From assembly GCA_030533385.1 (NCBI GenBank), contig JAUNJG010000014.1, forward strand, positions 1 through 40,978: a DNA stretch of 40,978 nt. Direction: 5' to 3'. Source of the stretch: Eubacteriales bacterium. GTDB lineage: Bacteria > Bacillota > Clostridia > Lachnospirales > Lachnospiraceae. The position numbers and the translations under genes are program-made. A model generated the notes under the pieces. The model worked only from the letters and a program-made list of their open reading frames with translations, had not been told where the DNA came from and did not search any database. Below, piece after piece: positions 1 through 40,978 of the stretch; the first letter of the stretch is position 1; each line of letters opens with the position of its first letter.

Positions 1-151
1 CCTCCCCCATAAGGCCGTTTTTTTTTCTTTGTCGCTGTGCTATACTTAAGAAGATGAGCAGGATACTTCTGCCTCAACGGTTGGCGGCAGAGCGCAGCGC
101 TTTTTGCCGCCGGACGATTAAAAAATTTGACTGGAAAGCAGGTATAAGACT
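1..151 (+). promoter_or_regulatory. Upstream region of the shikimate dehydrogenase gene
   Basis: A run of nine T after AAGGCCG (12-26) looks like the 3' end of a terminator whose other half lies outside the window. A TATACT box at 42-47 could be a -10 element, but no good -35 is visible. A stem-loop with arms GGCGGCA (83-89) and TGCCGCC (105-111) lies in the presumed leader and lacks a T-tract. The ribosome binding site before the ATG at 152 is weak (AGCAGG, 11 bases away). Confidence 0.3.
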
Positions 152-1021
152 ATGGATTACCAAATTACCGGTACTACGGTACTGACAGGACTTTTGGGGA
201 GCCCTGTGGCTCACAGCATCTCCCCTCTGATGCACAATGAAAGCTTTCGCGCTCTGGGACTTGATTACGCCTATCTTTGTTTCGACGTGGGAACCGACGG
301 ACTTGCGGCCGCCGTGGAGGGACTGCGGGCCATGGGGGCAAGAGGATGGAACGCCACCATGCCGGACAAGAACCTGATGTGCAAGCTGGCCGATCGTCTC
401 TCCCCCGCCTCGGAAATCAGCGGGGCGGTCAACACCATCGTCAATGACAACGGCGTGCTGACAGGCTACACCACCGACGGCATCGGCTACATGCGCTCCG
501 CCGAGGAGGCGGGCTTTCACCTGCCGGGCAAAATCATGACGCTGCTGGGAGGCGGAGGAGCCGCCACCGCCATCCTGGTGCAGGCCGCCCTGGACGGCAT
601 GAAGGAAATCCGCGTCTTCAACATCAAGGACGCCTTTTATGACCGCCTCGTCTCCCTGGCAGCGCAGCTTAACGAGCGAACTTCCTGCCGCGTCACAGTA
701 CATCCGCTGCCAGACGACAGGGCGCTTCGCACCTCCATCGAGGAGAGCCATATCCTGACGAACGGAACGGGGGTGGGCATGGCGCCGCACACGGATGCCT
801 GCATCCTGCCCGACGACTCCTTCCTGCGCCCGGATCTCATCGTCTCCGACGTGATCTACAATCCACGGGAGACGAAGCTTCTCTCCATGGCAAAAGAAAA
901 AGGCTGTCCTTACTTTAACGGCCTTCACATGCTCTTATATCAGGGGGCGGCGTCCTTCGAGCTTTGGACAGGACAAAAAATGCCGGTGGAACTGATCAAA
1001 GAAAAATATTTCAAAGAATGA
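152..1021 (+). CDS. aroE: Shikimate/quinate dehydrogenase, YdiB-like AroE family
   Basis: 289 aa, the normal length of the family. It would interconvert 3-dehydroshikimate and shikimate (or the quinate pair) with NAD(P)H in the cytoplasm. Visible features: the substrate loop SPVAHSISPLMHN (17-29) with Ser22 and Ser24; GWNATMPDK with the likely catalytic Lys73, where classical AroE has NVTxPxK; TTDG with Asp109; and the dinucleotide-binding GGGGAA (133-138). The AINTIVND-like stretch and the tail LLYQGAASFELWTG resemble E. coli YdiB more than E. coli AroE, as remembered. No other shikimate-pathway gene is nearby, so a catabolic quinate/shikimate role is as likely as a biosynthetic one. It is the only plus-strand gene in the first 16 kb. 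Confidence 0.9.
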   Translation: MDYQITGTTVLTGLLGSPVAHSISPLMHNESFRALGLDYAYLCFDVGTDGLAAAVEGLRAMGARGWNATMPDKNLMCKLADRLSPASEISGAVNTIVNDNGVLTGYTTDGIGYMRSAEEAGFHLPGKIMTLLGGGGAATAILVQAALDGMKEIRVFNIKDAFYDRLVSLAAQLNERTSCRVTVHPLPDDRALRTSIEESHILTNGTGVGMAPHTDACILPDDSFLRPDLIVSDVIYNPRETKLLSMAKEKGCPYFNGLHMLLYQGAASFELWTGQKMPVELIKEKYFKE

Positions 1022-1045
1022 GTGCAAATGCCAGGATAAAAACAA

Positions 1046-1120
1046 CCCTTCCGGCGGTGATGAATCTGCCGGGAGGGCTGCATGACAAAAAGGCCGCTGC
1101 CAAATGGCAACGACCTTTTA
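1046..1120. terminator. Hairpins between convergent genes
   Basis: Two inverted repeats separate the plus-strand aroE-like gene from the minus-strand sipW gene. The first has 10-bp arms at 1046-1055 and 1068-1077. The second, 1086-1120, has arms AAAAGG...TGCCA and TGGCA...CCTTTT with two mismatches and an A-tract/T-tract at its ends, so it can work as a terminator on both strands. Confidence 0.65.
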
Positions 1121-1121
1121 T

Positions 1122-2030
1122 TTATGTCTGTCTGGAAGCGACCCTGTTTTCGACGGGCAGAGGCTTCGACTTTTTTGTTTTTTCCGATGGGATGTTGTCC
1201 GGTTTCCTCTTTGGAGAGGATTTCTTTTTTACCAGTCGGCTTTCGGTCGGGCTTTTTGCCGCAGACCCCGCTTTCTTTGGCCGGGCTGCCACAGAACTTT
1301 TCTTCTTTGCCGCAGCCTTTTTCACCGTGCCTGCCGCCGGTGCGCCTTTTGACATCGGTCGCCTCGTTCCGGCCTTCCCTTTTATCGCCTGTCTTTGCGT
1401 GGACTTCCCCGCCACAGGTCTTTTTGAAGGCCCCTTCTTTTTCAGGACGCCTTTCCCGGAAGACTTTCTTTTTTTCAGTCTCACCGGCTCCTCCAGCTTA
1501 TCTCCGTAGATGAGAGACAACAGCTTGTTCATCAAAAAGATGACAATCATCTCCCCGTAATACAGATAGCCGAAGTCACTTTTTAAAAACAGGAAAACCT
1601 TTCCCACCCAGGGGATGTGGAAACGATAGGTTCCGATGATGTCCTCCCTCTTCGTCTCGTAGTAATCCAGCTCCTCTTCCCCTTCCGCATTGGTCCGGTA
1701 GATGATATCTCCTTCCTCATTCACTTCCTTGTGATGGAAATGGTGGGTCAGCACGATGGGATCTCCAAATCGGTCTGCCCGGAAGGTGATGATTTGCCCG
1801 GGCTGCAGATGCAGCGTCTCATCGGGCTTCGTCCTTCGCGTCACTACGAGAGAAAACACGGGAATCCGAGGTTCCATACTGTCCGTCAGCACCACATACA
1901 TCTGGTGCCCGCTGTACTCGGAAATCTTTTCAGGAAAAAGAAGAGCCAGAACGCCTGCGGCAACACACACTCCGAGAAAGAGGTAGTGAAGCAACTTCGG
2001 TTTTTGTAATCTTCTTTTTCGTTTTAACAT
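1122..2030 (-). CDS. sipW: Signal peptidase I, SipW (ER-like) type, with long basic C-terminal tail
   Basis: 302 aa. It cleaves signal peptides of exported proteins at the outer face of the membrane. One membrane segment lies at about 14-32 and a second at about 153-175, enclosing the catalytic domain. The nucleophile is Ser51 in TDSMEP. The second catalytic residue is probably His96 in VLTHHF, as in the Ser/His SipW/ER class rather than the Ser/Lys LepB class. After the second membrane segment comes an unusual tail of about 118 residues (185-302) made almost entirely of Lys, Arg, Ala, Ser, Pro and Gly; typical SipW proteins end near residue 190. By topology the tail should be cytoplasmic. 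The gene follows a TasA-like substrate gene by 53 bases, the common SipW-substrate pairing. Confidence 0.88.
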   Translation of the reverse strand: MLKRKRRLQKPKLLHYLFLGVCVAAGVLALLFPEKISEYSGHQMYVVLTDSMEPRIPVFSLVVTRRTKPDETLHLQPGQIITFRADRFGDPIVLTHHFHHKEVNEEGDIIYRTNAEGEEELDYYETKREDIIGTYRFHIPWVGKVFLFLKSDFGYLYYGEMIVIFLMNKLLSLIYGDKLEEPVRLKKRKSSGKGVLKKKGPSKRPVAGKSTQRQAIKGKAGTRRPMSKGAPAAGTVKKAAAKKKSSVAARPKKAGSAAKSPTESRLVKKKSSPKRKPDNIPSEKTKKSKPLPVENRVASRQT

Positions 2031-2083
2031 ATAATATCAGACAAATGTATCTTATTCCGGCGTGTTATCAGTTATTACTGTAG

Positions 2084-2662
2084 TTATTCTACTACTTCTT
2101 CCCCAGCCGTTCCAACCAGCGTGCCTTGTACGGTCACTGTCAGATCACCTACTTCATCCCACTCTTCATTGGTTTTAGAGCCCCCATTCTCACCTTGTAC
2201 TTTTGGCACTAAGTGTACTATATATGTAGCATCTCCCTCTTTAACAGTACTATCCTGGTAAGTCGAAGAGTCAGTCTTCAAACCTTTTAAAGGAGTATTA
2301 GGCGCAAGACTGTCTGCTGCCTTCTCCTCAACAGTTATTATAAAGTCTTTTTCAGATACTTGAATGCTTCCGTCTACGTTTTGACCTTTAACTGTTGGTT
2401 TAATCTGTAAAGCACCTATTTTTTTATCCACATGATTTACATTAAACGTTGCCTCAGCATCTACTGTAGCAAAGTCATCTAACTGCCTTGTATCAGCATT
2501 ATTCGACATCGTTGGCTGAGTAGCTTTTATAATTACCGGTTTATCCAAACCTATAGTATTTGACTGAGAATCTGTCACCTTATCCCACTGTGCGTACGTT
2601 CCTGCCGTCGCTGCCACCATCATGCAAGATGTCAACATTGTCAAGGCTGTTCTTTTTTTCAT
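2084..2662 (-). CDS. Secreted TasA/CalY-like protein, probable SipW substrate
   Basis: 192 aa. The start at 2662 is chosen because AGGAAAGGGG lies just upstream and the protein then begins with a SipW-cognate type signal peptide: MKKR, a hydrophobic stretch to about residue 21, then GTYAQW. This resembles the TYAxF/W motif of TasA/CalY fibre proteins. The mature part is acidic, rich in Thr, Asp, Val and Lys, lacks Cys after the signal, and looks like one beta-rich extracellular domain. Base composition is more AT-rich than the neighbours. Known family members form biofilm fibres or spore-associated material; the role here is inferred only from the signal and from adjacent sipW. An in-frame ATG at 2821 would add 53 residues before the signal peptide and is not favoured. 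Confidence 0.75.
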   Translation of the reverse strand: MKKRTALTMLTSCMMVAATAGTYAQWDKVTDSQSNTIGLDKPVIIKATQPTMSNNADTRQLDDFATVDAEATFNVNHVDKKIGALQIKPTVKGQNVDGSIQVSEKDFIITVEEKAADSLAPNTPLKGLKTDSSTYQDSTVKEGDATYIVHLVPKVQGENGGSKTNEEWDEVGDLTVTVQGTLVGTAGEEVVE

Positions 2663-2900
2663 AGTTCTATACCCCTTTCCTCGGACTCTCCGTCCTTTCC
2701 ATGTTCTGTTGTCACCGGACACTCCCCACGGCGACAACCGGAGAACACCTGCCTCTGCCACCACTGCGTCTTTCCATGTCATCGGACACGGCAATGCCTC
2801 AGTGTTCGCAAGGCATCTCATACCATTCTCCCATGTCCTGCGCTGCGGTTAATATCTTCACGCTGACTTTATTTATATTTCTTATGTATTTATCATAACA
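2663..2900 (-). promoter_or_regulatory. Structured, GC-rich 5' leader of the SipW substrate gene
   Basis: Read on the minus strand this stretch folds into consecutive hairpins: arms ATGCCT/AGGCAT (about 2795-2818), CCGTGTC/GACATGG (about 2775-2794), a long compound stem GTTCT+GTTGTC with GACAAC+AGAAC (2703-2746), and GGAC/GTCC close to the ribosome binding site. Upstream (2860-2960) the DNA becomes AT-rich, as expected for a promoter, but I cannot assign -35 and -10 boxes with confidence. No known riboswitch core was recognised. The rest of the 2663-3004 gap holds only the LysR terminator. Confidence 0.4.
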
Positions 2901-2970
2901 TAAAGTCGAAAAAGGGATAAATATATGTTTTGCTGTAAGAAGCTATATCATTTTTGATATATCTTAGGGT

Positions 2971-3003
2971 AAAAAGAAACTGCGGACGGAAAAAGTGTCC
3001 TGC
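2971..3003 (-). terminator. Terminator of the LysR gene
   Basis: On the minus strand a short stem (GC plus GGAC paired with GTCC plus GC, one bulged base) is followed by TTTCTTTTT, directly after the LysR stop codon. Confidence 0.6.
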
Positions 3004-3004
3004 C

Positions 3005-3943
3005 CTACAGAGAGAAATCTTTGAGCTGGTAGGCGTCCTGCACCAAATTTAAGAAGGTGATGGCGGTGTCGGGCAAGGCGCTTTGCCGCCCGTTTCCCTT
3101 GCAGAGAAAGACGAAGTTCTGACAGACTTCTCCTCCCTCCAGCCGCACGCTCTCTATGGAGGAGTTGGAAAGCTCCTCAATCTGCCAGCGGTTTCCCACC
3201 AGATACCCTCCCTGGTAGCGCAAAATCTGGAGCATGGCGTGGTAGTTGGTCACTGTGATGGTCTTTTGGGAAACTTGCTGGGTAATGTGTTCTTCATGCA
3301 TGAGCAGATTCAGATTGGCAAAAAAATCATGGGGTGGATGGATGTAGACGTAGTCTGCCAAATCCTCGGTTCGCACGGAATCCCTGCCCGCCAGCTCGTG
3401 ATCTTTGTGGACGTGAATGTAGGTTTCCGAGCGATCCCACACCTTTGCCTCCAGGTTGTGCGTTTCCGTCATCTTTAAAAACATGGGCATCTGGCGGTCG
3501 TTTAACACAAGGAGGGCAAAATCCGAGGTGCCCTCCGCCACCTCCTTCAACGCCTGCTCCGCCGCAGTCTCGTGAAAGCAGATTTCCAGATTGTCTGCCT
3601 GTATTTTCTCCTGGAAGCGCAAGACCAGATTGTCCTTTAAATATAAGTTGCTGACGGACATCTTCAGACTGCTCACCGTGCCGCCATCCCTCACTTCCTT
3701 GAGCCGTTCCAGCATCTCCACCTGTTCCCGGATAGATTTGGCATAATAATAGACCTGCCTGCCAAAGGGGGTCGGCTCCACTCCCTGCACGGAGCGTATG
3801 AGCATCTTTGCGCCAAGCTCCTCCTCCAGCAGATGAATAGAGCGGCTCAGATTCGGCTGAGACAAAAACAGCTTATCCGAGGCAGCGCTGATGCTTCCGC
3901 AGTCCACCACCTCAATAAAATGTTTCAACTGATTTAATTTCAT
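3005..3943 (-). CDS. LysR family transcriptional regulator
   Basis: 312 aa. A DNA-binding winged helix-turn-helix occupies residues 1-60 (KHFIEVVDCGSISAASDKL, then LSQPNLSRSIHLLEEELG), followed by a linker helix and a periplasmic-binding-protein-like effector domain (about 90-300). AAGGAG precedes the ATG. It stands alone: its neighbours on both sides belong to other transcription units, so the regulon and ligand cannot be read from context. LysR proteins often control a divergent gene, but none is present here. Confidence 0.93.
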   Translation of the reverse strand: MKLNQLKHFIEVVDCGSISAASDKLFLSQPNLSRSIHLLEEELGAKMLIRSVQGVEPTPFGRQVYYYAKSIREQVEMLERLKEVRDGGTVSSLKMSVSNLYLKDNLVLRFQEKIQADNLEICFHETAAEQALKEVAEGTSDFALLVLNDRQMPMFLKMTETHNLEAKVWDRSETYIHVHKDHELAGRDSVRTEDLADYVYIHPPHDFFANLNLLMHEEHITQQVSQKTITVTNYHAMLQILRYQGGYLVGNRWQIEELSNSSIESVRLEGGEVCQNFVFLCKGNGRQSALPDTAITFLNLVQDAYQLKDFSL

Positions 3944-4046
3944 AAACTCTCCTTCTATGCTTTTCCACAGTGTTTTTCATCGAGAGGGACGAAGGCTTCC
4001 TCGATTTCTGCACACAGGCCTCCTTCTTTCGGCCTGCCCTCCACTC

Positions 4047-4739
4047 TTATTTTCTTCCGTAGTAGGCATCCGCCCGACCGGAGATTTCATTATAGAACAC
4101 GGCCTCCGAGGCGTGAAGGTAGGGCAGCATATAAAAAAAGCCCAGACCCAGACTCAGGATGCCGAGCAAATACCAGCCAAGGAAGCTTACGCGCAGGCAA
4201 AAAAGCTGCCAACGGTTCCCCCTCATAATCTTCTTGGACATCCGCATGGCTTTTCCCACGGAGTATTCCGGTTTTTCTTCCAGAATGTAGGGAACCATGG
4301 CGTAGGAATGTATGGCGATCACGCCGGGAACGACAAAAAGCAGCGTCAGAAAAAACTCACAGGAAAACAGCGCCAGCTTCATGTAGACGGCTCTCCACAT
4401 CTGTCCGAGATGCCGGACGACCATGGCGGGAGATGCCTCTCTGCGGTCAAGGAGGGCCAGATTAAAGTCGATGAATCCAAAGCGGGCCGTCCCTCCCACA
4501 AAAAAATAAAAGAGGGCCAGCGCCGTTCCCCCCAGCAATATCCACAAAAAAAAGTGAGGGATGCCCTCAAAAACCGCCATGGACACTCCCATGCCGACAA
4601 GAAATAACACAATAAAATGCGCCGATGTGCAAAAAGCGCCGAAACCGGCTGCCAGCAAGGTCGCCGCCACCGCCTTCCCCCAGTTTCCTCGAAGGGAATC
4701 CTTTGCAATGTCCCTATACTCTGCTGCTGTCAATTTCAT
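4047..4739 (-). CDS. DUF975 family integral membrane protein
   Basis: 230 aa. The N-terminus (KLTAAEYRDIAKDSLRGNW) is the hallmark of DUF975, after which come several hydrophobic segments (about 22-45, 50-75, 118-140, 150-172, 185-212). The function of the family is not established. An AAGGAGGAG site precedes the ATG. It lies 33 bases after a 61-aa gene and probably shares its mRNA. The 103-base gap to the LysR start holds nothing recognisable. Confidence 0.8.
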   Translation of the reverse strand: MKLTAAEYRDIAKDSLRGNWGKAVAATLLAAGFGAFCTSAHFIVLFLVGMGVSMAVFEGIPHFFLWILLGGTALALFYFFVGGTARFGFIDFNLALLDRREASPAMVVRHLGQMWRAVYMKLALFSCEFFLTLLFVVPGVIAIHSYAMVPYILEEKPEYSVGKAMRMSKKIMRGNRWQLFCLRVSFLGWYLLGILSLGLGFFYMLPYLHASEAVFYNEISGRADAYYGRK

Positions 4740-4772
4740 GTGTGCTCCTCCTTACCATCGGCGTTTTCCTCC

Positions 4773-4958
4773 CTATCCGCAAATATCCCACATTTCCTTT
4801 ACTCTGACGACCTCATTCAGCGTCATGTCCCGGAAAGCCTCGTTCTTTGGCTGGTTGCTCAGGGCATTCGTCTCTTTCCTGTAGGCAATCTCCTCGTTGA
4901 CCTCCTCTATGGTCACTCCTTTTTCTTTTAATAACTTTGCGGCTTCATATCCTCTCAT
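4773..4958 (-). CDS. Small hypothetical protein (61 aa)
   Basis: 61 aa, charged, with no signal or membrane segment and no family recognised. The first 45 residues look helical (MRGYEAAKLLKEKG, then EEVNEEIAYRKE). Reality is supported by a consensus AGGAGG eight bases before the ATG and by tight spacing to the DUF975 gene downstream. It might be a small partner or regulator of that membrane protein, which is inference only. Confidence 0.6.
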   Translation of the reverse strand: MRGYEAAKLLKEKGVTIEEVNEEIAYRKETNALSNQPKNEAFRDMTLNEVVRVKEMWDICG

Positions 4959-5019
4959 CGCATTTACCTCCTATTCGGGCCATCTTTTGCCCTTTTTGAT
5001 TTTTCCTGTCATCTCGTCC

Positions 5020-5046
5020 GGGGAAGTCTCTCTCCGGAACTTCCCC
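5020..5046 (-). terminator. Stem-loop after the anchored protein gene
   Basis: Perfect 8-bp arms GGGGAAGT and ACTTCCCC lie just after the stop at 5055. There is no T-tract, so it may stabilise the 3' end or terminate only weakly. Confidence 0.35.
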
Positions 5047-5054
5047 TCTGTTCT

Positions 5055-5846
5055 CTACTCGGTTCCCAGCAGAAATTTTGAGTAGGAGCGGGGACTTTTC
5101 GTACTGCCGGAGAAGCTACAGGATCGGTACATATACTCCGTGTAGTAAGACACCAGCGTCTTTTCATCTTCGCTGACAGGCACCGGCGTCTTGATGAGCA
5201 TGGTGTAGATGTTGTCACCGTCCACCCGGACTACTTTGTAGACTTCCAGATCTTCTTTCTCAAATCCATCCACAATATAGAGGGCAGAACTTCGGTAGAT
5301 GGTGCTGACATTTGACAGCGTATCCGCATCCTCTCCATACTGCGCCGACACCGCATCCCTGGCTGTCTGTCCCTCCGGCTTTGGCTCCTGGGAAAAGAGC
5401 AGCAGAGCGTCATTATCCCTTCCCCGGAAGGCGATGGCATATCTGTCCTCATTTTTTCCGGCGAAGGCCTCCACCTCGTAAAACAAGCGCTTTGGATAGG
5501 CGAAGGAGAACTTTTCTCCCATGTTATCCTCCACGTCCTTTCCGGAGAACCAGTCGTAGTCCTCCTCCAGAAGCACCCGGTGATAGTCCAGCTTTTTCCG
5601 GGAGGTGATGCGGATGCCCCACCGGTCCGCCAGCTTTTCCTCCGGATCCTCCTCCGTACTCTGCTCTCCGGTGTGCTCCTGCTCCACCCAGTCTTCCACA
5701 TCGAGCTTTTGCATCGAATCTGCCTCCGCATATTCCTTTTGGCTGACCATGTACATAAAAACATACAAAAAACCAAACATTCCAAAAAAGGAGATGCAGA
5801 AGGCGACAAATACTTTTTTCATCATTTTTTTCATATGTTCAGACAT
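5055..5846 (-). CDS. Membrane-anchored protein of unknown function
   Basis: 263 aa. A single N-terminal membrane segment (about 12-35, FVAFCISFFGMFGFLYVFMY) after a Lys/Met-rich start suggests an anchor with the bulk outside. Residues 43-70 are Glu/Asp/Gln-rich and probably disordered. The remaining 190 residues form a soluble domain that I do not recognise, with few Cys. GGGGAG precedes the ATG. It lies nine bases after the EutP-like GTPase and is probably the last gene of the unit that starts with the GH25 lysozyme. Confidence 0.65.
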   Translation of the reverse strand: MSEHMKKMMKKVFVAFCISFFGMFGFLYVFMYMVSQKEYAEADSMQKLDVEDWVEQEHTGEQSTEEDPEEKLADRWGIRITSRKKLDYHRVLLEEDYDWFSGKDVEDNMGEKFSFAYPKRLFYEVEAFAGKNEDRYAIAFRGRDNDALLLFSQEPKPEGQTARDAVSAQYGEDADTLSNVSTIYRSSALYIVDGFEKEDLEVYKVVRVDGDNIYTMLIKTPVPVSEDEKTLVSYYTEYMYRSCSFSGSTKSPRSYSKFLLGTE

Positions 5847-5855
5847 TGTACTCCC

Positions 5856-6380
5856 CTATATTATCTGGCGGCGGTTATCTTTTTCTTCTTCTCCGTCCCC
5901 GAAACCAAGGGTGTCATACCGGGCCTTTGCCTCCTCCCAGGGAAGCACGTCCCTCTCCTCTTTCAGGTAGGAGAGGATGTCCGCAATCCCCTCTCCCGTG
6001 TAGGCGCTCGTGTAAAAGATTTTCCGACAGCCCGCCAAGCTCAGCCACGCCGCCGCCTGCTCCGGTTTCGCCGCCCAATGGTCAATCTTGGTCACAACGC
6101 CCACCACCTCCCGGTTGCACACCGGTGTCAGGTTCGGGGAGTAGAGAGAATAAGGCTCCGTGGCGTCAAGGAGCAGCCCTACCACGTCGGCTTCCGCCGT
6201 GAAAACCGCCAGGGCAGAGATGAGATTTTTGGACTGCAAGTATTCTCCCGGAGTATCGATGATGGCGTCGTAGTGATTGACATACTGGGTTTTATGGTAT
6301 GTAATGGTCTTTCCCTTCATCGCCTGGGTGAGGGTGGTCTTTCCCGCCTCGCTTCGTCCTATGAACATGATTTTACGCAT
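5856..6380 (-). CDS. EutP/PduV-like small GTPase
   Basis: 174 aa from the ATG at 6380, which overlaps the preceding gene by eight bases and suggests coupled translation. Motifs: P-loop GRSEAGKTT (8-16), DTPG (42-45) and TKID (97-100). The short G domain and the GRSEAGKTTL P-loop point to the EutP/PduV family, known mostly from ethanolamine and propanediol microcompartment loci. No shell protein, lyase or other eut/pdu gene is present here. A longer in-frame ORF begins at 6488 but lies mainly inside the upstream gene and would put 36 unrelated residues before the P-loop. Confidence 0.78.
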   Translation of the reverse strand: MRKIMFIGRSEAGKTTLTQAMKGKTITYHKTQYVNHYDAIIDTPGEYLQSKNLISALAVFTAEADVVGLLLDATEPYSLYSPNLTPVCNREVVGVVTKIDHWAAKPEQAAAWLSLAGCRKIFYTSAYTGEGIADILSYLKEERDVLPWEEAKARYDTLGFGDGEEEKDNRRQII

Positions 6381-6654
6381 CTGACATCTGCTCCCGTTTT
6401 TTCCATTCTTCCATACATTCTTTGCTGCAAAAAGTGTGCGTCGTCCCGTCTTTTCCATGGCAGACACAGACATCCTCGTCGTCGTCAAAGGACGTGTCGT
6501 AGCAGTTTTCGCACACGATCATGCCTTCCGTCTCCGCATCAATGAACTCCTGAAACAGGGTATCTATATCCATCAACTGTCTGATGACGCTCTCCACATC
6601 GGCGCCCGTCCTGCTCTCTTTTTTCCCGACAGCATTTTTCTTTTCTTCACCCAA
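6373..6654 (-). CDS. Small Cys-rich, probably zinc-binding protein
   Basis: 93 aa with a TTG start at 6654, supported by AGGAGGAG upstream. The C-terminal half holds six Cys in the pattern CENC (48, 51), CVC (63, 65) and CSKEC (76, 80), with nearby His66 and His73, resembling TRASH/YHS-like zinc fingers. The N-terminal 45 residues look helical and charged. It overlaps the GTPase gene, so the two probably act together; a metal-dependent partner or adaptor is plausible but unproven. Confidence 0.6.
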   Translation of the reverse strand: MGEEKKNAVGKKESRTGADVESVIRQLMDIDTLFQEFIDAETEGMIVCENCYDTSFDDDEDVCVCHGKDGTTHTFCSKECMEEWKKREQMSDA

Positions 6655-6714
6655 TCTGCTCTCCTCCTGTCCGCTGTTTCCCTCCCGGAAGTCTTCTCCT
6701 TCGCCTATCCCGGC

Positions 6715-7785
6715 TTATCTCACCCTGACTGCAACGGTGTTTGAGAAGTCGGAGTACACCGTCACACCTCTTATCTTCCGGCTGATTTTTATTTTAAAGT
6801 AGTATTTTTTCCCTGATTTTAATTTTCTGACCACCGCTTTTCCCTTCCCGGCACCCTTTTTCAGATGCCGCCAGGGGCCTTTTTTCTTTCTTCCATAGTA
6901 AATGTGGCACGTCGTCCCCTTCTTTTTCGGCTTAAAAGACAGTCTGACCGATTTTTTTGCAGCGCGCACCGCCTTTATCCGAGGCTTTAGGAAGCCATGG
7001 TCTGCCATGAGAAAATTCAGGTCGGTTTTGCCCATGATCCCGGCAACCTGCCCCTGGTTCGTCGCCTGCCACATCCGGTAAACGCCTCCGTAGCCGCACC
7101 GGCCGCTGTAATGCGCCACCCACTTCTCTCTCCCGTCAAAGGCCGGACCAATGAGAAGATTGGTGAAGGTGCTGACGCTGGCATAGACGCCCGCCGTGTA
7201 TCCCGCCGCCTCGATGCGGCTGCAAAAAGCCTCGGCAATCTCCTCTCTTTGCTGCGCCGTGGTCCGGGCGAAGATGGAGGGATCCTCGATGTCCAGGTAC
7301 ACGGGATAGGAAAGAACGTGTCCCCGAATCAGCCGCAGCACATGCTCCGCCTCACTGACGGCCCGGCTGACGGAATCGGCGTAAGAATAAAGATAGACAC
7401 CGTAGGGTATCCCCGCCGCCTGACAGCCCGCCGCATTTTCCTGCCATCGGGCGTCGTCCTGCTCCAAAAGGTTCTCCCCGTAGCCGCAGCGGAGAATGGC
7501 AAACTCCACACCGTCATTTTTTACAGCCATCCAGTCGATGGGGCCGTTGTTGCTGCTGACATCGATGCCTCTTGCGATGGCGCCGTTGATGACCGTCCCG
7601 TCTGCGCTGTAATAGGCGTCCCCCTGTCTCGTCCACGGTTCCGCCTGAAAAAGCGCCGCCTTCTGCACGAAGGTCCGACTCCTCCCGGATGTCTCCTCCG
7701 CCCGGGCGGGCAGAGATGTCCCCATCACGACAAGGCACAGGAACAAGCCAAGCAGGCGTCGCCGCATCCGATCACATTTTTCCAT
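6715..7785 (-). CDS. Secreted GH25 lysozyme (N-acetylmuramidase) with C-terminal Fn3-like domain
   Basis: 356 aa. A signal peptide (about 1-29, ending PARAE) is followed by a GH25 domain (about 72-260), which cleaves the beta-1,4 bond between N-acetylmuramic acid and N-acetylglucosamine in peptidoglycan. Catalytic features: GIDVSSNNG with Asp75 and YLDIEDPS with Asp165 and Glu167. The C-terminal 90 residues are basic and resemble a fibronectin type III fold (KSVRLSFKPKKKG, YYFKIKISR). AAAGGAAGGG precedes the ATG. It begins the unit that continues into the Cys-rich protein and GTPase (gap of 60 bases). Confidence 0.9.
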   Translation of the reverse strand: MEKCDRMRRRLLGLFLCLVVMGTSLPARAEETSGRSRTFVQKAALFQAEPWTRQGDAYYSADGTVINGAIARGIDVSSNNGPIDWMAVKNDGVEFAILRCGYGENLLEQDDARWQENAAGCQAAGIPYGVYLYSYADSVSRAVSEAEHVLRLIRGHVLSYPVYLDIEDPSIFARTTAQQREEIAEAFCSRIEAAGYTAGVYASVSTFTNLLIGPAFDGREKWVAHYSGRCGYGGVYRMWQATNQGQVAGIMGKTDLNFLMADHGFLKPRIKAVRAAKKSVRLSFKPKKKGTTCHIYYGRKKKGPWRHLKKGAGKGKAVVRKLKSGKKYYFKIKISRKIRGVTVYSDFSNTVAVRVR

Positions 7786-7910
7786 CGCTTCCCTTCCTTT
7801 CTGTCTGACAGGGACATATCTCCCCTCTCATCTGATATAAGCTTTATTTATTCTACCTTTGAAACCTATCCTTGTCAATCAGGGAAACGATGTTTTCACA
7901 GAAACGACAA

Positions 7911-7990
7911 AAGGAGATGCCCTTTTGTCAGCAGAAAAACAGGAGGGAAACCTTCCCCGGTGTTCTTCTGCCGCAACCGGCATCTCCTCT
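7911..7990. repeat. Long imperfect inverted repeat, possible terminator of the acyltransferase gene
   Basis: Outer arms AAGGAGATGCC (7911-7921) and GGCATCTCC (7979-7987) enclose inner arms GCAGAAAAACA / TGTTCTTCTGC and an innermost GGGAA/TTCCC. The whole can fold into one hairpin of about 80 nt. On the minus strand it follows the acyltransferase stop and ends in TCCTTTTGTC, a short T-tract. Confidence 0.55.
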
Positions 7991-8006
7991 TTATAGATTT
8001 TTTATA

Positions 8007-8945
8007 TTATTGTTCCTCTTCTGTCTGTTCTCTTTGCGCCATGATTGCACAGGCTGCCAAAGAAAGGTAGGCCTGCTCCTTGGAATCACTTCTGGAGGTG
8101 ATGGCAATCGGAATTTTTGCTCCCATGATGATGCCGCAGCTGTTGGCGCTCGCATGCATCTGAAGGGCCTTAATCATAAGGTTTCCTGCCATCAGGTTCG
8201 GCACGATGATACCGTCGAACTCTCCGCAGTATGGGCAGTCATAGTTTTTGAGGCGGGCAGCTTCCTTGCTCACAATCAGGTCATAAGGAATCGGTCCGAC
8301 CAGATTGCAGTCTGCAAAAGGATCCTCGTTTTGCTGCATCACAAGGGTCTGCGCCTCCACCGTGTCTCTCATGTGGAAACTCGGTTTTTCCACGAGGGAG
8401 AGCAGCGCAATGTTCGGGTGTTCCACCCCGAGCATACGGAGAGCCCGCACCATGTTTCTGATTACCTCTTTTCTCTGTTCCAGGGACGGCTCCACGAGAA
8501 TCGTCACGTCAGAGATGGCGGTAATCTTTGCACATCCCGGAATCTTTAACATCACCACATGGGTCATGAGGTTTTTGTATAACAGATGGTTGCCTTTATT
8601 TAATATCGGCATGAGGAAATCTCTCGTCTGGGTGTTTCCCCGCATGAGGACGTCCGCCTTGCCGGCGAGAATCATCTCGATGGAGTACTGTACCACGTTG
8701 ACATCGTCGGAAACCGGCTGCAAATCATAGTCTCTGTCCTGGAGTCCGAGTGTATTGAGCATATCTGTAATTTTTTTGCGGTTTCCCACCAGAATCGGGG
8801 TGACGAAACCACTCTCCTGGGCATCAAAGGCTCCCAGAAGAATATTTTCCACATCAGCTCCGGCAATCGCCACCCGCACCGGGCGGCTGATGGCCTTCGC
8901 CTGATTTACTATCGTGTCAAAATCATGTGCAAATTCTTCGTTCAT
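8007..8945 (-). CDS. Phosphate acyltransferase, Ptb/Pta family
   Basis: 312 aa, typical of phosphate butyryl/acetyltransferases that exchange CoA for phosphate on acyl-CoA. The family pattern is visible in AIAGADVENILLGAF, LAGKADVLMRGNTQTRDFL, ISDVTILVEPSLEQRKEVIRNM, EFDGIIVPNLMAGNLMIKAL and the C-terminal PIAITSRSDSKEQAYLSLA. A butyrate kinase usually sits next to ptb, but none is here, so the acyl group is undetermined. GGAGG lies ten bases before the ATG. It is 119 bases after hppA in the same direction and may be read through from it. That gap contains a GAAGCGG/CCGCTTC stem (about 8985-9015). Confidence 0.85.
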   Translation of the reverse strand: MNEEFAHDFDTIVNQAKAISRPVRVAIAGADVENILLGAFDAQESGFVTPILVGNRKKITDMLNTLGLQDRDYDLQPVSDDVNVVQYSIEMILAGKADVLMRGNTQTRDFLMPILNKGNHLLYKNLMTHVVMLKIPGCAKITAISDVTILVEPSLEQRKEVIRNMVRALRMLGVEHPNIALLSLVEKPSFHMRDTVEAQTLVMQQNEDPFADCNLVGPIPYDLIVSKEAARLKNYDCPYCGEFDGIIVPNLMAGNLMIKALQMHASANSCGIIMGAKIPIAITSRSDSKEQAYLSLAACAIMAQREQTEEEQ

Positions 8946-9064
8946 AAGTTAAGTTCCTCCTCTTTTTCACCGGAAGCGGACGGAAACCCGCTTCATTTTT
9001 TATGCATGAGACGGCGCCATCCGCCCCATCCTCCCGCACAGTGGGGACATTTGCCGGGTACCGG

Positions 9065-11053
9065 CTAAAACAGCTCTCCGATTTTCAGGAATAACGGAGC
9101 AAATACAAGAGAAACTACCGTCATCAGCTTAATCAGAATGTTGATGGAAGGCCCCGAGGTATCTTTGAAAGGGTCACCGACCGTGTCGCCCACAACGGCT
9201 GCGTGGTGAGCCTCGCTGCCTTTTCCTCCATGATTGCCGTCCTCGATATATTTTTTCGCATTATCCCAGGCTCCGCCGGAGTTGGACATGAAGATTGCCA
9301 GCATGACGCCGGTGACAAGGGAACCTGCCAGCAGTCCACCGAGCGCTCTCGGCCCCAAAATCACACCGACCAAAATAGGCGCTGCTACTGCCATGATACC
9401 CGGAACCATCATCTCTTTCAATGCTGCCTGCGTGGAAATTGCCACGCAGGAGGTGTAGTCCGGCTTTCCGGTTCCTTCCAGGATGCCAGGGATCGTGCGG
9501 AACTGTCTTCTCACTTCCTCAATCATCTTGTAAGCCGCCTTGGACACGGAATCCATGGTGAAGGCGGAGAACAGGAACGGAAGCATGCCGCCGATGAAAA
9601 GACCTACGATAACTTTATAGTTCAACAAATCAATGCCTGACTCAAACAGGTTGACTGCCTGGGCGTAGGAGACGAAGAGGGCGAGGGCGGTGAGGGCCGC
9701 AGAGCCGATGGCAAATCCTTTTCCCATGGCCGCCGTGGTGTTTCCTACTGCGTCAAGCTTGTCCGTGATCTTACGAACGCTGGAATTTAAGTGGGACATC
9801 TCCGCAATACCGCCGGCGTTGTCCGCAATCGGGCCGTAAGCATCCACCGCCACCGTGATTCCCGTGGTGGAGAGCATCCCTACGGCTGCCAGGGCAATAC
9901 CGTAAAGTCCCGCAAACAGGTAAGCGCCGATGATGCCCACGGAAATCATGAGAATCGGAAATGCCGCAGATTGCATACCCACCGCAATGCCGCTGATGAC
10001 CGTCGTCGCCGGCCCCGTCTCAGACTGCTGGGCAATCTTTTTTACGAAACGATAGTCGCCGGAAGTATACACCTCCGTGATGTAACCGATCAGCAGGCCG
10101 ACAACCAAACCAAAAATAATAGAAATCGCCTCGTTGAAACGGCCGAAGAACATTTTACTGAAAATGAGCACACCGATGACCACGATGACGCTGGCGGCAT
10201 AGCTGCCGTACTTTAACGCCTTGTGAGGGCTGGACTTTTCGTCTCCCTTTACAAAGAAGGAACCAACGATGGAGGCAAACACGCCGAGGGCCGCAATGAG
10301 CAGAGGAAAGACCGCTCCGTTGACATCGTAGCTGACCACGCCGAGGGTCACGGCGGATACGATGGAGCCGACATAGGACTCAAAAAGGTCCGCTCCCATT
10401 CCTGCCACGTCACCCACGTTATCTCCCACATTGTCCGCAATAACCGCCGGGTTACGAGGATCATCCTCAGGAATACCGGCCTCCACCTTGCCGACCAGGT
10501 CGGCTCCCACGTCGGCAGCCTTCGTGTAAATACCGCCGCCCACACGGGCAAAGAGTGCGATGGAAGAAGCGCCGAGGGAGAATCCTGACAGTGCGTCAGG
10601 ACTTCCTGTCACCATGTAAATAACGCTGCATCCGAGGAGGCCGAAGCCTACCACGCACATTCCCATGACCGCCCCGCCGGAAAAGGCCACGGACAAGGCC
10701 TTGTTCATGCCGCTGTCCTTCGCTGCGGCAGCCGTGCGGACGTTGGCCTTGGTCGCCACGTTCATGCCGATGTAGCCGGCCACCGTGGAAAAGACAGCGC
10801 CCACCAAAAAGGCAACGGCGGTCACCCAGCTTCCGATGCCGATGCCAATCAGCACGAAGAGCACGGCAACAAAGACGACAAGAATCTTGTACTCTGCCAT
10901 GAGGAACGCCCTTGCCCCCTCATGAATGAAATCCGCAATCTCTCTCATCCGATCCGTTCCCGCATCCTGCTTTCCTACTTTGTTTGTCAGGTAAAAAGCG
11001 AAAAGCAATCCGCAGATGCCGAAAATCGGCGCAAGATAAACTAAATAATCCAT
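9065..11053 (-). CDS. hppA: Membrane-bound ion-translocating pyrophosphatase
   Basis: 662 aa, about 15-16 membrane helices. It couples hydrolysis of pyrophosphate to export of H+ or Na+. The substrate signature is complete: [20 protein letters not shown] and [19 protein letters not shown] (172-214) with many metal-binding Asp, and the second acidic loop [15 protein letters not shown]. In GNTTAA (437-442) the residue that is Lys in K+-independent enzymes is Ala441, placing this among K+-dependent pyrophosphatases, which include Na+ pumps. AGGAAAGGGG precedes the ATG. The upstream gap holds a catabolite-site-like sequence and a structured element. Confidence 0.95.
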
Positions 11054-11204
11054 AAATTTTCCCCTTTCCTTTTCTATCTTTTGGATACATTTCTCTTATT
11101 ATTACGAAATCCATTTCATTTGTAAATGTGATTTGTTGTTATCTGACAAGATATGTCTGTATTTTATTGTTTTACTTTCATATATTGATGTGAAAAGATA
11201 TAAA

Positions 11205-11220
11205 ATGTAAACGCTTTCGG
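11205..11220 (-). promoter_or_regulatory. Possible CcpA (cre) site upstream of hppA
   Basis: ATGTAAACGCTTTCGG matches 15 of 16 positions of the remembered Gram-positive consensus WTGNAARCGNWWNCAW. It lies about 150 bases before the hppA start. No clear -35/-10 pair was found in this AT-rich stretch (11054-11340). Confidence 0.35.
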
Positions 11221-11340
11221 TAATTGTATGGATTTTCGTACATTTTTTGGGACATTTTCGGTCATTTTTCTTTTGAATGAACAAAAAATCCTTTTGAATA
11301 TATAGTGATATATTTTCAAAACATTTCTATTTTTTCTTCA

Positions 11341-11369
11341 AATATAAACGCCCGGCAAAAAGCCGGGCG
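11341..11369 (-). terminator. Hairpin CGCCCGGC/GCCGGGCG
   Basis: Eight-bp GC-rich stem with a five-base loop (11349-11369). On the minus strand it is followed by TTTATATTTG, a moderate T-rich tail. It lies downstream of the aspS terminator and after the structured element at 11416-11508. Confidence 0.6.
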
Positions 11370-11379
11370 CTTCTCACAG

Positions 11380-11425
11380 AGCAGACCTCCGAAATCCGCT
11401 TCGCTGCTTTCTCATGAACGCAGAC
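11380..11425 (-). repeat. Dispersed 46-bp repeat, copy A
   Basis: Identical at 38 of 46 positions, with no gaps, to 15897-15942. The last 15 bases (CTCATGAACGCAGAC) are identical. Both copies are intergenic and in the same orientation. Confidence 0.6.
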
Positions 11426-11508
11426 TGCTTCACAGCTTTCAGCGGTGGCTTTGCATCCCCACTTAATGCTCTGGGCATTTGAAGTGAGACACTGCTTATT
11501 CTGCGTTC
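11416..11508 (-). other. Potential structured RNA element between aspS and hppA
   Basis: Nine-bp arms GAACGCAGA (11416-11424) and TCTGCGTTC (11500-11508) enclose a second hairpin with 10-bp paired arms (11460-11469 with 11475-11486, one 2-base bulge). On the minus strand GGGGATGCAAAGCCACCG follows that hairpin. The order structured element, repeat, GC-rich hairpin with T-rich tail would fit a small RNA or a cis-acting leader of hppA. The family is not identified. Confidence 0.4.
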
Positions 11509-11539
11509 AAAAAACGACGGGCGGAGGAGGGCGTCCGTC
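11509..11539 (-). terminator. Terminator of aspS
   Basis: On the minus strand the stop codon runs into a GACGG/CCGTC stem, extended by GC/GC across a bulge, followed by GTTTTTTG. Confidence 0.65.
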
Positions 11540-13293
11540 TACCGCCTGATTTTAATGTGGGTTTCTCTCAGCTGCATCTCAGATACTTCTCCCGGCGCTC
11601 CGCACATCACGTCCTGGGCATTTCCGTTCATCGGGAACGGAATAACCTCCCGGATATTGTCCTCATCTCGAAGAAGCATTATCATCCGGTCCACGCCCGG
11701 CGCCATGCCGGCGTGCGGCGGTGCCCCGTACTGGAAGGCACTGTAGAGCGCTCCGAATTTTTGCTGCAAATCTTCCTCGGTGTATCCGGCAATCTCAAAA
11801 GCTTTTATCATAATATCCAGATTGTGATTTCGCACGGCACCGGAGGAAAGTTCCACGCCGTTGCAGACGATGTCATACTGATATGCCAGAATGTCGAGAG
11901 GATTCTTCGTTTCCAGCGCTTCCAGACCGCCCTGCGGCATGGAGAACGGGTTGTGGGTGAAAATCACCTTTTTTTGTTCTTCGTCATATTCATACATCGG
12001 GAAGTCGTTGATGTAACAGAACCGATAAGCATTTTCCTCGCACAATTCCAGACGCTCTCCAAGCTCAGAGCGAATCTGTCCGGCGTAGAGGGACGCCTGT
12101 TTTTCCTTGTCGGCAATGAAGAAGATGGTATCGCCCGGCTTCAATCCGGCCAGGTCCGCAATCTCCTGCTTCATGTCCTCCGGAATAAATTTATCAATCG
12201 GCCCTTTGTAGCTTCCGTCTTCCAGCACTTCCAGATAGCCCAGGCCGCCCATGCCGATGGAGCGGGCAAACTTCAAGAGTTTTTCATGGAAGCCCTTGGA
12301 CATCTTTCGGGAGACGTTGATGGCCCGAACCGTCAATCCGTGGAACGGTTTGAAGGTGCAGCGCTGGAAGAAGTCCGTCACGTCGATAATCTCCAGAGGA
12401 TTTCTCAAATCCGGCTTGTCTGTTCCGTATTTCAGCATGGCCTCGGCATAGCTGATGACCGGATACGGCGCCGGAGTGACGGCAGCACCCTCTGGCGCAA
12501 ACTTCTCAAAGACGGCGGAAAGCACTTCCTCTCCCACCCGGAACACGTCTTCCTGGGTGGCAAAGCTCATCTCGAAATCCAACTGGTAAAACTCGCCCGG
12601 TGATCTGTCCGCCCTGGCATCCTCGTCCCTGAAGCAAGGGGCAATCTGAAAATATTTGTCAAAGCCGGACACCATCAAAAGCTGTTTGTACTGCTGAGGC
12701 GCCTGAGGCAGCGCATAAAATTTTCCCTTGTATTTGCGGGAAGGCACGATATAATCCCTGGCTCCTTCCGGGGAGGAGGCGCAAAGAATCGGCGTCTGAA
12801 TCTCCAAAAATCCCAACTCCGTCATTTTTTCCCGGAGGAACTGGATGACTTTGGAACGGAAAATCATATTGTCTTTCACCTTTTTATTCCTCAAATCAAG
12901 ATAGCGGTATTTGAGGCGGGTGTTCTCGTGAATCTCTTTGGACCCCGTAATCTCAAAAGGAAGCTGACGATAAACCTTTCCCAGAATGTCCACCTTGTGC
13001 GCTTCCAGCTCGATGGTTCCCGTCGGGATTTTTGGGTTGTAAGTCTCCTCGTCCCGATGCTCTATGAGACCTTCCACACAAATGCAGTCTTCTTTGTTGA
13101 TGCCGTCTAACAAGGCGGTATCCCGCATAACTACCTGAAGCACCCCGTACATGTCTCGCAAATCCAGGAAGGAGACACCGCCGTGGTCCCGGATGTTTTC
13201 CACCCAGCCTGCCACCCGAAGGGTCTTTCCCACGTCCTGCTCTTTGATGTTGTCAAGTGTCACATCTCTATAAATGTTTGATGTCTGATACAT
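11539..13293 (-). CDS. aspS: Aspartyl-tRNA synthetase
   Basis: 584 aa, bacterial length with the GAD insertion. It charges tRNA with Asp. An OB-fold anticodon-binding domain lies at 1-105; the class II core shows RYLDLR (130-135), SPEGARDYIVPSR (174-186), motif 2 FRDEDARADR (221-230) and motif 3 GVDRMIMLLR (533-542). The start at 13293 is set by AAAGGAG upstream; an in-frame ATG at 13476 would add a Lys/Glu/Gly-rich low-complexity stretch that belongs to the leader. It is controlled by a T-box whose specifier appears to be AAC (Asn), which suggests a non-discriminating enzyme that also makes Asp-tRNA(Asn) for amidation by GatCAB. That is inference: gatCAB is not in this window. Confidence 0.95.
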   Translation of the reverse strand: MYQTSNIYRDVTLDNIKEQDVGKTLRVAGWVENIRDHGGVSFLDLRDMYGVLQVVMRDTALLDGINKEDCICVEGLIEHRDEETYNPKIPTGTIELEAHKVDILGKVYRQLPFEITGSKEIHENTRLKYRYLDLRNKKVKDNMIFRSKVIQFLREKMTELGFLEIQTPILCASSPEGARDYIVPSRKYKGKFYALPQAPQQYKQLLMVSGFDKYFQIAPCFRDEDARADRSPGEFYQLDFEMSFATQEDVFRVGEEVLSAVFEKFAPEGAAVTPAPYPVISYAEAMLKYGTDKPDLRNPLEIIDVTDFFQRCTFKPFHGLTVRAINVSRKMSKGFHEKLLKFARSIGMGGLGYLEVLEDGSYKGPIDKFIPEDMKQEIADLAGLKPGDTIFFIADKEKQASLYAGQIRSELGERLELCEENAYRFCYINDFPMYEYDEEQKKVIFTHNPFSMPQGGLEALETKNPLDILAYQYDIVCNGVELSSGAVRNHNLDIMIKAFEIAGYTEEDLQQKFGALYSAFQYGAPPHAGMAPGVDRMIMLLRDEDNIREVIPFPMNGNAQDVMCGAPGEVSEMQLRETHIKIRR

Positions 13294-13477
13294 AAAACTC
13301 TCCTTTCTTCTGACTCTTCCACCGCCGCCGACTTCCCTCACTGACCGGCCGTCGGCTTTTCTTTGGATTTTTTCTTTGCCTTCTTCTTTGTCCTCGTTTG
13401 TCCTGCCCGTTTTTTCGTCTTGTTTTTTCTTTTTCCCTGCGGCGCTGTCGCCGGCGCTCTTGGGTCGAGCCGGCACC

Positions 13478-13522
13478 CAAAAAAATATCCCGCCCCGAAC
13501 AATCTCTTGTTCAGGACGGGAT
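13478..13522 (-). terminator. T-box intrinsic terminator
   Basis: Sixteen-base arms at 13507-13522 and 13487-13502 with a four-base loop, followed on the minus strand by a run of seven T after ATA. It lies next to the T-box sequence and is mutually exclusive with the antiterminator. Confidence 0.88.
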
Positions 13523-13765
13523 AACCCGTGGTACCACCTGAATTACCGCAGGCTGCCGCCAGCCGGTCACTCATTCACAGGCTGTTTATCGCACAGCAAA
13601 CGGCGCACCTACTGAGGACAGGCTCCAAAAAACGCTCTGCCCTGTTCAGATTGCTGCTGATAGAGTGTTATTCACGCCAATTCACTTTACGAAGTTCTCA
13701 CCATCCTCCGCTCACTGGAAACGATAATTTGCGCTACTTCTCTCCGTCATCACATTGTCCTGTTA
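13478..13765 (-). promoter_or_regulatory. T-box leader of aspS with apparent Asn (AAC) specifier
   Basis: The antiterminator box AGGTGGTACCACGG is at 13526-13539 and the competing terminator immediately follows. In Stem I the 5' side carries AGTA (13735-13738) and the 3' side GAATAACA (about 13666-13673). Stems flank this internal loop: TGAT + AGAG with CTCT + ATCA below, and GCG...AATT with AATT...CGT above. In the usual layout GAA-N-specifier-A, the specifier is AAC at 13667-13669. Uncharged tRNA would stabilise the antiterminator and allow aspS transcription. Between the terminator and the aspS start (13294-13477) is an unstructured purine-rich leader. Confidence 0.88.
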
Positions 13766-13778
13766 AATTTTCCCGCCT

Positions 13779-13807
13779 ATCTTACCACAGTTTTTTCAAA
13801 ATGTCCA
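13779..13807 (-). promoter_or_regulatory. Promoter of the aspS T-box transcript
   Basis: -35 TGGACA (13802-13807), 17-base spacer, -10 TAAGAT (13779-13784), just upstream of Stem I. Confidence 0.6.
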
Positions 13808-13820
13808 GATAAATCTAAGC

Positions 13821-13860
13821 AAAAAAACTATCGGCTTTTAGAAACAAAGCCGATAGTTTT
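13821..13860 (-). terminator. Terminator of the CarD-like gene
   Basis: Perfect stem ACTATCGGCTTT / AAAGCCGATAGT flanked by A and T tracts, usable on both strands. On the minus strand it ends the CarD-like transcript 36 bases after its stop. Confidence 0.85.
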
Positions 13861-13896
13861 ATGCGCCGCACAAAGGATGCCCATCTTTTGTCGCCG

Positions 13897-14391
13897 TCAG
13901 GCACCCATCTTATCTTTGAGTAGCTTGTCCGCTTCTTCCGCATCCATATCCAGCGCCACAGACAGCTCGTTTACCAGACTGTCTCTTACGAGATACAGAT
14001 ATTTTTCATCCACGGAAGTGATGCGCCGTCCTTTCTCCTCCCGCTGTTTTTTGCGGGTATAGAGAGCTTTGAGCAATCGTATGGAGTCGGTGTAGCTTCC
14101 GCTTTGAAGCACCTCCCGGTACTGCTGTTCCTGCGTTCTGGAATCCCGGATTTCCAAATCTTCAAACTCTCCCATATGTGTCAAAAACAGGCAGGCTTCC
14201 TCTTTCGTCATGACGGGACGCATCAAAACCTTTTGATTGTCCACCGGAGAGTAGATGGTACTCCCCTTCGAGCGGAGCGGAACCAACACATAATACGTTC
14301 TTGTTGTCTCCTCCTCGCTGGCACTCATGTAATCTCTGACCTCACAAACTCCACTGGTACCGTAAATTATGAATTCTCCTTTTTCAAACAT
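13897..14391 (-). CDS. CarD/CdnL-like transcription factor
   Basis: 164 aa. The N-terminal Tudor-like RNA-polymerase-interacting domain (1-65) shows the family pattern FEKGEFIIYGTSGVCEVRDY and YYVLVPLRSKGSTIYSPV. The C-terminal 100 residues are helical (LLKALYTRKKQREEKGRR, EKYLYLVRDSLVNELS) as in CarD. Family members bind the RNA polymerase beta subunit and act at promoters. It is monocistronic, with its own promoter and terminator. A putative AAGGCGG binding site precedes the ATG. Confidence 0.88.
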   Translation of the reverse strand: MFEKGEFIIYGTSGVCEVRDYMSASEEETTRTYYVLVPLRSKGSTIYSPVDNQKVLMRPVMTKEEACLFLTHMGEFEDLEIRDSRTQEQQYREVLQSGSYTDSIRLLKALYTRKKQREEKGRRITSVDEKYLYLVRDSLVNELSVALDMDAEEADKLLKDKMGA

Positions 14392-14450
14392 TATTCCGCC
14401 TTCTTTCCTGCGAATTCATCACACAATCTCACATTTTTCCTTCTATATAT

Positions 14451-14479
14451 AATTTATCAGTTTTTTTGTCGTTTGGTAA
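14451..14479 (-). promoter_or_regulatory. Promoter of the CarD-like gene
   Basis: Extended -10 TGATAAATT with TAAATT at 14451-14456 and -35 TTACCA at 14474-14479, spacer 17. The rest of the 14392-14717 gap is AT-rich and holds only the terminator at 14597-14621. Confidence 0.45.
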
Positions 14480-14596
14480 GGCTTTTTTCAAACTTTTCTA
14501 TATTGCCTATATTTTATGACATTTTTCGTCTTTTTTTGTCTATTATTCCCTTATTTCTGTGCAGGCTATCATAAAATTGTTTTTTTATCTATGCAT

Positions 14597-14621
14597 AAAA
14601 AAGAGGAGAGGCTCCTTTTTT
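14597..14621 (-). terminator. Terminator of the NlpC/P60-like gene
   Basis: AGGAG/CTCCT stem with a three-base loop, flanked by six A and five to six T, downstream of the stop at 14718 on the minus strand. Confidence 0.65.
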
Positions 14622-14717
14622 CATTATAACCTCCCCCGGAAAAATTATACATTTTTCATGGATTCTTCCGAACCACCTTCGCCCGGCGAAAAGACAGACT
14701 CTCCTTCTCCCCTTTCA

Positions 14718-15832
14718 TCAGGGCGCCTTCCCGATTTTTTTCAGCACGTCGGCCGCACCTTTTTCCGCCAGTCCATCCACATCTTCCAGCTTTTCTCCCG
14801 GTCCGACGTTCCAGCGAAACTGACTGTAGCGATTCAGATAAGAGCTGTCCCGGGAGCAGTCGGGAAATCTTTTGTGCCAGAAAGGATGATGTTTTTTCAT
14901 GTAGTTCCCCGCCAGTCTCACCGCCTCCGAGGAAGCGTTCCCCGATGGAGTCACCGTCCCGCAAACCTGGACGCCCGCCGGGCTGGAATGGACGAGGACG
15001 ATGCTGCCGTCCTCACACTGTCCAAGCACGATATACACATGACCCGGCCCGGACATGATGTCCCCCGGCCGATAATCGGTTACTGCAAAAGCAGGCTTCC
15101 ATCTCCCCCATCCTTTCGCCTCAAAAAACTTCGCCTGCTCCGAGGATTTCCTCACATAACCATCCCCCTCTTTCCCGTTTTTTGTGTGAAAAGTGTTGTA
15201 GACTACCCATCCCACAAAACCGGAGCAGTCCAATCCCCTTCCTCTTTGGTAGCGGTGGCTTCTGTAATCGTAGGAGCTTTTTTGTCTTCCGGCAAAGGCT
15301 CTCCACCCCGGATTTAGCCCGATTCTCCTTCCGTCGGCCCCGGCGCCCGTGTCCGCCCGATTCCAGCCGCCGCCCCAGATGTACATGGTGGAACCGACGG
15401 GGGCCAGGGCGATATTTAAAAAGTTGCCCAGCGTGGATTCCCCCTTCTTCGCCAGAGAAACCCTCTGCTTTTTGCTGTACTTTCCTCTCAGGCGGGAGCC
15501 GGGGCCGCCGCAGGCTCTGACTTTATAACAGTAGCGCCCTCCTCTGTTTTTTCTTTTTAGCACGACCTTCCTTTTTGCCGTCCTCCTCACTCTTTTCCAT
15601 GTCCCCGTTCCTTCTGTTTCTTCCTTTTCCCATATCTCATAACAATCCGCCCGCTTTACAGGTTCCCAGGACAATACCACCTTATTTTTCACTCCACCGG
15701 CAAGAAAGCCTTCCGGCGCTCTCAGAACGGCCGCCCTCACCGGCAGGGAAGCCCCAGTCCTCCGGCGCCGGCCGCCAAAATCAACCATGTCATTGTGACC
15801 ATCCTTCTTTTTTGTTTGCGTTTCTTTATCAT
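14718..15832 (-). CDS. Secreted NlpC/P60-like cell-wall hydrolase with Fn3-like domain; apparent frameshift in the signal peptide
   Basis: The main frame (open up to 15911) encodes an Fn3-like domain (KVVLSWEPVKRADCYEIW), then a papain-like NlpC/P60-type domain with the nucleophile Cys in LDCSGFVGWVVYNTF and the His in GPGHVYIVLG. Such enzymes cut peptide cross-links in peptidoglycan. In that frame the N-terminus is not a signal peptide. A well-placed ATG at 15832, preceded by GGAGACGGGAGAAAGG, opens another frame that reads MIKKRKQKRRM, TWLILAAGAGG and then stops at 15737. Adding one G to the GGGG run at 15752-15755 would join the two as GLGASLPVRAAVLRAPE with a normal cleavage site. So one base appears to be missing, by mutation, slippage or sequence error. 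In-frame fallback starts exist at 15788 and 15866 but give no signal peptide. Confidence 0.75.
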
Positions 15833-15896
15833 TATAGCCTTTCTCCCGTCTCCTAAGAACCGGCATCTGCATACACATCTGCATACACATAAGTAA

Positions 15897-15942
15897 AGCG
15901 GACATTCGCAATCCGCCTCGCTACCTGCTCATGAACGCAGAC
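15897..15942 (-). repeat. Dispersed 46-bp repeat, copy B
   Basis: Second copy of the element at 11380-11425 (38 of 46 identical). It contains a GCGGA/TCCGC mini-stem and lies between the divergent NlpC/P60 genes. Confidence 0.6.
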
Positions 15943-16010
15943 ACCACAACAACAACATGCCAAAACTCCATGTTATTTGATAAAAGAATATAGTTTTTTT
16001 CTTCTTTTTG

Positions 16011-16019
16011 TGATATAGT
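16011..16019 (+). promoter_or_regulatory. Extended -10 promoter of the SH3/NlpC gene
   Basis: TGATATAGT forms an extended -10 box about 35 bases before the ATG at 16054. The -35 region (about 15991) is poor. AGGAG lies 11 bases before the start. Confidence 0.4.
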
Positions 16020-16053
16020 GAACATATACTAATCATGAGGAGTGTGACCTACT

Positions 16054-17004
16054 ATGCATTTTTTTCAGTACATTTTATCCGGCAGACGAAAAAGGACCCT
16101 GTTTTCTGCGCTCTCCTTTTTCTCTGCCTTTTATTTTCTCTCCCTGCCTGTCAGAGCCGGGGAGCTTTATACAACCGACGGCGTCAACATACGGAGCCAG
16201 CCCAGCGCTTCCTCTGAAATTTATCTCGCCGTCCCACCGGGAACTCTCGTTTATCCCGTCGGACAAAGTGGCAATTGGATTCAGGTGAACAGCGGACAGG
16301 TGACCGGATATATTTATAAGGATTATCTGTCCGCACAGCCGGACGGATCCTCCCCCCAAGAACCTTCTTCTTTTATCAACAGCACAGAAGTGAACCTCCG
16401 AGCGGAGGCCAACGGATACTGCCAGATACTCACAGTGCTGGAACAGGGCGAGGAAGTTCGCCTGCTGTCCACATCCGGCAACTGGACGCAGGTACGACGG
16501 GAGGACGGAACCTGCGGCTATGTGTACTCCATCTATGTCGGGGAGAAGCAGGGGGAGACTGCCCCAAAGCCTTCCCGGGATGAGGTGATCGCCCAGTACC
16601 GCTCCGGCGCCCTCTCCTATGCAAACGGCCGCCTGGGCGACCTTTACAGTCAGGAACTTCGAGACTGTGCCGGCTATGCGGACTGTTCCAGCCTCGTCCG
16701 GGACGCTTTTTTATCTTCCTCCGGCGTTCTCATCGGCAACACCACCCTCTCCCAGACTGAGACCATGATGGATTATTTTTATGGTCTCTCCTTCATCACC
16801 GACGCCCAGCCGGGAGATCTGCTCTATCATCTCTCCGAGGACAATCACGTTGGTATCTATCTGGGACAGGGACGGGTTTTACACGCCTCCCAGTCTGCCG
16901 GAACGGTGCTGATTTCCACCTATGAGACAGACAGCTCCTTCTGGGAGTACGGCTGCAATGCCGCCGCTTACTGCTATGATCACAGCATGGGGGCAGAGGG
17001 ATAA
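16054..17004 (+). CDS. Secreted peptidoglycan hydrolase: two SH3b domains plus NlpC/P60
   Basis: 316 aa. A signal peptide (about 1-35, ending LPVRAG) is followed by two bacterial SH3 domains (about 38-95 and 108-163; each with VNxR, GNWxQV and GYxYxxY) that bind the wall. The NlpC/P60 endopeptidase domain (about 175-310) has Cys211 in ADCSSLVRDAF, His265 in DNHVGIYLG and a further His277 in VLHAS. The architecture is complete. It ends nine bases from the convergent NUDIX gene with no room for a separate terminator. Confidence 0.92.
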   Translation: MHFFQYILSGRRKRTLFSALSFFSAFYFLSLPVRAGELYTTDGVNIRSQPSASSEIYLAVPPGTLVYPVGQSGNWIQVNSGQVTGYIYKDYLSAQPDGSSPQEPSSFINSTEVNLRAEANGYCQILTVLEQGEEVRLLSTSGNWTQVRREDGTCGYVYSIYVGEKQGETAPKPSRDEVIAQYRSGALSYANGRLGDLYSQELRDCAGYADCSSLVRDAFLSSSGVLIGNTTLSQTETMMDYFYGLSFITDAQPGDLLYHLSEDNHVGIYLGQGRVLHASQSAGTVLISTYETDSSFWEYGCNAAAYCYDHSMGAEG

Positions 17005-17013
17005 CTTTTCTGG

Positions 17014-17661
17014 CTACACCAGCCCGGAGACAAAGCACATGAGCGCCATCCAGGTATAGAGAGGATAGTACATTCCGTGTTCATCGGTTCCCCGGCTCAA
17101 ATGCTCCGCCGCCTCTTTCTTCGTCAGAAGACGAAAACCGTCAAAGGATTCGGTCTCCTCCGCACCGTTTTGATTCATGGACGGCATCTTGTCTCTGTGG
17201 ATGGCGATGCCCACCAGGGCGTTTGCCTCATCGGTCATACCCGGCGTGGAGAACACGAGAGGGTTCAGGATGGTAATCTTATCCTGATCGGTACACACGA
17301 TTCCCGTCTCCTCTTCCAGCTCCCTTTTGGCAGTATCTTCCAGGGCATTTGGATTGTCCCAGTCCTCTTCGTCAATGAGGCCGGCCGGAACGCTCAACAA
17401 GTACTGTCCCACCGGATAGCGGTATTCCCAGTTTAACAGAAGTCTTGGCTCCTCTCCTTTTATGTAAAGCACGACCGCACAGCTCACGGCATCTGCCATC
17501 ACATTTTTCCAATCTTTGTCCGGCGTGGTGGCCAGCAGCCGCTCCGGCGCCCTCCTGCTCGCCACATAATAATGTTTTCCTTCTCTGTGTTCGATGTCAT
17601 ACAGTCTCATAAATCTGGAATCATAAATTCTTTTTATCTTATTTTTATCTATCATCCGCAC
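17014..17661 (-). CDS. NUDIX hydrolase, ADP-ribose pyrophosphatase-like
   Basis: 215 aa. It would hydrolyse a nucleoside diphosphate linked to a second moiety, such as ADP-ribose. The NUDIX box is recognisable as AGLIDEEDW, a few extra residues, then KRELEEETGIV; the spacing before REL is longer than the standard box, as in some sugar-nucleotide hydrolases. The start is uncertain: GTG at 17661 or ATG at 17655. The only good ribosome binding site (AAAGGAG) lies unusually far upstream with a small hairpin between. Confidence 0.85.
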   Translation of the reverse strand: MRMIDKNKIKRIYDSRFMRLYDIEHREGKHYYVASRRAPERLLATTPDKDWKNVMADAVSCAVVLYIKGEEPRLLLNWEYRYPVGQYLLSVPAGLIDEEDWDNPNALEDTAKRELEEETGIVCTDQDKITILNPLVFSTPGMTDEANALVGIAIHRDKMPSMNQNGAEETESFDGFRLLTKKEAAEHLSRGTDEHGMYYPLYTWMALMCFVSGLV

Positions 17662-17688
17662 CCGCTGCCAAAGGCAGCTCTCTCCTTT
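17661..17688 (-). promoter_or_regulatory. Hairpin between Shine-Dalgarno and start codon of the NUDIX gene
   Basis: On the minus strand AAAGGAGAGA is followed by GCTGCC-ttt-GGCAGC (17664-17678) and then GGGTG. Direct spacing to the GTG is about 20 bases. With the 15-base hairpin folded, the effective spacing falls to about 5 bases (11 for the ATG). Confidence 0.5.
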
Positions 17689-17833
17689 CTTCTCACTGAT
17701 TGAAATTCATTAAGTTAAGTTAAAATCCACTGTGTCTCTCCTCCCCATGCCTCTCTTTTGCAGGCACAGGCCGCCACACGGCTCATTATATCACAACTGG
17801 CATCGCTTTGCGTTTTTTAAGGAGAAACATCAG

Positions 17834-17861
17834 TTGAAAAAATATTTTTTTCTAGTATAAT
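17834..17861 (+). promoter_or_regulatory. Promoter of the MocR-type regulator
   Basis: -35 TTGAAA (17834-17839), 16-base spacer, -10 TATAAT (17856-17861). Transcription would start near 17868, with AGAGGA before the ATG at 17896. Confidence 0.75.
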
Positions 17862-17895
17862 TTTTATATTACAATAACACACAGAGGATTTTTTT

Positions 17896-19296
17896 ATGCT
17901 TACTTATTCTTTTGACAATATGGGAGATGCCTCCCTCTATGAACATCTGTACAAATGCATTAAAAATGACATCATTCACGGTGTTTTGACCGCCGATATG
18001 AAGCTGCCTTCCAAACGAAGTTTCGCCGCCAACCTGGGAGTCAGCGCCATCACCGTAGAAAATGCCTACGCCCAGCTTCTCTCCGAAGGGTATATTTATT
18101 CCATTGCAAAAAAGGGGTATTATGTCTCTGACTTTTCTAAACACCTGGCAGAAACGACGTCTTACGGGGAAGACCGGGAGGTGTTACAGCCGGAAAGGCC
18201 CGTATATTTCGCAGATTTTTCCAGCAATCAGACCCGCCCGGACAACTTTCCTTTTTCCGTGTGGGCAAAACTCATGCGGGAGACGATGAATGACAAAAAC
18301 AATGAGCTGATGACCCGTCCGCCCTGCGGCGGCATCTATGAGCTGCGGGAGGCCATCGCCGGACATCTGCGTCAGTTTCGAGATATCCACGTCTCCCCGG
18401 AGCAGATTTTTGTGGGCGCCGGCACCGAGTATCTTTACGGCCTTTTGATACAGCTCCTGGGGTTTGATAAAACTTATGCCATCGAACATCCCGGCTATGA
18501 AAAGATTGCTCAGATTTATGACAGCTACCAGGTACAGCGCTGCCTTGTAAATATGGACGGACAGGGCATCCGCATCGACGAGCTGGAATCCTGCCAGGCA
18601 GACGTGGTACATATTTCGCCTTCCCACCATTTTCCCACCGGGCTGGTCACCCCCATCAGCCGCCGTTATGCCCTCTTAAGCTGGGCGGCAAAGTCGGATT
18701 CCCGCTATATCATCGAGGACGATTACGACAGCGAATTCCGATTGACGGGAAAACCCATCCCCGCCCTCCAGAGCATTGATTTGATGGACAAGGTGATTTA
18801 CGTCAACACCTTTTCCAAGAGCCTCGCCTCCACCATGCGCATCAGTTACATGGTGCTGCCGCCCTCTCTTGCCCGGCGCTTTTTGTCAGAGATGAGTTTT
18901 TATTCCTGCACCGTCTCCAACTTTGAACAGTATGCCCTCATGCGCTTTTTGCGGGAAGGATATTTTGAAAAGCACATCAACCGGATGCGAAACCATTACC
19001 ACAAACAGAGAGATTATTTGCTGGAAATCATAAAAAACAGCCCCCTCTCCTCCTACGTTTCCATCACCGAGGAGGACGCGGGGCTGCATTTTCTCATGAA
19101 GATAGACACGGACATCCCCGATGCCCTTCTCATCGAGCGGGCGCTGCAAAAGGGGATTCGCATCAACAGCCTGTCCCAGTATTATACTGCTCCGCCGGAA
19201 AATGCAGAGCACATCTTTATCATCAATTATTCCTATCTGGAGACGGCTCACATTCCGGAGGCCATAGAGCGGCTGTACCGCTGCCTGCAAGAATGA
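17896..19296 (+). CDS. MocR/PdxR-type regulator (GntR HTH fused to aminotransferase-like domain)
   Basis: 466 aa. Residues 10-80 are a GntR winged helix (YEHLYKCIKNDIIHGVLTADMKLPSKR, the first part helix, then SAITVENAYAQLLSEGYIY). Residues 105-466 are a class I aminotransferase fold with YIIEDDYDSEF (271-281) and the PLP-binding Lys308 in NTFSKSLAS. Family members sense PLP or an amino compound and often control PLP synthesis or transport. No pdx gene is adjacent, so the target is unknown. It has a strong promoter and its own terminator. Confidence 0.92.
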   Translation: MLTYSFDNMGDASLYEHLYKCIKNDIIHGVLTADMKLPSKRSFAANLGVSAITVENAYAQLLSEGYIYSIAKKGYYVSDFSKHLAETTSYGEDREVLQPERPVYFADFSSNQTRPDNFPFSVWAKLMRETMNDKNNELMTRPPCGGIYELREAIAGHLRQFRDIHVSPEQIFVGAGTEYLYGLLIQLLGFDKTYAIEHPGYEKIAQIYDSYQVQRCLVNMDGQGIRIDELESCQADVVHISPSHHFPTGLVTPISRRYALLSWAAKSDSRYIIEDDYDSEFRLTGKPIPALQSIDLMDKVIYVNTFSKSLASTMRISYMVLPPSLARRFLSEMSFYSCTVSNFEQYALMRFLREGYFEKHINRMRNHYHKQRDYLLEIIKNSPLSSYVSITEEDAGLHFLMKIDTDIPDALLIERALQKGIRINSLSQYYTAPPENAEHIFIINYSYLETAHIPEAIERLYRCLQE

Positions 19297-19313
19297 CCGT
19301 CTATGATTACAAA

Positions 19314-19352
19314 ATTGGCAGGGAGTTCCACATCCCTGCCAATCTCTTTTTT
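19314..19352. terminator. Bidirectional terminator between convergent genes
   Basis: Perfect 10-bp stem ATTGGCAGGG / CCCTGCCAAT followed by CTCTTTTTT on the plus strand, with AAAA before the stem for the minus strand. It serves the MocR gene (+) and the ABC exporter gene (-). Confidence 0.85.
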
Positions 19353-21281
19353 CTATCCTTCCGCCACCTTGTTTCCAGTGTAGAGCTGATAATATCTTCC
19401 TCTTTCTTCGATAAGCTCGTCGTGGCTGCCTCGCTCGATGATACGTCCTTGCTCTAACACCATGATACAATCGCTGTTTTTGACCGTGGAAAGGCGGTGA
19501 GCGATGACAAAGGTCGTTCTTCCCTTCATCAGCTTATCCATGCCCTCCTGGACAATTTTTTCGGTGCGGGTGTCAATGGAGCTGGTGGCCTCGTCGAGAA
19601 TCAGAACCGGCGGGTCTGCGATGGCGGCCCTGGCAATGGCAAGAAGCTGCCGCTGTCCCTGGCTCAAATTGGCACCGTCTCCCGTCAGCACCGTATCATA
19701 TCCCTGAGGCAGACGACGGATAAACTCATGGGCGTTGGCCAGTTTTGCCGCCGCAATGACTTCCTCCTCGGTGGCATCCAGCTTGCCATAGCGGATGTTG
19801 TCCCGAACCGTGGCCGTGAACAGATGCGTATCCTGCAATACCATGCCGAGGGAACGGCGCAAATCCCCTTTCTTTATCTTGTTGATATTGATGCCGTCAT
19901 AGCGGATTTTTCCATCCTGTATGTCATAAAAACGGTTGATCAGATTGGTGATGGTCGTCTTTCCCGCTCCGGTGGAGCCGACGAAGGCAATTTTTTGTCC
20001 CGGGGTGGCAAACATTTTGATGTCATGTAATACCATTTTTTTCTCATCATACCCAAAATCCACGCCGAGAAACTCCACGTCTCCCTCCAGCTTTTTGTAA
20101 GTTGTGGTGCCTTCCGCCTTATGGTAATGCTTCCACGCCCACATTCCGGTTCTCTTTTCTGATTCACAAAGACCGCCTTCTTCGTCACAGGCCGCATTGA
20201 CCAGGGTCACATACCCCTCATCCACCTCCGGCTTTTCATCCAGCAAGGTAAAAATACGCTGGGCGCCCGCCATGGCCATGACGATGAAGTTAATCTGCTG
20301 ACTTACCTGGTTGATCGGCATGTTGAAACTTTTGTTGAAGGTCAAAAAGCTGGCAAGACCGCCCAGGGTAAAGCCGCCCACGCCGTTGATAGCGAGAATG
20401 CCGCCGACGATGGCGATGATCACATAGCTGATATTTCCAATCTGCGCGTTGACGGGCATGGTGACATTTGCAAACTTGTTGGCCTGGTTGGCGCTGTCAC
20501 ACAAGGCGTCATTTAATTCATTAAAACGACGGATGTTTTCTTCCTCGTGACAAAATACCTTCACCACCTTCTGCCCCTGCATCATCTCCTCGATAAATCC
20601 ATTTTCTGCTCCCAGTGCTTTTTGCTGGGCGAGGAAGTACTTGCTGCTAAGTCCTGCCAGCTTCTTGGAACAGACAAGCATGACGCCCACCATCAAAAGG
20701 GTAAGAACAGTCAGAGGAACGTTCAGCTTTATCATGCAAAACAGCACGCTGCCGATGGTGATGCCGCTGTTGATCAGCTGAGGAATACTCTGGGACACCA
20801 TCTGGCGCAGCGTATCGATGTCGTTCGTGTAAACGGACATGATGTCCCCGTGGGCGTGGGTATCAAAATATTTGACTGGCAAATCCTGCATATGGAGAAA
20901 AACATCGTTCCTTAATTCTTTTAGCACTCCCTGGGTCACATACACCATAATCTGGGACTGAGCGAGGGCGGCAAGCACGCCCACACCGTAGAAGGACGCC
21001 ACCCGCAAGATGGCGGCGCCAAGGGCCGTGAAATCTTTGCTTCCCTCCCTTAACATCGGCAGGACATAGACGTCAATCAGCGTCTGCATAAACATGGTTC
21101 CCTGTACATTCGCCAGAACGCTGACAATAATACAGACGATGACCACGCCAAAATGGATGCCGTACTTACTCATAATGTAATGAAACAACCGCCTTAGAAT
21201 CAGACCGGGATTTTCTACCTTCGGGCGAGGTCCCATGCCCCTGCGTCCCCCCGGTCCTCTCATGGTCTTTTTTCCTTCCAT
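19353..21281 (-). CDS. ABC exporter, transmembrane plus ATPase subunit (catalytically complete)
   Basis: 642 aa. Six membrane helices (about 30-330) are followed by an ATPase domain with Walker A GSTGAGKTT, signature LSQGQRQLL and Walker B VLILDEATSS with the catalytic Glu. A basic Gly/Arg-rich N-terminal extension (MEGKKTMRGPGGRRGMGPRP) and an insertion of about 35 residues between the two halves are additions to the usual layout. The start codon overlaps the stop of the partner gene (TAATG), indicating coupled translation and a heterodimer. The substrate is unknown; control by MarR suggests drug or toxic-compound export. Confidence 0.93.
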   Translation of the reverse strand: MEGKKTMRGPGGRRGMGPRPKVENPGLILRRLFHYIMSKYGIHFGVVIVCIIVSVLANVQGTMFMQTLIDVYVLPMLREGSKDFTALGAAILRVASFYGVGVLAALAQSQIMVYVTQGVLKELRNDVFLHMQDLPVKYFDTHAHGDIMSVYTNDIDTLRQMVSQSIPQLINSGITIGSVLFCMIKLNVPLTVLTLLMVGVMLVCSKKLAGLSSKYFLAQQKALGAENGFIEEMMQGQKVVKVFCHEEENIRRFNELNDALCDSANQANKFANVTMPVNAQIGNISYVIIAIVGGILAINGVGGFTLGGLASFLTFNKSFNMPINQVSQQINFIVMAMAGAQRIFTLLDEKPEVDEGYVTLVNAACDEEGGLCESEKRTGMWAWKHYHKAEGTTTYKKLEGDVEFLGVDFGYDEKKMVLHDIKMFATPGQKIAFVGSTGAGKTTITNLINRFYDIQDGKIRYDGININKIKKGDLRRSLGMVLQDTHLFTATVRDNIRYGKLDATEEEVIAAAKLANAHEFIRRLPQGYDTVLTGDGANLSQGQRQLLAIARAAIADPPVLILDEATSSIDTRTEKIVQEGMDKLMKGRTTFVIAHRLSTVKNSDCIMVLEQGRIIERGSHDELIEERGRYYQLYTGNKVAEG

Positions 21282-23029
21282 TATGCCTCACCTCCATTTT
21301 CATCAAAATCTCCTCCTACGTTGGTCTGAGATTCGTACACTTCTTTGTAGATTGCATTGGTCTTTAACAAAGCTTCATGGGTGTCAAATCCACTGATTTC
21401 CCCGTTGTCCAGCACCAGGATTCTGTCGGAATTTTGCACGCTGGAAATGCGCTGGGCAATTATCAGCTTCGTAGTATCGGGAATCTCTCTGGCAAAGGCC
21501 TCCCGGATTCGAGCGTCCGTCGCCGTATCCACGGCGCTGGTGCTGTCGTCAAGAATGAGAATCTTCGGCTTTTTCAACAAGGCTCTGGCAATGCAAAGCC
21601 GCTGTTTTTGTCCGCCGGACACGTTCGTTCCCCCCTGCTCGATGTAGGTGTCATATCCCTCCGGCATCTTCTCGATAAACTCATCGGCACAAGCAAGGGC
21701 GCAAGCTCTCTTACATTCCTCCAAGGTAGCTTCCTTATTTCCCCAGCGCAGGTTCTCAAGAATGGTGCCGGAAAACAGAACGTTTTGCTGTAACACCACG
21801 GACACCTCGTTACGAATCGTCTCCAAATCGTACTCTCTTACGTCCCTGCCTCCCACTTTGAGGGAGCCTTCCGTCACATCGTAAAGCCGGCTGATGAGGT
21901 TGACCAGACTGGATTTAGAACTTCCCGTTCCTCCCAGAATACCGATGGTCTCCCCGGCCTTGATGGACAAATTGATATCTTTTAACACCTGTTTCTCACT
22001 GGATTTCTTATACTGGAAAGACACATGGTCAAAAACAATACTTCCGTCCTTCACCTCATAGATCGGATGCTCCGGATTGACAATGTCCGCCTTTTCTCTT
22101 AGCACTTCGGTGACACGCTCCGCACTGGCCACGCTCATGGACAGCATGACAAAGACCATGGAGAGCATCATCAGGCTCATCAATATGTTCATACAGTAGG
22201 TGAGAAGCATCATCAGCTCCCCGGTAGTCAGAGCAGACTGCACAATCATCCTGGCGCCAAGCCAGCTTATTCCCAAAATACAGGAGTAGACGGTGAACAT
22301 CATCAGAGGCATATTAAAAGATACGATGCGCTCCGCCCGCTTTCCAAGGTAATAAAGGGCTTCGTTGGCCTTACGAAACCGCTCTTTTTCGTATTCTTCC
22401 CTCACAAACGCCTTGACGACCCGGATGGCGGACACATTTTCCTGCACGCTGGCATTCAAATCGTCGTATTTATGAAACATTTCCGTGAAATATTTCATGG
22501 CCTTCCAGATGATGAGGGCGAGAACCAGCCCAAGACCTATGACCGCCGCCAGATAGATGGACGCCAGCTTCGCATTGACAGAGAAGGACATGATCATGGC
22601 GATGACCAGACTAAAAGGTGCTCTCACGCACATACGAAGAAGCATCTGGTAAGAGTTTTGCAGATTGGTCACGTCGGTGGTCATTCTGGTCACCAGGCTG
22701 GCGGTGCTGAACTTATCAATGTTGGAAAAGGAAAAGGTCTGAATGTTTTCAAACATAGCTTTTCTTAAATTTCTGGCAAAGCCCGTGGAGGCGCTGGCAC
22801 CGTACTTTCCGCCCATGACACCGCAAAACAGACCGAAGGCGGCGGCCGCCATCCATATTCCTACCATGTAAATGTGATGGATGTCTCCCTTGTTGACGCC
22901 GTCGTCAATGATGGATGCCATCAGGAGGGGGATTATCATCTCCATCACCACTTCTAAAATCATAAAAATCGGAGTCAGAAAGGAATCCCTTTTGTATTCC
23001 TTAATCTGCCCGCCTAATGTTTTTATCAT
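21281..23029 (-). CDS. ABC exporter, transmembrane plus ATPase subunit (degenerate catalytic site)
   Basis: 582 aa. Six membrane helices (about 15-310) and an ATPase domain with Walker A GGTGSSKSS and signature VSGGQKQRL. The Walker B end reads ILILDDSTSA, so Asp replaces the catalytic Glu, as in the degenerate half of heterodimeric exporters such as TM287/288. It pairs with the complete subunit encoded directly downstream and lies 24 bases after the MarR gene, forming one operon. Confidence 0.93.
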   Translation of the reverse strand: MIKTLGGQIKEYKRDSFLTPIFMILEVVMEMIIPLLMASIIDDGVNKGDIHHIYMVGIWMAAAAFGLFCGVMGGKYGASASTGFARNLRKAMFENIQTFSFSNIDKFSTASLVTRMTTDVTNLQNSYQMLLRMCVRAPFSLVIAMIMSFSVNAKLASIYLAAVIGLGLVLALIIWKAMKYFTEMFHKYDDLNASVQENVSAIRVVKAFVREEYEKERFRKANEALYYLGKRAERIVSFNMPLMMFTVYSCILGISWLGARMIVQSALTTGELMMLLTYCMNILMSLMMLSMVFVMLSMSVASAERVTEVLREKADIVNPEHPIYEVKDGSIVFDHVSFQYKKSSEKQVLKDINLSIKAGETIGILGGTGSSKSSLVNLISRLYDVTEGSLKVGGRDVREYDLETIRNEVSVVLQQNVLFSGTILENLRWGNKEATLEECKRACALACADEFIEKMPEGYDTYIEQGGTNVSGGQKQRLCIARALLKKPKILILDDSTSAVDTATDARIREAFAREIPDTTKLIIAQRISSVQNSDRILVLDNGEISGFDTHEALLKTNAIYKEVYESQTNVGGDFDENGGEA

Positions 23030-23053
23030 CGTTTCTGTCTCCTCTCCGGATTT

Positions 23054-23557
23054 TTATTTCTGTAAATTCCAGTGTCTGGTCAGGCTTTCCCGGTCATCAA
23101 AGGATGCCTCCTGATCAAGACCCCGGCAAAGGTTGGTGCGAATCCGGGCTGACACCTTCCAAAAGATTTTCAGCTCCTCCTCGTCAATTCCCTCCGCCAT
23201 TCTCTCTTCCATTTTTTGTATGTTGCGCATGACATTTTCATAGGCCTCCATGCCTTTCTTCGTCAAGGTCAGGGATTTCAACCGGGAATCTCTGTCTACT
23301 CCCTCCCGCTCAATCAGACCTTTCCTCTCCATCTGCTTTACGATGGCCGTGACTGTGGATCGGGCAATGGAAAACTCCGTCTCCAAATCTTTTTGGTAGA
23401 TTTCTCTGTCCTGATTCCGATACAGGTATCCAATCACCCACCCGTGCATCACGGGAATCTGGCTCTCCCCGCACTCTCCCAGCATGGCAATGTGGTTTCG
23501 CATCATCAATTTGTCTAACGTCTTTATCATAAATCCTATCGTCTCTTCCTTCTTCAA
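23054..23557 (-). CDS. MarR family regulator of the ABC exporter
   Basis: 168 aa from a TTG at 23557, chosen because AAAGGAG lies 7-8 bases upstream; an ATG at 23530 gives a slightly shorter protein, and the ORF extends to 23608. The winged helix reads IYQKDLETEFSIARSTVTAIVKQMERKGLIER with the wing in DRDSRLKSLTLTKKG. It is first in the operon with the two ABC genes, and a perfect palindrome lies between promoter and start, so it probably represses itself and the exporter until a ligand binds. Confidence 0.9.
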   Translation of the reverse strand: MKKEETIGFMIKTLDKLMMRNHIAMLGECGESQIPVMHGWVIGYLYRNQDREIYQKDLETEFSIARSTVTAIVKQMERKGLIEREGVDRDSRLKSLTLTKKGMEAYENVMRNIQKMEERMAEGIDEEELKIFWKVSARIRTNLCRGLDQEASFDDRESLTRHWNLQK

Positions 23558-23614
23558 AAAAACGCTCCTTTCTCTGACGGTTCCTCTTAAAACCACCACT
23601 GTTTCCACATGAAC

Positions 23615-23677
23615 TGTTCATATATGAACAATCTTTCGTTGCATTGTTTATTATAGTCAAATCAATCGGAATGTCAA
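23615..23677 (-). promoter_or_regulatory. Promoter and MarR-type operator of the exporter operon
   Basis: -35 TTGACA (23672-23677), 16-base spacer, -10 TATAAT (23650-23655). Downstream of the predicted start point is the perfect 16-bp palindrome TGTTCATATATGAACA (23615-23630), a typical MarR dimer site placed to block transcription. Confidence 0.8.
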
Positions 23678-23724
23678 GAGAGAGATTTTTAGTGATGAGT
23701 GAGGAGAAAGAAAGACATACGGAC

Positions 23725-23781
23725 AAAAAAATAAGCCCCGAAAGGGAGGCACTCCGTAAGACGGTTGTCTCCTCTGGGCTT
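23725..23781 (-). terminator. Second terminator after the PTS operon
   Basis: Compound hairpin with arms AAGCCC/GGGCTT, GGAG/CTCC and CCGT/ACGG. On the minus strand it is followed by ATTTTTTTG. It would stop read-through from the DeoR gene before the MarR promoter. Confidence 0.7.
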
Positions 23782-23848
23782 TTGTAATCAATCAGAATGA
23801 TTGGATTGTAGAATATTTTTACTCTTTCGCAATTTTTAATTAAAATAC

Positions 23849-23884
23849 CTGCCGTATCTATGAACAATATCATAGATACGGCAG
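23849..23884 (-). terminator. Terminator of the PTS/RLP operon
   Basis: Perfect 14-bp stem CTGCCGTATCTATG / CATAGATACGGCAG with an eight-base loop, followed on the minus strand by GTATTTTAATT. It begins 11 bases after the DeoR stop. Confidence 0.8.
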
Positions 23885-23894
23885 ACACCGACTG

Positions 23895-24695
23895 CTAAGT
23901 CATTTTCTGGTTTGCCACCTTAAACTGTGTGCGTTCCATCGCTTTTAAACTGTTCAGATTTTGTATAGATATTTCTCCGTCGGTAATAATCATATCAATT
24001 TCATCCACAGAAAGAATATTCGCAAATGTAATTTCTCCAAACTTAGTGCTGTCGCAAAGTAAAATTTTGCGCTCCGCCCGATTGAGAATCTGCCTTTGCG
24101 ACGCTGCAAGTGCAAAATCACTAATCGTCGGCCCTGTCTCAAAACTAAAGCCTGAACACGAGAAAAAAGCTTTATCTACATTAATTCTATTCGTTATTGC
24201 ATCAGAAAAATCCATATAATAATAATGCTTTCGCACATATCCACCAAGCACAAACACATTGTGTTCTGTATTGTCATCTACCCATTTTGCAATACTCAGG
24301 TCATTGACAACAATCGTCAGTTTTTTCTTGTTGGTTAAAGTTTCTGCCAAAGACATGACTGTAGTCCCTGCCAAAAGGGCAATCGTATCTCCATCCTCTA
24401 TTTCCATGTTAGCCGATGCAGCAATACTTGCCTTTTTGTCAGCATTATATGACATTCTGTCCGAGACACTGGACTCTGCCCCGACTCTGGATAAGTTGAT
24501 AGATACGGCGCCGCCGTGCGTCCTGCGTATCTTACCGTGTTTTTCCAACGTTGCAAGATCATTTCGTATTGTAGATGGTGAAACGTTAAACTGATCAATC
24601 AAATCATTCACGCTGACACGTTTCAATTCATTGATATATTCACAAATTAATCCCTGCCGTTCAGATACAAAATAATTTGTATTGCCACTCGCCAT
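23895..24695 (-). CDS. DeoR family regulator of the PTS/RLP operon
   Basis: 266 aa. The DeoR helix-turn-helix is at about 10-60 (ICEYINELKRVSVNDLIDQF, SPSTIRNDLATLEKHGKIRRTHGGAV) and the DeoRC sugar-phosphate-sensing domain at about 75-245 (GDTIALLAGTTVMSLAETL, DKAFFSCSGFSFETG). Family members usually repress catabolic operons until a phosphorylated sugar binds. It is the last gene of the operon, and the tandem decamers at 36371-36400 are the natural operator candidate. GAGGTG precedes the ATG. Confidence 0.9.
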   Translation of the reverse strand: MASGNTNYFVSERQGLICEYINELKRVSVNDLIDQFNVSPSTIRNDLATLEKHGKIRRTHGGAVSINLSRVGAESSVSDRMSYNADKKASIAASANMEIEDGDTIALLAGTTVMSLAETLTNKKKLTIVVNDLSIAKWVDDNTEHNVFVLGGYVRKHYYYMDFSDAITNRINVDKAFFSCSGFSFETGPTISDFALAASQRQILNRAERKILLCDSTKFGEITFANILSVDEIDMIITDGEISIQNLNSLKAMERTQFKVANQKMT

Positions 24696-24739
24696 TGCCC
24701 ACCTCTTAGTAAGATATATTATCAGATCTCTCTTTCGTT

Positions 24740-25048
24740 TTAAAACCTCTTTTTTCTTTGTTTTGCCAATTGTTTTTTTGCTTTTTTCTCATCAAAACCT
24801 TCCAAAGATGCTATAGATTCCGCTCCGAAAGAAATCAAAACCTCATCTGGAAAACACCGTATGACATACCCTCCGTCAGAAACTGCATCTACTTTGCCTC
24901 GTATGCCATCCACCGTATAGACAACGGAACCGATGCCTATACTATGAATCATCATAGACTGCCGCTTTTGTCTGTTTCGCTCGGGCAACAGCAAGGTACA
25001 ATAAACGATGATTACAACGAACAGAATCATGACTGCACTGACTATCAT
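24740..25048 (-). CDS. YajC-like small membrane protein, second copy
   Basis: 102 aa from the ATG at 25048 (GAAGGAG nine bases upstream); the ORF can be extended to 25084 but then overlaps the previous gene. One membrane helix (about 3-22, VSAVMILFVVIIVYCTLL) is followed by a basic linker and a small beta-rich domain (IGSVVYTVDGIRGKVDAVSD) like that of YajC, the accessory subunit of SecDF-YajC. The C-terminus is Lys-rich. It lies five bases after a paralogous gene, inside a sugar-uptake operon, where true yajC would not be expected. Confidence 0.6.
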   Translation of the reverse strand: MIVSAVMILFVVIIVYCTLLLPERNRQKRQSMMIHSIGIGSVVYTVDGIRGKVDAVSDGGYVIRCFPDEVLISFGAESIASLEGFDEKKAKKQLAKQRKKRF

Positions 25049-25053
25049 AATGC

Positions 25054-25323
25054 TTACTCCTTCAAAACTTCCCTGATCCCCCATTTCGCAACTTCCAGAC
25101 GTATTCCAGACGGCTCCACCGACAGGATCACAGCATCATCCGAAACCGACTCCACATATCCCAGCAGACCGTTTCGGGTACACACCTTACTGCCGCTCGA
25201 TAGCGCCATAAGGTCCTCCTTCAGCCGTCTCCTGGAACGGATTCCCGGAATAAGGATTGCAAAAATTGCCACGAGCAACAGCAAAATCAGACTTACTAAC
25301 TGATAAATATAGTAATTTTCCAA
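25054..25323 (-). CDS. YajC-like small membrane protein, first copy
   Basis: 89 aa with a TTG start preceded by AAGGAGG. One membrane helix (about 7-28, YQLVSLILLLLVAIFAILIP) is followed by a YajC-type domain: SGSKVCTRNGLLGYVESV, then a VILSV strand and a KWGIREVL end. The pattern V-T-x-GLxGxV with a following acidic turn is that of YajC. It may assist membrane insertion or assembly of the PTS IIC protein or another partner; this is speculation from position. Confidence 0.6.
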   Translation of the reverse strand: MENYYIYQLVSLILLLLVAIFAILIPGIRSRRRLKEDLMALSSGSKVCTRNGLLGYVESVSDDAVILSVEPSGIRLEVAKWGIREVLKE

Positions 25324-25350
25324 ATAATGCCTCCTTATCTGACAAATAAA

Positions 25351-25386
25351 ATCATATCATATTTACACTACATGAAACAAGTGTAA
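25351..25386 (-). promoter_or_regulatory. Possible internal promoter with palindromic operator before the YajC-like pair
   Basis: TTACACT-N10-AGTGTAA (25363-25386) is a perfect 7+7 inverted repeat. A TATGAT box (25351-25356) lies directly downstream on the minus strand, with a weak TTGTTT 18 bases before it. It would allow separate control of the two YajC-like genes and deoR. Confidence 0.4.
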
Positions 25387-25434
25387 TCATCAAATTTTTT
25401 CATCAATTTGCATAAAATGGCTTTCCAAATGGAA

Positions 25435-25701
25435 TTATTCACTCAAATTTTCTATAAATGCAGCAAGTTCTGTGACTGCTTGCTCCTCATCACTGCCTTC
25501 TGCCGCCAGCACTGCCTTCTCCCCTTGTGACAGCCCGCAGGCAAGCAACATGACAATAGATTTGACATTGTATTCATCCTCCGTCCCCACTCGTTTAAGT
25601 GTAATCGTGGACTCATATTTGGATGCATTCGACACTAACATGGACGCCGGTCTTGCGTGAAGTCCCGTCGGATTGCAAATTGTAATTTCTTTACTATACA
25701 T
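25435..25701 (-). CDS. HPr-family phosphocarrier protein, operon-dedicated
   Basis: 88 aa. The phosphoryl-accepting His15 lies in TGLHARPAS. The region equivalent to the HPr-kinase site reads NVKSIVMLL with Ser48, so regulation at Ser is possible, although the motif differs from the usual KSIMGVMSL. It passes phosphate from Enzyme I to IIA. It is 29 bases after the Enzyme I gene. GGAGG precedes the ATG. Confidence 0.9.
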   Translation of the reverse strand: MYSKEITICNPTGLHARPASMLVSNASKYESTITLKRVGTEDEYNVKSIVMLLACGLSQGEKAVLAAEGSDEEQAVTELAAFIENLSE

Positions 25702-25730
25702 ATGTTCCTCCCATCTGTATCCAGCTATTC

Positions 25731-27479
25731 TTATTCTGATTCATTTGTTGATTCCATCTGGATATGTTCCTCAAATCGCTCCAGACATTGCTCTATTTCC
25801 TGCGCCGTTTTCATTCTCAGCACCTCGTCCGCCAGCGCTTTGGCGTCCGCCATTGTGATGCTCCTTATCCTTCGTTTCAGCTCCGGCACATTCGTTATGC
25901 TAAGACTCAGCGCCTTAACACCCAGGCCGATGAGAACCGGGGCCGCCTTGTATTCACCCGCCAGTTCCCCGCAGATACTCAGCGTTTTTCCTGCCTTTTG
26001 AAATACCTCCGCCAACATCCCAAGAATACGGAACACCGCAGGATGATAATCCTGATAATATTCCTTGACATCGGAATTCATCCTGTCTGCCGCACAGAGA
26101 TATTGTGTCAAATCATTTGTCCCCACGCTGGCAAAATCTATCTCATCTATCATTCTGTCGGCGATCAAGGCCGCAGCCGGAGTCTCAATCATAATTCCAA
26201 TTTGGATGTCCTTATTCCATTCCACATGTTTTTGATCCAGCTCTTTTCCAACCTCATAAACAATATCTCTGGCTCTCCGAAATTCATTCAGAGAAGTAAT
26301 CATCGGAAACATCAGCTTTAAATTTCCCCAGGCAGATGCCCGCAGAGCAGCGCGTATCTGTGTTCTGAAAATATCTTCGTGGGTCAGACAAAGTCGAATT
26401 CCTCTGTTGCCAAGAAATGGATTCTCCTCTGTTGGAAGTTCCATGTAGGAAACCTGTTTATCTCCTCCAATATCCAACGTTCTGAGAACAACCGCCTTCT
26501 CTTGGAATGCCTGCGCCACCGTCTTATATGCCTGGTACTGCATTTCCTCCGAAGGAAGCTGATCCTGGGACAGGTATAAAAATTCACTTCTAAACAAACC
26601 GACCCCATCAATAAAACGAATGCGCTCTTTTCCACGGATTTCGGGAGATGCCAAATTGACCCGAATCTCAATTTTTTGACCGTCCTTTGTTACGGCTTCC
26701 TTTTCCAGATATTTCCGGTTGATTTCCAAAGCTTGTTCGATTCTATCCCGCTCCTTCTCATAATGACGGATTTCCTCTTCCGATGGACGAAGCACCACCT
26801 CTTCCTTGACTCCATCCAGGATGACGGTCTCGCCATCACGCACAAGATCAGTCAAGCCCTCACACCCAAGAATCGCCGGAATATCCAAACTTCTTGCTAT
26901 AATTGCAGTATGAGAAGTCAAGCCACCTTTTTCTGTGATAATCCCCATAATATGATCCAGGTCCAGAGACAATGTATCAGAAGGAAAAAGTTCCTCCGCA
27001 ATGACAATACAAGGTTTCTCTAAATCGGACAATTTCTTTTCCGGCACTCCATGCCAGCACCGCAGCAGACGGGATAGCACATCCCGCAAATCGGCAGCTC
27101 TCTCCTGAATGACCTCATTTTTGTTTGCCGAAAAAATCTGTATATAATTTTCGTAAACCTGTACCATTGCCGAATCCGGGTACATTCTGTCTCGTCTAAT
27201 CAGAGAAAGAATCTCCTCCTCCATAACCGGATCCAACAAAATCTCTTCGTGCGCCTGTACAAAAGCCTCCTGGTCACCGCCTTTTTGCTTCATTTGTTCT
27301 CCAAGTGCTTCCAGCTCCCCTCGGGCCTTTTGTTTTGTCTCCTTGTATCTGGCTATCAAAGCCTCCACATCCTCGGTATCATCGTAGGTCCTCAAACTTT
27401 TATCGCAGGAAAACGGAACATATACCAATGCGTCGCCCACAGCGATTCTTGACAGTACCGACTTACCTTTTTTTATCAT
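25731..27479 (-). CDS. PTS Enzyme I (phosphoenolpyruvate-protein phosphotransferase), operon-dedicated
   Basis: 582 aa from the ATG at 27479, close to the usual 570-575. It transfers phosphate from PEP to HPr. The active His190 lies in GGLTSHTAIIARS; the PEP-binding half shows LMFPMITSLNEFRRARD, DFASVGTNDLTQYL and the conserved Cys in SICGELAG. An in-frame ATG at 27551 lies inside the intercistronic hairpin and is not favoured. Presence of its own EI and HPr inside a sugar operon suggests insulation from the general PTS, or a locus transferred as a complete set. Confidence 0.92.
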   Translation of the reverse strand: MIKKGKSVLSRIAVGDALVYVPFSCDKSLRTYDDTEDVEALIARYKETKQKARGELEALGEQMKQKGGDQEAFVQAHEEILLDPVMEEEILSLIRRDRMYPDSAMVQVYENYIQIFSANKNEVIQERAADLRDVLSRLLRCWHGVPEKKLSDLEKPCIVIAEELFPSDTLSLDLDHIMGIITEKGGLTSHTAIIARSLDIPAILGCEGLTDLVRDGETVILDGVKEEVVLRPSEEEIRHYEKERDRIEQALEINRKYLEKEAVTKDGQKIEIRVNLASPEIRGKERIRFIDGVGLFRSEFLYLSQDQLPSEEMQYQAYKTVAQAFQEKAVVLRTLDIGGDKQVSYMELPTEENPFLGNRGIRLCLTHEDIFRTQIRAALRASAWGNLKLMFPMITSLNEFRRARDIVYEVGKELDQKHVEWNKDIQIGIMIETPAAALIADRMIDEIDFASVGTNDLTQYLCAADRMNSDVKEYYQDYHPAVFRILGMLAEVFQKAGKTLSICGELAGEYKAAPVLIGLGVKALSLSITNVPELKRRIRSITMADAKALADEVLRMKTAQEIEQCLERFEEHIQMESTNESE

Positions 27480-27525
27480 ATCATTACCCGCCTTATCATT
27501 TTGTAATCTGTGTTTCTTATTAATC

Positions 27526-27571
27526 AAAAACGGCAGAATTGATGGAATCATTCAGCATCAATCCTACCGTT
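27526..27571 (-). terminator. Intercistronic hairpin between IIC and Enzyme I
   Basis: A 16-bp stem with two G-T wobbles (27556-27571 with 27529-27544), loop of 11, ending in TTTTTGAT on the minus strand. It looks like a partial terminator that would lower EI and HPr expression relative to IIABC, or protect the upstream mRNA. Confidence 0.6.
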
Positions 27572-27589
27572 CCCATTCAATTATCATTT

Positions 27590-29032
27590 TTATGCGGCTG
27601 CGGACTCATGGCTCATATACTGATCCACATATTTCTCTGTGGCTCCAAAGAACATATACCATGCTTTTCTATTCTTTTTAAAATGTAACAACGTGGCAAG
27701 GTATATCGCTACACAGACAGCCCCGAGAATATATTTCATCGTGCCAGGAGCGGAAAACGCCTTGTACACAAGATACATTGGCGGTTGACAGGAAACACAC
27801 CAGCTCACCACATAAGTCTGTCCCTGCTCAAGTATCGTGCCCGCTTTTACCGCTGCCTGGGTAAACAGCTCCGCTGTATCACTGGCAATATAATGCGTCA
27901 GAGAGTACCAGATTGTACCTGTGATTGCACTCTTTAAGATATCACCCTGGAATACGGCAATCGCACCAATGGCCATAAACGGCATAGCAGGAATGTCTGC
28001 CAGAGGGATTGTTCTGTTTCCAGGGAGAATAACAGCTGTGACAATCAAAATAGGAATCAAAAGCAACCCTGTTGTAAGCGTAGCCGTCTCTCCAAAGTAT
28101 ACGGCCGGATCAATACCGATAAGGAAAAACTTTCTCTTTACCTTTCCTGATCTCATTCTCGCATTCATTGACTGGCTGATTGGCACCAGACCTTTGACAA
28201 ACATACCCGATACAGTAGGGTAAATCACAAGCATGGCAGCCAACGTCAGTGCAAATTTCAAAATTACAGACCAGGTAGAAGGATCAGTCAGGACATTCAG
28301 ATACGCCACAATACCGAGAATCATACCCATGATAATTCCGATCATGGCAGGCTCTCCGAGGAATCCCAGCCTTTTTTGCAGAGAGTCCGGATCCAGGCGA
28401 ATTTCCTTAAACTTCATCTTATTAAACAGCCATCGAAGAACAGCTGCCAGAAGGCTGATATTAATGACACAGGCACAGGTGCAGGTCAGACCGTCATATC
28501 CATAGTATTCCTGCAGTGCTGGTGCCAAAATATCTGCAATGAGCAACAGAATTAAATTCATCAAAAGGGTAGCGACCAGAGCAATGGCAAAACTTCCCGT
28601 CGCAAACTGAACAAACAGCCCCCACACCACGAAATAATAATAATTCCAAATATCCGTCGGCTCAAAGGTATCTGTTACTTTCAGAGAAAATAAAAGAATA
28701 TTCCACGCCAGTCCGATAATAAAATACAACATTCCAAGAGAATTGTTGTACACGATTGCAGCGGCGGCAGGCCATCCAATGTCCACGACATCAAACTGTC
28801 GTCCTGTATTCTGGGAAATTAACGTCATAACCGTATTCATTTCTCCCCAGAGTATGCCGAGAATCAAATTGAACGCAGTCAGACCAATGGCCATAAATAC
28901 AGCCGCCCGAAATGCCTTCTGAACCTCCACTTTGATCAGGAGCGCCAGAATAAATACAATCAGTGGAACAAGAATAGTTACGCCAAATATGTCCAAAAAC
29001 GACTTAAATACAGCGGCGACATGATTCAACAT
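27590..29032 (-). CDS. PTS IIC membrane permease, galactitol family
   Basis: 480 aa, about 10-12 membrane helices (for example FGVTILVPLIVFILALLI, AFRAAVFMAIGLTAFNLILG, VKGLVPISQSMNARM). The order with IIB and IIA and the overall pattern fit the Gat family, whose members carry galactitol, arabitol-like polyols or related sugars. It moves and phosphorylates the substrate using IIB. The substrate cannot be told from sequence by eye. It is 17 bases after IIB. Confidence 0.88.
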   Translation of the reverse strand: MLNHVAAVFKSFLDIFGVTILVPLIVFILALLIKVEVQKAFRAAVFMAIGLTAFNLILGILWGEMNTVMTLISQNTGRQFDVVDIGWPAAAAIVYNNSLGMLYFIIGLAWNILLFSLKVTDTFEPTDIWNYYYFVVWGLFVQFATGSFAIALVATLLMNLILLLIADILAPALQEYYGYDGLTCTCACVINISLLAAVLRWLFNKMKFKEIRLDPDSLQKRLGFLGEPAMIGIIMGMILGIVAYLNVLTDPSTWSVILKFALTLAAMLVIYPTVSGMFVKGLVPISQSMNARMRSGKVKRKFFLIGIDPAVYFGETATLTTGLLLIPILIVTAVILPGNRTIPLADIPAMPFMAIGAIAVFQGDILKSAITGTIWYSLTHYIASDTAELFTQAAVKAGTILEQGQTYVVSWCVSCQPPMYLVYKAFSAPGTMKYILGAVCVAIYLATLLHFKKNRKAWYMFFGATEKYVDQYMSHESAAA

Positions 29033-29049
29033 TCCTTTTCCCCCTCTCT

Positions 29050-29360
29050 TTATCCTTTGTTAAAGATTTCTTCAATTTTGTCCAGAAGCTGTTGGGAAAA
29101 TTCCTCCTTGCCGACTCCCGTAAACATTGGAAGACCGATCATAACCGGAGTTCCTTCATTATTTTTTGCATCTGTTTTTCCGGTGGCAACTATAATATCC
29201 ACCCCTGTTAATCTTGGAATTTCCGTTATTTTTTGAGGTGTAATCTTATAAGAAATTGAATGTTTCTTCAATAACTTCTCGATCTCCTCCGTACTACAGT
29301 TGTCGTAAAGATTCCGCCTCCGCAGCAAACACATATTCGTATTGTTTTTGACTGTGCCAT
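29050..29360 (-). pseudogene. PTS IIB, galactitol family, interrupted by a one-base frameshift
   Basis: The ATG at 29360, six bases after AGGAGG, opens MAQSKTIRICVCCGGGIFTT, the GatB-type active loop with the phosphorylated Cys13. That frame reads VVRRRSRSY and stops at 29268. The rest of IIB (EEIEKLLKKHSIS, DIIVATGKTD, PVMIGLPMFTGVG, to 29050) is in another frame, open from 29334 but without a ribosome binding site or the Cys. Inserting one base near 29290-29292 (GTAGTA-N-CGGAGGAG) would restore VV(A/T/S)EEIEKLL, matching GatB. The result would be about 103 aa. Either the strain lost the PTS or the sequence has an error; the rest of the operon looks intact. Confidence 0.75.
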
Positions 29361-29408
29361 GTTTTTCCTCCTATATTTTTTCATACTAATTCCAACAGTT
29401 CCAATTTT

Positions 29409-29879
29409 CTAAGCGAGCATCCCATCCAGCAACTCATTCATGATATCAATCACTTCTTTTTGAGATTTTGCTTCTATCAGCTCCGTTATTTTTTCTTTGT
29501 TTGAAAAACTTTGTGCAAATCGTCTCAGAATTTCCAAATGACTTTTAGGATCCAGTATTCCAAACAAAAATACGATTCTAATCTCCAGTTTTGTACCGGA
29601 CCTGTCCATGGACAAGAACTCAACTGGCTCTTCCAACGTGGCAATACACACGAAAGATTTTTTGCATCCCACGTCAATGTGCGGAATCGCCACCGGTATC
29701 GGCAGCTCCAAACCTGTCGGGAACTCTTCCTCCCTCGCCAATATGGCCGGAAGGTAAGAATCGTCCACCAGTCCTTGTCCTTTTGCAAGACCGGCAAGCG
29801 TTCGGAGTACCTCTTCCCTGTCGCCCATTTTCTGATTCAGCAAAATCAATCCTTCATTTGCTGTCATCTTCTCTGACAT
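29409..29879 (-). CDS. PTS IIA, fructose/galactitol-type
   Basis: 156 aa, a single PTS EIIA type-2 domain. The phosphorylated His is expected to be His67 in PIPVAIPHID; upstream EEFPTGLEL and the tail HLEILRRFAQSF fit the family. It accepts phosphate from HPr and gives it to IIB. AAAGGGGGG precedes the ATG. It is encoded 48 bases before IIB. Confidence 0.9.
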   Translation of the reverse strand: MSEKMTANEGLILLNQKMGDREEVLRTLAGLAKGQGLVDDSYLPAILAREEEFPTGLELPIPVAIPHIDVGCKKSFVCIATLEEPVEFLSMDRSGTKLEIRIVFLFGILDPKSHLEILRRFAQSFSNKEKITELIEAKSQKEVIDIMNELLDGMLA

Positions 29880-29972
29880 CGCTGTCCCCCCTTTCTTTTA
29901 TCATTTATCATTATATGGATTTAGGATTTACAACATTCACCCCATGAACAGTTCTGCTTCGCAATGGCGTTT

Positions 29973-30791
29973 TTACAAGAAAAACTTTCTGATCACATGT
30001 GCTATTCCTCCATGGTCATTATCCTGCGTGATAAAGTCAGCTTTACTCTTCGCCAGCTTATCTGCATTTCCCATGGCTATTCCCAAACCGGCAAATTCGA
30101 TCATCTCTATATCATTCTCGCTGTCGCCAACTGCTATCAGTTCCTGCCTGTCAATATTCAGGATGGATAAAATCTTTGACAAAGCCTCCTTCTTACTTCT
30201 TGCCGTTACATCTATGCCGTAATCCCGGTCATTGATTCTTGTCCTTCCCCATGGGGCACAAAGTCCCATAGCCATCATCTCTTTTTCTGTCTTTAACAGA
30301 GACGTCCTGTCAGACATGAGAGAAATCTTGCCAACCGGAGTTTTCTCCTGAAGCAACGAAAGTTCCTCAACATAAAAAATTTCCTGATTCATCATTTCCT
30401 GAAAAAGACAATGAAAAGAACTGCCCTGACCTTTTGAATATACCTTCTCCCCGATAAAAACCAGAGGATAGAACCCATTCGCTTCCGATGCCTCTAACAA
30501 AATCTGCCTGTCCCTCACGGACATGAGCTTTAATTCCGACCTCACATTTGTCTCTTCAAACCACACAATGTGACTGCCTCCCTGGAGAATTGCGACATCT
30601 CCTTCTTTGTTCAAGATATCTCCGTATTCTAAAGTCTCCTCAAGGGTGCGCCCGGTAACAGTAATCAGCCGAACGCCCGCCTGCCTTAACTCCTTCAGGG
30701 CATTCGCATCATCTTTTCCTATTCGATGTTGCGTGTTCAGCAACGTGCCATCCAAGTCAACAGCCAGAGCTTTATATTTCTTTTCTTTCAA
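29973..30791 (-). CDS. HAD-superfamily (Cof-type) phosphatase
   Basis: 272 aa from a TTG at 30791, chosen because GGCGGAGG lies 7-8 bases upstream; an ATG at 30809 has no good site. HAD motifs: AVDLDGTLL with nucleophile Asp12 and Asp14, VTGRT, a Lys in ARSKKEAL, and VGDSENDIEMIE. A type-2 (Cof) cap lies between. Such enzymes remove phosphate from sugar phosphates. In this operon it may release the end product or clear a toxic phosphorylated intermediate. Confidence 0.88.
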   Translation of the reverse strand: MKEKKYKALAVDLDGTLLNTQHRIGKDDANALKELRQAGVRLITVTGRTLEETLEYGDILNKEGDVAILQGGSHIVWFEETNVRSELKLMSVRDRQILLEASEANGFYPLVFIGEKVYSKGQGSSFHCLFQEMMNQEIFYVEELSLLQEKTPVGKISLMSDRTSLLKTEKEMMAMGLCAPWGRTRINDRDYGIDVTARSKKEALSKILSILNIDRQELIAVGDSENDIEMIEFAGLGIAMGNADKLAKSKADFITQDNDHGGIAHVIRKFFL

Positions 30792-30830
30792 AGCAGGAAC
30801 CTCCGCCATTTCTTTTTGTAAGTGATAACT

Positions 30831-30875
30831 ATCTGCGGGCTATCTGAAACCGTTGGATACATTTAACCCGCAGAT
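30831..30875 (-). other. Intercistronic stem-loop between the RLP and HAD genes
   Basis: Perfect 9-bp arms ATCTGCGGG (30831-30839) and CCCGCAGAT (30867-30875) around a 27-base loop, without a T-tract. It is a possible mRNA-processing or stability element that sets relative expression within the operon. Confidence 0.4.
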
Positions 30876-30901
30876 GACTTTCCTGAAACAATTCCGATAA
30901 A

Positions 30902-32218
30902 TTATTTTTTCAGGTCAAACATTTCCTGATTGACACCTTCTCCCCAAAGATCCAAAGCCACCTTTAAGGACTCGCAGTCTTTTGCTGCCTCCTGAAGCGG
31001 AATACCCTCAGCCGTAGCTTCGGCCGCCCGAATCAGACTTTCTACACCTGCGGCTGCTCCCATCGGATGTGCGTGCATTGCAGCACCTGCGGAGATGGAG
31101 AAATCCAGTCCAAGATCCGATGCAACATCAGGAATCAAGCCCTGATATACACCTGCGGCCGGTCCCGGGAAGGTGCGCTTCATGCCGTGAAGTTCCGTCA
31201 GAAGAGATTGTGCAATTCTGATATATCTTTCTCTGTTAATATCTACCTTGCCATACGCACAAGGGTAAATGACAATGTCCGCACCACACATACGCATGAA
31301 TTTTCCGAGAATCAGATGACTGGAAACTCCTGAATAATGAGATTCATACATCGCCCCGGCAAAAGCTGGGTGTGCCAGAATCGGAAGGTCAATCTCATCA
31401 TTTTCTGCAATCATCTGCATAGATGGCCAACCTACGGTCAGAGTATTAATCATCAGTCCAGGTATACCCATCTCCTTGCACATTTTAGCCTTATCAAGCA
31501 TACGGTCCGGACGGTCCGTAATATTCGGGGAATAAATCACTTTCTTTCCGGTTCTCTCATAGACATCTTTTAAAATATCAGCTGCAATTTTTGCTCTCGC
31601 CTTCACAGTACAATAATCTGTATCGCTGAAAAGCTCATCATCCTTAATCCAGTCAATTCCCGCCATGGCAAGTTCTCTGATTAATTTGCCGGCATTTTCC
31701 GCCGTCGCACCTGTACACGGTTTAATCATACTTACGATAAACGGACGTTTTGAAACACCTGTCAGTTCTCTTAATCCTTCCACGCCAAATCTAGGGCCTT
31801 TGAAGCCGTCTGTAAACACTTTCGGGAAATCAATATCCAGAAGCTTCAGCTTACCTGCCATGGAAATATTTCCGATCACGGAGGTCAACACCTGCGCAAG
31901 GTTTGCTCCCATGTTTTCAAATGGAAATGCAATCTGGAATACTGCCATGCGCTCTTTTCCTCGCGCTTCAACCATATCGAACTCATACCCCGGAATCTCA
32001 TGAACTGCAATCACCTTGCCGCCATGCCGTCTTCTTACTTCAGGTGTTTCCAGCGGAACAGGCGCCCATGTTCCTGTTGTCTGCTCAATTGCCATGGCAC
32101 CTACCTTGTTCAACAGATCTGACGTATATCCCTCGCACAGGTATGTACAGATAATGTACTGCTCTCTGTCAATGGATTCCGGAAGTTTAAATATATTCGG
32201 ATCATATTTTGTTTTCAT
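30902..32218 (-). CDS. RuBisCO-like protein (RLP, form IV)
   Basis: 438 aa, RuBisCO large-subunit length. N-terminal domain: AMAIEQTTGTW with Glu45, and SVIGN with Asn117 (RuBisCO E60 and N123). Barrel: SMIKPCTG with Lys166 (K175), but Cys in place of K177; AGIDWIKDDELF with Lys192, Asp194 and Glu195, the carbamylated Lys and Mg ligands; HPAF with His283 (H294) but Pro instead of R295; SSHLILGKFMR; AYGKVDI (Lys324, probably K334); and SAGAAMHAHPMG in the phosphate loop. Metal activation is kept while carboxylase residues are altered, so it is not a carbon-fixing RuBisCO. Known RLPs enolise, isomerise or decarboxylate phosphorylated keto compounds. Here it probably acts after the Glp-like oxidation. 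GGAGG precedes the ATG. Confidence 0.9.
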   Translation of the reverse strand: MKTKYDPNIFKLPESIDREQYIICTYLCEGYTSDLLNKVGAMAIEQTTGTWAPVPLETPEVRRRHGGKVIAVHEIPGYEFDMVEARGKERMAVFQIAFPFENMGANLAQVLTSVIGNISMAGKLKLLDIDFPKVFTDGFKGPRFGVEGLRELTGVSKRPFIVSMIKPCTGATAENAGKLIRELAMAGIDWIKDDELFSDTDYCTVKARAKIAADILKDVYERTGKKVIYSPNITDRPDRMLDKAKMCKEMGIPGLMINTLTVGWPSMQMIAENDEIDLPILAHPAFAGAMYESHYSGVSSHLILGKFMRMCGADIVIYPCAYGKVDINRERYIRIAQSLLTELHGMKRTFPGPAAGVYQGLIPDVASDLGLDFSISAGAAMHAHPMGAAAGVESLIRAAEATAEGIPLQEAAKDCESLKVALDLWGEGVNQEMFDLKK

Positions 32219-32357
32219 TTGATTACCTCCATATTCTTTTTTGTTTATCCTTGATATAAGATGTCGTTGGGATCATAAGGTATTTTGATTCCAATGATGC
32301 CCGATTGCTCCGTGTCTTGCACTCCCACAATCTGTCAAAACATCCATACTCCGCACA

Positions 32358-33386
32358 TTATTCACATATATACTCTAAAAGAGTCTTTACTGTTTCTCCC
32401 TCTGCGCAATTCAGCCCAAGGGCTTCACATGCACACGGAGTGACAATCACATCCTGCCCACAGGCAGAAAGATCCATCATTCTGCGTTTGGCAATGACGA
32501 CAAGGTTCCCCGGCTCTGCCAGTCCAAGTCCTCCTGCAATTCCAGAATCTGTGACGTCGAATCCATTTCTCTGAGGTAGCTTCACCTCTGATTTCGGGAA
32601 CAGTTCGCAATAATCTACTTTGCGCCCCGGATAAAGTCTCTCCACAACTCCGCTCTCATGCAGCGTGATGTTTTTTTCCGGAAGAGAAAGATATTTTCTG
32701 ATTTCAAAACAAAATTCATCAATAAATTGAATTTTCTCTCCTAATTCAGGACAAAGAACAAGCAAGGCATCTAAAACATAGCTGTCATCCGTAACGATTC
32801 TTTCATATTTACCCAATTCAGACATCAGTTCGCCCGCCAGTGCATTGGCGCGATCCATTTGACCCAACTGAAGAAGCAGATAACCGCAGTCTTTATATTG
32901 GTTCGTACATCTCACACGCTCTCCCGCCTCTCCGGCGACCTTGCTAAACTGCTTTGCCGTTTTCTTCGGATCCATTGCAGATGGACTGATCAAAAAGATT
33001 GTCTGGGCATCCTTTTCTCCTTCTTCATACTCGCTAAACTGCTTAAACACTGACTCGCCTGCCAGCACGTTCTTCGTAAACGCTTTATATTCTTCCGGAA
33101 CTTTGTCTCCTGCTACAAGCTCGCTTCTGATGTAACGCATCACTTCCGTTACGGGCGCATCATCGATGCTTCTTGTGTCCGCTTCATAATTGTCCGTTGC
33201 GGCAAATGCCTCTTTTGCCACATACTGCATGTCAAACCTCGTGCCCATGGCTGTAAATACAACACCCATGCCCGAAGAAACGTCCACGCCCATAATTCTG
33301 CTCACCGGAGCAAAATCTGCAATGATATCACTTGTCAGGCAATTTGCTGTTCTGTAATATAACTTCGTAAACTCCTGCGCTACCAT
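32358..33386 (-). CDS. GlpC/CCG-domain-like protein lacking Fe-S cysteines
   Basis: 342 aa. It aligns by eye with GlpC, the Fe-S electron-transfer subunit of anaerobic glycerol-3-phosphate dehydrogenase. Where GlpC has two CxxCxxCxxxCP clusters, this protein reads NCLTSDIIADFAPVSR (15-30) and NYEADTRSIDDAPVTEVM (66-83); the CP positions are AP. The two CCG-domain motifs read KDCG (165-168) and TDSGIAGGLG (279-288) instead of CCGxxG, and the Pro-Cys-His helix start is LHESGVVER. VTPCACEAL (315-323) is the only well-kept Cys site. So the fold seems retained without the ligands for normal clusters. It starts 14 bases after the GlpB-like gene. Family assignment is by motif order only. Confidence 0.65.
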   Translation of the reverse strand: MVAQEFTKLYYRTANCLTSDIIADFAPVSRIMGVDVSSGMGVVFTAMGTRFDMQYVAKEAFAATDNYEADTRSIDDAPVTEVMRYIRSELVAGDKVPEEYKAFTKNVLAGESVFKQFSEYEEGEKDAQTIFLISPSAMDPKKTAKQFSKVAGEAGERVRCTNQYKDCGYLLLQLGQMDRANALAGELMSELGKYERIVTDDSYVLDALLVLCPELGEKIQFIDEFCFEIRKYLSLPEKNITLHESGVVERLYPGRKVDYCELFPKSEVKLPQRNGFDVTDSGIAGGLGLAEPGNLVVIAKRRMMDLSACGQDVIVTPCACEALGLNCAEGETVKTLLEYICE

Positions 33387-33400
33387 ACTGTACCTCCTTC

Positions 33401-34708
33401 TTATAAACTTGCAGCCGCAGATTTTGCCGCCATGTACGCAGAGGATACGGCGACACCTACGCCGCTTCTCTCACTTGCGAAATTCTGGCCTGCCAGAAGA
33501 TTGCCGCACGCATAGATGCGACTTTTGTACGCTTCATCTGCCACAGCCATCTTCTCATCTACTTCCACACCAAGACGGATGAAATCCTGCCCCTTGCCGT
33601 TCACTACATCTCTATCCAGAAGATCCACGCCGACTTGTCCAAGATTCTGATTCAACAGCTCAATCCACACTTCCGTCTTTCTTGCCCTGATTCCTCCACC
33701 TACGAATCCTCCCGTGGCAAGTATCATGCTGTCTGCCTCATAGGTTTTCTTTTCACCTGGATGAAGCTGGTCTGTAATGCCGGATAAACACTGTGCAACT
33801 ACCCTGTCGCCCTCGACGGATATTTCTTTTACAACAGTTCCCCTTTTTACATCCACTCCCTCTTCTACAAGTCCTCTGTACAAGGCGCGTGTAAGACGGT
33901 AACCCACAACAGAGTTTCCTAGCGTCTCAACCTCTCCTACAGCGCATCCACACGCCTCTCTTATTTTTTGAATCACCGATGCATACTCCAAATATCCAAG
34001 GGCCGGCGGGAACAAAATTTTATCAAAATGATATCGGTTGTTCCGGCAAAATGTCGTCACGGCATCAAGAAGCTCTGTCTGTCCTTGCTCCGTATCCAGA
34101 TAATCTGCAAGTTCTCCGTCGCTGATCTTCCTTCTGTCTCCCCAGCCGGAAAGTGCAATCTCGGTTGAGTAATACTCTGCCTTGCCACCCAGCTTTTTCT
34201 GGTATTTTTGGTAGGATACCGCTGCGGATGATGCATGAAACGCCACGTTCCCCTTGATTCCCACCACAAGCACTTTTTCTTTTTTTCCCGGAACAAGTAC
34301 AGAATCCTTTAACGCTTCCGGGACGTAGGCATTGACGGTAAAGGTTCCCATTATGTTTGGCACCCAAACATTTCTGCCATCAAATCCATACATGTCATAT
34401 CCGCCTTCACCGGCGAGCCTGACTGCCGTCTTTATCCCTTCTGAAAGACTACACCGCGTTTTTTTGTAAATATGATTCGGATACTTTTCCAGCAACAAAT
34501 CAATCCCAGTTTCAAACGCATCACAAATCTCCGGCTCCTCTCCCGGAACTACTCCAAGGATGTCAAATGCCCCACCGCAGATTTCTGTATTTCCGCCATT
34601 GGAAAAGAGCATCGTCACCTTTTTGCCTTCTTCCCTGACTGCCGCGGCGGCAACACATGCAGCGATTCCGCCGCCCACAACTAATACATCGCTATTATTT
34701 TTGTTCAT
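33401..34708 (-). CDS. GlpB-like flavoprotein subunit
   Basis: 435 aa from the ATG at 34708 (AGGAGG seven bases upstream); an in-frame TTG at 34714 is too close to that site. N-terminal dinucleotide fold DVLVVGGGIAACVAAAA, then SNGGNTEICGGAFDILG and the C-terminal flavin-binding end IYACGNLLAGQNFASERSGVGVAVSSAY. The pattern, including KKEKVLVVGIKG and DSMILATGGFVGGGI, matches GlpB of the anaerobic glycerol-3-phosphate dehydrogenase complex. It is five bases from the GlpA-like stop site region (34720), indicating a fixed stoichiometry. A membrane or quinone-linked role is inferred from E. coli GlpABC. Confidence 0.82.
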   Translation of the reverse strand: MNKNNSDVLVVGGGIAACVAAAAVREEGKKVTMLFSNGGNTEICGGAFDILGVVPGEEPEICDAFETGIDLLLEKYPNHIYKKTRCSLSEGIKTAVRLAGEGGYDMYGFDGRNVWVPNIMGTFTVNAYVPEALKDSVLVPGKKEKVLVVGIKGNVAFHASSAAVSYQKYQKKLGGKAEYYSTEIALSGWGDRRKISDGELADYLDTEQGQTELLDAVTTFCRNNRYHFDKILFPPALGYLEYASVIQKIREACGCAVGEVETLGNSVVGYRLTRALYRGLVEEGVDVKRGTVVKEISVEGDRVVAQCLSGITDQLHPGEKKTYEADSMILATGGFVGGGIRARKTEVWIELLNQNLGQVGVDLLDRDVVNGKGQDFIRLGVEVDEKMAVADEAYKSRIYACGNLLAGQNFASERSGVGVAVSSAYMAAKSAAASL

Positions 34709-34719
34709 GACCAATCCTC

Positions 34720-36351
34720 CTATTCCAGACTTAATACATCATAGCTGGCAGTATTCACATACATCTGCTGCATTAATTCAGACAGCGGGAGCTGATCGCC
34801 ATACTGAGCCGCAAAATAAACACCTTTCCATCTTTCCTGCGCATATCCAAGAACACAATCTTCTGCTTTTTCCACCGTCTTTCCCAGTTCTTCCTGAATA
34901 ATCGCACCTGCTTTATAAATAGAAAATGTACCCTGTTCCTGTCCCATTCCCAATCTGGTACGTCTGCGCAAATCTTTAAAGTTTTCTACATTTTCCTCTT
35001 CAAAACTGTAACAAACCTCTGAACCTATCATTTGTACCGCATCATCAATGATGTATGCCTGTTCCGGATACCTTTCCAAAATTGCTTTTGCAAATTTACC
35101 ATATCTGGCGGTAAATTTGTGTGCCGCATAATGAGGAATATGGTATTTTTCATGGATTTCTTTCGCATCCTTTTCCGCCTCATCTTTAGAGGTGGCACCG
35201 TAAATCAGTTCTTTATGTGAAGTACATGGAATCACTTTTCCAACCAGTTTCTCACAGGCAAGATCCACCGCTTCCTCCGCCATCAATCGTGCGGTTGCAT
35301 ATTTTCCACCTGTGATCGTAATAATGCCTGCAACGCCTTCCATCTCCTCATGATCTAAGAGAATCATTCCTCTACTGATATCTCTTCCCGTCTCCGCACC
35401 CGTCGTGTACAAAGGTCTGACACCGGTACACATACGAATCATCCTTGCCTCTCTCAGCTCCGGAATGATTTCTGCCACGGAATCTTCCATAATCTTAATT
35501 TCATCCATTCCCGGTTCTGCATCATCAGGATCATCCACATCCACCGAAGAAGTTCCAAGCAACGCCGTATTCTGATATCCCTGGCTGACAAGCCCATCGC
35601 CGTCATCCGGCACACGAAGAATACCAATCAAGACCGTGGTAGGCCTCATACTGTAGATTCCCGTGGAACCTTTGTTCGGCTTCATCGGAATCGCAAATCC
35701 CGCCATCTCCGTAATCTGGGAACACCATGGGCCTGCTGCGTTAATGATGACTTTTGCATACACTTCATAAATTCTGTTTTCCGTTTTATCTAAAACCCTA
35801 AGACCCACAACACGATTTTCTTCCATCAATACCCCAATCACTTCATGGTGGGTCCTAATTTCGGCTCCCTTCATCTTTGCGTCATATGCCTGAGCAATAC
35901 ATAGTCTAAACGGATCAAAACCTGTATCAATCGTTCTAAGTGCAAACTTGATATCCTTTGAAAGAAGCGGCTCTGCCTCCACTGCCTCCTCAACAGATAT
36001 AATTTCGTATGGAAGTCCGATCTCATCTGCATTTTTCATCCATAATTTTGAAAACGCAATTTGTTCCTCCGTTTTTGCAACCCAGATTGCATCTGTCGGA
36101 TCCACTACCTGAGGAACGATCTCGCGATACACCTGATTTTCCTGAAGGCATTCTTTCGCCGTCTGGATGTCAGAAACTACATAACGTGAACCACCGTGCA
36201 AAGCGGAGTGGCATCCTCCTGATGTACCTGCCGCCAAATCATCCCTTTCCAAAAGAAGAGAATTAGTAAAACCGCGAAGCACCAGGTCACGAATCACTCC
36301 CGTTCCCGTCGTTCCGCCGCCAATAACAATTGCGTCATAGGCTTGTCTCAT
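34720..36351 (-). CDS. GlpA-like FAD-dependent dehydrogenase with a degenerate BFD [2Fe-2S] domain
   Basis: 543 aa, first gene of the operon. FAD-binding AIVIGGGTTGTGVIRDLVLRG (8-28, Gly-rich loop), ERDDLAAGTSGGCHSALHGG (35-54) and ITGGKYATARLMAEEAVDLA (347-366) are typical of GlpA/GlpD, which oxidise glycerol 3-phosphate to dihydroxyacetone phosphate. The C-terminal BFD-like domain of GlpA normally holds CxC and CQGxxC. Here these read CYS (447-449) and EQGTFS (472-477) within RRRTRLGMG-EQG context, so three of four ligands are gone, while the downstream ERWKGV block is kept. An alternative polyol-phosphate substrate is likely given the PTS. GGAGG precedes the ATG. Confidence 0.88.
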   Translation of the reverse strand: MRQAYDAIVIGGGTTGTGVIRDLVLRGFTNSLLLERDDLAAGTSGGCHSALHGGSRYVVSDIQTAKECLQENQVYREIVPQVVDPTDAIWVAKTEEQIAFSKLWMKNADEIGLPYEIISVEEAVEAEPLLSKDIKFALRTIDTGFDPFRLCIAQAYDAKMKGAEIRTHHEVIGVLMEENRVVGLRVLDKTENRIYEVYAKVIINAAGPWCSQITEMAGFAIPMKPNKGSTGIYSMRPTTVLIGILRVPDDGDGLVSQGYQNTALLGTSSVDVDDPDDAEPGMDEIKIMEDSVAEIIPELREARMIRMCTGVRPLYTTGAETGRDISRGMILLDHEEMEGVAGIITITGGKYATARLMAEEAVDLACEKLVGKVIPCTSHKELIYGATSKDEAEKDAKEIHEKYHIPHYAAHKFTARYGKFAKAILERYPEQAYIIDDAVQMIGSEVCYSFEEENVENFKDLRRRTRLGMGQEQGTFSIYKAGAIIQEELGKTVEKAEDCVLGYAQERWKGVYFAAQYGDQLPLSELMQQMYVNTASYDVLSLE

Positions 36352-36370
36352 GTCAACACCTCCGTTTTGT

Positions 36371-36400
36371 TGTTGATTATTGTTGATTGTTGTTGAGTGT
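36371..36400 (-). promoter_or_regulatory. Three tandem 10-bp repeats, candidate DeoR operator
   Basis: Read on the minus strand: ACACTCAACA, ACAATCAACA, ATAATCAACA, directly adjacent, with consensus AYAMTCAACA. The 10-base period places all copies on one helical face. They lie between the promoter and the ribosome binding site of the first operon gene. Confidence 0.6.
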
Positions 36401-36407
36401 TGGTTTA

Positions 36408-36436
36408 AAGGTATAACACAACAGTTAGAATGTCAA
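36408..36436 (-). promoter_or_regulatory. Promoter of the Glp-like/RLP/PTS operon
   Basis: Consensus -35 TTGACA (36431-36436). The -10 is either TACCTT (36408-36413, spacer 17) or TATACC (36410-36415, spacer 15), both weak, which suits a regulated promoter. The rest of 36352-36895 is AT-rich, with an imperfect TTGTTAT/ATAACAA hairpin near 36605 and small hairpins CGGTGA/TCACCG and GATTGA/TCAATC at 36761-36791. Confidence 0.6.
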
Positions 36437-36692
36437 TGATTTTTTTATTTTATCTTATTTTATTGTAAGATTTTTTTTAATAAATAACTATTTTACATCT
36501 AATATATGAACTAATTGTATTATTTTTTCATTTTACCATTCATTATGCACACATTTATTATATAACATTACTCATCCACCATCTCCTTCCCACTTTTTAA
36601 CATTTTGTTATTTTTATAATAACAACAATAGTTATTTTTAAGATTTTTCACTCCATTTCTCCTCATCCCTGTCCCACCGACATCTTCCACGA

Positions 36693-36744
36693 AAAAAAAG
36701 CCGCTGTGCCAGCAGAACTATCCTTCTCTGGCACAACAGCTTCT
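36693..36744 (-). terminator. Terminator of the DUF2325 gene
   Basis: Stem TGTGCCAG/CTGGCACA extended by AAGC/GCTT across a three-base internal loop, followed on the minus strand by a run of eight T. Confidence 0.8.
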
Positions 36745-36895
36745 TCACTTATCCATCATTCGGTGAACCTCACCGATTGATTTTGTCAATCATTTTCTTC
36801 ATTTTCCTCTTCTCATCCGACACGGCTTCTCCGCAAAGGCAATGTCATAAATCCAGATGCCTGAGACTTCTTCCGATGCCTCTGACTCTCCTCTT

Positions 36896-37183
36896 TCACC
36901 TCGCCTGACAGGCATTCCCTAAAATTTCCTGCAAGGCATTCTGACTGCTGGTATGACAGCGGACAATCTCCGCCTGACATTTTTCCGCCTCCGCCACGGC
37001 GCAACGCACCATTTTGTGAGATACGGTATTGGTAAAAAGAATCAACAAATCCGGCTTTCCAATCTGGGTGCTTAAATTTCCCCTCATCTGGGTAAAGATT
37101 TTCGCCTTGCACTTATGTTCTTTACAGATTTTTTTATATTGGGACACCATGCGGTCATGTCCTCCTACGATAACAACACTCAT
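36896..37183 (-). CDS. DUF2325 family protein
   Basis: 95 aa from the ATG at 37183, chosen for GGAGG five bases upstream; an upstream in-frame ATG at 37246 would add a Cys-rich 21-residue stretch (CAADCKGRC) and cannot be excluded. The family pattern is SVVIVGGHDRM at the start, then FTQMRGNLSTQIGKPDLLIL, FTNTVSHKMV and IVRCHTSSQNAL. The family has a Rossmann-like fold and no settled function. It is monocistronic, with a strong promoter and a terminator. Confidence 0.75.
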   Translation of the reverse strand: MSVVIVGGHDRMVSQYKKICKEHKCKAKIFTQMRGNLSTQIGKPDLLILFTNTVSHKMVRCAVAEAEKCQAEIVRCHTSSQNALQEILGNACQAR

Positions 37184-37288
37184 TTTTGCCTCCATTCTTC
37201 CGGCGAGGGAGCACCGTCCTTTACAGTCCGCCGCACATTGACTCATGCGAACTTTCCACCGGCCGATTCACTCCTCATCCTTGTTTGG

Positions 37289-37340
37289 TTAGTTGTTTCT
37301 AATTTTTATTTATTATATCTAACCACAGAGACAGCGTCAA
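37289..37340 (-). promoter_or_regulatory. Promoter and possible operator of the DUF2325 gene
   Basis: -35 TTGACG (37335-37340), 17-base spacer, -10 TATAAT (37312-37317). At the predicted start point lies the inverted repeat TTAG-N6-CTAA (37289-37302), and GGTTAG half-sites flank the -10 box. The pattern loosely recalls DtxR-type half-sites. The leader to the ATG is about 120 nt. With the trpS terminator this accounts for the 37184-37543 gap. Confidence 0.65.
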
Positions 37341-37403
37341 CATTGTTATTGTACATTTTTTCTCTATAAGCCATGTTTTCGAGGGAAACTTTTCTTTTTT
37401 CAT

Positions 37404-37455
37404 AAAAAAAAGACTTTCACGCCACAGAACCTTTAAGAACTGTAGCGCAAAAGCC
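37404..37455 (-). terminator. Terminator of trpS
   Basis: A 16-bp stem with several G-T pairs (37440-37455 with 37412-37427), followed on the minus strand by eight T. Confidence 0.8.
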
Positions 37456-37543
37456 AACCTCTTGACCCGGGAAAACTTCTCGACAACCGACGGCGCACAA
37501 ACCCACGCAGCGCCGCCGGCAGGATGAGAGTCTGCCTATGCGA

Positions 37544-38626
37544 TTATTGGTATTTCGCCATCTGCTCCCGAATCATATCGTCGTTATCAAAATAATTAAT
37601 TCTCATGGACGCCTTGACCTCTTTTAACGTCTCCGCCGCCACCGCCTGCGCCTCCATGCTTCCTTTTTTCAAAATCTCATAAACTTCCGGAATCTTTTTC
37701 TCCCATTCACTCCGGCGTCTGCGAATCGGCTCCAGCTCCGCCTGCAACACCTTGTTCAAGAACTTTTTCACCTTCACATCACCGAGACCACCCCTTGTAT
37801 AGTGCGCTTTTAACTCATCCAAGTTGGCGTACTCCGGCAGGAACTGAGCGAAATGTTCCGTCTTGCAAAAGGCATCCAGATAGACAAAGACCGGATTGCC
37901 TTCCACCTGTCCCGGATCCTCGATTCGCAGGTGATTCGGATCCGTGAACATGGACATGACTTTTTTCTTCACCTCCTGCTCCGTATCGGACAGGTAGATA
38001 CAGTTCCCGAGAGATTTGCTCATCTTCGCCTTTCCGTCCGTGCCCGGCAGCCTGAGACACGCTTTATTGTCCGGAAGGAGGATCTGCGGCTCCACCAGCG
38101 TCTCTCCGTACACTGCATTAAATTTGTGAACAATCTCTCTGCACTGCTCCAACATCGGCATCTGATCTTCGCCCGCCGGAACGGTGGTCGCCTTAAAGGC
38201 TGTGATGTCCGCCGCCTGGCTGATTGGGTAGGTGAAAAAGCCTACCGGGATGCTAGCCTCAAAATTCCGCATCTTGATCTCAGACTTCACCGTCGGGTTC
38301 CTTTGTAGTCTGGACACCGTCACCAGATTGGAGTAATAGAAGGTAAGCTCCGTCAACTCCGGCACCATGGACTGAATAAATAAGGTGGTCTTTTCCGGAT
38401 CCAGCCCGCAAGACAGATAATCAAGCGCCACCTCCATGATGTTTTGTCTTACTTTCTCCGGTGTGTCCGCATTGTCCGTGAGCGCCTGAGCGTCGGCAAT
38501 CATGATAAAAATCTTGGAAAACTCCCCGGATTCCTGCAATTCCACCCTTCTTCGCAAAGAGCCGACATAATGCCCCACATGAAGTCTCCCCGTCGGCCTG
38601 TCACCTGTTAAAATAATCTTTTCCAT
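37544..38626 (-). CDS. trpS: Tryptophanyl-tRNA synthetase
   Basis: 360 aa from the ATG at 38626; the ORF extends to 38722 but the extra 32 residues precede the conserved start [13 protein letters not shown]. Class I signatures: HVGH (16-19) and KMSKS (201-205). Other family blocks include YPISQAADI and GEDQMPMLE. It charges tRNA(Trp). The leader is only about 100 nt and shows no T-box sequence, unlike aspS in this window. AGAAGGA lies about 13 bases before the start. Confidence 0.96.
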
Positions 38627-38731
38627 TGTATAAAATCGTCCTTCTTTTTTTATTTCTTTTTTAAAGATATGCTGTGATTCCGCCATGGCGCCGAAGACAC
38701 CCTTCAACCGCTGCGAAATCACTCCCTTTGT

Positions 38732-38759
38732 ATTATACTATAGGATGTTTTTTTGTCAA
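38732..38759 (-). promoter_or_regulatory. Promoter of trpS
   Basis: -35 TTGACA (38754-38759), 16-base spacer, -10 TATAAT (38732-38737); near-consensus and probably constitutive. Confidence 0.85.
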
Positions 38760-38779
38760 TGAGCGCAGAATTTAGAGGT

Positions 38780-38808
38780 TTGACTTTATCCTGTTAAAAT
38801 GATACATT
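38780..38808 (+). promoter_or_regulatory. Promoter of the AI-2E family gene
   Basis: -35 TTGACT (38780-38785), 17-base spacer, -10 TACATT (38803-38808). It is divergent from the trpS promoter, with 20 bases between the two -35 boxes. Confidence 0.6.
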
Positions 38809-38852
38809 GTTCCTATCATTTCTTAATTATTATCTTTCAGGAGGTTACGCAG

Positions 38853-40001
38853 ATGGACAAAAAAATGAGACAGCATTTTTTGCTGATTGCTTTCGGCGTC
38901 ATTTTATACGCCTGTCTTATGAATCTGGAACATGTATTTCACACCCTGGAGAATGTGGGGCAGATTTTTTTGCCCGTCATCAGCGGACTGATTCTCTCAT
39001 TTGTGCTAAATGTTCCTCTCAACGGCTTTGACAAGCTCTACACGAAACTTTTTGATAAACTGAGCCTAAAACCAAAGGAGAGCCTGATTTTAACGTTAAG
39101 CTTACTCTCCACCTTCGGTGCCATCTTGCTGGTCTTTGTCCTCATCGTGACCATGGTTGTGCCGGAACTGATTTCTTCTATAAAGAGTGTAGTTTGGGTG
39201 GTGCAGCATAAAATCCCTCAGTGGATCGCCCTTTTGGCAGAACATAATATCGATACTACCTGGCTCAACGAACAGCTGACCTTTCTCAATTTTAACCAGA
39301 TTGATTTTGAACAGATTTTAAAAAACGTGCTGACAGGAGCCGGCAGCGTGCTAAACTCCGCCCTCGGCGTGGCCTCTTCCACCATCAACGTGTTTGTCAC
39401 CGTCGGATTTACCATCGTAATTTCCATCTACGTCTTGCTTGGAAAAAAAACCTTGGGAAGACAGTGCAAAAAACTGCTCTACGCCCACACCAAAATAGAC
39501 ATTGCCGACAAAATCTGCTACGTCGCCGGCCTGATCAACCAGACCTACTCTAAATTTTTGTCAGGACAATGTATTGAGGCCATCATTTTGGGCTTTTTGA
39601 TTTACCTGTCCTTCCTCTTATTTAAAATACCTTACGCCAGCCTCATCGGTGTGTTGACGGGAGTGCTTTCCTTCATCCCTTACATTGGCGCTTTCAGCGC
39701 CTGCTTTATCGGAGCAATCCTTGTCCTTATGATCAACCCGCTTCAGGCACTCATCAGCATCGTGGTATATCAGGTGGTACAGTTTATTGAAAATCAGTTC
39801 ATCTATCCGCAGGTGGTAGGTGGTTCCGTGGGACTTTCCCCTCTGTGGACTCTGGTGGCCGTTCTCATCGGAGGCAACCTGTTTGGTATTCTGGGCATGA
39901 TTTTCTTCATCCCTCTCACCGCCGTGTTTTACCAGCTTTTGCGAGAGTTTACCAACCGGCGAATAGAGCAAAAACAACTAGGGGACAAAATCAAAGAATA
40001 G
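38853..40001 (+). CDS. AI-2E family (DUF20) integral membrane protein
   Basis: 382 aa from the ATG at 38853, set by AGGAGG seven bases upstream; an in-frame ATG at 38799 overlaps the -10 box. Seven or eight membrane helices with the central soluble insert (about 120-165) and the conserved late block of the family: YASLIGVLTGVLSFIPYIGA, IENQFIYPQVVGGSVGLSP and GGNLFGILGMIFFIPLTAVF. Family members are reported as autoinducer-2 exporters or Na+/H+ antiporters; the role here is open. Monocistronic. Confidence 0.9.
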   Translation: MDKKMRQHFLLIAFGVILYACLMNLEHVFHTLENVGQIFLPVISGLILSFVLNVPLNGFDKLYTKLFDKLSLKPKESLILTLSLLSTFGAILLVFVLIVTMVVPELISSIKSVVWVVQHKIPQWIALLAEHNIDTTWLNEQLTFLNFNQIDFEQILKNVLTGAGSVLNSALGVASSTINVFVTVGFTIVISIYVLLGKKTLGRQCKKLLYAHTKIDIADKICYVAGLINQTYSKFLSGQCIEAIILGFLIYLSFLLFKIPYASLIGVLTGVLSFIPYIGAFSACFIGAILVLMINPLQALISIVVYQVVQFIENQFIYPQVVGGSVGLSPLWTLVAVLIGGNLFGILGMIFFIPLTAVFYQLLREFTNRRIEQKQLGDKIKE

Positions 40002-40066
40002 GCAGACAGAAAATGTCCTTCCGTCTGCCCCAATCACAGACATAACCACCGGTTTATCCGGTGGTT
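40001..40066. terminator. Two hairpins between convergent genes
   Basis: GGCAGAC/GTCTGCC arms extended by GAA/TTC (40001-40029), and AACCACCGG/CCGGTGGTT with a five-base loop (40044-40066). T-tracts are short or absent on both strands, so termination may be partial. Confidence 0.5.
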
Positions 40067-40101
40067 TGTCCATGACCGATACATCCCATCTTGAAATCTT
40101 A

Positions 40102-40869
40102 TCAGAGAAACAGTTCGTTATTTTTCCGTTTGGAACACACTTTTTTCATTGCCAGTGCAACAGCGGAAACCATAAGTTTATTTAGAGTGCGGGCTGATTG
40201 CGGGCATATCGATACGCAACGCATACAGGAAATACATTTCGAGCCGTCTGTATGTTGATTATTTTCATAGCTGATTGCCTGCGCCGGACATTTTTTTGCG
40301 CACAAACCGCAATTAATGCAATTTCCTTTGGTTTTCGGCACTAAGCCGGAGCCGCCCGATTTCTTGTACGGATGGTTGCCGGGCAGATCCAGAATTTTAT
40401 TTTCGGCTGCACCGTCATCTATTTTTTTCATAATTTGTTTTGCAAAGCCGCATAGCTCCGCCTTATCTTTGCCGTCCGGTCTGCCGGTCGCATATTGATG
40501 CATAATAGAGTGTTCCGCTATTGCGGATATTGCCGCAATGACCCGAAAACCGCTGTCTTCCGCAATATCATTCAGTTCAACGAGCGTGTCCTCGTATGCC
40601 CGGTTCCCATAAACACAGACAAGAACACATTTTGTTTGATTGCCGTGAAGTCTTTTTATTCTTTCGACCGCAAGAGCAGGCACCCGTCCGCCGTACGAAG
40701 GAACGGCAATAACGGCAACATCTTCTTTTTCTAAAATGATATTCTCAAAATCCGTTTTCCAATCCGTCAGGTCAATTTTGGAAACCGTTCCGCTTAATTC
40801 ACTTGTAATGATATTTGCAACTTTTTGTGTTCCCCCCGTCGGGCTGAATGTAATCTCTGCAATCTTCAC
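40102..40869 (-). CDS. EFR1-type flavodoxin/ferredoxin fusion protein
   Basis: 255 aa with a GTG start preceded by AGGAGGG. The N-terminal flavodoxin-like domain carries the FMN phosphate loop SPTGGT (9-14) and PSYGGRVP (57-64). The C-terminal domain is a 2[4Fe-4S] ferredoxin with Cys184, 187, 190, 194 and Cys212, 215, 218, 222 (CINCGLCAKKCP, CISCMRCVSICP). It would act as a cytoplasmic one-electron carrier; its partners are unknown. Unlike the Glp-like proteins of the same window, its cluster ligands are complete. Confidence 0.9.
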   Translation of the reverse strand: MKIAEITFSPTGGTQKVANIITSELSGTVSKIDLTDWKTDFENIILEKEDVAVIAVPSYGGRVPALAVERIKRLHGNQTKCVLVCVYGNRAYEDTLVELNDIAEDSGFRVIAAISAIAEHSIMHQYATGRPDGKDKAELCGFAKQIMKKIDDGAAENKILDLPGNHPYKKSGGSGLVPKTKGNCINCGLCAKKCPAQAISYENNQHTDGSKCISCMRCVSICPQSARTLNKLMVSAVALAMKKVCSKRKNNELFL

Positions 40870-40934
40870 AGCAATCCCTCCTGTAATCTTTAATTTTACA
40901 CCTATTGTATCACCTAAAGGATACTGCCTTAGAG

Positions 40935-40978
40935 TATAATTATCATTGGCAAAAAAGAAAAAAATAAAGGGAAGAGAT
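40935..40978 (+). promoter_or_regulatory. Divergent promoter and ribosome binding site at the right edge
   Basis: TATAAT (40935-40940) lies downstream of an interrupted palindrome CTAAAGG-N6-CCTTAG between it and TTGTAT. AAAGGGAAGAG followed by AT ends the window and could be the binding site and first bases of a start codon. Long-spacer promoters over a palindrome are typical for MerR-type control, but the gene itself is not visible. Confidence 0.4.

Follow-up and report, generated by a model that had tools for sequence, protein, structure and literature searches.

How could a dehydrogenase complex related to GlpABC pass on its electrons once the cysteines of its iron-sulfur clusters have gone? 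The question is raised by several gut Lachnospiraceae, which carry a GlpABC-related trio of genes nearly without Fe-S cysteines beside sugar-uptake genes and a gene for a RuBisCO-like protein (RLP). We analysed one such locus within a window, by which we mean the whole stretch of 40,978 nucleotides. The three adjacent GlpA-, GlpB- and GlpC-like genes proposed from the sequence alone were confirmed as open reading frames (Table 1), and the minus-strand cluster runs glpA'-glpB'-glpC'-RLP-HAD phosphatase-galactitol-type PTS-PtsI-like. The glpB' frame opens at 34714, and an ATG at 34708 agrees with the homologs. The gene for a small, putatively YajC-like protein lies 646 bases past the PtsI-like gene and is perhaps a separate unit. 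Across the whole window there was no Rfam match at gathering scores, and a promoter and terminator scan gave counts close to shuffled means, so no signal from it was used.

Table 1. Features of the locus, with positions in the window and the basis of each assignment
Feature	Positions	Strand	Basis
GlpA', FAD-dependent polyol-phosphate/glycerol-3-phosphate dehydrogenase-like subunit, 543 aa	34720..36351	-	PF01266 E 1.4e-42; TIGR03377 477.4 bits (cut-off 552.8)
GlpB', flavoprotein subunit, FAD_binding_2/fumarate-reductase-like	33401..34714	-	PF00890; GlpB models under cut-off
GlpC', 342 aa, ligand sets missing from both ferredoxin motifs and both CCG modules	32358..33386	-	alignment, 3/18 Cys left
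RLP, 438 aa, MtnW-like by profile, under cut-off	30902..32218	-	PF00016; NF007095 373.1 bits (cut-off 409); alignment to 2oek
HAD (Cof-type) phosphatase	29973..30809	-	PF08282; TIGR00099 above cut-off
PTS IIA, fructose/galactitol type	29409..29879	-	models under cut-off
PTS IIB-like, frame broken in window assembly	29050..29360	-	frame open in L005, L008, L014, L015
PTS IIC, galactitol family	27590..29032	-	TIGR00827 E 1.9e-74, under cut-off
PtsI-like enzyme I paralogue (PEP-protein phosphotransferase)	25731..27551	-	TIGR01417 above cut-off
YajC-like small protein	24740..25084	-	ORF; similar ORF in L008
DeoR-family regulator	23895..24695	-	AgaR/GlpR/SrlR models, under cut-off

The trio and the RLP are present together in six species-level loci (L008 and L016 are one contig, with identical ORFs, counted once). 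Searches with GlpC' found matches in 4 of 397 family genomes, its own genome and a 29% match in G214 counted, and none among plasmids. Alignment A1 matched 2 of 111 and 1 of 107 genomes, these sets of genomes overlapping, and no viral contig, while GlpA' at E 1e-60 matched in 3 of 150 genomes. The window's own genome holds no second, canonical GlpABC; its three other GlpA matches are 24-26% identical and part-length only.

Alignment with E. coli GlpA shows that GlpA' keeps none of the four bfd cysteines: C434, C436, C470 and C475 correspond to D436, A438, E472 and S477, and these replacement residues are identical in all six loci. Cysteine occupies all four positions in E. coli GlpA, in the relative L014 and in 17 of 17 full-length GlpA matches from a phylum search; seven of the eight shorter matches have both motifs and the eighth, L107 (400 aa), stops before the bfd domain. 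Chance or misalignment as the cause of the missing cysteines was ruled out by E. coli GlpA and by the 24 of 25 other GlpA matches (249 phylum genomes) that retain all four, the remaining one having no bfd domain. A further variant is seen in L107/L138, where the 400-aa GlpA lacks the bfd domain and adjoins GlpC-like ORFs. The sequence-only reading had rightly seen EQGTFS (472-477, carrying E472 and S477) in place of CQGxxC; its CxC at 447-449 (CYS) was misplaced, the true position being 436-438 (DDA), and C447 is not conserved (alanine in L008). GlpA' has the DAO fold (PF01266) and retains every position aligned with GlpD H50, R54, R317, R332 and K354, which we take to be active-site residues. 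It also carries an invariant cysteine, C210, that is absent from L014. The curated GlpA and GlpB models all score under cut-off (TIGR03377, Table 1; NF008313, 397.1 of 425 bits; TIGR03378, 126.7 of 174.15 bits).

The second cluster-bearing subunit is affected as well. The canonical GlpC reference has 18 cysteine columns, 17 conserved in 18 of 18 sequences and one in 17 of 18, and GlpC' of the window retains three of them (C16, C167 and C318). At the second ferredoxin motif the four ligand positions align with A63, N66, A69 and S73. FAP had been correctly read at the first motif, while the DAP assigned to the second is a proline a few residues beyond these ligands; the CCG remnants KDCG and DSGIAGG were identified correctly. 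A Pfam search of the window GlpC' found no Fer4 and no CCG domain, and only L015 among the six touches the CCG model (E 0.12). The former ferredoxin region, residues 1-90, is nevertheless the best-conserved part of the protein (63 of 90 positions invariant vs 96 of 252 elsewhere, p 1.9e-7), and two invariant cysteines, C167 and C327, are missing from L014. When the profile of the six GlpC' is set directly against canonical GlpC, the hhalign match is weak (probability 10%, E 0.003); homology to GlpC rests on L014 as a bridge. L014 GlpC itself scores better against TfrB and LdhH than against GlpC, so that a textbook GlpC is only a possible ancestor, and a search with it among class genomes matched 2 of 291, its own and G418, both G418 matches lying outside any GlpA cluster.

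Two loci with more cysteines, each known from one genome, bear on how the present state arose. L014 has the gene order of the window and an RLP 89% identical to that of the Fe-S-free type, with 4 of 4 bfd cysteines in GlpA and 8 of 8 ferredoxin cysteines in GlpC, while its CCG modules are degraded. Its GlpB and GlpC are only 36% and 25% identical to the Fe-S-free type, whereas its PTS IIC is 87% identical to that of the Fe-S-free L015. With RLP and IIC near-unchanged while GlpB and GlpC diverged, no comparable change of transporter or RLP went along with that of the electron chain. L137 (genome G955, same phylum, other family) encodes the same kinds of genes, namely enzyme I, gat-type IIA, IIB-like, IIC, RLP, GlpA, GlpB and GlpC, with a PHP-like ORF close to the contig end. 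Its RLP and IIC are 40% and 47% identical to those of the window, but it differs in having the PTS first and intact relay cysteines (CEC and CQGTLC in GlpA; 18 of 18 columns in GlpC). Neither locus combines the window's exact gene order with a full set of cysteines, a combination that the sequence-only reading had named as refuting it: L014 has the order and has lost CCG cysteines, and L137 has all cysteines and its RLP ahead of GlpABC. Since both keep more cysteines, the loss common to all six close loci is derived. The six group together to the exclusion of all others (100/99) in the GlpA tree and in the GlpC tree, with L014 as sister, both trees carrying long-branch warnings.

Such a loss could in principle reflect ordinary decay of a functionless GlpABC. 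The PTS IIB frame is indeed broken in the window assembly, and GlpB' and GlpC' evolve faster than GlpA'. However, the trio has open reading frames in all six loci, the GlpA' replacement residues are identical, and no part of GlpC' is better conserved than its former ferredoxin region. In the pair L006-L007, on which the dN/dS estimates mainly rest since dS is saturated in most pairs, values are well below 1 (GlpA' 0.026, GlpB' 0.145, GlpC' 0.089, RLP 0.009). The trio genes thus look to be under purifying selection, dN/dS and the conservation pattern rule out pseudogenes, and we regard decay, already contradicted by these data, as very improbable. The earlier proposal of coordinated change rather than decay agrees with this, both cluster-bearing subunits being hit in six loci with signs of purifying selection.

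While GlpA' and GlpC' lost cysteines, GlpB' gained them. Neither these nor the RLP, phosphatase and galactitol-type PTS neighbours had been mentioned in the sequence-only reading. C62, C221, C253 and C255, counted from the ATG, are cysteine in every one of the six Fe-S-free loci, where L014 has V, K, L and I; invariant columns make up only 44% of GlpB' in the six, and canonical GlpB sequences (n=18) seldom have cysteine there (2, 0, 0 and 4 sequences). These four invariant cysteines mean that the complex may not be metal-free: with their CxC they could be ligands of a substitute [4Fe-4S] cluster or of zinc, in which case the relay would persist elsewhere. Against such a relocated site, Pfam gave no Fe-S domain for GlpB', cysteines were also gained in GlpA' (C210) and GlpC' (C167, C327) and so are not special to GlpB', and we know of no motif that fits a spacing of about 160, 32 and 2 residues. 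We therefore find a moved cluster distinctly improbable, and the complex encoded by the trio is likely Fe-S-free, as judged from its sequences.

The neighbouring genes bear on the substrate. The presence of an RLP, a phosphatase and a galactitol-type PTS beside the trio suggests that it is probably not glycerol-3-phosphate; a polyol phosphate brought in by the PTS is the candidate. The IIC likely belongs to the GAT family, matching TIGR00827 over nearly the full model at E 1.9e-74 but with 251 of 542.2 bits. The RLP shares its fold and KDDE motif with MtnW (DK-MTP-1-P enolase) and OiaX. In alignment to 2oek it keeps K166 (IKP) and K192-D-D-E, and has N117 at MtnW K98, which we take to be the base. 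That asparagine and a score under cut-off (373.1 of 409 bits) led us to reject methionine salvage as its role, and OiaX (3-oxo-isoapionate-4-phosphate decarboxylase) was rejected at 193.4 of 700 bits. Of 29 other RLPs, five have a GlpA-like dehydrogenase nearby (L045, L078, L081, L083 and L084). Unlike the window, all five have the bfd cysteines (CRC with CQGGFC or CQAGFC); four have an FGGY kinase, where a phosphorylated polyol is expected, and in L081 the places of GlpB and GlpC are taken by a Pyr_redox_2 flavoprotein and DUF1667. No GlpABC adjoins an RLP in the 29 neighbourhoods fetched by the RLP search, several of them on short contigs; L137 was found through the GlpA search.

Our preferred explanation, to which we give about an even chance, is that the trio encodes a soluble, flavin-only GlpABC relative, a two-flavin polyol-phosphate dehydrogenase with GlpC' as scaffold, feeding the RLP. 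The PTS would bring in a sugar alcohol as its phosphate, and GlpA' (FAD) would form a keto group by oxidising the carbon that adjoins the phosphorylated end. The RLP might then enolise the resulting ketose-phosphate (epimerisation or ketone shift), and the HAD or PHP phosphatase would set the product free. Menaquinone-directed clusters may have been dropped in presumably quinone-free Lachnospiraceae, the GlpC CCG modules first (the state of L014), followed by the ferredoxin clusters and the GlpA bfd cluster, with GlpC' retained as scaffold. Ligand loss in both GlpA' and GlpC' had already led the sequence-only reading to propose another electron route, or a GlpC turned structural or regulatory; here a soluble acceptor would take up the electrons from the flavin of GlpA' or GlpB'. 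The substrate, the event order beyond the observed states, the scaffold role and the electron exit are what we infer. Consistent with quinone lack, none of four Lachnospiraceae genomes has a MenD match above cut-off (weaker matches to the model in 4 of 4) or one to PF02621 (MqnA/D), compared with 7 and 4 of 14 control genomes. The L014 host is equally without PF02621 and without MenD above cut-off, and lack of quinone alone therefore does not account for what the six have lost beyond L014.

The subunits differ in conservation, GlpA' being by far the most conserved (84-96% identity vs 59-83% for GlpB' and GlpC'). This would fit a GlpA' that works alone, passing electrons to flavodoxin, ETF, an NAD-linked partner or trace O2, with GlpB' and GlpC' merely stabilising or regulatory; GlpD and GlpO are precedents (PMC11962113). 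Nonetheless, none of the six loci lacks GlpB' or GlpC', dN/dS of both is low in the only pair that allows an estimate, and GlpB' retains its dinucleotide-binding start, GGGxx(A/G), in all six, which makes a solitary GlpA' fairly unlikely. The fold of GlpB' raises a further possibility, a redox-neutral pair in which GlpA' oxidises and GlpB' returns the electrons to a later intermediate or an organic acceptor, needing no external carrier. GlpB' has an FAD_binding_2 fold, in the PDB its sequence reaches E<=0.01 with just two sequences, both of flavocytochrome c fumarate reductase (E ~0.006, residues 3-57 only), no electron-acceptor or carrier gene common to the loci was noticed, and the hosts presumably belong to anaerobic families. 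Yet canonical GlpB, with the same fold, carries out no such reaction, and direct flavin-flavin transfer without the bfd cluster has to be assumed, so we consider this pair unlikely. A version in which GlpA' and GlpB' exchange electrons metal-free, GlpC' acts as bracket, and oxidation and later reduction are coupled around the RLP in a redox-neutral sugar-alcohol pathway is to our minds quite doubtful.

The locus is a clear case of a multi-subunit Fe-S dehydrogenase stripped of its electron relay with catalytic subunit and partner genes kept and cysteine-richer relatives (L014, L137) extant, and the role of GlpB and GlpC without clusters becomes directly testable. It points to an RLP pathway for PTS-imported sugar alcohols; no such pathway, no Fe-S-free GlpABC and no GlpABC/PTS/RLP cluster was found described in the literature searched, mainly papers available without subscription. 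With GlpABC of E. coli and Haloarchaea the trio shares the A-B-C order, the GlpA DAO fold and active-site residues and a GlpB flavoprotein, the homology of GlpC' running via L014. It differs in having lost 4 of 4 bfd and 15 of 18 GlpC cysteines, in a GlpC' that falls 54 residues short of its E. coli counterpart, in scores under cut-off for the GlpA and GlpB family models and none for GlpC, and in adjoining a PTS and an RLP. GlpD, GlpO and the Sulfolobus G3PDH also lack the four cysteines (PMC11962113), so that the chemistry can do without the cluster. GlpA' resembles GlpD, GlpO and Sulfolobus GlpA-CoxG as a flavin dehydrogenase without the four C-terminal cysteines; these systems do without GlpB and GlpC (PMC11962113), whereas the window keeps both together with a ligand-less bfd-like domain.

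The Fe-S-free form of the GlpABC-like trio (GlpA', GlpB' and GlpC') occurs at six species-level loci: the window, L005 (Mediterraneibacter massiliensis), L006 (a Lachnospiraceae MAG), L007 (Schaedlerella arabinosiphila), L008 (a Hespellia MAG) and L015 (genome G138). The named relatives are Lachnospiraceae, which suggests that family for the window's genome too. At all six, D, A, E and S occupy the four cysteine positions of the [2Fe-2S] (bfd) domain of GlpA (D436, A438, E472 and S477 in the window). For comparison, the GlpA of L014, a relative that keeps more cysteines, gave 26 matches in 249 genomes of the phylum, the window's own genome included. All 17 nearly full-length matches, which were fetched with their flanks, have C, C, C, C at these sites, as do E. 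coli and L014; both motifs are present in seven of the eight shorter matches, and the eighth (L107) is a 400-residue ORF that stops short of the domain. For GlpC we used 18 columns, each holding cysteine in 17 or 18 of 18 canonical sequences, and the window's GlpC' keeps three of them (C16, C167 and C318). The alignments of both proteins bear out the loss of ligands proposed in the sequence-only reading, which had, however, placed the CxC motif of GlpA wrongly, at residues 447-449.

In the window, whose genome assembly is 2.7 Mb in 174 contigs, the genes of the trio are separated by 5 bases (11 counted from the ATG) and then 14 bases, and are followed in the same direction by genes for a RuBisCO-like protein (RLP), a HAD phosphatase, a galactitol-type PTS (IIA, IIB-like, IIC) and a PtsI-like enzyme I. 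Beyond the latter lies a 646-base gap, then a YajC-like ORF and a DeoR regulator. The split IIB frame reflects an error in the assembly or else a recent disruption, and the DUF2325 gene apparently stands outside the trio's cluster. Across the six loci and L014, PTS IIA and IIC are present in 7/7, as is a HAD, a PHP or a PHP-HAD fusion; the PtsI-like gene is present in five and was not found in the L006 and L007 stretches. Enzyme I-like genes also lie 3' of canonical GlpABC in L119 and L122.

Features of the window and of the fetched loci
Stretch	Coordinates	Strand	Feature
Window	36351-34720	-	trio ORF 1 (GlpA'); DAO/GlpA family (Pfam, NCBIfam); GlpA model below curated cut-off
Window	34714 (ATG at 34708)-33401	-	trio ORF 2 (GlpB'); GlpB family (Pfam, NCBIfam); GlpB model below curated cut-off
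Window	33386-32358	-	trio ORF 3 (GlpC'); no Pfam or NCBIfam match
Window	29050-29360	-	PTS IIB gene split over two frames; open in L005, L008, L014 and L015
Window	25731-27551	-	PtsI-like enzyme I paralogue within PTS cluster
Window	36896-37246	-	DUF2325 protein upstream of GlpA'
Window	40102-40869	-	flavodoxin-like protein, EFR1-like by eye; two ferredoxin-type Cys motifs at its C-terminal end
L005	12416-14134		variable phosphatase slot (HAD alone, PHP alone, both adjacent, or PHP-HAD fusion)
L015	6075-7762		variable phosphatase slot
L006	8946-9872		variable phosphatase slot
L007	12421-13350		variable phosphatase slot
L008	4567-6606	+	old-yellow-enzyme/enoate-reductase-like ORF (by eye), directly upstream of trio
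L138	3516-6560	-	400-residue GlpA-like protein without bfd domain, beside two ORFs matching different GlpC parts, one beginning with a succinate-dehydrogenase-B-like stretch (by eye)

Two relatives with more cysteines indicate the direction of the change. L014 (genome G214) has the gene order of the window (A-B-C-RLP-HAD-EI-PTS), and it retains all four bfd cysteines with a Fer2_BFD match and all eight ferredoxin cysteines of GlpC with matches to Fer4 models; its GlpC scores just above the cut-off of the CCG model, yet keeps only 2/10 cysteine columns of the CCG modules. In L137 (G955:C133:5001-18234), from a different family of the same phylum, PtsI-like, gat-type IIA, IIB-like, IIC and RLP genes are followed by a GlpABC with the motifs CEC and CQGTLC in GlpA and all 18 cysteine columns in GlpC; its RLP is 40% identical to that of the window, and a PHP-like ORF lies on the opposite strand near the contig end. 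Since PTS, RLP and a GlpABC with the whole relay thus occur together, the bare form is derived. In the GlpA and GlpC trees, which exclude L137 and carry long-branch warnings on other rows, the six Fe-S-free sequences group as a single clade (100/99) next to L014.

The window and L014 are 89% identical in RLP, 68% in GlpA, 36% in GlpB and 25% in GlpC. One PTS type, with a PucR-type regulator, is common to L005, L006, L007, L015 and L014 (whose IIC is 87% identical to that of L015), and a second, with a DeoR regulator, to the window and L008 (IIC 79% identical to each other and about 45% to the first type). The change in electron transfer therefore follows neither the transporter type nor the RLP. 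That GlpC' is homologous to GlpC rests on the bridge through L014 (E 2.3e-30), because the two profiles match weakly when compared directly, the CCG model is touched by a single GlpC' of the six (L015, E 0.12), and the best models for L014 GlpC are themselves TfrB and LdhH.

The form is rare. GlpC' matched 4/397 genomes of the family, the window's own and that of L014 counted, and the alignment A1, used as query, matched 2/111 relatives of G138 and 1/107 relatives of G036, these genome sets overlapping. Among the matches listed, 23 other genomes of the same genus all lack a close RLP: their best E is 2.1e-111, whereas RLPs of this clade reach about 1e-300. So scattered a distribution hints at horizontal transfer.

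GlpA' retains the residues aligned with H50, R54, Y55, R317, R332 and K354 of E. coli GlpD, which have functional roles in that enzyme. In the RLP, the IKP-motif lysine K166 and K192-D-D-E are kept and N117 stands at MtnW K98, all of them functional sites, so the RLP is, to judge from its residues, probably an enolising enzyme and not the methionine-salvage enolase. GlpA' would oxidise beside a phosphorylated carbon, as with glycerol-3-phosphate, to give a ketose 1-phosphate, whose structure around the keto group would be of the kind enolised by RuBisCO-type enzymes. Upstream in L005 are an FGGY kinase and homologues of L-ribulose-5-phosphate 3- and 4-epimerase, which would suit a released pentulose; the stretches of the other six loci hold no close copies of these genes.

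We also fetched 29 other RLP neighbourhoods (14 + 15). A GlpA-like dehydrogenase lies near the RLP in five (L045, L078, L081, L083 and L084), three of them from the window's genus, with an FGGY kinase also near in four; the contig of L083 ends. The neighbours in L081 are a Pyr_redox_2 flavoprotein, DUF1667 and a HAD phosphatase (Pfam). These five represent a second RLP gene cluster, and all five dehydrogenases keep the bfd cysteines. GlpA-type dehydrogenases thus recur beside RLPs, while the cysteine loss does not. A further three of the 29 neighbourhoods (L046, L071 and L082) have gat-type PTS genes close to the RLP.

Only in the pair L006-L007 is dS below saturation for every one of the four genes; there dN/dS is 0.026 (GlpA'), 0.145 (GlpB'), 0.089 (GlpC') and 0.009 (RLP). 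Residues 1-90 of GlpC', the former ferredoxin region, are invariant at 63/90 positions compared to 96/252 elsewhere (Fisher p 1.9e-7, uncorrected for kinship). Because this stretch has lost its ligands yet is the best conserved, it has probably taken on another role, the simplest being that of an interface. About 60 residues that separate the ferredoxin part of canonical GlpC from its CCG part are missing from both GlpC' and L014 GlpC. Four cysteines of GlpB' (C62, C221, C253 and C255) are invariant in all six loci and absent from L014, and as they may or may not meet in space, 'Fe-S-free' is shown for the canonical sites and may not extend to the whole complex. The old-yellow-enzyme-like ORF of L008, whose like was not noticed adjoining the trio in other loci, is a possible electron outlet in that locus.

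GlpABC delivers electrons to menaquinone, with GlpC as membrane anchor (PMC11962113). Neither MenD above the cut-off nor PF02621, of the futalosine route, was found in the four Lachnospiraceae genomes covered (the window's G000, 92% complete, with G138, G036 and G214, the Fe-S-free hosts of L005, L006 and L007 lying outside this search); the weaker MenD matches in all four are probably other thiamine-diphosphate enzymes. Among 14 control genomes, seven exceeded the cut-off for MenD and four that for PF02621. A relay without a quinone to feed would be free to be lost. However, the lack of a quinone is not the whole story, because L014 retains the ferredoxin and bfd sites in a host that appears no less devoid of quinone. 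According to the same source, the four cysteines are also absent from GlpD, GlpO and the Sulfolobus enzyme, and the Sulfolobus enzyme is active (PMC11962113).
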